DNA from: an uncultured Gammaproteobacteria bacterium
GTDB lineage: Bacteria > Pseudomonadota > Gammaproteobacteria > Xanthomonadales > Xanthomonadaceae
Direction: 5' to 3'
DNA length: 51,506 bases
Assembly (NCBI GenBank): GCA_903942465.1
Contig: CAJAPA010000064.1
Coordinates: 1 to 51,506, forward strand
Shown: in pieces, positions 1-51,506 of the stretch
Layout of the letters: every line of letters begins with the position of its first letter
Position numbering within the stretch: position 1 is the stretch's first letter
Notes under the pieces: model-generated
The model's database searches: none
What the model was told of the DNA's origin: nothing
Seen by the model: the letters and a program-made list of their open reading frames with translations, nothing else
Position numbers and translations under genes: made by a program

Positions 1-519
1 GACGACGTCGCCGCAGCGCAGCGAGTGGTAGACCGGTTCGGTTCCGGTCGCGGCTTGGGCGGTTTCGCCCAGGCTCAAGGCCGTGCCCGAGGGAGCGTCT
101 TTCTTATGGATATGGTGGCTTTCCAGAATGTCGAGTTGCCAGTGCTTTAGCCATTGTCCGGCCTGGGCAACGAGCCGGTTCAATACCGCCACACCAAGCG
201 AGTAATTGGATGCCCAGAGTGCAGGAATGCGTTCGCCGGCCTGTTTCAGGGCCTGAAACTGGGCCGGACTGAGACCCGTGGTACCGCTGACAAAGGGCTT
301 GCCGCGTTGCAGGCAAAGTGCCAGAACCGCATCGAAGCCCTCCGGTGAACTGAAATCGACGGCAACATCGAATTCGGGTACTTCGGCCAAGGGCGGAAAG
401 GCGCTGCGCCCGGTCATGGCCACCACTTTTAGCAGCGGATTGGCCTGCGCCAGACGGATCAAGGCCTGCCCCATCCGGCCGGAGGCTCCGTGAATCAGTA
501 ATTTCACCGGCGCGCCCAT
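1..519 (-). CDS. dapB: 4-hydroxy-tetrahydrodipicolinate reductase DapB (3' end truncated by window edge)
   Basis: Reverse-complement translation from ATG at 519 reads MGAPVKLLIHGASGRMGQALIRLAQANPLLKVVAMTG...VDFSSPEGFDAVLALC..., with the GxxGRMG Rossmann motif and the DapB VDFS/FVSGTTG motifs; runs off the left edge. Confidence 0.88.
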   Translation of the reverse strand, partial: MGAPVKLLIHGASGRMGQALIRLAQANPLLKVVAMTGRSAFPPLAEVPEFDVAVDFSSPEGFDAVLALCLQRGKPFVSGTTGLSPAQFQALKQAGERIPALWASNYSLGVAVLNRLVAQAGQWLKHWQLDILESHHIHKKDAPSGTALSLGETAQAATGTEPVYHSLRCGDVV

Positions 520-2021
520 CAGGATTTCAGATTGATCCAAGTGGCCTTGAGCTCGGTGTATTTCTCGAAGGCATGCAGGGATTTGTCGCGGCCGTTGCCG
601 GACTGTTTGAAACCTCCGAAGGGGGCGGTCATGTCACCGCCATCCCAGTAATTGACCCAGACACTGCCGGCTCGCAGTTTCTTGGCGACACGATGGCCGC
701 GGCTGAGATTGGAGGTCCAGACGCCGGCAGCCAAACCGAAATCGGTGTCGTTGGCGATGCGGATGGCTTCTTTCTCATCATCGAAGGCGATGACCGACAG
801 TACCGGGCCGAAAATTTCCTCCTTGGAAATCGTCATCTCATGCGCGACATCGTCGAATACCGTCGGGGCCACGTAATACCCGCCGGTTTCGGTCATCACA
901 CGCTCGCCACCCAAGGCCAGACGCGCGCCCTCGGCCTTGCCTTTCTCGATGTAGGACAGCACGCGCTGCATCTGGCCTTCATCGACGATGGCGCCCATCG
1001 GAGCGCCGGGCTCGAACGGATGTTTCGGATAAAGCTGCTTGCCGGCTTCAACCACCATCTTGACGAAATCGTCCTTGATCGAACGCTCGACCAGCAGGCG
1101 CGATGCGGCCGTACAGACTTCGCCCTGATTGAAGAAAATACCGATGGCGGCGGCTTCTGCAGCCGCCTGCAGATCCGGAGCGTCGGCAAACACCACATTC
1201 GGGCTCTTGCCGCCGCATTCCATGTAAGCGCGCTTCATATTGGATTGACCGGCGCACTGCAGCAAATGCTTGCCGACACCGGTCGACCCGGTGAACACCA
1301 GTCCGTCGACATCCATATGCAGTGCCAATGGCTCGCCGGCGCCCTTGCCGAAGCCGGGGAGGACATTGAATACGCCCGGCGGGATACCGGCTTCCATGGC
1401 CAGTTCGGCGATACGGATGGCCGAGAGTGGCGACTTTTCAGATGGCTTGAGAATGACCGAATTGCCCATGGCCAGCGCCGGGGCGAATTTCCAGCTGGCC
1501 ATCAGCAAGGGGAAGTTCCAGGGCACGATGGCGCCCACCACACCCAGCGGTTCACGGGTAATCAGACCCAACTCATGCTGCGGTGTCGGGGCGATTTCGC
1601 CATACACCTTATCGATGGCTTCCGCGGTCCAGTTCAGGCAACGGACACTGGCGGCCACGTCGATGGCCAGCGCATCGGCAACCGGCTTGCCCATATCGAT
1701 GGACTCCAGCAGCGCCAACTCCTCGGCATGTTTTTCCAGAAGGAGCGCGAATTTCTGCAGGGTTTTCTTGCGGTGTACCGGGGAAGTTTCCGACCACACG
1801 CCGGCTTCGAAAGCACGACGGGACGCGGCGACAGCACGGTTGATGTCCTCGGCTTCGCATTCGGCAATCTGGGCGCGGCACTGGCCATCCATCGGGCTGA
1901 CGCAGCCGAAGGTTTTGCCGGAAGCGGCATCGACATAGACGCCGTCAATGAATGCTTGGGTTCGGATGGAGAGAGCGGCGGCTTTGGCATCCCACTCGGC
2001 GCGGGTGAGTTTCTTGGACAT
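519..2021 (-). CDS. puuC: NAD(P)-dependent aldehyde dehydrogenase, PuuC-like (aminoaldehyde class)
   Basis: 500 aa ORF with ALDH motifs ([76 protein letters not shown]); next to a PuuR-like regulator. Confidence 0.87.
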   Translation of the reverse strand: MSKKLTRAEWDAKAAALSIRTQAFIDGVYVDAASGKTFGCVSPMDGQCRAQIAECEAEDINRAVAASRRAFEAGVWSETSPVHRKKTLQKFALLLEKHAEELALLESIDMGKPVADALAIDVAASVRCLNWTAEAIDKVYGEIAPTPQHELGLITREPLGVVGAIVPWNFPLLMASWKFAPALAMGNSVILKPSEKSPLSAIRIAELAMEAGIPPGVFNVLPGFGKGAGEPLALHMDVDGLVFTGSTGVGKHLLQCAGQSNMKRAYMECGGKSPNVVFADAPDLQAAAEAAAIGIFFNQGEVCTAASRLLVERSIKDDFVKMVVEAGKQLYPKHPFEPGAPMGAIVDEGQMQRVLSYIEKGKAEGARLALGGERVMTETGGYYVAPTVFDDVAHEMTISKEEIFGPVLSVIAFDDEKEAIRIANDTDFGLAAGVWTSNLSRGHRVAKKLRAGSVWVNYWDGGDMTAPFGGFKQSGNGRDKSLHAFEKYTELKATWINLKS

Positions 2022-2044
2022 GGAACGGTCTCGATGATCGTGAA

Positions 2045-2593
2045 TTAGAAAGTGGCCGGCGTATTGGCGCTGACCAGAATGGCATCCTGCTTGCCGACAT
2101 TGCGGAAGCGGTGTGGTGTTTTGCTTTCGAAATAGTAGGCATCGCCCGGCCCGAGCAAGCGGATCTGGTCACCCACGGTCAGCTCGATTTCGCCCTGGAT
2201 GATCACGCCGCCCTCCTCGCCTTCGTGCAGCAGCATTTCCTTGCCGGTGTCCGAGCCGGCCGGCATCACCTCGCGCAGAATGCACATCTGGCGCTGTGGC
2301 TTGTTCTGGCCGACAAGATAGTAATGGATGTCGCCATTGCCGACATCAATCTGGTCATCTTTGCCATAGAACGGGGAGTCATCGGCATCGTGGCCCAGAT
2401 CGACCGTGAAAAAGTCGGCCAAGGAAATCGGTATGCCGTCCAACACCTTTTTGAGGGAACTGATGGAGGGGCTGACCTTGTTCTGCTCAATCAGGGAGAT
2501 GGTGCTGTTGGTGACCCCGACCCGTTTGGCCAACTCGCGCTGGCTCAGGCCCTTCTTGTTGCGAACTTCCTGAAGGCGTAAACCGATATCCAT
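2045..2593 (-). CDS. puuR: XRE-family HTH plus cupin transcriptional regulator, PuuR-like
   Basis: MDIGLRLQEVRNKKGLSQRELAKRVGVTNSTISLIEQNKVSPSISSLKKVLDGIPISLADFF plus C-terminal cupin (LLHEGEEGGVIIQGEIELTVGDQIRLLGPGDAYYFESKTPHRFRN). The M at 2593 fits the family start better than the longer ORF start at 2656. Confidence 0.85.
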   Translation of the reverse strand: MDIGLRLQEVRNKKGLSQRELAKRVGVTNSTISLIEQNKVSPSISSLKKVLDGIPISLADFFTVDLGHDADDSPFYGKDDQIDVGNGDIHYYLVGQNKPQRQMCILREVMPAGSDTGKEMLLHEGEEGGVIIQGEIELTVGDQIRLLGPGDAYYFESKTPHRFRNVGKQDAILVSANTPATF

Positions 2594-2620
2594 GGGGTCT
2601 GCTTGGAGTGTCAATTGTGA

Positions 2621-2708
2621 TGTTGAATATTTAACACTTTCCGCGTTTAAGGTCAATCTTTATGTAAATATAATTTACAAAACCGCCTATTGTAAAATTT
2701 ATTCAACA
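2621..2708. promoter_or_regulatory. Divergent promoter/operator region with three palindromic sites
   Basis: TGTTGAATATTTAACA (2621-2636), TGTAAAT-ATA-ATTTACA (2663-2679, perfect arms) and TGTAAAAT-TT-ATTCAACA (2691-2708), between puuR-like (-) and aminotransferase (+). Confidence 0.6.
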
Positions 2709-2746
2709 CTGTATAGTATCGCTCAACAGCCCAAATCGTGACCGCC

Positions 2747-4108
2747 ATGAACGATAAAACCTCCTATCATCAACATTATAAGAGTCAGGCAACGCAAGCT
2801 CCCGAGCAGATGGACGCGTTCTGGATGCCCTTCTCGGCCAACCGTCAATTCAAGCATCAGCCCCGGCTTCTGGCCAGCGCTGAAGGTATGTTCTACCAAA
2901 GCACGGATGGCCGTCAGATTCTCGATGGCACTGGCGGCCTCTGGTGCTGTAACGCCGGCCATGGCCGTCAGCGCATCATTGATGCCGTCCAGCAGCAAAT
3001 TGCGACCCTCGATTTCGCCCCGACCTTCCAGATGGGCCACCCGCTGCCATTTGTGTTGGCCGAGCGCCTGGCCGCCATCGCCCCCGACACCCTGAACCAT
3101 GTATTTTTCACCAATTCCGGTTCGGAATCGGTGGACACCGCCCTGAAGATCGCCCTGGCCTATCACCGCGCCCGTGGCGAGGGTCAGCGCACCCGCTTGA
3201 TCGGCCGCGAAAAGGGCTATCACGGAGTCGGATTCGGCGGGATATCGGTTGGTGGTCTCCCGAACAACCGCAAATGGTATGGCAACGGCCTGTCCGGTGT
3301 TGATCACCTGCGCCATACCCTGGACATCGGCCGGAACGCGTTCAACCGCGGCCTGCCCCAGCACGGCCTGGAACTGGCCGAAGACCTCGAGCGCTTGGTC
3401 GCGTTGCATGATGCCAGCACCATCGCTGCGGTCATCATCGAACCGATCGCCGGCTCCGCGGGGGTCATCATTCCGCCGGACGGCTACTTGAAGCGGATTC
3501 GAGAAATATGCGATAAGTATGGAATATTGTTGATATTTGATGAAGTCATCACCGGTTATGGCCGGGTCGGAAAGGCCTTTGCCGCACAGCGTTTCAATGT
3601 CACCCCCGACCTGATCACCACCGCCAAAGGCCTGAGCAACGGCTGCGTCCCCATGGGTGCCGTGTTCATCGCTGACAAGGTCCATGAGGCCTTCATGAGC
3701 GGCCCGGAGAACATGATTGACCTGTTCCATGGCTACACCTATTCCGGTCATCCGCTGGCCTGCGCCGCCGCCCTGGCCACGCTCGATATTTACGCCGAGG
3801 AAAACCTGTTCGAAAAGGCCATCAGCCTGGAACAGTACTGGGAAGACGCCATCCACCAGCTCAAAGGCCTGCCAAATGTCATCGACATCCGCAACTTCGG
3901 CCTGATCGGCGCCATCGAGCTCGCTCCACGCGAAGGCAAGCCCGGCACCCGTGCTTATGAGGTGTTCACCAAATGCTTCCACGAAAAAGACGTGCTGATC
4001 CGCGTCACCGGTGACGTCATCGCCCTGTCACCGCCCCTGATTCTGGAAAAAGAGCATATCGACAGCCTGTTCTCGAAAATCGCCGACGCGATCCGCGAAA
4101 CCGCTTAA
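2747..4108 (+). CDS. Class III aminotransferase, omega-amino acid (beta-alanine)--pyruvate type
   Basis: PLP fold-type I class III motifs: DGTGGLWCCNAGHGR, FFTNSGSESVDTALKIA, GYHGVGFGGISVGG, LLIFDEVITGYGRVGKAFAAQRFNVTPDLITTAKGLSNG; BAPAT-like N-terminus (MDAFWMPFSANRQFK). Confidence 0.87.
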   Translation: MNDKTSYHQHYKSQATQAPEQMDAFWMPFSANRQFKHQPRLLASAEGMFYQSTDGRQILDGTGGLWCCNAGHGRQRIIDAVQQQIATLDFAPTFQMGHPLPFVLAERLAAIAPDTLNHVFFTNSGSESVDTALKIALAYHRARGEGQRTRLIGREKGYHGVGFGGISVGGLPNNRKWYGNGLSGVDHLRHTLDIGRNAFNRGLPQHGLELAEDLERLVALHDASTIAAVIIEPIAGSAGVIIPPDGYLKRIREICDKYGILLIFDEVITGYGRVGKAFAAQRFNVTPDLITTAKGLSNGCVPMGAVFIADKVHEAFMSGPENMIDLFHGYTYSGHPLACAAALATLDIYAEENLFEKAISLEQYWEDAIHQLKGLPNVIDIRNFGLIGAIELAPREGKPGTRAYEVFTKCFHEKDVLIRVTGDVIALSPPLILEKEHIDSLFSKIADAIRETA

Positions 4109-4141
4109 AATCACCCCACTTCAAGAAACCCGGAGTTTTCC

Positions 4142-5260
4142 ATGCTTATCGGCGTCCCGAAAGAAATCAAAAACCATGAATACCGCATCGGCCTGACCCC
4201 GTCCGGCGCCCGCGAACTGATCGCCAACGGCCACAAGGTCATGGTCCAGCGCGACGGCGGCAAGTCGATCGGACTGACCAACGAACAGTACGAAAAAGCC
4301 GGCGCGGAAATCGTCGGCAGCGCCGAGGAAATCTTCAAACGTGCCGAGATGATCATCAAGGTCAAGGAACCGCAGCCGGCCGAATGCGCGATGCTGCGCC
4401 CGGGCCAGATTCTCTACACCTACTTGCATCTGGCACCCGATCCCGAACAAACCAAAGCCTTGGTCGCCTCGGGCTGTACCGCCATTGCCTATGAAACCGT
4501 GACCGACCGCAAGGGCGGCCTGCCGCTGCTGGCGCCGATGTCCGAAGTCGCCGGCCGCATGTCGATCCAGGCCGGTGCGCATGCGCTGGAAAAAGCCCAG
4601 GGCGGCTCCGGGGTTCTGTTGGGCGGCGTTCCGGGTGTGAAACCCGCGGAAGTGCTGGTCATCGGCGGTGGCGTGGTCGGCATCAACGCTGCGCGCATGG
4701 CCATGGGCATGGGTGCGCACGTCACCATTCTGGACCGTTCATTGGATCGTCTGAAATATCTGGACGAGCTGTATGGCGACCGCATCACCACCATCTACTC
4801 CACCCATGACGCGATTGAAGAGCGCCTACCGGACACCGATCTGGTCATCGGCGCGGTGCTGATTCCCGGCGCGGCCGCACCGAAACTGGTGTCGCGCGAA
4901 CAATTGAAACTGATGCGTCCCGGCTCGGTGCTGGTCGATGTCGCCATTGACCAAGGCGGTTGCTTTGAAACTTCGAAAGCCACCACCCACCAGAACCCGA
5001 CCTATGAAGTCGACGGCGTCATTCACTACTGCGTGGCCAACATGCCGGGCGGCGTGGCGCGTACGTCCACCTTCGCACTGACCAACGCCACCCTGCCTTT
5101 CGCCGTACAGATCGCCAACAAGGGTGCAAAAGCGGCGCTGCTTGCCGACGAGCACCTGCTCAACGGCCTGAACGTGCATGCCGGCAAAATCACCTACAAG
5201 GCGGTTGCCGACGACCTGGGTTATGCCTATGTGTCCGCTGCCGATGCCCTGAACGCCTGA
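4142..5260 (+). CDS. ald: Alanine dehydrogenase
   Basis: [33 protein letters not shown]...; [52 protein letters not shown]. Confidence 0.95.
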
Positions 5261-5273
5261 TCGGAAGGACGCC

Positions 5274-6773
5274 ATGACCGCCACCATTGCCCATTTCATC
5301 GACGGTAAAGCCGTTTTCGGCAACAGCACCCGCAGTGCCGAGGTGTTCAATCCGGCCACCGGCGCGGTCACCGGACGCGTGGCCTTGGCGGACAAAGGCG
5401 ATGTGGAGGCCGCTATCGCCTCCGCGCAGGCCGCATTTCCGGCCTGGGCCGCAACCACGCCGCTGGCCCGGGCGCGGGTCATGTTCAAATTCAAGCAGCT
5501 GCTCGAAGATCACGCCGATGAAATCGCACTGGCCATCACCCATGAGCACGGCAAGGTGTTCTCCGATGCCAAAGGCGAGCTGACCCGCGGCTTGGAAGTG
5601 GTCGAATTCGCCTGCGGCATTCCGCATCTGGTCAAAGGCGAGCATTCAATGAACGTCGGCACCGGTGTCGATTCCTACAGCGAATACGCCCCCTTGGGCG
5701 TGGTCGCGGGCATCACGCCGTTCAATTTTCCGTGCATGGTGCCGATGTGGATGTTTCCGATTGCCATCGCCTGCGGCAACACCTTTATCCTGAAACCTTC
5801 GGAACGCGATCCGACGCCGACCTTGATCCTGGCCCGCTTGCTGAAAGAGGCCGGCCTGCCGGACGGCGTATTCAATGTCGTGCATGGCGACAAACTGGCG
5901 GTTGATGTTCTGCTTGATGATCCGCGCGTGCAGGCGATTAGTTTCGTAGGATCCACCCCGATCGCCGAATACATCTATTCCCGCGGCAGCGCCGCTGGCA
6001 AACGTGTACAGGCACTGGGCGGCGCCAAGAACCATATGGTGATCATGCCGGATGCCGATATGGATCAGGCCGCCAACGCCCTGCTCGGTGCAGGCTATGG
6101 TTCGGCGGGTGAACGCTGCATGGCTATTTCTGTGGCGGTCTGCGTCGGCGACGCCGCTGCCGAAGCCTTGATTGCAAAGCTCAAACCGATGGTCGCCAGC
6201 CTGCGCGTCGGTCCGGGCGATAAAGACAATCCTGACATGGGCCCGCTGGTGACCTGCCAACACCGCGACAAAGTCAAAGGCTACATCGACACCGGTGAAT
6301 CCGAAGGCGCTGAACTGCTGGTGGATGGACGCGGTCTGAAAGTTGCCGGTCATGAAGATGGCTTCTACCTTGGTGGCACCCTGTTCGACCGGGTTACTCC
6401 TGAAATGACCATTTACAAAGAAGAAATCTTCGGGCCGGTGCTGTGCATCGTCCGCGTGCCGGATTTCAACACGGCCTGCCGCCTGATCAATGACCACGAA
6501 TACGGCAACGGTACCGCCATCTTCACCCGCGACGGCGATGCCGCGCGTCAATTCAGCCACAGCATCCAGGTCGGTATGGTCGGGGTCAACGTTCCCATCC
6601 CCGTTCCCATGGCATTCCACAGCTTCGGGGGCTGGAAACGCTCCCTGTTCGGGCCCTTGCACATGCACGGCACGGATGGTGTCCGGTTCTACACACGTCT
6701 GAAAACCATCACCGCCCGTTGGCCGACCGGCATCCGTGCCGGCGCCGAGTTCAGCATGCCGACAATGAAGTAA
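5274..6773 (+). CDS. mmsA: CoA-acylating methylmalonate/malonate-semialdehyde dehydrogenase
   Basis: MmsA signatures: [99 protein letters not shown]. Confidence 0.93.
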
Positions 6774-6860
6774 ACTAGGACATTGAAGACCGGTGACGCT
6801 CGTCCCGGCGATTGCTTCGCGCAAGGAACGACGAGTGGACTGCTGAGACCGGAGCCCACC

Positions 6861-7829
6861 ATGTCGATTGACAAGCCCTCCCCCGCCACCGCCACCTTTT
6901 CGGATCTGGCGTTTACCCGCACATCCCCGTACGGCAGCCAGGCCGAGCCGACCTATGCCGGTGCGACCAGCTTTCTGCGGCGCAGATACAGCAAAGACCT
7001 CGATGGGGTCGATATTGCCGTTATCGGTGTGCCTTTCGATGCCGCTACCACCGGACGCCCGGGCACCCGTTTCGGGCCGCGTGCCATACGCACCGCTTCG
7101 ACCATGCTGGCTTGGTGCCCGCCATATGCCTGGTCATCCGACCCGCTCGATACGCTGCATGTGATCGATTGGGGCGATGTGTTCTTTGATTCAGGCAATA
7201 TCGCCGCGGCACCTTCACTGATTCGGGAAACCTACCGGACCATCAGTGGAGCCGGCGTCAAACCTTTGACGCTTGGCGGCGATCACTTCATCAGCTACCC
7301 GATTCTTCAGGCACTTGCGGAAAAACACGGTCCGCTTTCACTGATCCATTTCGATGCCCATTCCGACACCTGGGCTGATGACGGCGTTCGCATCGATCAT
7401 GGCACTATGTTCTATCAAGCAGCGAAAACCGGTATCGTGGACCCCTCGCGCTCGATCCAGCTGGGCATGCGCACGTTCAATGCGGAAAAACATGGCTATG
7501 AAGTCTTGGATGCCCGCTGGCTGCACCGACATGGCATCGCAGCGGCGGTAGCGGCCATCAAGGCGCGCGTGGGCAACAGCTCGTGCTATCTCAGCTTCGA
7601 CATCGACTTTCTCGATCCGTCCTGTGCACCGGGCACCGGCACTCCGGTGGTCGGCGGATTCAATACCCACACAGCACTGGAATTCATCCGCGGTCTGGCC
7701 GGCATTCATCTGGTCGGTGCCGATGTGGTGGAGGTCTCGCCGCCGTTCGACCATGCGGAAATCACCGCATTGGCCGGCGCCAGTATTGCCCAGGAAATGC
7801 TGGGGCTGTTCGCCGGTTGCAGCGCCTAA
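6861..7829 (+). CDS. speB: Agmatinase / ureohydrolase-family protein
   Basis: Arginase-family metal motifs GGDHFISYPIL, HFDAHSDT, SFDIDFLDPSCAPGTGTPVVGG; DHGTMFY and WCPPYAW resemble SpeB. Internal ATG at 6861 (MSIDKPSP) chosen as start. Confidence 0.82.
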   Translation: MSIDKPSPATATFSDLAFTRTSPYGSQAEPTYAGATSFLRRRYSKDLDGVDIAVIGVPFDAATTGRPGTRFGPRAIRTASTMLAWCPPYAWSSDPLDTLHVIDWGDVFFDSGNIAAAPSLIRETYRTISGAGVKPLTLGGDHFISYPILQALAEKHGPLSLIHFDAHSDTWADDGVRIDHGTMFYQAAKTGIVDPSRSIQLGMRTFNAEKHGYEVLDARWLHRHGIAAAVAAIKARVGNSSCYLSFDIDFLDPSCAPGTGTPVVGGFNTHTALEFIRGLAGIHLVGADVVEVSPPFDHAEITALAGASIAQEMLGLFAGCSA

Positions 7830-7889
7830 CAGCCCTGCCGGTGACCGGCATGCGATAAACTGGACGCCTCACGAACATCCGGCCCTTGC

Positions 7890-9728
7890 ATGCTTTCCTG
7901 GTTTGAACGCCTCGTACCTGCATTTCCCGACAGCGCACCGGAACAGCCGCCCGCTGGATTCTTTGCATTCATCTGGAGCGCCACCCGCGGCATCCGCGGC
8001 CTGATCCTGTTGCTGGCGTTTCTTACCGCACTGATCGGCGCTTTCGAAGCCCTGCTGTTCGCCATGCTGGGCAACATCGTCGATTGGCTGAGCAAAGTGC
8101 CGCCACATCTGCTCTGGCAGCAGGAAAAGCGCAATCTCATACTGCTGACTGCGGTGCTGTTGGCCAGCCCGCTGCTCATCGCCGCGCAGGCATTGGTGAA
8201 ATATCAGGCCCTGAACGGCAACTTCGCCATGCGTCTGCGCTGGAACTTCCACCGGCACCTGCTTGGCCAGAGCATGTCCTTCTTCCAGGATGAATTCTCC
8301 GGTCGCGTCTCGGCAAAAATGATGCAGACCGCACTTGCCGTCCGTGATGCGGTCATGATCGTGACCGACATCCTGGTATTTGTGGTCATCTACTTCCTGA
8401 CCATGACCCTGGTCGCCGGCAGTTTCGACAGCCAACTGCTGTGGCCGTTCTTCGGCTGGCTGGCCCTGTATGTATCAGCACTGATGTATTTCGTTCCGAG
8501 GCTCGGCCGGGCGGCCAGCGCGCAGGCCGATGCCCGAAGCCTGATGAGCGGCCGGGTCACCGATGCCTACAGCAACATCGCCACCGTAAAACTGTTCTCG
8601 CACAATCAACGCGAGGCGCTGTATGCCAAGCAATCCATGCAGGAGTTTCTCGGAACCGTGTATCGCCAGATGCGGCTGGTGACCGGATTTGAAATCATCA
8701 ATCACATCCTCGGCATTGTCCTGATACTGGGCACGACCGGCACCGCACTCATGCTTTGGAGCCAAGATGCCGTCGGCATCGGCGCGGTTGCCGCCGCAAC
8801 GGCGATGGCGCTGCGGTTGAACGGCGTATCACACTGGATCATGTGGGAAATGGCCAATCTGTTCGAGAACATCGGCACCGTCCAGGATGGCATCGGCGCT
8901 CTGGCCCGACCGGTTGCCATCCGCGATGCACCGGATGCGCGGGATCTGCAGGTCAGCCGCGGCGAGATTACATTCAATTACCTTGATTTCAGCTATGTCC
9001 CTGGAAAGCCGGTTGTATCCGATTTCAATCTGACTATCCGGCCTGGAGAAAAAATCGGCCTGATCGGCCGCAGCGGCGCCGGTAAGTCAACCATCGTCAA
9101 CCTGCTTCTTCGGTTTTATCCGGCCCCTGAAGGCAGCATCCACATCGACGGCCAGGACATCGGACAGGTGACCCAGGAATCCCTGCGCCGGCAGATCGGC
9201 ATGGTCACCCAGGACACTTCGCTTTTGCACCGTTCGGTGCGCGATAATCTGCTCTACGGTCGGCCGGATGCGGATGAAGCGGACATGCGCCGCGCCGCCC
9301 GCAATGCCGAAGCCGAGGAATTCATACTCGGCCTGAATGATGCGAAAGGCCGCACCGGCTATGACGCCCATGTCGGCGAGCGCGGCGTAAAGCTCTCCGG
9401 CGGCCAGCGGCAGCGGGTTGCCATTGCGCGGGTCATGCTCAAGGATGCCCCGATTCTGCTGCTGGATGAGGCTACCAGCGCCCTGGATTCGGAAGTGGAA
9501 AGCGTGATCCAGCGTGACCTTTACCGGCTGATGGAAGGCAAAACCGTCATCGCCATCGCCCACCGCCTGTCCACCATCGCCGCGATGGACCGGCTGATCG
9601 TGATGGACCGGGGAAGGATCGTCGAAACCGGAAGTCATGCCGAACTGATTGCCATGGACGGACTTTATGCGCGCCTGTGGTCGCACCAAAGCGGTGGATT
9701 CCTGCTCGATACCGACGAGGCGCCATGA
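7890..9728 (+). CDS. ABC transporter, fused permease/ATPase (MsbA-like exporter)
   Basis: N-terminal TM domain; Walker A GRSGAGKST, signature LSGGQRQRVAIARV, Walker B PILLLDEATSALD. Confidence 0.92.
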   Translation: MLSWFERLVPAFPDSAPEQPPAGFFAFIWSATRGIRGLILLLAFLTALIGAFEALLFAMLGNIVDWLSKVPPHLLWQQEKRNLILLTAVLLASPLLIAAQALVKYQALNGNFAMRLRWNFHRHLLGQSMSFFQDEFSGRVSAKMMQTALAVRDAVMIVTDILVFVVIYFLTMTLVAGSFDSQLLWPFFGWLALYVSALMYFVPRLGRAASAQADARSLMSGRVTDAYSNIATVKLFSHNQREALYAKQSMQEFLGTVYRQMRLVTGFEIINHILGIVLILGTTGTALMLWSQDAVGIGAVAAATAMALRLNGVSHWIMWEMANLFENIGTVQDGIGALARPVAIRDAPDARDLQVSRGEITFNYLDFSYVPGKPVVSDFNLTIRPGEKIGLIGRSGAGKSTIVNLLLRFYPAPEGSIHIDGQDIGQVTQESLRRQIGMVTQDTSLLHRSVRDNLLYGRPDADEADMRRAARNAEAEEFILGLNDAKGRTGYDAHVGERGVKLSGGQRQRVAIARVMLKDAPILLLDEATSALDSEVESVIQRDLYRLMEGKTVIAIAHRLSTIAAMDRLIVMDRGRIVETGSHAELIAMDGLYARLWSHQSGGFLLDTDEAP

Positions 9729-9854
9729 GGCCGTCACATCTTTCCTTAGTGGCATAACCTGCGGATTAAACTGATTAAATTGAAATCAGTGCCATCACAC
9801 GGTTTGCACAAGGATTTGGTACGATTTACCCATACCCTACATCAGGATCTCGCC

Positions 9855-10310
9855 ATGAAAGACGCCGACACCAAAAAGGCAATCAAGCTACTCAACGAAA
9901 TCATGGAATTCGAACTTTCCGGGGTTGTTCGGTACACCCACTATTCCTTGATGGTATTCGGCTATAACCGGATTCCGATTGTGAGCTGGCTGAAAGGCAA
10001 TGCGGACGAGAGCCTCGCACATGCCTACAAAGCCGGCGAACTGGTCACCATGCTCGGCGGACACCCGTCCTTGAAAATCGGTCCGCTCCTGGAAACGGAG
10101 CAGCATAATATCGGCGATATTCTCCGGGAAAGCCTGGAACACGAGAAAAGAGCCGGCCAGTGCTATTACAAATTACTCAAGCTCGTGGAAGGAAAGTCGG
10201 TAGTGCTTGAGGAATACGCCCGTGAGATGATTTACCAGGAAGAACTGCATCTGGATGAAGTCAACAAGATGCTCCGCGCTCCGGGCGATATCAAACCTTT
10301 CAAACACTGA
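9855..10310 (+). CDS. bfr: Bacterioferritin-like / ferritin-like di-iron protein
   Basis: MKDADTKKAIKLLNEIMEFELSGVVRYTHYSLMV...ESLAHAYKAGELVTMLGGHPSL...EHEKRAGQCYYKLL...EEYAREMIYQEELHLDEVNKMLR; four-helix ferritin pattern. Confidence 0.8.
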   Translation: MKDADTKKAIKLLNEIMEFELSGVVRYTHYSLMVFGYNRIPIVSWLKGNADESLAHAYKAGELVTMLGGHPSLKIGPLLETEQHNIGDILRESLEHEKRAGQCYYKLLKLVEGKSVVLEEYAREMIYQEELHLDEVNKMLRAPGDIKPFKH

Positions 10311-10316
10311 TCTGAA

Positions 10317-11735
10317 TCAGGAGCGGGACTGCTCTCCCCAATCGCCCATCAGGGCGATGTAGAGCAGTTTTTCAAATTCCGGGATGAAACGCTGGATGAC
10401 CGCATCCGGATCGGGAATGAGCTTCGCATCGGCAATCAATCCAAAATGGACATTGCCGTTGTAGCTGAGGATGCTCACGCCCATGCCGATGGATCCGGTC
10501 TGTGGCACCCAGAACATCTGTTCCTTGATTTTTTCTCCGGCCAGATAAAGGGGCATCTGCGGCCCGGGAACATTGGTCGCAACCGTCGTCGCCTTTCGGC
10601 TGAAAATTTCGAAGGCCAGATTCTGAAGTACAGGCGGGGCCATGCCCAAGGCGGCCAGCAGGCCATAGACCACTACGGCCTGGCGCGACTGCTTGAGCTG
10701 CTTCATGCTTTCCACGACACGGACCAGACGCAAAACGGGGTGGATTTCACCGATCGGCAGGTCCAGAAATACAAGCCCGAAATGATTTCCCAGCTTCTTG
10801 GCGTGTTCCAGCGGCCGCAAATTCACGGGCACTGTCGCGCGGATGGTGACACCATCGATACGCTCGCCGCGCTCGACCATATAGCTGCGCAGCGCCCCCG
10901 CCATGGAAGCCATCAGGACATCATTGACCGTGGCATCGAATACGCGGGATATGGCTTTCACGTCTTCAAGCGGCAAGGGCGGGGCCCAGGCTACGCGCTT
11001 GCTGACGCCGAGTTTCCCGCGCAGTACGGTATCGGGGTCATCGCTGAGCGAAAGCGCGACGGCGAGTTCGCGGGCAATTTCTCCGCCCTCCTTCGCCACC
11101 ACATTGGCGAGGGTCGGATCACGGTAAAAATCCATGCCCTTGCCGAGCAGGCTTTCACCGAGTTTCATGTACCGGTCGATCATGCCCATGCGCTCTTTGA
11201 CCGCTTTACCGTCCTCCTTCAGCCATGTCTTGGACAAAGGCTCACGCTTCGACGGCCGCGCCTCGCTGTCGGTCATCGAGAGCATGACCTGTACCAGGGC
11301 AATGCCATCGGCATAGCAATGGTGGATGCGGGTGATCAGCGCGGAGCCGCCGTCGTATTTCTCCACCAGATGGAACTGCCAGAGCGGCTTGCTTTTATCC
11401 AATGGCGTCGATGCCATCTGGCTGACGAAACGCTCGAGGGCGGTCTTGTCGGCCTTGCCGGGCAAGGCCGAAAGACGCACATGATAATCGAGATCGAAAT
11501 CGGCATCGTTCTGCCAGAAAGTCCCCGTCGGCGTTTCCACGACCTTCTGGCGGAAACGCGGATAGGCAAGAAACCGTTCATTCAGCACTTTCTTGAGCTT
11601 GACGATGTTCACCGGAGTCTCGAACATCATCACGCCGGTAATCATCATCAGATTGGTCGGCCGCTCCATGCGCAACCAGGCGTGGTCGACACGGCTCATC
11701 GGCGTTTTTCGGGTGCTTCCTCGGACAGCGCTCAT
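10317..11735 (-). CDS. Wax ester synthase / diacylglycerol acyltransferase (WS/DGAT family)
   Basis: HHCYADGIALVQVML (HHxxxDG catalytic motif), NDVLMASMAGALRSYM, ATNVPGPQMPLYLAG, GVSILSYNGNVHFGLIAD. Confidence 0.93.
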   Translation of the reverse strand: MSAVRGSTRKTPMSRVDHAWLRMERPTNLMMITGVMMFETPVNIVKLKKVLNERFLAYPRFRQKVVETPTGTFWQNDADFDLDYHVRLSALPGKADKTALERFVSQMASTPLDKSKPLWQFHLVEKYDGGSALITRIHHCYADGIALVQVMLSMTDSEARPSKREPLSKTWLKEDGKAVKERMGMIDRYMKLGESLLGKGMDFYRDPTLANVVAKEGGEIARELAVALSLSDDPDTVLRGKLGVSKRVAWAPPLPLEDVKAISRVFDATVNDVLMASMAGALRSYMVERGERIDGVTIRATVPVNLRPLEHAKKLGNHFGLVFLDLPIGEIHPVLRLVRVVESMKQLKQSRQAVVVYGLLAALGMAPPVLQNLAFEIFSRKATTVATNVPGPQMPLYLAGEKIKEQMFWVPQTGSIGMGVSILSYNGNVHFGLIADAKLIPDPDAVIQRFIPEFEKLLYIALMGDWGEQSRS

Positions 11736-11790
11736 ACGTGACTCGTCAGTGAATTGGCTTCACTTTACCGCAATTCCCGCCCATCGGGCA

Positions 11791-13200
11791 CTAACGACTG
11801 CTGTATGCCGCCAGCGCACCGGCCCGTGATGCGGCCAGATCGACGATCGGCGATGCCGGATAATCTGGCGCCAAGGCTGCGGCCGCCGCCGGCTTCGTCC
11901 AGGGAGCGAACACCACCGGGACCGGCAAGGCCGACAGTTCCGGCACCCAACGCTTGATGTATCGTGCCTGCGGATCGAAACGCTCCGATTGCGTGACCGG
12001 ATTGAAGATACGGAAGTACGGCGCCGCGTCGCAGCCGGTACCGGCGGTCCATTGCCAGCCCTGGCTGTTGTTGGCCAGATCGGCATCCAGCAGCGTGTCC
12101 CAGAACCAGCGGGCGCCATGCAGCCAATGCATCCGAAGGTTCTTGCAGAGGAAACTGGCCACGATCATGCGTACTCGGTTATGCATCCAACCGGTCTGCC
12201 AGAGCTCGCGCATACCGGCATCGATGATCGGAATTCCGGTGTGGCCCCGCTGCCAACGGTCCAGCAGATCAGAGTCCGGAGCCGCCCAGGAAAAGCGCTC
12301 GAACTGAGGGTTGAGATTATGGTCGCTGGATTTCGGGAAATGATGCAGCAGATGATAGGAGAACTCCCGCCAGCCCAGCTCGGATTTGAAGTGTCCGATA
12401 TCGGCCTGGCCGGACTCCGGCAATTTGACGTCCGCGATGCGACGCCAGATCTGCTGCGGCGAAATCTCGCCGAAATGCAGATGCGGTGATAGCTTGGATG
12501 TGCCGGTACGGTCCGGCAGATTGCGTTGCTCCTTGTAGCCATCAATGGCGCTGTCGCAGAAGATTTCCAGCATCTCGGCGGCGCCTGCCTCGCCCGGTTG
12601 CCAGTCATGCCAGAATCCGGCGTGCCAGTTGTTTTTCGGCAGAAGGCCGAGCGCATCCACCGACAGCCCCTCCAGACCGCAATCCGGCAATCGATTCGGC
12701 GCAGGAAAAGCCGACAGGACTCTCAGTTGGGCTGAAGCATTGCGCCAGAACGGGGTGAACACCCTGTAGGGCGTTCCGCCGCCGGTTTTAATCTGCCAAG
12801 GCTCGAACAGCAGATTGGCATTGAAGCGCTTGACCGGCAGGCCGCGCTTCTCGAACGCGTTCTGCACCTGCGCATCACGGGCCTGCAGGATCGGTTCGTA
12901 AAGATTGCTGAAATAGAGTGCTTCGGCCTGCGACAGGGCCTGAATACGCTCAAGCTCGGGCAGGCTCTGGCCCTTTGCAATGAGCAGTCGCCCGCCGAGC
13001 CGCGCAACATCCTGCTGAAGCGCGGACAGTGAGTGATGCAGCCAGGTCCGGCTAGCCGCACCCGGCGCCCAATCGCCCTGCTCCTGCGGAGCATGCACAT
13101 ACACCAACACCGGCGCGAAACCATCAGCCATGGCCTGCGCCAAAGCGGGGTTGTCGTGCAGACGTAGATCGCGGCGCAGCCAGACCAGCGCATTGGCCAC
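11791..13200 (-). CDS. phr: Deoxyribodipyrimidine photolyase
   Basis: MANALVWLRRDLRLHDNPAL...; TGIPIIDAGMRELWQTGWMHNRVRMIVASFLCKNLRMHWLHGARWFWDTLLDADLANNSQGWQW. Confidence 0.95.
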   Translation of the reverse strand: MANALVWLRRDLRLHDNPALAQAMADGFAPVLVYVHAPQEQGDWAPGAASRTWLHHSLSALQQDVARLGGRLLIAKGQSLPELERIQALSQAEALYFSNLYEPILQARDAQVQNAFEKRGLPVKRFNANLLFEPWQIKTGGGTPYRVFTPFWRNASAQLRVLSAFPAPNRLPDCGLEGLSVDALGLLPKNNWHAGFWHDWQPGEAGAAEMLEIFCDSAIDGYKEQRNLPDRTGTSKLSPHLHFGEISPQQIWRRIADVKLPESGQADIGHFKSELGWREFSYHLLHHFPKSSDHNLNPQFERFSWAAPDSDLLDRWQRGHTGIPIIDAGMRELWQTGWMHNRVRMIVASFLCKNLRMHWLHGARWFWDTLLDADLANNSQGWQWTAGTGCDAAPYFRIFNPVTQSERFDPQARYIKRWVPELSALPVPVVFAPWTKPAAAAALAPDYPASPIVDLAASRAGALAAYSSR

Positions 13201-13264
13201 GGCAATTCTCCTGTTGGGTCCAATCGTCAGTAGAACCGGAAGACCGTCATTCCGGCGTGAATAC

Positions 13265-14338
13265 TCAGTCTTCCCGGAAACGGACTCGACGGGTAATCGA
13301 GCAGGTCAATTCGTAGCTGATGGTGCCGGCGGCTTCGGCGATTTCTTCAACCGGCAAGCCTTCGCCCCACAGGGTGAGTTCATCGCCGACATTCGCCTGC
13401 GGCTGACCGCGCAGATCGACCGTCATCAAATCCATGGACACGCGGCCGATGATCGGTACACGCCGCCCGTTCAGCAATGCAGGCGTGCCGGGGCGGATGT
13501 TCCGCGGGTAACCGTCGCCATAGCCGATGGCGGCAACGCCGATCGGCATGTCTTCCGGACAGACATAAGCGCCCGCATAGCCGACGCGTTCACCGGCAGC
13601 CACCTGCTGGATGGAAATCAGGCGGGTACTGAGGGTCATGGCCGGCTTGAGCCCGAAATCCGCACCGGTCATTCCGGAGGCGACACTCAAGCCGTACAGG
13701 GCACCGCCGGCGCGGAGCCAGTTTCGGTGGGATGCCGGCCAGGCCAATACCGCCGCGGAATTCGCCAGCGAGCATACCGACGCATCCGGCGGCAGTGCGC
13801 CATCGAAGCAGGCCAGCTGGCGCGGGGTTTGTGGATTGTCAGGCTCGTCCGAACTGGCGAAGTGGCTCATGCACACGATGTCATCGGCGATGTTCGGCAT
13901 CGCCTGCAGGCGCCGGTAGACTTCGGCGAAACGCTCCGGCGGGAACCCGAGCCGGTGCATGCCGGAATCCATCTTGAGCCAGACCGAAATCGGACTGCCG
14001 CTATCGGTGGCCAGCAGCTCAACCTGAAATGGATGATGTACGACGGTGGCAACTGAAAGCTGCCGGAGCTGTGCCAGATCGTCGGCCTCGTCGAATCCGG
14101 AAAGCAGCACGATGCTCTGGGAAAATCCGGCAGCCCGAAGCCGTTGGGCATCGGACAACGCGGCGACGCCAAAGGCATCGGCGCCGGCCAATGCCTGGGC
14201 CACGCGTTCGAGTCCGTGGCCGTAACCATCGGCCTTGACCACGGCCATGACTTTCGCACCGGGTGCGGCGGAACGGATTCGCGCCAGATTGTGGCGCAGG
14301 GCATCCATGTGGATGCGGGCTGTCGTCGCGCGGGCCAT
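13265..14338 (-). CDS. alr: Alanine racemase
   Basis: MAVVKADGYGHGLERVAQAL (PLP-Lys motif), LKMDSGMHRLGF, GYGDGYPRNI, GRVSMDLMTVDL. Confidence 0.95.
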   Translation of the reverse strand: MARATTARIHMDALRHNLARIRSAAPGAKVMAVVKADGYGHGLERVAQALAGADAFGVAALSDAQRLRAAGFSQSIVLLSGFDEADDLAQLRQLSVATVVHHPFQVELLATDSGSPISVWLKMDSGMHRLGFPPERFAEVYRRLQAMPNIADDIVCMSHFASSDEPDNPQTPRQLACFDGALPPDASVCSLANSAAVLAWPASHRNWLRAGGALYGLSVASGMTGADFGLKPAMTLSTRLISIQQVAAGERVGYAGAYVCPEDMPIGVAAIGYGDGYPRNIRPGTPALLNGRRVPIIGRVSMDLMTVDLRGQPQANVGDELTLWGEGLPVEEIAEAAGTISYELTCSITRRVRFRED

Positions 14339-14341
14339 GGT

Positions 14342-15730
14342 TTATTCGAAATTTCCCAGATGGTCCGGCGCGAGGTTGTCGAAACGGGTGTATTCACCGA
14401 AGAACTTCAGCTTGAAGGATCCGGTTGAACCGTTCCGGTGTTTGCTGATGATCACTTCCGCCAGACCTTTTTCGTTGGAATCCTTGTTGTAGTATTCGTC
14501 ACGGTAAATGAACAGGATGATGTCGGCGTCCTGTTCGATACCGCCGGATTCGCGCAGATCGGACATCACCGGCCGCTTGTCGGTCCGGCTTTCCAGGCCG
14601 CGGTTCAACTGCGACAACGCGATGACGGGAATGTCGAGTTCCTTGGCCAGCGCTTTGAGCGAGCGCGAAATTTCGGAAATTTCATTGGCGCGGTTTTCCT
14701 TGCTGCCGGGAACCTGCATGAGCTGGAGATAATCGACCACAATCAGGCCGAGATCGTGTTCGCGCTTCAGGCGGCGGGCACGGAACGCCAGTTCCTGCGG
14801 CGACAGCGCCGGGGTGTCGTCGATGAAAATCTTGGATTTGGTCAGCATGCCGATGGCCATGGTCAGCCGCGACCAATCCTCGTCTTCCAGCGTGCCGGCG
14901 CGCAGGTTGTTGGCATTGATGCGCCCAATGGACGACAGCAGGCGCTGCGCCAACTGGCCCGATGACATTTCCATGGAATAAACGGCGACGGCCTTTTTGG
15001 TTTTCAAGGCGGCGTATTCGGCGATATTCAATGCAAGTGTGGTCTTGCCCATGGCCGGGCGTGCTGCAAGGATGATCAAATCCTGCTTCTGCAGGCCGGA
15101 GGTCATTTCATCGAAGGCACTGAAACCCGAAGGCAGTCCGGACAGCTCGCCCTTGTTGTCATAGCGCTTGACGATCTGCTCAAAAGCCTCCTTGGCGGCA
15201 TCCTTGACGGCCACGAAGGTTTTCTTGGCCCGCGCACCCTGCTCGGCGATTTTGAATACCGCCTGCTCGGCACTGGCCAGAAGTTCTTTGATATCGCGAC
15301 CTTCCGGGGTGAAGCCATTGTTGACGATATCGGTGCCGGCCTCGATCATCTGACGCAGAACGGATTTTTCACGGACGATTTCCGCCCAGGCGCGGATATT
15401 GGCGGCCGACGGCGTCTGGCTGACCAGATCGACCAGATATTCGGTGCCGCCTACCTGATTGGCCTGGTTGTTCGCATTCAGCCATTCCCCGATGGTGATG
15501 GCATCGAACGGCTGGTTTTTTTCGGACAGCTCGATGATGGCTTTATAGATGACCCGGTGCGCCTGCAGATAGAAATCACCATCCGAAAGCAGATCGCCCA
15601 GATGGTTGATGGACTCCGGCGATAGCATGAGCCCGCCAAGCACCGCCTGCTCGGCCTCGATGGACTGGGGCGGAACCTTCAATTCATCGATTTTGCGGTT
15701 GCTGGACTGGAGTTCGGGACGTGCGGACAT
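14342..15730 (-). CDS. dnaB: Replicative DNA helicase
   Basis: PPQSIEAEQAVLGGLML; ILAARPAMGKTTLALNIAEYAA; LGLIVVDYLQLMQ; SQLNRGLESRTDKRPVMSDLRESGGIEQDADII. Confidence 0.97.
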   Translation of the reverse strand: MSARPELQSSNRKIDELKVPPQSIEAEQAVLGGLMLSPESINHLGDLLSDGDFYLQAHRVIYKAIIELSEKNQPFDAITIGEWLNANNQANQVGGTEYLVDLVSQTPSAANIRAWAEIVREKSVLRQMIEAGTDIVNNGFTPEGRDIKELLASAEQAVFKIAEQGARAKKTFVAVKDAAKEAFEQIVKRYDNKGELSGLPSGFSAFDEMTSGLQKQDLIILAARPAMGKTTLALNIAEYAALKTKKAVAVYSMEMSSGQLAQRLLSSIGRINANNLRAGTLEDEDWSRLTMAIGMLTKSKIFIDDTPALSPQELAFRARRLKREHDLGLIVVDYLQLMQVPGSKENRANEISEISRSLKALAKELDIPVIALSQLNRGLESRTDKRPVMSDLRESGGIEQDADIILFIYRDEYYNKDSNEKGLAEVIISKHRNGSTGSFKLKFFGEYTRFDNLAPDHLGNFE

Positions 15731-15823
15731 GGTGGCGGATTTCCGGAGGTACTGGATTCTATCGTACCGCGTTCAGCGGCGAAGCGTTGCGCATAAGTCT
15801 GTGGATAAACGGTGGAATTCACG

Positions 15824-15858
15824 GCCAAAAAAAACCGCCCGGAGGCGGTTTTCTTTCG
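15824..15858 (-). terminator. Rho-independent terminator downstream of rplI
   Basis: AAAACCGCC-CGGA-GGCGGTTTT hairpin (stem 15831-15852) flanked by an A-run that becomes a U-tract on the minus strand. Confidence 0.8.
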
Positions 15859-15872
15859 ACTTCCCGACGCGA

Positions 15873-16325
15873 TCAGGCGGCTTCAGGAACCACGTTGACA
15901 CCGACCTTGGTTTCGACGTCGGCATGCAGGTGCACGGTGACTTCGAATTCGCCGGTACGGCGGATCGGGCCTTCGCCCATGATCACTTCCGATTTTTCCA
16001 GCTTGTGGCCGGCGGCGGTGAAGGCTTCCGCGATATCGCGGGCACCGACGGAGCCGAACAGCTTGCCTTCGGCCGAGGCGTTGGCGCTGATGGTCACCGA
16101 GGCGCCCTCCAGACCTTGCTTGCGGTCGCTGGCAGCGGCCAGAATGGCGGCGGCTTTCGCTTCGTATTCGGCGCGCTTGGCTTCGAATGCGGCGATGTTG
16201 TCGGCGGTGGCCGGCACGGCTTTGCCGTAGGGAATCAGGAAATTGCGGCCGAAGCCCGGCTTGACCGAGACTTGATCGCCCAATGCGCCGAGGTTGGCGA
16301 CTTTCTGCAGCAGGATGACTTTCAT
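15873..16325 (-). CDS. rplI: 50S ribosomal protein L9
   Basis: [37 protein letters not shown]. Confidence 0.98.
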
Positions 16326-16394
16326 GAATTACTCCAAATTATACGTTAGCGGGCGTTTCCGCCCGCAGCGGGTGCTGTCCGTACAACGTTCGGA

Positions 16395-16625
16395 TCAAAC
16401 GTCGTGGTTGTCGGTATACGGGATCAAGGCCAGGAAACGGGCGCGCTTGATGGCGGCCTGCAGCATGCGCTGGTACTTGGCTTTGGTGCCGGTGATGCGG
16501 CTCGGAACGATCTTGCCGTTTTCGGTCACGTACTGGCGAAGGGTGTTCAGATCCTTGTAATCGATGCTGGTGGCGCCTTCGGCGGAGAATTTGCAGAATT
16601 TACGGCGGCGGAAAAATTTAGACAT
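16395..16625 (-). CDS. rpsR: 30S ribosomal protein S18
   Basis: [68 protein letters not shown]. Confidence 0.98.
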
Positions 16626-16642
16626 GATGGCTTCCTCGGGTC

Positions 16643-17056
16643 TCAGGCAACGGCTTCGTTGGTTTCGGCATCGTCACCGTCGGCTTCGACGGTTTCGGAA
16701 CTGTCTTCGTCACGGCGGCGGCGGTCACCCTTGTCGTCCTTGTGCTTCATGATCAGGGACTGTTCGGTGACGGCTTCGTCCATGGACACGACCAGATTGC
16801 GCAGGACGGCGTCGTTGAAACGGAAGCTATCGGTCAGCTCGGTGAGCACGGCCTGGTTGCACTCGATGTTCATGAGCACGTAATGGGCCTTGACCAGGTT
16901 TTCGATCGGATAGGCCAGCTGGCGGCGACCCCAGTCTTCAAGACGGTGGATTTTGCCGTTGGAACCTTCGATCAGGGTTTTGTAGCGCTCGACCATGGCC
17001 GGCACTTGTTCGGACTGGTCCGGATGGACCATGAACACGACTTCATAATGACGCAT
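16643..17056 (-). CDS. rpsF: 30S ribosomal protein S6
   Basis: [51 protein letters not shown]...; start at 17056, preceded by AAGGAA on the minus strand. Confidence 0.97.
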
Positions 17057-17078
17057 TGTGTTGTTTCCTTGTGGATGA

Positions 17079-17145
17079 TGGCCGTTTCCGGCCAAACAGC
17101 CCCCCGCGGATGCGGTGGAGCAAGAACTCCCGTAATGCACGGGAG
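17079..17145 (-). promoter_or_regulatory. Structured rpsF leader (three consecutive hairpins; candidate S6:S18 autoregulatory leader)
   Basis: Minus-strand hairpins CTCCCGT-GCATT-ACGGGAG (17127-17145), GCTCC-A-CCGC-ATCC-GCGG-GGGGC (17099-17121) and TGGCCG-GAAA-CGGCCA (17079-17094). Confidence 0.45.
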
Positions 17146-17194
17146 CCCGATATTATCGTCGGTTTTTACCGGAAAGACAAGAGCTTATTGGCGT

Positions 17195-17533
17195 TCAGGG
17201 CGGGGCTTCAGCCGTGGTAAAGCTTTCCCCGCAACCGCATTGGCCGGTGACCCGGGGGTTTTTGAACTGGAACTGCTGGTTCAGACCCTGGCTGACGAAG
17301 TCGATTTCCGTCCCTTCCAGCTGTTCCAACGCGGCCCCAGGCACGCGGACATCGACGCCATGGCTGCGGAACACCTGTTCATCGGGGCGGGCTTCCTTGG
17401 CGATATCCAAGGCATAGGTCCAACCGGAGCAGCCGCTTTTGCGCACGGAAACCGACAGGCCGATGCCATCCGGGGTCTGTTCGAGGTACTGCTTGACGCG
17501 TTCCGCGGCACTGGGGGTGAGACTGACTGACAT
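17195..17533 (-). CDS. Iron-sulfur cluster insertion protein, HesB/IscA/ErpA family
   Basis: MSVSLTPSAAERVKQYL...GLSVSVRKSGCSGWTYALD...VTGQCGCGESF (the three conserved A-type carrier cysteines). Confidence 0.9.
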   Translation of the reverse strand: MSVSLTPSAAERVKQYLEQTPDGIGLSVSVRKSGCSGWTYALDIAKEARPDEQVFRSHGVDVRVPGAALEQLEGTEIDFVSQGLNQQFQFKNPRVTGQCGCGESFTTAEAPP

Positions 17534-17629
17534 GCGTAAGGCCTTTGAATCTCGAAGAAAGTTGGGGAATGGCTTGCGAACGGTTATTCTATAGCACATA
17601 AGTGGTGTTGTTCGACGGAGATTTCAAGT

Positions 17630-19030
17630 ATGGCAGTGGCAAGTATCCAACAGGTGCTCGACGGCAAAATCGCCGTGGGCCAGACCGTGACCGTTCAGGG
17701 CTGGGTGCGCACCCGCCGGGATTCAAAAGCGGGACTGTCGTTCATCAATGTCAGCGACGGCTCCTGCTTCGCGCCGGTGCAGGTGGTGGCTCCCGCCCTG
17801 CTCGGCAATTATGAAAGCGAAATCAAGCGCCTCAGCGCCGGTTGTTCGGTGCGCGCCACCGGCACCGTGGCCGCTTCCGAAGGCCAGGGCCAGAGTTTTG
17901 AACTGCAAGCAAGCACCATCGAGGTGGTCGGCTGGGTCGAAGATCCGGAAACCTACCCGATCCAGCCCAAAGCCCATAGCTTGGAATTCCTGCGCGAAGT
18001 CGCGCACCTGCGCCCGCGCACCAACCTGTTCGGTGCGGTCACCCGCATCCGGCATTGCATGGCCCAGGCCATCCACCGCTTCTTCCACGAGCAGGGCTTC
18101 TACTGGATCAACACCCCGATCATCTCGACCTCGGATGCCGAAGGCGCCGGCCAGATGTTCCGGATTTCAACGCTTGACATGATGAACCTGCCGCGCACCG
18201 CCAAGGGTGAAGTCGATTTCAGCAAGGATTTCTTCGGCAAGGAAGCCTTCCTCACCGTTTCCGGCCAGCTGAACGTGGAGGCATATTGTCTCGCGCTGTC
18301 GAAGGTCTATACTTTCGGCCCGACCTTCCGCGCCGAAAACTCCCACACCACCCGCCATCTGGCCGAATTCTGGATGATCGAGCCGGAAATCGCCTTCGCC
18401 GATCTGAATGATGACGCGGCTTTGGCCGAACAATTCCTGAAGTACATTTTCAAAGCCGTACTCGACGAACGCATGGACGATCTCGCTTTCCTTGCAGAAC
18501 GTGTCGAGAAAACCGCGATCAGCAAACTCGAAGCCTTCATCAATGCGCCCTTCGAACGCATCGAATACGGCGATGCCATCACCCTGCTGCAGAAATCCGG
18601 CCAGAAGTTCGACTATCCGGTCGAATGGGGCCTTGATCTGCAGACCGAACACGAACGCTGGCTCACCGAGGTCCATGTCGGCCGACCGGTGGTGGTGGCC
18701 AATTATCCGGAACACATCAAGGCCTTCTACATGCGCCTGAATGATGATGGCCGCACCGTGGCCGCGATGGACGTGCTGGCGCCGGGCATCGGCGAAATTA
18801 TCGGCGGCAGCCAACGCGAAGAGCGGCTGGATGTTCTGGATTCGCGCATGCGCCAGTTCGGACTGGATCCGGCACATTACGAGTGGTACCGTGACTTCCG
18901 CCGCTACGGCAGCGTGCCGCATGCCGGCTTCGGCCTTGGCTTCGAGCGCCTCGTGGTGTATGTCTGCGGCCTGCAGAACATCCGCGACGCCATTCCCTAC
19001 CCGCGCGCGCCTGGCCTGGCGACCTTCTGA
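17630..19030 (+). CDS. asnS: Asparaginyl-tRNA synthetase
   Basis: [93 protein letters not shown]. Confidence 0.97.
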
Positions 19031-19323
19031 TGTGGGTCGGCTTACTTTTCGCGTTTCTTGGGGTTTTCGGATCCGCCCTGCCCGGGCATTTCGGCATGCG
19101 CATTCTGGCCTACCGCGAACATCTGGACCGCAAACTGCCGTTTGATGCCGGAACGGAGAATGGCGGCATGCCTTATGGCTGGTGGTTGATGCGTTACGGA
19201 CAGAAGCAATTTCCGCAGGCTCGCGTTCTCAACCAGTTCGGCAATCTTTCTGCGATTTTCGGCTGGATCACCCTTCTGGCGCTGATAGCGGCGGTATTCT
19301 GTTTCATCATGAGCAAGGCCTGA
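19030..19323 (+). CDS. Small membrane protein of unknown function
   Basis: 97 aa ORF with two hydrophobic segments; TGATG overlap with the asnS stop; family not recognised. Confidence 0.7.
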   Translation: MWVGLLFAFLGVFGSALPGHFGMRILAYREHLDRKLPFDAGTENGGMPYGWWLMRYGQKQFPQARVLNQFGNLSAIFGWITLLALIAAVFCFIMSKA

Positions 19324-19325
19324 GA

Positions 19326-19664
19326 ATGAGCGATAACGACGAAATCGAAGACCCGGGTTATGTCGTGGTCACCGAACAATGGTGGCTGGCCCGGCCCGAA
19401 CACCTGCTGGTCTGGGCCCGATTGCAGGTCACCGAAAGCGGCATCGCCATGGTCTTCGACAGCGCCGGCGACACCCTGACCTATGAAAACGAAGACATCG
19501 CCCGTGCCGCACTGATGGATGCCGATTTCCGTGCCTTCGACGGCATGGACGAAGCCGATGCCGACGAGGTCGGGCTCTGGCTGGAAGAACTCGAGCCGCC
19601 ACGCGGCGATTCCGAAGAAGAACTGCTGCCGCAGATGGTCCGCACCATCGGGCCGAGGCACTGA
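19326..19664 (+). CDS. Acidic hypothetical protein
   Basis: 112 aa ORF (MSDNDEIEDPGYVVVTEQWWLARPEHLLVW...), 2 nt after the upstream ORF; family not recognised. Confidence 0.65.
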   Translation: MSDNDEIEDPGYVVVTEQWWLARPEHLLVWARLQVTESGIAMVFDSAGDTLTYENEDIARAALMDADFRAFDGMDEADADEVGLWLEELEPPRGDSEEELLPQMVRTIGPRH

Positions 19665-19666
19665 CG

Positions 19667-20437
19667 GTGGGCATCCTGCAAGGCCGGAAGGCGCTGGTCT
19701 GTGGTGGTTCCGAGGGTATCGGACTGGCTTCGGCGCAGGCGTTGGCAGCGCTCGGCGCGGAAGTCACCCTGCTCGCCCGGCGCAAAGCGCCGCTGCAGGC
19801 CGCGCTGGGCCAGCTTTCAGCCGCGCATGGACAACAGCACGGAATGCTGGTGGCCGATGTGCTCGCGCTTGACGGTGTATTGCCGATCATCGGCGGCACA
19901 GGATTCGATATCCTGATCAACAACAGTGCCGGACCGGCCGGCGGCGCACTGCTCGGCGCCCGTGATGATCAGCTGCTTGATGTTTTCCGGCAGCATGTGC
20001 TTGGCAACCAGCAGCTGGTCCGTGCCATCGTTCCCGGCATGCAGTCCCGTCAATGGGGCCGTATCGTCAACATCATTTCCACCTCGGTGAAAGAACCCAT
20101 CGCCATGCTGGGGGTTTCCAATACCATCCGCGGCGCCGTTGCCTCTTGGGCGAAAACCCTGGCCGGCGAGCTCGCTGCCGATGGCATCACCGTCAACAAC
20201 GTTCTACCCGGCTACACCCGAACACAACGGCTTGAGCAGATCCTGAAAGAACGTGCGGCAGCAACGGGAAAATCCGAAGAAAACATCGCCGCCGCCATGC
20301 TGGCCACGGTTCCCGCGGCGCGTTTCGCCGATGCCGAGGAAGTTGCGCATGCGGTGGCCTTCCTGTGCCAACCTCAATCGGGTTACATCAACGGCATCAA
20401 TCTGCCGGTTGATGGAGGACGCACCAAGTCCCTGTAA
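19667..20437 (+). CDS. SDR-fold (3-oxoacyl-ACP-reductase-like) protein with atypical catalytic tetrad
   Basis: GTG start; Rossmann ALVCGGSEGIGLASAQALAALGAEV, ILINNSAG, C-terminal ITVNNVLPGYTRT and INLPVDGGRTKSL; SNTIR (20117-20131) replaces YxxxK. Confidence 0.85.
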   Translation: MGILQGRKALVCGGSEGIGLASAQALAALGAEVTLLARRKAPLQAALGQLSAAHGQQHGMLVADVLALDGVLPIIGGTGFDILINNSAGPAGGALLGARDDQLLDVFRQHVLGNQQLVRAIVPGMQSRQWGRIVNIISTSVKEPIAMLGVSNTIRGAVASWAKTLAGELAADGITVNNVLPGYTRTQRLEQILKERAAATGKSEENIAAAMLATVPAARFADAEEVAHAVAFLCQPQSGYINGINLPVDGGRTKSL

Positions 20438-20489
20438 GACCCGATTCGGCAACCGGATGCGTTATCCTATGACGGCTAAGGGAGTGCCG

Positions 20490-21932
20490 ATGGAAACAAT
20501 CGACCAATGGATCGCCGGAAGACCGCAGGCATCATCCGATGCGGCCGTTCTGTCCGTATTCGATCCCGTCACCGGACAGGCCTACGCCCGATGCCCGCAG
20601 GGAACAGCCGCCGACATCGCCGCCGCCGTTGCCGCTGCCCGGTCTGCGTTTCCGGCATGGTCTGCGCTCAGAGCCAGTGAGCGCGCCCACTGGCTGAACC
20701 GCCTGGCCGATGCCATCGAAGCCCGCAGCGAGGCCTTCTGCAGCTGCGAAAGCCGCGACACGGGCAAACCCATCGCCCTGGTAAGTGAGATCGAAATCCC
20801 CCGTGCCATCGCCAATTTCCGCTTTTTTGCAGCCGCCTGCACGCAATCCCTGGATCAGGCCTTCCATCAGGAGTCCGGCCTCAATTACACGCTGCACCAG
20901 CCGCTGGGCGTGGTCGGTGTCATCAGCCCCTGGAATCTGCCGCTCTACCTCTTGAGCTGGAAACTGGCGCCGGCGCTGGCTGCCGGCAACTGCGTCATCG
21001 CCAAACCCAGCGAAATCACCCCGATGTCTGCTGACCTTCTGGCGCGAACTGCGCAGGAAATCGGTTTTCCGGCAGGCGTCCTGAATATCATCCAGGGGTC
21101 GGGCGAAACCGTCGGGGCCGCTCTGGTCGCGCACCCGGAGATCAAGGCCATCAGCTTTACCGGCTCCACCACCGTCGGACACCGGATTGCCGCCGTCTGT
21201 GCGGACCAGTTCAAGAAGGTCACCCTTGAGATGGGCGGCAAGAATCCGGCACTGGTCTTTCCCGATGCGCCCGCGCATACCTTGAAAACTTTGGTGCGTG
21301 CCGCCTTCCAGAACAGCGGGCAGATCTGTCTGTGCGGATCACGGATTCTGATTCACCGCGATATCTATGGCGAGTTCACAAAGGCCTTTGTCGCCGAATC
21401 CTCGGCACTGAAGATCGGCGCGCCGTCCAATCCGGCTACGCAGCTCGGGCCGGTCATGTCCGAGGCGCATTTCCGCAAAGTCCTGGCCTACATCGCCCAG
21501 GCTAAAAACGAAGGCGGCAGTGTTCTGTGCGGCGGCGAGGCGGTCAAGCCGGAAGCTTGCGATGGCTGGTTCATCGCACCGACGGTCATCGAAGGCCTGC
21601 CGATGGAGTCTGGTTTCTGTCAGGATGAGATTTTCGGGCCGGTAGTCAGCCTGCATGCCTTTGACGACGATGACCATGCCCTAGCCCTGGCCAATGCTTC
21701 GCGTTACGGCCTGGCTGCCAGTGTATGGACCGGCGATTTGCTGCGCGCCCATCGCATGGCCAATGAGCTCGAGTGCGGCATCGTCTGGATCAACACATGG
21801 ATGCAGCGGGATCTGCGCACACCCTTCGGCGGCATGAAGCAATCCGGTTTCGGTCGAGAAGGCGGCCTGGATGCCATGAAATTTTTCACTGAACCCAAAA
21901 CCGTCTGTATAGGAGCTCTGTCCAATGGCTGA
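20490..21932 (+). CDS. 2-aminomuconate 6-semialdehyde dehydrogenase (ALDH8A1/AmnC-like)
   Basis: METIDQWIAGRPQ...; ALDH motifs ISPWNLPLYLLSWKLAPALAAGNCVIAKPSE, FTGSTTVGHRI, LEMGGKNPALVF, NSGQICLCGSRILI; sits in an operon with HaaO and ACMSD. Confidence 0.86.
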   Translation: METIDQWIAGRPQASSDAAVLSVFDPVTGQAYARCPQGTAADIAAAVAAARSAFPAWSALRASERAHWLNRLADAIEARSEAFCSCESRDTGKPIALVSEIEIPRAIANFRFFAAACTQSLDQAFHQESGLNYTLHQPLGVVGVISPWNLPLYLLSWKLAPALAAGNCVIAKPSEITPMSADLLARTAQEIGFPAGVLNIIQGSGETVGAALVAHPEIKAISFTGSTTVGHRIAAVCADQFKKVTLEMGGKNPALVFPDAPAHTLKTLVRAAFQNSGQICLCGSRILIHRDIYGEFTKAFVAESSALKIGAPSNPATQLGPVMSEAHFRKVLAYIAQAKNEGGSVLCGGEAVKPEACDGWFIAPTVIEGLPMESGFCQDEIFGPVVSLHAFDDDDHALALANASRYGLAASVWTGDLLRAHRMANELECGIVWINTWMQRDLRTPFGGMKQSGFGREGGLDAMKFFTEPKTVCIGALSNG

Positions 21933-22581
21933 ACTGACCGCTCTGCTGGAGCAGAACAAAGCTTGGGCCGAACGCATTCTGGCCGAGGACCCGGGTTTCT
22001 TCAGCCGTCTGGCGCAGATTCAGAATCCGCGTTATCTGTGGATCGGGTGTTCCGACTCGCGCGTACCGGCCAACCAGATCACCGGGATGGATCCCGGTGA
22101 AGTCTTCGTACACCGGAATGTGGCCAATGTGGTGGTACATACCGACCTGAACTGCCTCAGCACCATCCAGTACGCCGTCGATATGCTGAAAGTCGAACAC
22201 ATCATCGTGTGCGGGCATTACGGATGTGGCGGCATCCAGGCCACGCTCGACGGCCAGCGCATCGGACTGGTCGATAACTGGCTGCGCCATGTCGTCGACG
22301 TCCATGACAAACACCATGAACGGCTTGAAAAACTCGATGCCGTCCAGCGCGTCAAAACGCTCTGTGAATTGAATGTCATCGAGCAGGTCCTCAATGTCTG
22401 CCAGAGCACCGTCCTGCAGGATGCCTGGAGCCGGGGCCAATCCGTCCAGGTGCATGCCTGGATCTACTCGTTGCATGACGGCCGCATCCAGGCGCTCAAT
22501 CAAGGCATCGAGGGGCCCGATACCGTGATCGGCGGCTACCGCCGTGCCGTCAGCGCATGCTGGGAGAGCCTGGATGTCTGA
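21925..22581 (+). CDS. can: Beta-class carbonic anhydrase
   Basis: WIGCSDSRVPANQITGMDPGEVFVHRNVANVV and IIVCGHYGCGGIQATL (Zn ligands C/H/C and Asp-Arg dyad). Overlaps the upstream ALDH by 8 bp. Confidence 0.96.
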   Translation: MAELTALLEQNKAWAERILAEDPGFFSRLAQIQNPRYLWIGCSDSRVPANQITGMDPGEVFVHRNVANVVVHTDLNCLSTIQYAVDMLKVEHIIVCGHYGCGGIQATLDGQRIGLVDNWLRHVVDVHDKHHERLEKLDAVQRVKTLCELNVIEQVLNVCQSTVLQDAWSRGQSVQVHAWIYSLHDGRIQALNQGIEGPDTVIGGYRRAVSACWESLDV

Positions 22582-22999
22582 TTCCATTCAGTCCGGAAAC
22601 GCCCCGAAAGCGGTGGGCTCATACCCGCATGCGCGCCGCGCAGGCAATCTGCTCTTTCTATCCGGCATCGGCCCTCGTTCGGCAACGGATAACGGCATTC
22701 CCGGAAACATCTATGGTGCCGATGAAAAACTCATGTCCTATGATATTGCAGCACAGTGCCACGCTGTTTTTGCCAATGTGCGCAGCGTATTGGAAGCCTG
22801 CGGCGCCGGCATGGACGATCTTCTCGACGTCACCGTTTATATGACCGACATGGCAAAGGACTTCCCTGTATACAACCGCATCTGGGCCGAGTATTTCCCG
22901 GATTCCGGCAAGGCGCCCTGCCGGACCACGCTTGGAATTACGTCCTTGCCGACGCCGATCGCCATCGAACTCAAATGCATTGCCACCGCCAGGAGCTGA
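22574..22999 (+). CDS. RidA/YjgF-family protein, probable 2-aminomuconate deaminase
   Basis: [35 protein letters not shown]...[22 protein letters not shown]; operon position between AMSDH/CA and HaaO. Confidence 0.83.
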
Positions 23000-23000
23000 C

Positions 23001-23534
23001 ATGTTGACGCCTGCTTTCAACCTTCAGGAATGGATCGACGGGCATCGGCACCTGCTCAAGCCGCCGGTCGGTAACAAATGCATCGTCGATGCCGATTACA
23101 TCGTCATGATCGTAGGCGGGCCGAACGAACGGACCGACTATCATTACGAAGACGGTCCCGAATTCTTTTACCAGATCGAAGGTGAAATGATCCTGCGCAT
23201 CCAGGAAGGTGGCCGGCCCCGCGACATTCCGATCAAGGCCGGTGAAATGTTCTACCTGCCGCCGCACGTTCCGCACTCCCCGCAGCGCATGCCGAATTCG
23301 GTCGGTCTGGTCATCGAGCGCAAACGCCTTGCCCATGAACAGGATGCCCTGATGTGGTTCTGCGAGCGCTGCAACGTCAAGATCTATGAAGAATTCTTTC
23401 ATCTGACCGATATCGAAAACCAGTTCCATGCCGTTTTCGAACGCTTTTACCGCTCAGCTGCATACCGCACCTGCACGGCCTGCGGCCATCTGAACCCGGC
23501 TCCCGCCCGCTACCATCACGAAACCCCGGAGTAA
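23001..23534 (+). CDS. haaO: 3-hydroxyanthranilate 3,4-dioxygenase (with C-terminal rubredoxin-like Cys pairs)
   Basis: [27 protein letters not shown]...[16 protein letters not shown]...; CERC ... CTACG motifs typical of bacterial HaaO. Confidence 0.94.
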
Positions 23535-23537
23535 CCC

Positions 23538-24494
23538 GTGTTTTCATCTGAACTGCTCGCCGCAAATCTTCTGTCGCCGGTCGTACTGGCTTTTGCATTG
23601 GGCATGTTGGCCCGTCTGCTGCGCAGCGATCTTGAAATTCCGAGCGCCATCCAAAGCTATCTCTCGATCTTCCTGTTGCTGGCCATCGGCCTGAAGGGCG
23701 GGGTCGCACTCGGCAACAACGCCCCCGATAACCTGCCGCTCTACGTTTTTGCCACACTGGCACTGGGCGTGGCGACTGCCGTCAGTGCCTACTTCACCGC
23801 CAAGCTATGGCTGCGCGATTCCCGCCTCGATGCCGCCGCCATGGCGGCGCACTTCGGCTCGGTGTCCGCGGTCACCTTCATCGCCGCGCAGCAATTCACC
23901 GAACGCAGCGGCCAGCCGGCCGATGCCGTGCTGGTCGCACTTGTGGTTGCCCTGGAAATTCCGGCAATCCTGATCGGTCTGGCATTGGCCAAAGGCGGCG
24001 ATGGCATCCGTTGGCATCAGGTCCGGGAAGTGCTGACCGGTAAAACTGCATTGCTGCTGATCGGGGGCATGGCCATCGGCTACCTGTCCGGAAAAGACGG
24101 CATCGCGAAAGTCGATGCCATGTATTTCCAGCTATTCCAGGGCACGCTGATGCTGTTCATGCTGGACATGGGCATGACCGCCGCGGGGCAGCTGCGTAGC
24201 GTCGGCAAAGAGGCGTTCCGACTCGGGCTCTATGCCACGGCCCTGCCTCTGCTGCACGGCACAATCGGCGTAGCGCTCGGCCATGCCATCGGCATGAACG
24301 CCTCCACGGCAGCGGTATTCGGCACCATGGCTGCCAGTGCCTCATACATCGCAGCTCCTGCATCGATGCGCGCTTCATTGCCAGAAGCCAATACCGGCCG
24401 TTGCATCACCGCAGCGCTGGGCTTCACATTTCCGTTCAATCTGGCCGTCGGCATACCGCTCTACGCGGCAATGGCGCACTGGCTCTCCGCATAG
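23538..24494 (+). CDS. SbtA-family (DUF897) sodium-dependent bicarbonate transporter-like permease
   Basis: About 10 hydrophobic segments; SbtA-like elements FGSVSAVTFIAA, LFQGTLMLFMLDMGMTAAGQL, PLLHGTIGVALG, SASYIAAPASMRASLPEANTGRCITAALGFTFPFNLAVGIPLY. Confidence 0.87.
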   Translation: MFSSELLAANLLSPVVLAFALGMLARLLRSDLEIPSAIQSYLSIFLLLAIGLKGGVALGNNAPDNLPLYVFATLALGVATAVSAYFTAKLWLRDSRLDAAAMAAHFGSVSAVTFIAAQQFTERSGQPADAVLVALVVALEIPAILIGLALAKGGDGIRWHQVREVLTGKTALLLIGGMAIGYLSGKDGIAKVDAMYFQLFQGTLMLFMLDMGMTAAGQLRSVGKEAFRLGLYATALPLLHGTIGVALGHAIGMNASTAAVFGTMAASASYIAAPASMRASLPEANTGRCITAALGFTFPFNLAVGIPLYAAMAHWLSA

Positions 24495-24502
24495 AGATCC
24501 GC

Positions 24503-25522
24503 ATGCTCCGTATCGATACCCACGCCCACTACCTGCCCCGCGACTGGCCGGATCTTGCCAGCAAGTACGACGACAACCGCTTTCCCGTGATTCACCACGG
24601 CGAAGACGGCCGCCACCGCATCTACAAGGACGGCAAGTTCTTCCGTGAAATCTGGCCGAAAACCTGGGACCCGCAGGAACGTATCGATGACTATGCGCGT
24701 TTCGGCATCCAGGTCCAGGTCATCTCGACGGTGCCGGTCATGTTCAGTTACTGGGCACCGGCACATCAGGCTCTCGAACTGCATGAAAGCCTCAACGAGC
24801 ACATGGCGGAAACCTGCCGCAATTTTCCCGCCCACTATGCCGGCATCGGAACCGTTCCGCTGCAGTCACCGCGACTGGCCATCCAGGAGATGGAGCGCTG
24901 CGTGGACCAGCTCGGCCTGTGCGGCGTTCAGATCGGTTCGCACATCAACGACTGGAATCTGGATGACCCCGAGCTGCGCCCGTTCTTCGAAGCCGCCCAG
25001 GACCTCGATGCCGCCATTCTTGTGCACCCCTGGGACATGATGGGCACCGACAGCATGCCAAAGTATTGGATGCCCTGGCTGGTCGGCATGCCGGCCGAAC
25101 AGTCGCGCGCGGCCTGTGCCCTCATCTTCGGCGGCGTACTGCAGCAGTTTCCGCGACTGAAAGTGATGCTTGCCCACGGCGGCGGCAGCTTCCCCTACAC
25201 CATCGGCCGCATCGAACACGGTTTCAACATGCGGCCGGATCTGGTGGCCACCGACAATCCGCACAATCCCCGGGATTATTTCAAACAACTCTACTTTGAT
25301 TCCTGCGTGCATGACGACCGCGCCCTGCGCTACCTTCTGGACACCGTCGGCATCGACCGTGTCATGCTCGGTACCGATTATCCCTTTCCGCTCGGTGAAC
25401 AGGAACCTGGTTCGGGAATCCTGGGTCTGAATCTGGAGGCCGGCGATCAGGAACAGTTGTTTAACCGTACCGCGCTGTCCTGGCTGGGCCGGGACCGCCG
25501 TCACTTCGAGCAGAAATCATGA
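24503..25522 (+). CDS. 2-amino-3-carboxymuconate-6-semialdehyde decarboxylase (ACMSD, amidohydrolase superfamily)
   Basis: MLRIDTHAHYLPRDWPDL (HxH), ILVHPWDMMG, LAHGGGSFPYTIGRIEHGF, LGTDYPFPLGE. Confidence 0.93.
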   Translation: MLRIDTHAHYLPRDWPDLASKYDDNRFPVIHHGEDGRHRIYKDGKFFREIWPKTWDPQERIDDYARFGIQVQVISTVPVMFSYWAPAHQALELHESLNEHMAETCRNFPAHYAGIGTVPLQSPRLAIQEMERCVDQLGLCGVQIGSHINDWNLDDPELRPFFEAAQDLDAAILVHPWDMMGTDSMPKYWMPWLVGMPAEQSRAACALIFGGVLQQFPRLKVMLAHGGGSFPYTIGRIEHGFNMRPDLVATDNPHNPRDYFKQLYFDSCVHDDRALRYLLDTVGIDRVMLGTDYPFPLGEQEPGSGILGLNLEAGDQEQLFNRTALSWLGRDRRHFEQKS

Positions 25523-26787
25523 TTTACAGCAACGACTATGCCGATCAGCTCGACCGTACTGATTCATTAGCCTCGTTCCGCGACCGCTTTCATATCCCGA
25601 AGCACGCGAATGGTGATCAAATTTATCTGTGCGGAAACTCTCTTGGCCTTCAACCCAAAAGCGTAAAGGCTGCGCTTCAGCAGGAGCTGAATGACTGGGC
25701 GGCGTTTGGCGTCGAGGGCCATTTCCATGCCAAGCACCCATGGATGCCCTATCACGGCGAACTGCGGGATCTGCTCGCGGAAAATGTCGGTGCCAGGCCG
25801 GTTGAGGTCGTGGCCATGAATTCCTTGACCGTCAATCTCCACTTATTGATGGTCAGTTTCTACCGGCCGAAAGCCGAGCGCGCGGCAATCGTCATCGAAC
25901 AGGGCGCATTCCCCTCCGACCGTTACGCCGTCGAATCCCAAATCCGCTTCCATGGCTTCGACCCGGCCGAGTGCCTGATCGAAATCGCTGCCGATACGGA
26001 TACCGGACTGATTCCGACAGATGCCCTGGAAAACTGCCTGCGTGAACACGGCCACCGCGTGGCCCTGATTCTGTGGCCCGGCGTGCAGTACCGTTCCGGT
26101 CAGGCCTTCGATCTGAAGGCCGTGACTGAACTTGGCCACTTCCATGGTTGCCAGGTCGGCTTCGATCTGGCGCATGCTGCCGGCAATCTGCCCTTGCATC
26201 TGCATGATTCCGGCGCGGATTTCGCGGCCTGGTGCAGCTACAAATATCTGAACTCCGGCCCGGGCGCCATCGCCGGCGCTTTCGTGCACGAGCGTCATGC
26301 ACAGTCGGTACTGCCAAGGTTCAATGGCTGGTGGGGCCATCATCAGGACACCCGTTTCCAGATGGGGCCGGAATTCAAAGGCACGCCCGGCGCCGAAGGG
26401 TGGCAGCTCAGCAATCCGCCGATTTTCGCCATGGCGCCGATGCGCGCTTCCCTGGAAATCTTCCATGAAGCCGGAATGCCGGCCTTGCGGCGCAAATCTC
26501 TCGCGCTTACCGCATACCTGGAAGCCCTCATCCGACAGGAGCTCGACGATGTGCTTCGCAGTGTCACCCCCGTCGACCCCGAGCAGCGCGGATGCCAGTT
26601 GAGTTTGCAGGTACGCGCCGGGCGCGATGCCGGACGCCGGCTTTTTGAACACCTCATGAAGTCCGGCGTCATCGGCGACTGGCGGGAGCCGGACGTCATC
26701 CGCCTATCGCCGACACCGCTTTACAACCGTTTCAGTGACTGCCTCGGCGCGGTTCGCTGTATCAAACAATGGGCGGGTTCAGCATGA
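25519..26787 (+). CDS. kynU: Kynureninase
   Basis: IYLCGNSLGLQPKSVKAALQQELNDWAAFGVEGHF; FDLAHAAGNLPLHLHDSGADFAAWCSYKYLNSGPGAIAGAFVHERH; WWGHHQDTRF. Confidence 0.97.
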   Translation: MIYSNDYADQLDRTDSLASFRDRFHIPKHANGDQIYLCGNSLGLQPKSVKAALQQELNDWAAFGVEGHFHAKHPWMPYHGELRDLLAENVGARPVEVVAMNSLTVNLHLLMVSFYRPKAERAAIVIEQGAFPSDRYAVESQIRFHGFDPAECLIEIAADTDTGLIPTDALENCLREHGHRVALILWPGVQYRSGQAFDLKAVTELGHFHGCQVGFDLAHAAGNLPLHLHDSGADFAAWCSYKYLNSGPGAIAGAFVHERHAQSVLPRFNGWWGHHQDTRFQMGPEFKGTPGAEGWQLSNPPIFAMAPMRASLEIFHEAGMPALRRKSLALTAYLEALIRQELDDVLRSVTPVDPEQRGCQLSLQVRAGRDAGRRLFEHLMKSGVIGDWREPDVIRLSPTPLYNRFSDCLGAVRCIKQWAGSA

Positions 26788-28130
26788 AGCAGCAGACGAT
26801 CCACATCGCCGGTGCGGGTCTTGCAGGCGCCCTGCTCGCCATCCTGCTGGTCCAGAAAGGCCATACCGTACGCATCTATGAAAAACGTCCGGATCCGCGT
26901 AAAGCAGGCGTCGAGGGTGGCCGATCGATCAATCTGGCTCTAGCCTATCGCGGTCTGTATGCCCTGCAGCAGGCCGGACTCGATGACGAGGTGATGCCGC
27001 AGGTGGTCATGATGCGCGGGCGCATGGTCCATGATGTTTCGGGCAATACCCATTTCCTGCGCTATGGCAAGGACGACTCGGAAGTGATCTGGTCGGTCCA
27101 CCGTGGCCGCCTGAATCTTGCGCTGATTGAGGCCGCTGAAAAACAGGGCGTCACCGTGTATTTCAATGCCCGTATCGCTGATATCGACCTGGAACGCAAT
27201 ACGCTGCGCATCGACTATCTTGACCACAGCGAAACCGAACCATTTGAACGCCTGATCGGGGCCGACGGCGCCGGATCGGCCGTGCGCCGGGTGCTGGCCG
27301 ACAAGGGCCTGGTTCAAGAACATCTGGCGTCGCTGGGCCACAATTACCGTGAGCTGGAAATCGCTCCGGATGCACATGGCGATTTCAAACTGGACGGCAA
27401 CAGTCTTCATATCTGGCCGCGTGGCGGCTATATGTGCATCGCCCTGCCGAATACCGAAAAGACCTTTACCGTCACCCTTTTCCTGCCAGCCGAGGGCAAT
27501 CCGGGCTTCGACAAGATCCGGGATCCGGCACAGGCCCGGCAGTTCTTCTCCGACGTCTTTCCGGATGCGCTCGACAAAATCGCTGACTTCGACTACGACT
27601 GGCAGCATAATCCGGAGAGCGCACTGGCGACGCTGACACTCGACACCTGGCACCATGGCGAACGTATCGTTCTAATCGGCGATGCCGCGCATGCCATGGT
27701 ACCGTTCCACGGCCAAGGCATGAACTGCGCCTTCGAGGACTGTCTGGCATTAGTCGATGCCATCGAGAATGCAGAAAACTGGAATACTGCCATTAGCACC
27801 TACGAGACGGCCCGACGCGAAAACGCCGCTGCCATCCAGACCATGGCGTTGGAAAACTACGTGGAGATGCGAGACAAAGTCGATGACAGCCGTTTCCTGC
27901 TGGAAAGAACACTTGAGCGCGAATTGGCCGGCCGCCATCCGGACCGCTTCATTCCCCGTTACAGCATGGTCAGTTTCCAGCGCGTGCCTTATGCCGTTGC
28001 CCTGCACCGCGGCAGGATCCAACGCGGCATCCTCGCACGTCTATGTGAAGGAATTTCCGATATCGCCCAGGTCGATTATGCCTTAGCCTCGGAGATGGTC
28101 CATCGCGAACTCGAGCCCCTGCATGCCTGA
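26784..28130 (+). CDS. kmo: Kynurenine 3-monooxygenase
   Basis: IHIAGAGLAGALLAILLVQKGHTVRIYEKRPDPR...GRSINLALAYRG; ERIVLIGDAAHAMVPFHGQGMNCAFEDC. Confidence 0.96.
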   Translation: MKQQTIHIAGAGLAGALLAILLVQKGHTVRIYEKRPDPRKAGVEGGRSINLALAYRGLYALQQAGLDDEVMPQVVMMRGRMVHDVSGNTHFLRYGKDDSEVIWSVHRGRLNLALIEAAEKQGVTVYFNARIADIDLERNTLRIDYLDHSETEPFERLIGADGAGSAVRRVLADKGLVQEHLASLGHNYRELEIAPDAHGDFKLDGNSLHIWPRGGYMCIALPNTEKTFTVTLFLPAEGNPGFDKIRDPAQARQFFSDVFPDALDKIADFDYDWQHNPESALATLTLDTWHHGERIVLIGDAAHAMVPFHGQGMNCAFEDCLALVDAIENAENWNTAISTYETARRENAAAIQTMALENYVEMRDKVDDSRFLLERTLERELAGRHPDRFIPRYSMVSFQRVPYAVALHRGRIQRGILARLCEGISDIAQVDYALASEMVHRELEPLHA

Positions 28131-29547
28131 AAGCTTCCTCTGGTACGATCTTGAAACCTTCGGCCGCAGCCCGCGCAACAGCCGGATCTCCCAGTTCGCC
28201 GCCATCCGTACCGACTCGGATTTGAATCCGATCGGCGAACCGGTATCCTTGTTCTGCCGCCCGGCCGATGATTTTCTGCCCGAACCGGAAGCGGCCCTCA
28301 TCACCGGAATAACCCCACAGCATGCCCTCGCCGCCGGGCTGTGCGAAGCCGAGTTCATGGCGGTTCTGCACGCACAATTCAGCCAGCCTGGCACCTGTTC
28401 ACTCGGCTACAACTCGATCCGGTTTGATGACGAATTCATCCGTTTCGGACTGTACCGGAATTTCTTCGATGCCTACGAGCGCGAATATGCCGGCGGCAAC
28501 TCCCGCTGGGACCTGCTCGATGTCATGCGCATGCTCTATGCGATGCGCCCGGAGGGGCTGCAATGGCCGCTGCGCGAGGATGGACTGCCGAGCTTCAAAC
28601 TGGAAGATCTGGCCAAAGCCAACGATTGCTTCGAAGGCGAAGCCCATGAGGCGCTTTCGGATGTACGCAGCCTGATCAACCTGGCGCGACGGGCCAAAGC
28701 CGCGCAACCGAGGCTATGGGATTACGCACTGAAGCTCCGTGACAAGGAATTCGTGGCCGGCATCATTGCTCCGCACAAACGCCAGGCGGTGCTGCATGTG
28801 TCGGGCCAGTTTTCCGCAGAGCGGGCCTGCAGCGCATTGATGCTGCCGCTGATGCCGCATCCCTTGATCAAGAACCGGGTGGTCGCCGTGGAGCTGGCGC
28901 CGGAAGCCCTGAAACTTCTGCATTACACGCCCGAAGAAATCGCCAGCAACATTTTTACCAAACGCAGCCTGCTGCCGGAAGGTGAAAGCCGCATCGGCAT
29001 CAAGGAAATCCAGCACAACCACTGCCCGGTGGTCGTCGCCCTGCAGTCCTTGAGTGAAGCCGAACTGGCCCGATGGAGCATTGATGCCGAACGCCTCAAG
29101 CTTGATATTGCCACTGCCGACGCAGTCCATGTCGAGCTTCTGGCGCATTCCGACATCATTACTGACAAGTTGGCAAAGGTTTTCAGCCGTCCGCGTAGTG
29201 GCGAACCGGCCGATCCGGATGCTGCACTCTACGACGGATTCATTGAACGCGCTGACAAGGTGAAATTCGGAAAAGCACGCTCCAGCATGGGCCGCGATCC
29301 CCTCGTCTTCATTGATCCGCGCCTGAGTGAACTGTACTTCCGCTACAAGGCGCGAAACTGGCCGGAATCGATGACCGGCGACGAGTCGGTTCAATGGCGG
29401 GACTTCCGGAAAAGCCGGCTGACGCCGGAAGCGCTGGCCGATTACACGCAGCAATGCCTCACACTGGCCGAAGCTCATCCCGACAAAGCCGGGGTCATAC
29501 GGGCATTGATCGACTGGGCAGAACAGATCTCTCCGGCAAAGGTATGA
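28123..29547 (+). CDS. sbcB: Exodeoxyribonuclease I
   Basis: ESFLWYDLETFGRSPRNSRISQFAAIRTD (DEDD exo I motif), CSLGYNSIRFDDEFIRFGLYRNFFDAYEREY, NDCFEGEAHEALSDV. Confidence 0.96.
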   Translation: MPESFLWYDLETFGRSPRNSRISQFAAIRTDSDLNPIGEPVSLFCRPADDFLPEPEAALITGITPQHALAAGLCEAEFMAVLHAQFSQPGTCSLGYNSIRFDDEFIRFGLYRNFFDAYEREYAGGNSRWDLLDVMRMLYAMRPEGLQWPLREDGLPSFKLEDLAKANDCFEGEAHEALSDVRSLINLARRAKAAQPRLWDYALKLRDKEFVAGIIAPHKRQAVLHVSGQFSAERACSALMLPLMPHPLIKNRVVAVELAPEALKLLHYTPEEIASNIFTKRSLLPEGESRIGIKEIQHNHCPVVVALQSLSEAELARWSIDAERLKLDIATADAVHVELLAHSDIITDKLAKVFSRPRSGEPADPDAALYDGFIERADKVKFGKARSSMGRDPLVFIDPRLSELYFRYKARNWPESMTGDESVQWRDFRKSRLTPEALADYTQQCLTLAEAHPDKAGVIRALIDWAEQISPAKV

Positions 29548-29602
29548 AGCACCGAGAGTGCTCAGCTATCCGGACCTAAGCCCCATCAAAAATTTATTTC
29601 AA

Positions 29603-30529
29603 TCATTGATTATTCGATACGCCATGGGGGACATGGCCTGCCGCGACATGTTGCCGGGCACTGTCGATGTTGTGGCTGGAATCATCGAAAAACAAATCGG
29701 CACCGAAGGCTTCCAGAAATGGGCCTTTATCCCTGCCGCCCAGAAACAGGGATTCATCCAGGCGGACGCCCCACTGACGCAGAGTCAAAATCACCCGTTT
29801 ATGGGCCGGTGCCGAGCGCGCCGTCACCAAGGCCGTCCGGATCGGACTGGATTGTACCGGGAAACATTCCTGCAGATCATGCAATGCGGAAAGGAACCCC
29901 TTGAAAGGCCCGCCTGAAAGCGGCTCGTAGGCGCGGGCCGCTTCATGCGCATGAAAAGCGGCAAGGCCGCTCTCTTGGGAAACACGCTCGGACTCATCAC
30001 CGAAAATAACAGCGTCGCCATCGAAGGCGATGCGCAATTCCGGGTGCAGTTGTTCGGCGGCAACTGCAGGCAAAATGGTGGCGGCGGCAATGCCGTGTTC
30101 CAGCGCAGACCTCACGGAATCGGGATTGGCTGAAAGAAAAAGTTGCGCGCCAAAGGGCTGGATATAGGGATAGACCTCGGCACCGCTGGTGAAAACCGCC
30201 CGGGTGATTTTCAAGCCGTAGTGTTCAATCGAATTGAAAATGCGCAGACCGGTATCGGAACTGTTGCGTGAAAGCAGAATGACTTCCACCCGTGGGTGAG
30301 CCGGATCGGCGCCGGCATTCAGGGCCAGAAGCTTCTGGACCAAGGGAAATGCGATCCCCTGGGGAAGGGTGTCGTTCTCGTGTTTGCGCTGGTATTCCGC
30401 GTAGGCATCGATGCCCTCGGCTTCAAACACCTGATGGCCGTCTTCCAGATGAAACAAAGCGCGTGCTGTGATGGCCACCACTAACGACGCGGGGGCTTGG
30501 TTCGAATGCGAGGTCGGTTGGCCGTTCAT
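29603..30529 (-). CDS. Cytosolic 5'-nucleotidase (NT5C1A-like family)
   Basis: LVVAITARALFHLEDGHQVFEAEGIDAYAEYQRKHENDTLPQGIAFPLVQKLLALN; LSRNSSDTGLRIFNSIEHYGL; RIAFDGDAVIFGDESE. Confidence 0.86.
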   Translation of the reverse strand: MNGQPTSHSNQAPASLVVAITARALFHLEDGHQVFEAEGIDAYAEYQRKHENDTLPQGIAFPLVQKLLALNAGADPAHPRVEVILLSRNSSDTGLRIFNSIEHYGLKITRAVFTSGAEVYPYIQPFGAQLFLSANPDSVRSALEHGIAAATILPAVAAEQLHPELRIAFDGDAVIFGDESERVSQESGLAAFHAHEAARAYEPLSGGPFKGFLSALHDLQECFPVQSSPIRTALVTARSAPAHKRVILTLRQWGVRLDESLFLGGRDKGPFLEAFGADLFFDDSSHNIDSARQHVAAGHVPHGVSNNQ

Positions 30530-30568
30530 GATGCCAGTATGGGCTAAGGAAGTCTCATTTACCGAGAT

Positions 30569-31357
30569 TCAGGTGACAAATTGTTCATTGAGAATGCGGT
30601 CATCGAGATTGTGCTCGGGGTCGAACAGCAGACGCACGGTGTTCTCATTGCCTTCACGGATGCTGACTTCAATGACATCCCGAACCTCGTGGGAGTCGGC
30701 AGTAACGCTAACCGGTCGTTTGTAGGGGTCGAGCACGCGAATCCGGACCAAGGTGTCGGCACGCAGGATGGCGCCGCGCCAGCGCCGCGGCCGGAAGGGT
30801 GCGATGGGGGTCAACGCAATGACTGCAGATCCAAGCGGCAATATCGGACCCATGGCCGAGAAGTTATAGGCCGTGCTGCCGGCCGGTGTTGCCACCAGAA
30901 TGCCGTCGCACACCAGTTCTTCGAGCCGGACCTGGCCGTTCAATGAAACTTCCAGCTGGGCGGCCTGGCGCGTTTGACGCAGCAAGGAGACTTCGTTGTA
31001 GGCCAGAAAACGGTAACGCATTCCGGCCTCGGTCAAGGCTTCCATCTCAAGCGGCTTCAATGTGCTGCATTCGGCGTTGCGGAGCCGTTCCAGCAGGCCT
31101 TCCGGGCGGTAATGGTTCATCAGGAACCCGACGCTGCCCAGTTTCATGCCGAATACCGGAAGCGACAAAGAAGCGAACCGGTGCAATGTCGAAAGCATGA
31201 AGCCGTCACCGCCCAGCGCACAGATGACATCTGCCGATTCGGGCGGACATTGGCCATATGCGCTGATTAAAGCCTGCAATGCATCCTGTGCCCCGGCTAC
31301 GGGACTGGCGACGAAAGCGATGTTCGGCGGATCGGAAAGCTTCACAGGCGGCTCCAT
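30569..31357 (-). CDS. nadK: NAD kinase
   Basis: [18 protein letters not shown] (GGDG), [50 protein letters not shown]. Confidence 0.95.
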
Positions 31358-31396
31358 GGCGCTACGGGCACATCATAACCGATGTGCCCGGCCATA

Positions 31397-34300
31397 TCAG
31401 CGCACGCCGGTGGAGGCAATCTGCGCCAGACGACGGACGGCCACCGACAGGGTCGGAAAGTCCATCTCGCTCAAGGAGCGCATGTCGGTGAACATGCCCA
31501 GCGTGTACTTCAGGGCCGCATCATCCCGCGACAGCCAGGAGCTGACCCAGTCGGCCGGTGATTTACCGGCGGTAGCTGTGGCCAGAACCGTACTGACCAG
31601 CTGACGCTGCTGGGCCTGAAGCTCATCACGGAGTACTCCCCGGGCCTGCGCCTGCCAACGTCCCGTCACCGGAAGCAGCTCGACATTTTCCATCAGCCAA
31701 TTGATGTGCAGGGCATCGCTGAGCGCGAAATGCGCCTGCGCAACCGCCATGACCGGCTGCTTCTCGAGCAGGCTAAGCTCGATGATGTCCATCGCCGAGT
31801 TCAGGTAAGGCAGAGCCGCCAGGAAATGTGCCAGTCGGTCCGACATGCCAAGCTTGGAAAGACGGCTGAATTCCGCTTGGAACGCCGACTTGTCGCTGGC
31901 GGTCAGTGCCCCCGGCAGCGATTGAAGCAGCGTGCTGAACGGTTCCTGATAACGCTCCACCATGCGCGCGATATCCAACAGCAGACCGGGCAGTGCAATC
32001 AGCCAGCGGGTCAGATTGCGCTGGAGATGCCAGATGCCGGCAAGGGCTTCCAACTGCACGTTTTCACCGACCTTATGGTCAAGCGCGTCGATTTCGGCCC
32101 AGAGCTCACGCGCCAGCATGCTTTCGCGAATGATGGTATAGGCCTTGGCGACCTGCGACGGAGTTTCGCCGGTATCTTCCTGCATGCGCAGGAGGAAGGT
32201 CGAGCCCATGCGATTGACCAGCGAGTTGGTGACGGCAGTGGCGATAATTTCGCGGCGCAGACGGTGGCTGAGCATGTAGCCGGCGTATTTTTCCTGCAGG
32301 GGTTTCGGGAAGTAACGCTGCAGCTCTTTGGACAGAAAGGGATCTTCCGGTACGTCGGATTCCAGAAGCTGATTGAATATGACGATTTTGTCATAGCTCA
32401 GCAGAACCGACAGTTCCGGACGGGTCAGGCCCTGCCCTTTGGCCTTTCGCTCTGCCAGTTCGGCATCGCTGGGCAGAAACTCGATGGCACGGTCGAGCAG
32501 GCCTTCGGCTTCGAGGGTCTGGATGAAGTGCGTGAAAGAACCCAGACGCTGCGCGCTCATCGATTCCATCAGGCTGAGCGCCTGGTTCTGCCGGTAGTTG
32601 TCCACCAGAACCAGTTCACCGACTTCATCGGTCATGCTGGCCAGCAGGGCATTGCGCTGTTCGAGCGTCAGTTCGCCGGCGAGCACGGCAGCGCCGAGCA
32701 GGATTTTAATGTTGACCTCATGGTCGGAAGTATCGACGCCGGCCGAGTTATCGATGAAATCGGTATTGAGCAGGACGCCGTGCTGGGCCGCTTCGATGCG
32801 GCCGCGCTGGGTCATGCCCAGATTGCCGCCCTCGCCCACCATCCGACAACGCAGCTCGCTGCCGCTGACACGCAGGCCGTTGTTGGCACGGTCGCCGCAA
32901 TCGGCATGGGACTCGCCAGTTGATTTGACGTAGGTGCCGATGCCGCCATTCCAGAGCAAATCAACAGGTGCTTTTAGGATGGCATTCATCAGCTGATTCG
33001 GGCTCATTTCCTGGGTATCGGCATCGATATCGAGCGCGGTTTTGATTTCAGGCGTGAGCGGGATTGATTTTGCGCTCCGCGGAAACACGCCGCCGCCTTT
33101 GGAAATCAGCGAGGCATCGTAATCTTCCCAACTCGAACGCGGCAGAGCGAACATGCGCTGGCGCTCGGCGAAAGTCACCGAGGCCTCGGGATTGGGATCA
33201 AGGAAGATGTGACGGTGATCGAACGCAGCCAGCAGACGGATATGGGGCGACAGCAGCATGCCGTTGCCGAACACATCGCCCGACATGTCACCGATGCCCA
33301 CACAGGTGAAATCCTCGGTCTGGCTGTTACGGCCGATGGCGCGGAAGTGTCGTTTGACCGACTCCCAGGCGCCTTTGGCGGTGATGCCCATGCCCTTGTG
33401 GTCGTAGCCGACCGAGCCGCCGGAGGCGAACGCGTCACCGAGCCAAAAACCATGTTCGGCTGAAATGCCGTTGGCGATGTCGGAAAAGGTAGCGGTGCCC
33501 TTGTCGGCAGCGACCACCAGATAGGGGTCATCACCGTCGTGACGGACCACTTGCTGCGGATGCACGATCTGGCCATTGACCAGATTGTCGGTGATATCGA
33601 GCAGACCGTTGATGAAGCGCTTGTAGCAGGCAATGCCTTCGGCCAATACCGCATCGCGATCGCCGCCGGCAGGGGAACGCTTGGCAAAGAAGCCGCCTTT
33701 CGAACCGACCGGAACGATGACGGTGTTTTTGACCATCTGCGCTTTGACCAGACCGAGAACCTCGGTACGGAAATCCTCACGGCGGTCAGACCAACGCAGA
33801 CCGCCACGGGCGACCGGTCCGAAACGCAGGTGTACGCCTTCGACGTAGGGTGAATACACGAAAATTTCGCGGTACGGCACTGGTTTTGGTATGTCCGGAA
33901 CCTGCGATGGGTCGAATTTGAAGCTGAAGTAATCCTTGGTCTTGCCTTGGCGATCTTCGGCCTGATAGAAACTACTGCGTAGCGTGGCTTTGATTACCGA
34001 CGCGAATGCACGCAGAATGCGGTCTTCATCCAGGCTGGCGACTTTGGCCAGCTGCTTGCCGAGGAGTTTATCGACAGCGCCGATCTGCTCATCGCGAGAA
34101 GTCGCCACGAAATTGGCAAGATAACGCTCCGCCGAATCGACGCCCATGCGCTTCAGGGTCGGGGCCAGATCGGCATTGCTGCCGCTGAGGTCCGGATTGA
34201 AACGGGCATCGAACAGCCCGATCAGAATGCGTGCCACTGCCGGATAGCGCTGCATGGTTTCTTCCATGTAGGTCTGCGAAAACGGCACGCCGATCTGCAG

Positions 34301-36259
34301 CAGGTACTTGCAGTAGGCGCGCAGCACCGCGATCTGGCGCCAGTCAAGGCCAGCCAGGGTCACCAAACGGTTGAAACCGTCATTTTCGCATTGGCCGCGC
34401 CAGACGGCGCCGAAAGCATGTTCGAAATCGGCCTTGATATGTTCGACCGAGACGGCAGCGCCGCTTTCGAGGGCGAAGTCCTGGATGATGACCTTCCGTT
34501 CGTCCAGCGGCAGAATGTACGGATTTTCGGTCAGCACCTTCATGCCGAGGTTCTCCAGCATCGGCAACGCATCGGACAACGCGATTTCCTTGTCGAGACT
34601 GAACAGTTTGAAGCGAAGGCGGTCGTCTTTCTGGTAAAGATTGAGGGTCAAGCCGCCATCGGCGGTCAGTTGTTCGATCTGTCGGATGTCATCGATGCTC
34701 TGGAGAGGAGTAACGGTTTCGACATAACTCTGCGGCAACGCCGACAAGTAGCGTCCTGCCAATGCGATTCCCTGCTCCTCGCCGAACCCGTGAATCAGGG
34801 CATCGCGGAATTCATCCTTCCAGTTTCGGATGATGGCGGCCAGTTCGGTTTCAAGCGCATCCAGATCGTATGCTGCCGACTGGCTGCCGTCATGCCGAAT
34901 CAGCAGATGCAACTGGGCGAGCGGCGAATCGCCGATTTTGAGGGTCTTGTCAATGCGGTCGCCGTTCAGGGCGCGCATCAGCATGTCTTCGATGCGGGTC
35001 CGGATTTCGGTATTGAAGCGGTCTTTCGGCAGGTAAATCAGCACCGAGAAGAACCGTCCGAACGGATCCTTGCGGATGAACAATTTCGGACGGAAGCGTT
35101 CCTGCAGACTGAGGATGCTGACGCTGGTCTGCAGCAACTGGTCGGGCGTGGCCTGGAACAGCTCTTCACGCGGCATGGTCTCCAGAATCTGGCGCAAGGC
35201 CTTGCCGCTATGCCCCTCGAGGCTCAGACCGGAGGATTGCATGACCTTGTCGTAATTGAGACGGACCAGCGGGATTTCCCACGGACGACGGTTATAGGCC
35301 GATGTGGTAAACAGACCGATGAAACGATACTCGCCCAAGGCGCGGCCATCGGCGCCATAATGCAGTACGCCGATGTAATCCATGTAGGTCGGGCGATGCA
35401 CGGTGGCACGGGCCGCGGTTTTGGTCAGAATCAGCAGATCGCGGCGATGACGCTGGGTCCGCCCGAGACTGCTGACCGGACGCGCGTTGCCGCTGTGATG
35501 TTCGTCGCGCAGCAGCCCGAGGCCGGAGCCCGTAACGGCTGCCAGCGACTCCGCGGCACCCTGCCCGCTCAGACGGTATTCGCGGTAACCGAGGAAGGTG
35601 AAATGGTTTTCCGCAGCCCACTTGAGAAATGCACTGACTTCGGCCGGTGCGGTTTCGGCATCGTCCACGCGCTGGACGGCGGCGATGTCCGCGACTTCCA
35701 GCATGCGCTCACGCATCTGCTGCCAATCGGCGACGCTGACCTTGACATCTTCAAGCGTGCTGCGGATTGCAGCAATCAGGGTTTCGGCGGTTTCCGCACT
35801 CTGGCGCTCGATTTCCATCCAGACCACGGACTCCTTGATCGGCCCGGGCACGGCAGTCAACGCGCCTTCGGCATTACGCTCCACCGAAAGCACCGGATGC
35901 ACGATGGCGTAACAGGTCACACCGAGCGTGTCCAGGACCATCTTGAAGGAATCGACCAGGAACGGGTAATCGTCCGAAACGATTTCGAGACTGCTGCGGG
36001 TGCTGCTGCCATCGGACGAGAGGTTGGCGTCCTGGTTGACCCGCACATTGGCGATGCCGGGACGGCGAACGCGGGTTACATTCAGCAGGGAGTTCAGTAT
36101 CTTGACCCAGGCCTGTTGATCCTGAAGCTCGAAATCTTCAAGCGAGATCTGCGACAGAACCGCATGGACGATATCGGCATCCGGGCCACTGGCGCCCTGG
36201 GCAACTTGCCGGGCGATGGCCGAAATGGCCGAAGACGAAGGATTGATGATGACGGTCAT
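31397..36259 (-). CDS. gdhB: NAD-specific glutamate dehydrogenase, large (about 1620 aa, L_180-type)
   Basis: Full-length large GDH: RFGPVARGGLRWSDRREDFRTEVLGLVKAQMVKNTVIVPVGSKGGFFAKR, GIGDMSGDVFGNGMLLS. Start at 36259 (MTVIINPSSSAIS); the ORF-track extension to 36583 overlaps the neighbouring gene. Confidence 0.95.
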   Translation of the reverse strand: MTVIINPSSSAISAIARQVAQGASGPDADIVHAVLSQISLEDFELQDQQAWVKILNSLLNVTRVRRPGIANVRVNQDANLSSDGSSTRSSLEIVSDDYPFLVDSFKMVLDTLGVTCYAIVHPVLSVERNAEGALTAVPGPIKESVVWMEIERQSAETAETLIAAIRSTLEDVKVSVADWQQMRERMLEVADIAAVQRVDDAETAPAEVSAFLKWAAENHFTFLGYREYRLSGQGAAESLAAVTGSGLGLLRDEHHSGNARPVSSLGRTQRHRRDLLILTKTAARATVHRPTYMDYIGVLHYGADGRALGEYRFIGLFTTSAYNRRPWEIPLVRLNYDKVMQSSGLSLEGHSGKALRQILETMPREELFQATPDQLLQTSVSILSLQERFRPKLFIRKDPFGRFFSVLIYLPKDRFNTEIRTRIEDMLMRALNGDRIDKTLKIGDSPLAQLHLLIRHDGSQSAAYDLDALETELAAIIRNWKDEFRDALIHGFGEEQGIALAGRYLSALPQSYVETVTPLQSIDDIRQIEQLTADGGLTLNLYQKDDRLRFKLFSLDKEIALSDALPMLENLGMKVLTENPYILPLDERKVIIQDFALESGAAVSVEHIKADFEHAFGAVWRGQCENDGFNRLVTLAGLDWRQIAVLRAYCKYLLQIGVPFSQTYMEETMQRYPAVARILIGLFDARFNPDLSGSNADLAPTLKRMGVDSAERYLANFVATSRDEQIGAVDKLLGKQLAKVASLDEDRILRAFASVIKATLRSSFYQAEDRQGKTKDYFSFKFDPSQVPDIPKPVPYREIFVYSPYVEGVHLRFGPVARGGLRWSDRREDFRTEVLGLVKAQMVKNTVIVPVGSKGGFFAKRSPAGGDRDAVLAEGIACYKRFINGLLDITDNLVNGQIVHPQQVVRHDGDDPYLVVAADKGTATFSDIANGISAEHGFWLGDAFASGGSVGYDHKGMGITAKGAWESVKRHFRAIGRNSQTEDFTCVGIGDMSGDVFGNGMLLSPHIRLLAAFDHRHIFLDPNPEASVTFAERQRMFALPRSSWEDYDASLISKGGGVFPRSAKSIPLTPEIKTALDIDADTQEMSPNQLMNAILKAPVDLLWNGGIGTYVKSTGESHADCGDRANNGLRVSGSELRCRMVGEGGNLGMTQRGRIEAAQHGVLLNTDFIDNSAGVDTSDHEVNIKILLGAAVLAGELTLEQRNALLASMTDEVGELVLVDNYRQNQALSLMESMSAQRLGSFTHFIQTLEAEGLLDRAIEFLPSDAELAERKAKGQGLTRPELSVLLSYDKIVIFNQLLESDVPEDPFLSKELQRYFPKPLQEKYAGYMLSHRLRREIIATAVTNSLVNRMGSTFLLRMQEDTGETPSQVAKAYTIIRESMLARELWAEIDALDHKVGENVQLEALAGIWHLQRNLTRWLIALPGLLLDIARMVERYQEPFSTLLQSLPGALTASDKSAFQAEFSRLSKLGMSDRLAHFLAALPYLNSAMDIIELSLLEKQPVMAVAQAHFALSDALHINWLMENVELLPVTGRWQAQARGVLRDELQAQQRQLVSTVLATATAGKSPADWVSSWLSRDDAALKYTLGMFTDMRSLSEMDFPTLSVAVRRLAQIASTGVR

Positions 36260-36291
36260 GGAAAATCTTCTCTGGAATGGCGTCGGTCGCG

Positions 36292-37452
36292 TCAGCGCAG
36301 ACCGGTTTCGTTGCGGGCGATGACCAGACGCTGGATCTCGCTGGTACCCTCGTAAATTTCGGTGATCTTGGCATCGCGGAAATAACGTTCGAGCGGCATT
36401 TCCTTGGAATAGCCCATACCGCCATGAATCTGCAAGGCCTGATGGGTGATGAACATGGCCGATTCGGAGGCGCTCAGTTTGGCAACGGAGGCTTCCGTAC
36501 TGTAACGGCCACCGTTGCGCTCGGCATTGGCCTTGGCCCAGGCCGCCCGAAGGGTCAACAATTCGGCGGCGTCGAGCCGGCATTTCATATCGGCAATCTT
36601 GGCCTGGATCATCTGGAATGAACCAATGGCTTGACCGAAACTCTTGCGTTCCTTGACGTAGGCGACCGCCGCTTCATAGGCAGCCCGCGCCAGACCGACG
36701 GCCTGCGAGGCGATGCCGATGCGGCCGGCATCGAGAACGCCCATGGCAATCTTGAAGCCCTCGCCTTCAGTGCCCAGAACTTCATGGGCTTCGGCGACAT
36801 AGTCCTGAAATTCGATTTCGCAGGTGGCCGAGGCGCGGATTCCCAGCTTGGGTTCGGTCTTGCCCCGGAAAAAACCGGGCTTGGCGGTATCGATCATGAA
36901 CGCGGTGATGCCCTTGGCACCCCTGTCCGGATCGGTCATGGCAAACAGCACGATGTATTTGGCCACCGGGCCGGAAGTAATCCAGCTTTTCTTGCCGTTG
37001 ATGACGAAGCGGCCACCCGCCTGCTTGACTGCACGGCAGCGCATGGCGGTGGCATCGGAACCGGACTGCGGTTCGGTCAGTGCGAAGGCACCGATTTCAC
37101 GCCCTTCGGCGATAGCACGGACATACAGCTGCTTCTGTTCCTCGGTTCCGAACTTCAGAATACCGTTGCAAAAAAGCGAATTATTGACGGATACGATGGT
37201 CGAATGGGCGCAATCACCGGCCGCGATTTCAATCATGGCCAGAACGTAGCTGATCGGGTCCATGCCGGCACCGCCATAGGCTTCGGGAACCTCAATACCC
37301 ATGAGGCCGTTTTCACCGAGTAAGCGGATGTTTTCAAGAGGAAATTCACCGGTCCGGTCGAAGTGTTCGGCACTGGGGGCGATCTTTTCCTGTGCGATGC
37401 GGCGCGCCACGTCCCGGATCATCAATTGCTCATCGGTGAAGCCAAAATCCAT
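36292..37452 (-). CDS. Acyl-CoA dehydrogenase
   Basis: MDFGFTDEQLMIRDVARRIAQEKIAP...; EIGAFALTEPQSGSDATAMRC, MAIGVLDAGRIGIASQAVG-type segment, QALQIHGGMGYSKEMPLERYFRDAKITEIYEGTSEIQRLVIAR. Confidence 0.95.
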   Translation of the reverse strand: MDFGFTDEQLMIRDVARRIAQEKIAPSAEHFDRTGEFPLENIRLLGENGLMGIEVPEAYGGAGMDPISYVLAMIEIAAGDCAHSTIVSVNNSLFCNGILKFGTEEQKQLYVRAIAEGREIGAFALTEPQSGSDATAMRCRAVKQAGGRFVINGKKSWITSGPVAKYIVLFAMTDPDRGAKGITAFMIDTAKPGFFRGKTEPKLGIRASATCEIEFQDYVAEAHEVLGTEGEGFKIAMGVLDAGRIGIASQAVGLARAAYEAAVAYVKERKSFGQAIGSFQMIQAKIADMKCRLDAAELLTLRAAWAKANAERNGGRYSTEASVAKLSASESAMFITHQALQIHGGMGYSKEMPLERYFRDAKITEIYEGTSEIQRLVIARNETGLR

Positions 37453-37534
37453 ATCATCCTCGGCAGGAAAAATTTGCGGTGCGTCATTTTACCCCCTTAG
37501 CGCATACGTATGTATTGCCATCGCCCTGAAAAAA

Positions 37535-37566
37535 ATATATCTTTGTATCCTGATATAAGGATATAT
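37535..37566 (+). promoter_or_regulatory. 32-bp imperfect inverted repeat immediately upstream of the ArsR-methyltransferase gene
   Basis: ATATATCTTTGTATC-CT-GATATAAGGATATAT: 13/15 arm positions complementary; ends 3 nt before the ATG at 37570 and contains the AAGG ribosome-binding element. Confidence 0.65.
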
Positions 37567-37569
37567 GCC

Positions 37570-38499
37570 ATGAATCTCGAGTCCTGGTCGCAATGCCTCA
37601 AAGTCCTCGCCGACCCGACGCGGGTCAGGCTCCTCGCGCTTCTCGAGCACGAGGAGCTGACCGTTGCCGAACTCTCGGCCATCACCGGATTGGCGCAACC
37701 ACGCGTTTCCACGCATTTGGCCAAACTCAAGGAGTTCGATCTGGTGCGCGACCGGCGCTCCGGCGTGAGTGCCTATTACCGGTTCAATGACAAGGACCTG
37801 GATCCAGCGGAAATCGGGCTCTGGCAGTCATTGCGGGCCGGAACGGACGACCCTCTGCTGCGGCAGGACTACGACCGCCTCAGCGTCGTGCTGGCCCAAC
37901 GTGCCGATGATGAAAACTGGCCGGATACCGTGGCCGGCGACATGGAGCGCCACTACTCGCCGGGCCGGACCTGGGAAGCGCTGGCCCGCACCGCCCTGCC
38001 CCTGATCGACCCGGGCGAGGTTCTGGATATCGCTTCCGGTGACGGTGTTCTGGCCGAACTTTTTGCACCCTATGCCAAACGCTACGTCTGCATCGACTCC
38101 AGCCCGAAAGTGGTTTCAGCTGCCGCTGAACGCCTGAAGAAATGGCCCACGGTATCGGTTCAGAATGCCGACATGCATGCTTTGCCGTTTGAAGGCCCGC
38201 AGTTCGATCTGGTGCTGATGATGCATGCCCTGAGTTATTCAAAGAAACCGGCCCTGGCCATTGAGGAAGCGGCGCGGGTCCTGCGCTCCGGCGGCGAGTT
38301 GCTGCTCAGCTGCCTGCTCAAACATGGCCACCGCAGCGCCGTGGAACCCTACGGCCATGAGAATCTCGGTTTCAGCCAGAAAGAATTGATCCGCTTCGCC
38401 GAAAAAGCCGGACTGAAGCTGAAGCACTGTGAAGTCGTCAGCCGGGAGCGCCGTGCGCCGCATTTCGAGATCGTGATGCTTCTGGCGGTGAAACCCTGA
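37570..38499 (+). CDS. ArsR-family HTH fused to SAM-dependent methyltransferase domain (SahR-like regulator candidate)
   Basis: [59 protein letters not shown]; MTase motif [30 protein letters not shown]; overlaps the start of metH. Confidence 0.87.
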
Positions 38500-41400
38500 T
38501 GCTGCCATGGAAGGACCCCGCGCGCGTCCACGCGCTTGAAAACGCCCTGAACCAGCGCATCCTGATTCTGGACGGCGCCATGGGCACCATGATCCAGGCG
38601 CTCGGCCTCGAAGAAGCCGATTACCGCGGCGAACGCTTCAACGACGGCCTTGATGCCCTGCATGCCGCCGACCATGACCACCATGCCGGCTGCGGGTGCG
38701 GCAAGGATCTGAAAGGCAATAACGATCTGCTGTCGATTACCCGCCCGGATGTGATCTCCGACATCCATCGTCAATATCTGCTCGCCGGCGCCGACCTGAT
38801 TGAAACCAATACCTTCAATGCCACGCAGAGCTCGCAATCGGATTACCGTCTTGAACATCTGGCCTATGAACTGAATCAGGCCTCGGCCGCCCTGGCCCGG
38901 GAAGCCTGCGATGCCATGAGCTCGGAAACTCCCGACCGCCCCCGTTTCGTCATCGGCATCCTCGGACCAACCTCACGCACAGCCTCGATCAGCCCGGATG
39001 TCAACGACCCTGCCTTCCGCAATACCGACTTCGACACCCTATGCAGCCATTACCGGGAGGCCGCCAACGGTCTGATTGACGGCGGCGCCGATATCCTGAT
39101 GGTGGAAACCGTATTCGACACGCTCAATGCCAAAGCCGCGGTGTTTGCCATCGATGACGTGTTCCATGACCGGGGCTGGCGATTACCCCTGATGGTCTCG
39201 GGCACCATCACTGACCGCTCGGGACGGACCCTGTCAGGTCAAACCGCTGAAGCATTTTGGTATTCACTCAGGCACGCCAAACCCATGGCCGTGGGCTTGA
39301 ACTGCGCACTCGGCGCCAAAGATCTGCGGGCCCATCTGGACGTACTCAGCGGCTGTGCCGACACGTTCATTTCCTGTCATCCCAATGCAGGCCTGCCGAA
39401 CGCTTTCGGCGGCTATGACGAAAGCCCCGAGCAGATGGCTGAACAGTTGCGTGAATTCGCGCATTCAGGCCTTCTCAATATCGTTGGCGGCTGCTGCGGC
39501 ACCACCCCTGATCACATCCGGGCAATCGCAGCCGCCGTAGCCGGGGCCAAGCCGCGTTTAGTTCCAGATCTTCCTGCGTTGACGCGCCTATCCGGTCTGC
39601 AGCCTTTTGTCATCACGCCGAACATCAATTTCGTGAATGTCGGTGAACGGACAAACGTCACCGGTTCGGCGCAATTCAAGAAACTCGTGGTTCAAAAAGA
39701 GTTCGACAAGGCACTCACTGTCGCCAAACAGCAGGTGGACAATGGCGCACAGATCATCGACATCAACATGGACGATGGCATGTTGGACTCGGAGGCCGCG
39801 ATGACGCACTTCCTGCGTCTGGTCGCCTCCGAGCCGGACATCGCCCGGGTTCCGGTGATGATCGATTCTTCGAAATGGTCAGTGATTGAAGCCGGCCTGA
39901 AATGGGTCCAGGGCAAGTGCGTTGTCAATTCGATATCGCTCAAGGAAGGTGAAGCCGAATTCCTCCGGCAGGCCGACCTGGTTCACCGCCATGGCGCGGC
40001 CGTGGTCATCATGGCCTTCGATGAAACCGGACAGGCCGACACCCTGGAACGCAAGGTCGCCATCTGCAGCCGGGCATACGACCTCCTGACCGAAAAGCTC
40101 GGATTTCCGCCTGAAGACATCATTTTCGACCCCAACATTTTCGCCATTGGAACTGGTATCCGCGAACATGACGATTATGCCGTTGCCTTCATAACCGCCG
40201 CTGCCGAGCTGCGTCGGCGCTTTCCGCTTTCGCATGTTTCCGGCGGTGTATCCAACGTCAGCTTCAGCTTTAGGGGCAATACACCGCTGCGTGAAGCCAT
40301 CCACTCGGTTTTTCTCTACCACGCCATCCGTTCCGGCCTGGACATGGGCATCGTCAATGCCGGCGCGATGCCGCTCTACGATGACTTGGACCCGGAGCTG
40401 CGCACGCTCGTGGAAGCGTTGGTGCTCAACACCGACAGCGAGGCGACGGAAAAAGTGATGGCCCGTGCAGCCGCCTTCCAGTCAGTCCGCGCTGAAGACG
40501 ATCCGGCGGTTCTGGCCTGGCGCAGCTGGCCTGTCGCGGACCGACTGGCACATGCGCTTGTTCACGGCATTGATGCTTATGTCGAGACCGATACCGAAGA
40601 AGCCCGACTGGCAGCCGAACATCCCCTGCATGTCATCGAACAGCACCTGATGCGCGGCATGAACACGGTCGGTGATCTTTTTGGTTCCGGAAAAATGTTC
40701 CTGCCGCAGGTGATCAAATCGGCGCGGGTGATGAAGAAATCGGTCGCCCTGCTTCTCCCGCACATCGAAGCCCTGAAGGAAACCGGCAGTACGGACAGTT
40801 CGAATGGCCGAATCATCATGGCCACGGTCAAAGGCGATGTGCATGACATCGGCAAGAACATCGTCGGCGTGGTACTGGCCTGCAACAATTTCGAAATCAT
40901 CGATCTCGGCGTGATGGTGCCGGCACAGACCATCATCGATGCCGCCATCGAACACCGTGCGGTCGCCATCGGCCTGTCCGGCCTGATTACGCCGTCTTTG
41001 GAAGAAATGAGTCACATCGCCAAGGAAATGAACCGCCAGGGCATCACGCTGCCGCTGCTTATCGGCGGAGCGACCACCTCGCGCGCGCATACTGCCCTTA
41101 AAATCGCTCCGCACCATCAGCAACCGGTCATCTGGGTCAAGGATGCCTCGCGCGCTGTCGGTGTAGCGGCTGCCGTGTGTGCACCCGGGCAGAACCAGGA
41201 CTATTTGAAGGATATTGCCGAGGATTATGCGCAAATCCGATTACGGCATGCCCAAAAATCGGATGCCAAGGCGCTGGTTGCCCTCAGCGATGCCCGGAAC
41301 AATGCGCTGAAAATCGACTGGAACGACCACAGGCAGGTCTCGCCGCTATTCACGGGCACCCGTGTTCTGGATGACATACCGCTCGACACGCTGACGCCCT

Positions 41401-42233
41401 ACTTCGACTGGACCCCGTTCTTCCAGAGCTGGGAGCTTTCCGGTAGGTATCCCGCGATCCTTGACGATGCCGTGGTCGGCAACCAGGCGCGTGCGCTGTT
41501 TGCCGATGCCCAGGAGATGCTGGCACGGATCGTTTGCGAGAAATGGCTGCGTGCACGCGCGGTTATCGGCATTTGGCCGGCATCCAGCAAAGGCGAGGAT
41601 GTAATACTCGACACGGCGAACGGCCATTGCCTGCTGCACTTCCTGCGGCAGCAGGCGCAGAAACCCGAGACCCGTCCGAATCTTTGTCTGGCGGACTTCA
41701 TCGCACCCGAGAATGATTACATCGGCGCTTTTGCGGTCAACTGCGGTGAAGGTGTGGACGCCCGGGCACGTGCATTCGAGCAGGAACACGATGACTATTC
41801 CGCCATCCTGCTCAAGGCCCTGGCCGATCGGTTTGCCGAAGCCTGTACGGAATGGCTGCACCGCAAAGTCCGTACTGAGTTCTGGCCCTACGCCGACGAT
41901 GAAGCCTTTGACCATGACGCGTTGATTGAAGAACGCTATCAAGGCATCCGGCCGGCCCCGGGTTATCCGGCCTGCCCCGATCACAGCGAGAAGCGGAGTC
42001 TATTCGCTTTACTCGGTGCCGAAACCGCGATCGATCTGCATTTGACCGAAAATTTCGCCATGCATCCTGCATCTGCGGTGAGCGGCTATTATTTCGCGCA
42101 CCCGCAGAGCCAGTATTTCGTGGTCGGCAGGCTCGGGCGCGACCAACTCGTCGATTATGCGCAGCGCAAGGGCATCACGCTGATCCAGGCCGAAAAGTTT
42201 CTGGCCGCGAATCTGGATTACGACCCGGAATGA
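38499..42233 (+). CDS. metH: Cobalamin-dependent methionine synthase (full length)
   Basis: [25 protein letters not shown]...[69 protein letters not shown]-terminal activation domain [15 protein letters not shown]. Confidence 0.97.
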
Positions 42234-42824
42234 CTACCAGATGAGATCGTCAGGAACCTTGAATTTCGGATCGTCATAGCCCTCCGGAAGGGCTTCCTCA
42301 TTGCCGTCGCAATACAGGGCAACCAGGGATGGCAGGAGCGCACGCACGGCCAGAACGGTTTCGCGGGCGGTCAGGCAATAACGGCCGTTGTATTGAACCA
42401 CGCCAAGCTCACCGGCATTGAGTGCATTCAATTGGCCGCCCGTGACATAGATGCGCTTTATTTTTCCGCCGTAGGAGAAATGCCGGGCGATATCGGCATC
42501 GGCGGCATTCAAAATGCCGCCATCAAGCAGCTTGCCGACCTGTTCCTTGGCGGCTTTTTTCTGCTGGGCAGCGATCTGCTTGGCCTGTTCCGCCGCGTCA
42601 CGCTCGCGCTTTTCCTGTTGGGTTCGCAGGGCAAAGGCCCTGGCCAGATCGATTTCTTCCCGGGTCTGGCGCGGCTTCGGCTTTCCGCCATGCCTGGTGC
42701 GGTCGGTTGTTTTGGGCTGGACCGCCTTGGGAGATGGACGAACCGATGCCTCGGGCTTGCGTTCGGGTTTCGGCACCTGCTTGAAACCGAGGCCAAGCAA
42801 TTGGTCTTTCAGGGAGTTGCTCAT
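42234..42824 (-). CDS. DUF2058 family protein (YaiL-like)
   Basis: MSNSLKDQLLGLGFKQVPKPERKPE...RAFALRTQQEKRERDAAEQ...YNGRYCLTARETVLAVRAL. Confidence 0.85.
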   Translation of the reverse strand: MSNSLKDQLLGLGFKQVPKPERKPEASVRPSPKAVQPKTTDRTRHGGKPKPRQTREEIDLARAFALRTQQEKRERDAAEQAKQIAAQQKKAAKEQVGKLLDGGILNAADADIARHFSYGGKIKRIYVTGGQLNALNAGELGVVQYNGRYCLTARETVLAVRALLPSLVALYCDGNEEALPEGYDDPKFKVPDDLIW

Positions 42825-42828
42825 GGGC

Positions 42829-43044
42829 TCAATAATGGGGCGGCGGCGGTTCGGTTCCGGAATCGCCGGGAACCATGTTGCGCAGGGCCTTCAGCTCATC
42901 GAGCGCGCGGCGAAGCTGCTCGGATTGCCGGTAAACCTCCATGCGCGATTCAGCAAGGGCATCGCTCAACTCGCCGAGCGCATGCTCCTGGAAACTCAGG
43001 CGCATTTCCAGTTCGGCGATACGGTCCTCGGAACTGCCGGACAT
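42829..43044 (-). CDS. slyX: SlyX family protein
   Basis: 71 aa, DRIAELEMRLSFQEHALGELSDALAESRMEVYRQSEQLRRALDELKALR...PPPPHY. Confidence 0.88.
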   Translation of the reverse strand: MSGSSEDRIAELEMRLSFQEHALGELSDALAESRMEVYRQSEQLRRALDELKALRNMVPGDSGTEPPPPHY

Positions 43045-43046
43045 GA

Positions 43047-44390
43047 TCAGCTGTTCCGGATGATGCTGCGACCGCGGCCGATGCCGTAGTAGGCGATGCC
43101 AGCCTGTTCGACCGTTTCCGGATCATAGATATTCCGGCCATCGAACACCACGGCCGCCGACAGCTGCTGCTTGAGCTGGGCGAAATCGGGGCTGCGGAAA
43201 TTCTTCCATTCGGTGACCACGACCAGAGCATCGGCATTCTGTAGGGCGGCGCTGGCGGTTCCCACCAGCATGAGGTCATCGCGCTGGCCGAAAACTCGTT
43301 CGGCCTCATGCATCGCTTCCGGATCGAATGCCTGTACCCTGGCGCCCGCGTTCCACAGACTGGCGAGCAGATTGCGGCTCGATGCGGCCCGCATGTCATC
43401 GGTGTTGGGTTTGAATGACAATCCCCAGACCGCAAAGGTCTTGCCTTGAAGCTCGCCCTCGAAATGGCGGCTGATGAGATCGAACAATTTGTCTTTCTGA
43501 CGGTCGTTGACCGCTTCAACGGCCGTGAGTATCTGGGCTTCATAGCCGTGTTGGCGGGCGGTACGCTCGAGCGCCTGAACATCCTTGGGAAAGCACGAAC
43601 CGCCGTATCCCGCCCCGGGGTAGATGAAGCTGTAGCCGATGCGCGGATCGGAGCCGATGCCGTGTCGGACCATTTCGATATCGGCTCCGACGCGCTCGGC
43701 GATATTGGCCATTTCGTTCATGAAACTGATCTTGGTGGCCAGCATGGCATTTGCCGCGTATTTGGTCAGTTCGGCGGAACGCACATCCATGGCAACGATG
43801 CGGTCGTGGTTTCGGTTGAACGGCGCATAGAGTTTCTTCAGGACTTCCAGCGCCTTGCCCGACTTGGCTCCTATCACGATCCGGTCCGGACGCATGCAAT
43901 CCTTCACCGCATCGCCTTCCTTCAGAAACTCGGGATTGGAAACCACATCGAACGGCATCTGCACACCACGGGTTTGAAGGGCCGCGGTGATGGCGGCCTC
44001 GACGCGGTCGGCAGTACCGACCGGCACGGTCGATTTGTTGACCACCACGGCATAGTGCGTCAGATGCCGGCCAATGGTGTCGGCCACGGCCAGAACATAT
44101 TGCAGATCCGCACTGCCATCCTCGTCGGGCGGCGTGCCCACGGCGATGAATATGATGTCGCCGTGAGCCACAGCCGATACGGCATCGGTAGTGAACTGAA
44201 GACGTCCTTCCTGGTGATTCTGAACCACCATCGGCGTCAGACCCGGCTCGAAAATCGGAATCTGCCCCTTGTTCAGGCCATCCACCTTCGCGCTATCGAT
44301 GTCAACACAGACCACCTGATTGCCCATTTCGGCCAAGCAGGTGCCTGTGACCAAACCAACATATCCGGTACCGAATACAGTAACTTTCAT
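43047..44390 (-). CDS. ugd: UDP-glucose 6-dehydrogenase
   Basis: [65 protein letters not shown]. Confidence 0.97.
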
Positions 44391-44420
44391 GCAGACATCC
44401 TTGGCTTTTGACCTACCGGA

Positions 44421-45242
44421 TTACTGGCCTGCAGGCATTTCAGGTGCTTCACCGGCCGGACGCGCTTTGGTTTCCAGCAGTTCGACTTCGAACACCACGG
44501 CCGCATTCGGACCGATGACAGGCGGGCTGCCCATTTCGCCCCAACCCAATTCACTGGGAATCCAGAGTTTGTATTTGCTGCCGACCGACATCAGCTTGAC
44601 GCCTTCAGCCCAGCCCGGAACCACTTCGGCCAGGGAAAATTGGGCCGGTTCGTTGCGTTCATAGGAGCTGTCGAACGGCGTGCCATCGATCAATGTTCCC
44701 TTGTAATGCACTTTCACCAGAGCATCATCGGTTGCCGGCTTGGCGCCGGAACCCTGGCGCAGGACCTGATACTGCAGGCCGCTGGCCGTGGTGATGACGC
44801 CCGGTGCGCCTTTGTTCTTGGCCAGGAAAGCCTTGCCGGCTTCGAGATTCTTCTTCGGCAATTCGGCGGCGACTTTTTCGGCGTGCGCCTGCAGTTTCAC
44901 GCTGAAGGCCTCACGGATTTGCGTGTGCTGCGCTTCGCTGACCAGCGGCTTGTCGGCCATCTGGTCGCGCATGCCTTTGGTCAGCATGTCGACGTCGATT
45001 TCCTGTTCGATTTCCTTGAGCGACTTGGCGATGTCCATGCCGATCATGTAACTGACCTGCTTGCGCTCGGTATTCATTCCGGACAGACCCTTGACGGTTT
45101 CGGAACCGCTGGCAGTGCTGGTAATGGCATCGGCCGACTTCGCGGCACCATCGGCCCCTTTTTCATCTTTGCTGCAGGCGGACAGGCTGACGCACATCAG
45201 GGCACCGGCCATCACCAAGGCTACGGGTTGCTTGAACTTCAT
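44421..45242 (-). CDS. FKBP-type peptidyl-prolyl cis-trans isomerase, exported
   Basis: Signal/lipobox region LMCVSLSACS; FKBP_N region and VKVHYKGTLIDGTPFDSSYERNEPAQFSLAEVVPGWAEGVKLMSVGSKYKLWIPSELGWGE. Confidence 0.93.
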   Translation of the reverse strand: MKFKQPVALVMAGALMCVSLSACSKDEKGADGAAKSADAITSTASGSETVKGLSGMNTERKQVSYMIGMDIAKSLKEIEQEIDVDMLTKGMRDQMADKPLVSEAQHTQIREAFSVKLQAHAEKVAAELPKKNLEAGKAFLAKNKGAPGVITTASGLQYQVLRQGSGAKPATDDALVKVHYKGTLIDGTPFDSSYERNEPAQFSLAEVVPGWAEGVKLMSVGSKYKLWIPSELGWGEMGSPPVIGPNAAVVFEVELLETKARPAGEAPEMPAGQ

Positions 45243-45317
45243 CGGAAATCTACTCCACGTTGAGAAGCCACTATTGTCCTTGCAAAAGCGGCTCAGGGCA
45301 AACGAAACTTTCAGGAT

Positions 45318-45869
45318 TTATTTGGCGGCCAGCGCCGCTTCGATTTTGGCCACCAGCTGGGCGTCATCGGGCTTGACCTTGCTCGGGAAGCTGCCAATGA
45401 CATTGCCTTTGCGGTCGATGAGGAATTTATGGAAATTCCAGCCGGGCTCGTCCCCCGTGACTGCTTTGAAATCGCGGTAAATGCCGGTGGCATCATTGCC
45501 CTTCACATGCACTTTCTCGAACATCGGGAACTTGACGCCGTAAGTCAGCGTGCAGAATTCCTTGATTTCCTTCTCGCTGCCGGGATCCTGCCCCATGAAG
45601 TCATTGGACGGAAAACCCAGAACGGCAAAGCCTTTGCTTTGATATTTGGCATTCATGGCCTCGAGCGCCTCGAATTGCGGGGTGTAACCGCATTTGCTGG
45701 CGGTATTGACCACCAAAAGCACCTTGCCGGAATAGGTTTTCTTGAAATTGACCTGCTCTTTACCCGCCAAAGTCCGGTACTGATGCGCCAACACATCGGT
45801 CTTTGCGACCGCTAATGACGAGGCGAACACTAAACCTAAAGCAATATATCCCATTGATTTCATTTTCAT
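45318..45869 (-). CDS. Glutathione peroxidase family protein with N-terminal signal peptide
   Basis: KVLLVVNTASKCGYTPQFEALEAMNAKY...VLGFPSNDFMGQDPGSEKEIKEFC...WNFHKFLIDRKGNVIGSF; start chosen at MKMKSMGYIALGLVFASSLAVA. Confidence 0.9.
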   Translation of the reverse strand: MKMKSMGYIALGLVFASSLAVAKTDVLAHQYRTLAGKEQVNFKKTYSGKVLLVVNTASKCGYTPQFEALEAMNAKYQSKGFAVLGFPSNDFMGQDPGSEKEIKEFCTLTYGVKFPMFEKVHVKGNDATGIYRDFKAVTGDEPGWNFHKFLIDRKGNVIGSFPSKVKPDDAQLVAKIEAALAAK

Positions 45870-45938
45870 TATGGCTTTCCTTGGTCGCATTCCTGAATGG
45901 AATATGAAGAACTTAGCAGTGACAGGATGAATTTCTTG

Positions 45939-45966
45939 TTGACAGTAAAAAATATACTGTTATAGT
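45939..45966 (+). promoter_or_regulatory. Sigma70-type promoter with inverted repeat in the spacer
   Basis: TTGACA (45939-45944)-N16-TATAGT (45961-45966); inverted repeat ACAGTA-N7-TACTGT (45942-45960) fills the spacer. Confidence 0.7.
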
Positions 45967-46005
45967 TACCTACAACACCTAACGCATACACCACTGGAGT
46001 TCCCC

Positions 46006-46257
46006 ATGGCACTTTCACTGAAAAACACGGCCATCAGCCTAACACTTTCGGGCCTGCTGTTGTTTGCGGGCTACCTGAGCGGCGAGGCGCCGGCCAGCGC
46101 CGCCACCGCCGCCGGCTTTGCCGCATCCTCCGCCAACTCCTCGGTGCAGGGCAATGCCAATGTCGGCAAGAGCCAGGCTGCCAAGAAAGCCAAACGTGCC
46201 TTCGGCAGCCCGTATTTCTCATTCGGTAAATCCAATCTGCCGACAGGAGCCCGCTAA
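46006..46257 (+). CDS. Small exported or membrane-anchored protein of unknown function
   Basis: 83 aa: hydrophobic N-terminus (SLTLSGLLLFAGYLSGEAPASAATA), then Ala/Ser/Asn-rich region and FGSPYFSFGKSNLPTGAR tail; stop overlaps the next ATG (TAATG). Confidence 0.75.
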   Translation: MALSLKNTAISLTLSGLLLFAGYLSGEAPASAATAAGFAASSANSSVQGNANVGKSQAAKKAKRAFGSPYFSFGKSNLPTGAR

Positions 46258-46622
46258 TGAGCATTCAATGGAGCGACAACAGCCCGATCTACCGCCAACT
46301 GAAAGACAAATTGGTCGGCATGATGCTGGACGGCGACATCAAACCCGGCGATGCCCTGCCCTCGGTCCGGCAGATCGCCGCGGAATACCAGCTCAATCCG
46401 ATTACCGTATCCCGCGCGTTCCAGGAGCTTGCCGATGAAAACGTGGTGGAAAAGCGCCGCGGTCTCGGCATGTACATGAGCGAGAACGCCAAGGACCAGC
46501 TGCTGACGAGCGAGAAACAGCGCTTCCTGCAGGATGAATGGCCCGTCATCGCGGCCCGCATCAAACGCCTGGGCCTGCAGCCCGAACATTTATTCGCATC
46601 CAACAAGGGAGAACAAGCATGA
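46257..46622 (+). CDS. GntR-family (YtrA subfamily) transcriptional regulator
   Basis: SPIYRQLKDKLVGMMLDGDIKPGDALPSVRQIAAEYQLNPITVSRAFQELADENVVEKRRGLGMYM; short C-terminal region (121 aa). Confidence 0.92.
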   Translation: MSIQWSDNSPIYRQLKDKLVGMMLDGDIKPGDALPSVRQIAAEYQLNPITVSRAFQELADENVVEKRRGLGMYMSENAKDQLLTSEKQRFLQDEWPVIAARIKRLGLQPEHLFASNKGEQA

Positions 46623-47476
46623 GCAGCGTCCTTCACGCTACCGCGCTGAGCAAACACTACGGCAAGCAGGCCGCGGTCGACAGGGTCAATCTGGAAATCC
46701 AGCCCGGCCGCATCGTCGGCTTGATCGGCCCGAACGGTTCCGGCAAAACCACCACGCTAAAAGCCGCACTCGGCCTGATCCCCTTCGAAGGTGAACTGAA
46801 GGTCCTCGGTTTCGATCCACGCACCCAGCGCGATGACCTGATGAAAGAAGTCTGCTTCATCGCCGACGTGGCTGTGCTTCCCCGCTGGATGCGCGTCCGC
46901 GATGCCCTCGATTTCGTGGCGGGAACCCATCCTAAATTCGACCGCAGCAAGGCCGATGCCTATCTGGCCAAAACCAAGCTGAAGCCGACCATGAAGGTCA
47001 AGGAAATGTCGAAAGGCATGATCGTGCAGCTGCATCTGGCCATCGTCATGTCGATCGATGCCAAGCTGCTGGTGCTGGACGAACCGACCCTGGGTCTGGA
47101 CATCCTCTACCGCAAGCAGTTCTACCAGAATCTGCTGGAGGAATACTTCGATGAAGGCAAGACCATCATCGTCACCACCCACCAGGTCGAGGAAATCGAA
47201 CATATCCTCAGCGATCTGATTTTCATCCGCGAAGGAAAAATCACCCTGAACACCAGCATGGATGAAATCGCCGAACGCTTTACCGAAGTGATGGTCGGTT
47301 CCGAACATTACGCCGCTGCCAAGGCACTCGGTCCAATCGACGAACGATCGGTGTTCGGCAAGACCGTTTTCCTGTTCGACGGCATCAACCGCAATACCCT
47401 GGCGCCGCTTGGCGACATGAAGACGCCAGGCATCGCCGACCTGTTTGTCGCCACCATGAAAGGAACCTACGCATGA
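46619..47476 (+). CDS. ABC transporter ATP-binding protein
   Basis: GLIGPNGSGKTTTLKAALGL (Walker A), KEMSKGMIVQLHLAIVM (degenerate signature), LLVLDEPTLGLD (Walker B), TTHQVEEIEHILSD. Confidence 0.94.
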   Translation: MSSVLHATALSKHYGKQAAVDRVNLEIQPGRIVGLIGPNGSGKTTTLKAALGLIPFEGELKVLGFDPRTQRDDLMKEVCFIADVAVLPRWMRVRDALDFVAGTHPKFDRSKADAYLAKTKLKPTMKVKEMSKGMIVQLHLAIVMSIDAKLLVLDEPTLGLDILYRKQFYQNLLEEYFDEGKTIIVTTHQVEEIEHILSDLIFIREGKITLNTSMDEIAERFTEVMVGSEHYAAAKALGPIDERSVFGKTVFLFDGINRNTLAPLGDMKTPGIADLFVATMKGTYA

Positions 47477-48441
47477 ACACGATGAAATGGCTTTTGAAAC
47501 GCGAATACTGGGAACACAAGGGCGGCTTCTTCTGGGCTCCCGTGGTGGTCTCCGGACTTCTGGCCCTGCTGACCATCGGTTCCATGTTGTTCGCGACCGT
47601 GGCAGGAAGCCAAGGCAGCTTCCATCTGGATGGCAATAATGCCGCCATCAACCTGCAGCAGGCCCTCAACGACATCACGGATCCTCAGAAGATCGAGTTC
47701 GCCAAGGGGCTGGCTGTCGGTTACCCGGCCGTGGCCATGCCGCTGATGTTCACGCTCGGCTTCGTGGTGTTCTTCTACTGCCTCGGCTGTCTGTATGACG
47801 AACGCAAGGACCGTAGCATCCTGTTCTGGAAATCGCTGCCGGTTTCCGACCGCGACACCGTGGTTTCCAAGGCCCTGATGGCTCTGGTGGTCGGTCCGAT
47901 CATTGCCATTGCTTTCGCTCTGGCGCTGTCCCTGGTGGTCCTGTTCATCCTGATGGTGCTGGCGGCCTTCCATGGCCTGAACCTGTTCGGCCTGGTGCTG
48001 GGCGATGCCAACTTCTATCTGGTCATCGCGCAGATCGTCAGCTTCATCCCGGTTTATGTGCTTTGGGCGCTGCCGACCGTCGGCTACCTGATGTTTGTCT
48101 CCAGCTGGGCCAAGACCAAACCCTTCCTGTGGGCGGTCGGCGTCCCGGTCGTGGGTGGCGTCATCCTGACCTGGGTCAATGCCCTTGCCGGCTCTCCCTT
48201 CGTGCTGGAAAGCTACTGGAAAATCATTGTGGCCCGCGGTCTGGGCAGCGTGTTCCCCGGATCCTGGCTTGGCCAGGTCGCCGAAACCAACGTCAACATG
48301 AATCCGGACAATGCCGTCAGCGTGCTGCTCGCCAATACCTACAGCCTGCTGGGCACGGCCAATCTTTGGATCGGCGTCGTCATCGGACTGGTCTTCCTCG
48401 CCGGAGCGGTCAGAATGCGTCGCTACCGCGACGAAGGTTAA
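47473..48441 (+). CDS. ABC transporter permease
   Basis: Multiple hydrophobic segments (WAPVVVSGLLALLTIGSMLFATVAG; AVAMPLMFTLGFVVFFYCLGCLYDERKDRSILFWKSLPVSD; IIAIAFALALSLVVLFILMVLAAF); ATGA overlap with the ATPase gene. Confidence 0.9.
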   Translation: MNTMKWLLKREYWEHKGGFFWAPVVVSGLLALLTIGSMLFATVAGSQGSFHLDGNNAAINLQQALNDITDPQKIEFAKGLAVGYPAVAMPLMFTLGFVVFFYCLGCLYDERKDRSILFWKSLPVSDRDTVVSKALMALVVGPIIAIAFALALSLVVLFILMVLAAFHGLNLFGLVLGDANFYLVIAQIVSFIPVYVLWALPTVGYLMFVSSWAKTKPFLWAVGVPVVGGVILTWVNALAGSPFVLESYWKIIVARGLGSVFPGSWLGQVAETNVNMNPDNAVSVLLANTYSLLGTANLWIGVVIGLVFLAGAVRMRRYRDEG

Positions 48442-48509
48442 GATGTCCCGTGCCGGGGCGGATTTTCCGCTCCGGCTTCCCCGGAATCATTCACAGGAAA
48501 GACCCGACC

Positions 48510-49157
48510 ATGAAAACCACCCGCTATCTGCCACTGGCCCTGCTGACCGCAATGCTCGCCGCCTGCAATGCCGACAACACCGCACAGACCGTCGAAGGCA
48601 TCAAGGCCGATGTTGCCAAGGACATCGAAGCCGACATGAACAAGGCCATTGCCGAAGCCAAAGCCGACCTGACCGATATCACCATAACGATGCAGGACGG
48701 CGGCAAGGCGACTATCACTGCAAATGGCGATCTCAGCATTGCCGGACAAGCGGTGACGCTGAGCACGGAACAACGTGAACTCACCAAACAGTACTATGCC
48801 GCGACCAAGCAGATTGCGATGCAGGGTCTGGAAATCGGCAAGGAAAGCGCGAAATTGGCGACCCAGGCCATCGGCAGCGCCCTCGGCGGTATCATCAGCG
48901 GCAAGAACGAGGCCGAAATCGAGAAGACGGTGGAAGCCAAGGCCGGTAATATCAAGCTCGTCGCCGACAAACTCTGTGCCAGCGCGCTTGAATTGCAAGC
49001 TATCGAGAAAAAACTGACTGCGGATCTTCCACAGTTCAAACCCGAACCGATGACCGTGGAGCAAGGCATGGACGGCTGCAGCGTGCACACCGCGGACAGT
49101 ATCAACATCGATATGGGTGAATCGACGCAGAATGCCGAAACAGCACCGAAACCCTGA
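48510..49157 (+). CDS. Putative lipoprotein, DUF2884/YggN-like
   Basis: MKTTRYLPLALLTAMLAACNAD lipobox; ITANGDLSIAGQAVTLSTEQRELTKQYYAATKQ resembles the YggN-family arrangement. ORF-track start at 48063 rejected because it overlaps the permease. Confidence 0.65.
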   Translation: MKTTRYLPLALLTAMLAACNADNTAQTVEGIKADVAKDIEADMNKAIAEAKADLTDITITMQDGGKATITANGDLSIAGQAVTLSTEQRELTKQYYAATKQIAMQGLEIGKESAKLATQAIGSALGGIISGKNEAEIEKTVEAKAGNIKLVADKLCASALELQAIEKKLTADLPQFKPEPMTVEQGMDGCSVHTADSINIDMGESTQNAETAPKP

Positions 49158-49174
49158 TCCGATTTTACTGAATG

Positions 49175-49205
49175 AAAAACCCCGGCTTGCCGGGGTATTT
49201 TTTTG
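49175..49205 (+). terminator. Rho-independent terminator of the GntR/ABC operon
   Basis: ACCCCGGC-TT-GCCGGGGT (49179-49196) followed by ATTTTTTT. Confidence 0.9.
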
Positions 49206-49287
49206 AAGCCATGACGACTTGCATCCCAAGCCAATCGGTATAGAATTGGGGTCGGGAGTTTCCATCATCACATGACACGGCAGACCC

Positions 49288-50409
49288 ATGACAAAGTCCC
49301 TGCTGGACATCGTTTCGACCTCTGAAACACTGCAAGAGCGATTGGCCAAACTGCACGATTCGTTGTTGGTGAAAATCCCGCAAATCGATCGAATCGGCTG
49401 CGCCATTTACGACCCCTCCACCGATTTACTCAAGACCTTCATCAACAGCACGCGATCAGGCGTCCCCATCAGCGGATACGAGTACAATCTGGCTAACAGT
49501 AAGTCCTTGAGCAGCTTGGCATTGTCACGCAGCCAACGGGTCATCGACGATATCGGGCAATCCCTGCAGCCGACGAACAAGCACTCCGCATGGGTGCTGG
49601 AGCAGGGCTACAAATCCTCCTTTACCGTACCAATGTACGACCAGGAGGCCTTCATCGGATTCCTTTTTTACGATTCGACCCAAACCGCGGCATTCACGCC
49701 CGAAATACAGCGCGACCTCGTGCTGTATTCGAACATCATCAACATGACCCTGGTAAGGGAGTTCTCGACCATCCGGTCCATCAACGCCACGGTGCACATG
49801 GCCCGGGATTTCGCCAACCTCAGGGATTTCGAGACAGGCGCCCATCTCGAAAGAATGGCGAAAAACTCCCGCATCATCGCAAAACACATATCCGGAAAAC
49901 ATGGGCTTAACGATGAATTCATCGAACATGTCTACCTGTTCGCACCTTTGCATGACATCGGGAAAATCGGCATCCCCGATGCGGTGTTGCTAAAACCCGG
50001 GAAACTGGACGATGACGAAAAAAGAATTATGCAGACCCATGTCGGCAAAGGAGTCGAAATTGTCGAAAAGATACTGCATGACTTCAATCTCGAAAAGTCC
50101 AAGGATTCCACGATCATGAGGAACATCGTGGCCTACCACCACGAGCAAATGGATGGCTCCGGCTACCCCTACGGCCTGAAAGGAAGTGCGATACCGGTCG
50201 AGGCAAGAATAATCACGGTGGCTGACATCCTCGATGCACTGGTCAGCACGAGACCCTACAAGAAAAAATGGCCGATGGACGAGGCCATCAATGAATTGAA
50301 ACGCATGGCCGCCTCGGGCAAATTGGATGCCGACTGCGTCGAAGCTGTCGAGAAGAATCTCGACGAGATAGGCAGAGTCGTCGAAGATCACCAGGACGAG
50401 ATTGCATAA
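49288..50409 (+). CDS. HD-GYP domain cyclic-di-GMP phosphodiesterase with N-terminal GAF-like domain
   Basis: FAPLHDIGKIGIPDAVLLKPGKL, HHEQMDGSGYPYGLKGSAIPVEARIITVADILDALVSTRPYKK; N-terminal GAF-like region of about 150 aa. Confidence 0.9.
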   Translation: MTKSLLDIVSTSETLQERLAKLHDSLLVKIPQIDRIGCAIYDPSTDLLKTFINSTRSGVPISGYEYNLANSKSLSSLALSRSQRVIDDIGQSLQPTNKHSAWVLEQGYKSSFTVPMYDQEAFIGFLFYDSTQTAAFTPEIQRDLVLYSNIINMTLVREFSTIRSINATVHMARDFANLRDFETGAHLERMAKNSRIIAKHISGKHGLNDEFIEHVYLFAPLHDIGKIGIPDAVLLKPGKLDDDEKRIMQTHVGKGVEIVEKILHDFNLEKSKDSTIMRNIVAYHHEQMDGSGYPYGLKGSAIPVEARIITVADILDALVSTRPYKKKWPMDEAINELKRMAASGKLDADCVEAVEKNLDEIGRVVEDHQDEIA

Positions 50410-50455
50410 GGCCTGACTCGGATCTGTACACCCTCCGCTGCAGCCCTCTGCCGGC

Positions 50456-51506
50456 TCAGGTCAGCCGCGCCGGATCAAGTAGCCGCTTCAAATCGGCCAG
50501 ACTCAAATCCGTCATTTCCTTGGCCACGTCGATGACTGGCCGGTTTTCAGCATAGGCCCGCTTGGCAATCTGCGCCGCCTTTTCATACCCGATAACCGGA
50601 TTCAGGGCGGTGACCAGCATCGGATTGCGGGCCAAGGCCTCACTCATCCGCGCCTTGTTGAAGGTCAGACCGTCAATGGCTTTTTCCGCCAGATGGCTGC
50701 AGGCCGATGCCAGCAGATTCAGATTCTGGATGCTGTTGTAGGCGATCACCGGCATCATGGTGTTGAGCTGGAAGCTGCCGCTCTGCCCAGCAATGGACAC
50801 CGTCGCGTGATTTCCCATGACCTGCGCGCAGACCATGGTCACCGCTTCGGGGATTACCGGATTCACCTTGCCCGGCATGATCGAGCTACCTGCCTGCAAA
50901 GCCGGCAATTCCGCCTCCGACAGCCCGGTCAAGGGGCCGGAGTTCATCCAGCGCAGATCATTGGCGATTTTCATCAGGGTCACCGCCAGACCATTGCACT
51001 GGCCGGAGAGCTCGACCAAATGGTCCTGCGCCGCCATGGATTCGAATTTATTGGCTGCCGGGCGGATGCGCAGGCCGGTGGCTTTGGCGAGGTGCCGGCA
51101 GGCCAGTACGGTCATTTTCGGATCGGCATTCACTCCGGTGCCGACGGCGGTGCCGCCCAGCGGCAGCTCCACAAGCCGCTTTCCGGTGTCCTGCAGGCGC
51201 GCCACGGCGGCATCCAGCTGCGCCAGCCAAGCCGACAATTCCTGCTCCACCGTGATCGGCATGGCATCCATCAGATGCGTCCGGCCGGTTTTCACCAGAC
51301 CGCGGCCCTGACGCGCTTTCCTGGAAACGCTGGCCCGCAATTGTTTGAGTGAGGGCAGAAGCACTCTGTTCAGCAGCAGCGCCGATGCCAGAAGACTGCT
51401 GCTGGGCACCACATCGTTCGAACTTTGGCCGTAATTGACATCGTCATTCGGGTGAATCGCCAGCCCGGATTGCCGGTGCGCGAGGGCAGCGATGACCTCA
51501 TTGAGA
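50456..51506 (-). CDS. fumC: Class II fumarate hydratase (5' end truncated by window edge)
   Basis: VNYGQSSNDVVPSS (frame open to window end), GRTHLMDAMPITVEQELSAW, AGSSIMPGKVNPVIPEAVTMVCAQVMGNHATVSIAGQSGSFQLNTMMPVIAYN. Confidence 0.93.
   Translation of the reverse strand, partial: LNEVIAALAHRQSGLAIHPNDDVNYGQSSNDVVPSSSLLASALLLNRVLLPSLKQLRASVSRKARQGRGLVKTGRTHLMDAMPITVEQELSAWLAQLDAAVARLQDTGKRLVELPLGGTAVGTGVNADPKMTVLACRHLAKATGLRIRPAANKFESMAAQDHLVELSGQCNGLAVTLMKIANDLRWMNSGPLTGLSEAELPALQAGSSIMPGKVNPVIPEAVTMVCAQVMGNHATVSIAGQSGSFQLNTMMPVIAYNSIQNLNLLASACSHLAEKAIDGLTFNKARMSEALARNPMLVTALNPVIGYEKAAQIAKRAYAENRPVIDVAKEMTDLSLADLKRLLDPARLT

What the first reader, a model, noticed from the sequence alone, without database searches (positions are those of the whole stretch)
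21925..25522. Carbonic anhydrase and SbtA-type bicarbonate transporter embedded in a kynurenine/3-hydroxyanthranilate degradation operon around its decarboxylase
Seen in sequence: the order is AMSDH-CA-RidA deaminase-HaaO-SbtA-ACMSD-KynU-KMO, all on the + strand. Junctions are AMSDH/CA 8 bp overlap, CA/RidA 8 bp overlap, RidA/HaaO 1 nt gap, HaaO/SbtA 3 nt gap, SbtA/ACMSD 8 nt gap, ACMSD/KynU 4 bp overlap, KynU/KMO 4 bp overlap. CA and SbtA are therefore not passengers at an operon edge. Established knowledge: ACMSD releases CO2 from 2-amino-3-carboxymuconate semialdehyde in competition with non-enzymatic cyclisation to quinolinate; beta-CA interconverts CO2 and HCO3-; SbtA is known as a Na+/HCO3- symporter, mainly studied in cyanobacterial carbon concentration. 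Inference: this could be a CO2/bicarbonate-handling module attached to tryptophan catabolism, either (a) hydrating decarboxylation CO2 and moving it as HCO3- to favour ACMSD flux over quinolinate, or (b) retaining it for anaplerosis. Alternatively (c), the SbtA homologue transports an anionic pathway intermediate. I am not aware of a described CA/SbtA role in this pathway, but I could not search the literature.
Basis: partly seen in the sequence, partly recalled or inferred. Interest (0 to 1): 0.87.

Follow-up and report, generated by a model that had tools for sequence, protein, structure and literature searches.

The report
Bicarbonate genes inside kynurenine–NAD operon
In Arenimonas and its relatives the cell's only detected carbonic anhydrase and a bicarbonate-type transporter sit inside the tryptophan/NAD operon, and comparison of about 57 related loci shows they do not follow the CO2-releasing decarboxylase, so they most likely supply bicarbonate to the whole cell rather than help that one enzyme.

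Summary
In detail: all seven junctions are as described, and every gene identification held up. The arrangement is conserved: carbonic anhydrase (CA) is in 44 of 54 usable kynurenine loci across Lysobacterales, SbtA in 29. When ACMSD is lost, AMSDH, RidA and an upstream SDR go with it. CA stays in 6 of 7 such loci and SbtA in one of these, plus two more ACMSD-less loci outside that set. Tight spacing is not special: the flanking asnS and sbcB sides are equally tight.

The CA is an E. coli Can orthologue with all catalytic residues, and the only alpha/beta CA found in the genome. The SbtA is a monophyletic, operon-restricted clade with the SbtA fold. Its nearest outside relatives are SbtA–SbtB units, some beside LCIB-type CAs. 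Two genomes with no alpha/beta CA keep the transporter. I read the pair as a bicarbonate-supply module housed in an operon that, without nadA, is this genome's apparent NAD route. Substrate and direction are untested; formate is a live rival. A side lead, the SDR as candidate 2-aminomuconate reductase, may be more interesting.

The parts
19667..20437 (+). SDR-family oxidoreductase, first gene of the catabolic block; candidate 2-aminomuconate/4-oxalocrotonate reductase (inference)
   Evidence: Pfam adh_short; present only where ACMSD is present (43/43) and absent from 7/7 ACMSD-less loci
20490..21932 (+). 2-aminomuconate semialdehyde dehydrogenase (AMSDH)
   Evidence: best solved-structure matches are AMSDHs, 437 bits; follows ACMSD across loci
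21925..22581 (+). type II beta-carbonic anhydrase, orthologue of E. coli Can
   Evidence: NCBIfam PRK10437 304 bits; E. coli CA 283 bits; W39 C42 D44 R46 R64 H98 C101 Y181 present; only PF00484 gene in the genome, no PF00194
22574..22999 (+). RidA-family protein, probable 2-aminomuconate deaminase
   Evidence: Ribonuc_L-PSP; follows ACMSD across loci
23001..23534 (+). 3-hydroxyanthranilate 3,4-dioxygenase (HAAO)
   Evidence: 3-HAO, NCBIfam above cut-off; solved HAAOs
23538..24494 (+). SbtA-family transporter (PF05982), kyn-operon clade
   Evidence: Sbt_1 317 bits; fold matches 7egl/7cyf/8zor, TM 0.84-0.90; monophyletic kyn clade 99/95
24503..25522 (+). 2-amino-3-carboxymuconate semialdehyde decarboxylase (ACMSD)
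   Evidence: human ACMSD 394 bits, Pseudomonas-type ACMSD 241 bits
25519..26787 (+). kynureninase
   Evidence: TIGR01814 462 bits, cut-off 246
26784..28130 (+). FAD monooxygenase, kynurenine 3-monooxygenase by context
   Evidence: FAD_binding_3; conserved next to KynU
28123..29547 (+). exodeoxyribonuclease I (sbcB): conserved downstream flank, not part of the pathway
   Evidence: NCBIfam PRK11779 550 bits; found in 28 of 55 relatives' loci
17630..19030 (+). asnS-like gene: conserved upstream flank, not part of the pathway
   Evidence: named from the translation, not run against a family library; found in 37 of 55 relatives' loci

Best explanation
The pair is a general bicarbonate-supply module lodged in the kynurenine/NAD operon. 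The CA is the cell's housekeeping Can, keeping CO2 and bicarbonate in rapid equilibrium for carboxylases. The SbtA homologue imports bicarbonate with Na+ and is an optional supplement or substitute when CO2 is scarce. The operon is a conserved chromosomal locus (asnS side ... sbcB) that, with no nadA found in this genome, carries the apparent de novo NAD route; placing CA there ties it to an essential, aerobically expressed transcript. Shown: gene identities, single detected CA, conserved locus, independence of CA from ACMSD, SbtA fold and phylogeny. Inferred: co-transcription, bicarbonate as substrate, import direction, and the reason for co-location.
For: Single PF00484 gene and no PF00194 gene in the genome; Can orthologue with intact catalytic residues. 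CA persists in 6 of 7 ACMSD-less operons; phi with ACMSD -0.04, against 0.93 for AMSDH and RidA; tree-aware result the same. Nearest non-kyn SbtA relatives (34 loci): 17 neighbouring proteins are P-II (SbtB-like), 5 are LCIB-type CAs, 7 are LysR regulators, so the parent family looks like canonical bicarbonate uptake. Binding-position residues are the same inside and outside the kyn clade, and kyn-specific positions (13) are no more numerous than in other clades (6-18). G035 and G040, with no alpha or beta CA, keep SbtA in the operon. No nadA in this genome. CA and a bicarbonate transporter can replace one another in heterotrophs: MpsAB and Can (PMC6689103).
Against: Two of four proposed bicarbonate contacts of Synechocystis SbtA are replaced (Y140 to V136, S327 to A272), although this holds for all non-cyanobacterial members aligned. 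No SbtB gene is in the operon. SbtA is gained or lost about 11 times, so it is dispensable. CA and SbtA are not significantly associated with each other (phi 0.23, p 0.16). The explanation does not say why this operon rather than any other housekeeping operon, nor why the kyn-type SbtA never leaves it. Gamma- and other CA classes were not searched.
Confidence: 0.6

Rival explanations
1. ACMSD-coupled CO2 disposal: CA hydrates decarboxylation CO2 and SbtA moves bicarbonate, favouring ACMSD over quinolinate formation.
For: Conserved adjacency; SbtA weakly associated with ACMSD (28 of 29 SbtA loci also have ACMSD; phi 0.31, p 0.04, not corrected for relatedness).
Against: CA and SbtA persist without ACMSD. 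ACMSD decarboxylation is regarded as effectively irreversible and CO2 diffuses freely (general knowledge), so little pull is gained.
Confidence: 0.07
2. Formate: the SbtA homologue exports, or takes back, the formate released one per tryptophan by kynurenine formamidase.
For: A PF05982 homologue, Shewanella SO_3758, whose reported binding-pocket residues (S-A-S-Y-I-A) match those here, raises formate tolerance when expressed, in Zymomonas also as wild type (PMC12093963). Bicarbonate and formate are structurally alike.
Against: Formamidase and TDO are not in this operon (TDO is on another contig). SbtA persists in ACMSD-less operons where flux should be small. Relatives are linked to SbtB and LCIB-type CA.
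Confidence: 0.13
3. A pathway-acid transporter: the kyn-clade SbtA moves an aromatic or dicarboxylic acid such as kynurenine, 3-hydroxyanthranilate or quinolinate.
For: All 37 kyn-clade loci found are in kyn operons, nearly always next to HAAO, in two gene orders. Clade-specific residues include R288, Q119 and V133. ASBT-fold relatives carry larger organic anions.
Against: Pocket positions unchanged relative to relatives outside kyn operons; number of clade-specific positions unremarkable.
Confidence: 0.12
4. Pure position: CA and SbtA are passengers in a stable, tightly packed housekeeping locus, with no functional logic to the neighbourhood.
For: Flanks asnS and sbcB conserved and equally tight; CA lies elsewhere in several relatives (G030, G046, G047, G055, G056, G058).
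Against: SbtA entered or left about 11 times, yet kyn-clade SbtA is never seen outside the operon.
Confidence: 0.08

Closest known systems
Cyanobacterial SbtA/SbtB bicarbonate uptake (Synechocystis Slr1512; PMC8352866)
   Same: Same family (PF05982) and fold (TM 0.84-0.90 to solved SbtA); S114 and S324 contacts kept
   Different: About 30% identity; Y140 and S327 replaced; no SbtB partner gene; kynurenine operon instead of sbtA-sbtB unit
Bicarbonate supply in heterotrophs by CA or transporter (MpsAB of Staphylococcus; Can of E. coli; PMC6689103)
   Same: CA and a DIC transporter as alternative or joint suppliers of bicarbonate for growth in air
   Different: Different transporter family; both genes together inside a kynurenine/NAD operon
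Bacterial kynurenine/3-hydroxyanthranilate catabolic operons (as in Pseudomonas and Burkholderia)
   Same: KMO, KynU, HAAO, ACMSD, AMSDH, 2-aminomuconate deaminase
   Different: Adds SDR, CA, SbtA; no 4-hydroxy-2-oxovalerate aldolase orthologue above cut-off in 41 genomes (without a positive control); ACMSD closer to the human than the Pseudomonas-type enzyme

Membership tests
Beta-CA, Can type (type II) | Zn ligands C42, D44, H98, C101 and catalytic D44-R46 dyad | tested here: met
   all present
Beta-CA, Can type (type II) | Allosteric bicarbonate-site residues W39, R64, Y181 | tested here: met
   present
Beta-CA, Can type (type II) | Carbonic anhydrase activity | not testable with these tools
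   needs assay
SbtA (PF05982) | Family profile and 5+5 inverted-repeat fold | tested here: met
   317 bits; Foldseek 7egl E 1.1e-13, (model mean pLDDT 77)
SbtA (PF05982) | Four proposed bicarbonate contacts (S114, Y140, S324, S327) | tested here: inconclusive
   2 of 4 kept; the same replacements occur in all non-cyanobacterial members aligned
SbtA (PF05982) | SbtB (PII-like) partner gene adjacent | tested here: not met
   none in the operon; SbtB-like gene adjacent in many outside relatives
SbtA (PF05982) | Na+-dependent bicarbonate transport | not testable with these tools
   needs transport assay; hence filed as an SbtA-family protein, not as a proven bicarbonate transporter
   CA phi -0.04; SbtA kept in L129, L144, L175 without ACMSD
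De novo NAD route from tryptophan | HAAO, KynU, KMO and TDO present, NadA absent | tested here: met
   NadB and NadC not searched

The most novel reading that the evidence does not exclude
The kyn-clade SbtA is a specialised transporter for a product of this pathway (formate, or an aromatic or dicarboxylic acid), which would redefine the substrate range of the proteobacterial PF05982 family, with CA in the operon for an unrelated housekeeping reason.
Probability: 0.23. Interest if true: 0.7.

Novelty: new variant of a known kind. Interest (0 to 1): 0.45.

Why it matters
It shows a lineage-wide pairing of bicarbonate supply with a tryptophan/NAD operon that I did not find described in the open-licence papers searched, and it gives a clean natural experiment. 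Relatives with CA only, SbtA only, both, or no decarboxylase can be compared directly. It also corrects a tempting inference: tight, overlapping junctions next to a decarboxylase do not mean the genes serve the decarboxylase. If the transporter proves to carry formate or a pathway acid instead, the automatic name 'bicarbonate transporter' for many bacterial PF05982 proteins would need revision.

Tried and rejected
ACMSD-specific CO2 role: rejected on neighbourhood and tree evidence. Operon compactness as evidence of coupling: rejected because the flanks are equally tight. Kyn-specific substrate pocket: looked for and not found at mapped positions; 13 clade-specific positions are not unusual compared with other clades. 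Link between SbtA and absence of nadA: no association seen when reading side by side. DmpG_comm search: no control rang, so uninformative; repeated with TIGR03217, where no genome, controls included, passed the cut-off. Insertions between operon genes in relatives (cytochrome bd subunits, a TonB receptor, a FUSC-type protein, an amidohydrolase) gave no common theme. The second SbtA structure paper was not held. Literature searches found no description of CA or SbtA in a kynurenine operon.

Full report
What is there. The window comes from a 2.07 Mb Arenimonas-like genome (Lysobacteraceae; genus inferred from named relatives). Family searches confirm the identities. The flanking genes asnS (via two small genes) and sbcB are conserved flanks in the family and are joined just as tightly, so compactness is not in itself a sign of shared function.

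How widespread it is. In 55 relatives' HAAO loci, CA lies between AMSDH and RidA throughout the genus and in several other genera; SbtA is patchy. A scan of one genome per species found 72 loci encoding SbtA relatives. All 37 with at least 61% identity are Lysobacterales kynurenine operons, with SbtA beside HAAO in either order in nearly all; the other 35 are elsewhere. The kyn-operon type is one clade, support 99/95. Outside the order, 12 HAAO loci showed neither CA nor SbtA nearby.

Does it belong to the decarboxylase? No. In 54 usable loci, AMSDH, RidA and SDR track ACMSD (phi 0.93, 0.93, 0.76), CA does not (phi -0.04) and SbtA does so weakly (0.31). Six of seven ACMSD-less loci keep CA. 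Loci L129, L144 and L175 keep HAAO–SbtA–KynU–KMO although no ACMSD was found anywhere in those genomes (their completeness is not known to me), and complete genomes G032 and G036 lack ACMSD but keep CA next to HAAO. On a HAAO+KynU tree ACMSD changes at least 3-4 times; its partners change with it, CA does not. The number of independent events is small, so this is a consistent pattern rather than a significance test.

What the CA is. It is a type II beta-CA orthologous to E. coli Can, with all catalytic and allosteric-site residues. It is the only beta-CA in the genome and no alpha-CA was found; other classes were not searched. Where relatives lack CA in the operon, a beta-CA gene usually lies elsewhere. 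This looks like the housekeeping enzyme.

What the transporter is. Sequence and predicted fold place it in the SbtA family. Of four bicarbonate contacts proposed for Synechocystis SbtA (PMC8352866), two are kept and two replaced; the same holds for every non-cyanobacterial member aligned, so this is a family trait and not a kyn-clade change. Its nearest outside relatives sit beside PII-like SbtB genes, LysR regulators and LCIB-type carbonic anhydrases, a bicarbonate setting. Two genomes without alpha or beta CA, G035 (which appears to be Silanimonas lenta) and G040, keep the transporter in the operon. Substrate and direction remain untested. Formate is a live alternative because a Shewanella homologue raises formate tolerance (PMC12093963).

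Why this operon. No nadA was found in this genome and TDO is present, so NAD apparently comes from tryptophan and the operon should be expressed constantly. An essential aerobic operon is a plausible home for an enzyme needed for growth in air. This last step is inference.

Verdict.

Side lead. The SDR follows the catabolic block. No 4-hydroxy-2-oxovalerate aldolase reached the cut-off in 41 genomes (no control genome passed either, so the absence is not validated). The genome encodes a clear glutaryl-CoA dehydrogenase, and its ACMSD is closer to the human than to the Pseudomonas-type enzyme. Together these suggest an animal-type route, 2-aminomuconate to 2-oxoadipate to glutaryl-CoA, with the SDR as candidate reductase. 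From general knowledge, the gene for that step is not established in animals. Glutaryl-CoA dehydrogenase also serves lysine breakdown, so its presence is only consistent with this route.

Noticed in passing
window 19667-20437: The SDR gene occurs only with ACMSD, AMSDH and RidA (43 of 43 loci; absent from 7 of 7 ACMSD-less loci). With no aldolase of the meta-cleavage route above cut-off and a glutaryl-CoA dehydrogenase in the genome, it is a candidate 2-aminomuconate or 4-oxalocrotonate reductase.
   Followed up: partly
window 24503-25522: ACMSD is much closer to human ACMSD (394 bits) than to Pseudomonas-type ACMSD (241 bits), suggesting shared ancestry or gene exchange with the eukaryotic branch.
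   Followed up: no
G035 and G040 (loci L066/L127 and L071/L146): Near-complete genomes with neither alpha- nor beta-CA detected that keep SbtA in the kynurenine operon.
   Followed up: partly
L150, L155, L160-L162, L164, L167, L169-L172, L176, L178, L179, L184, L186: Balneolota and Verrucomicrobiota loci carry SbtA next to small genes of about 100 aa; across the 34 outside loci, 17 neighbours are P-II (SbtB-like) and 5 are LCIB-type CAs.
   Followed up: partly
G026:C31:21376-22275 (L115, L206): A second, very divergent PF05982 gene in an Arenimonas genome, on a long branch and away from the kyn operon.
   Followed up: no
L060:6313-8762: Cytochrome bd oxidase subunits I and II lie between HAAO and ACMSD in one relative, on the opposite strand to the operon.
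   Followed up: no
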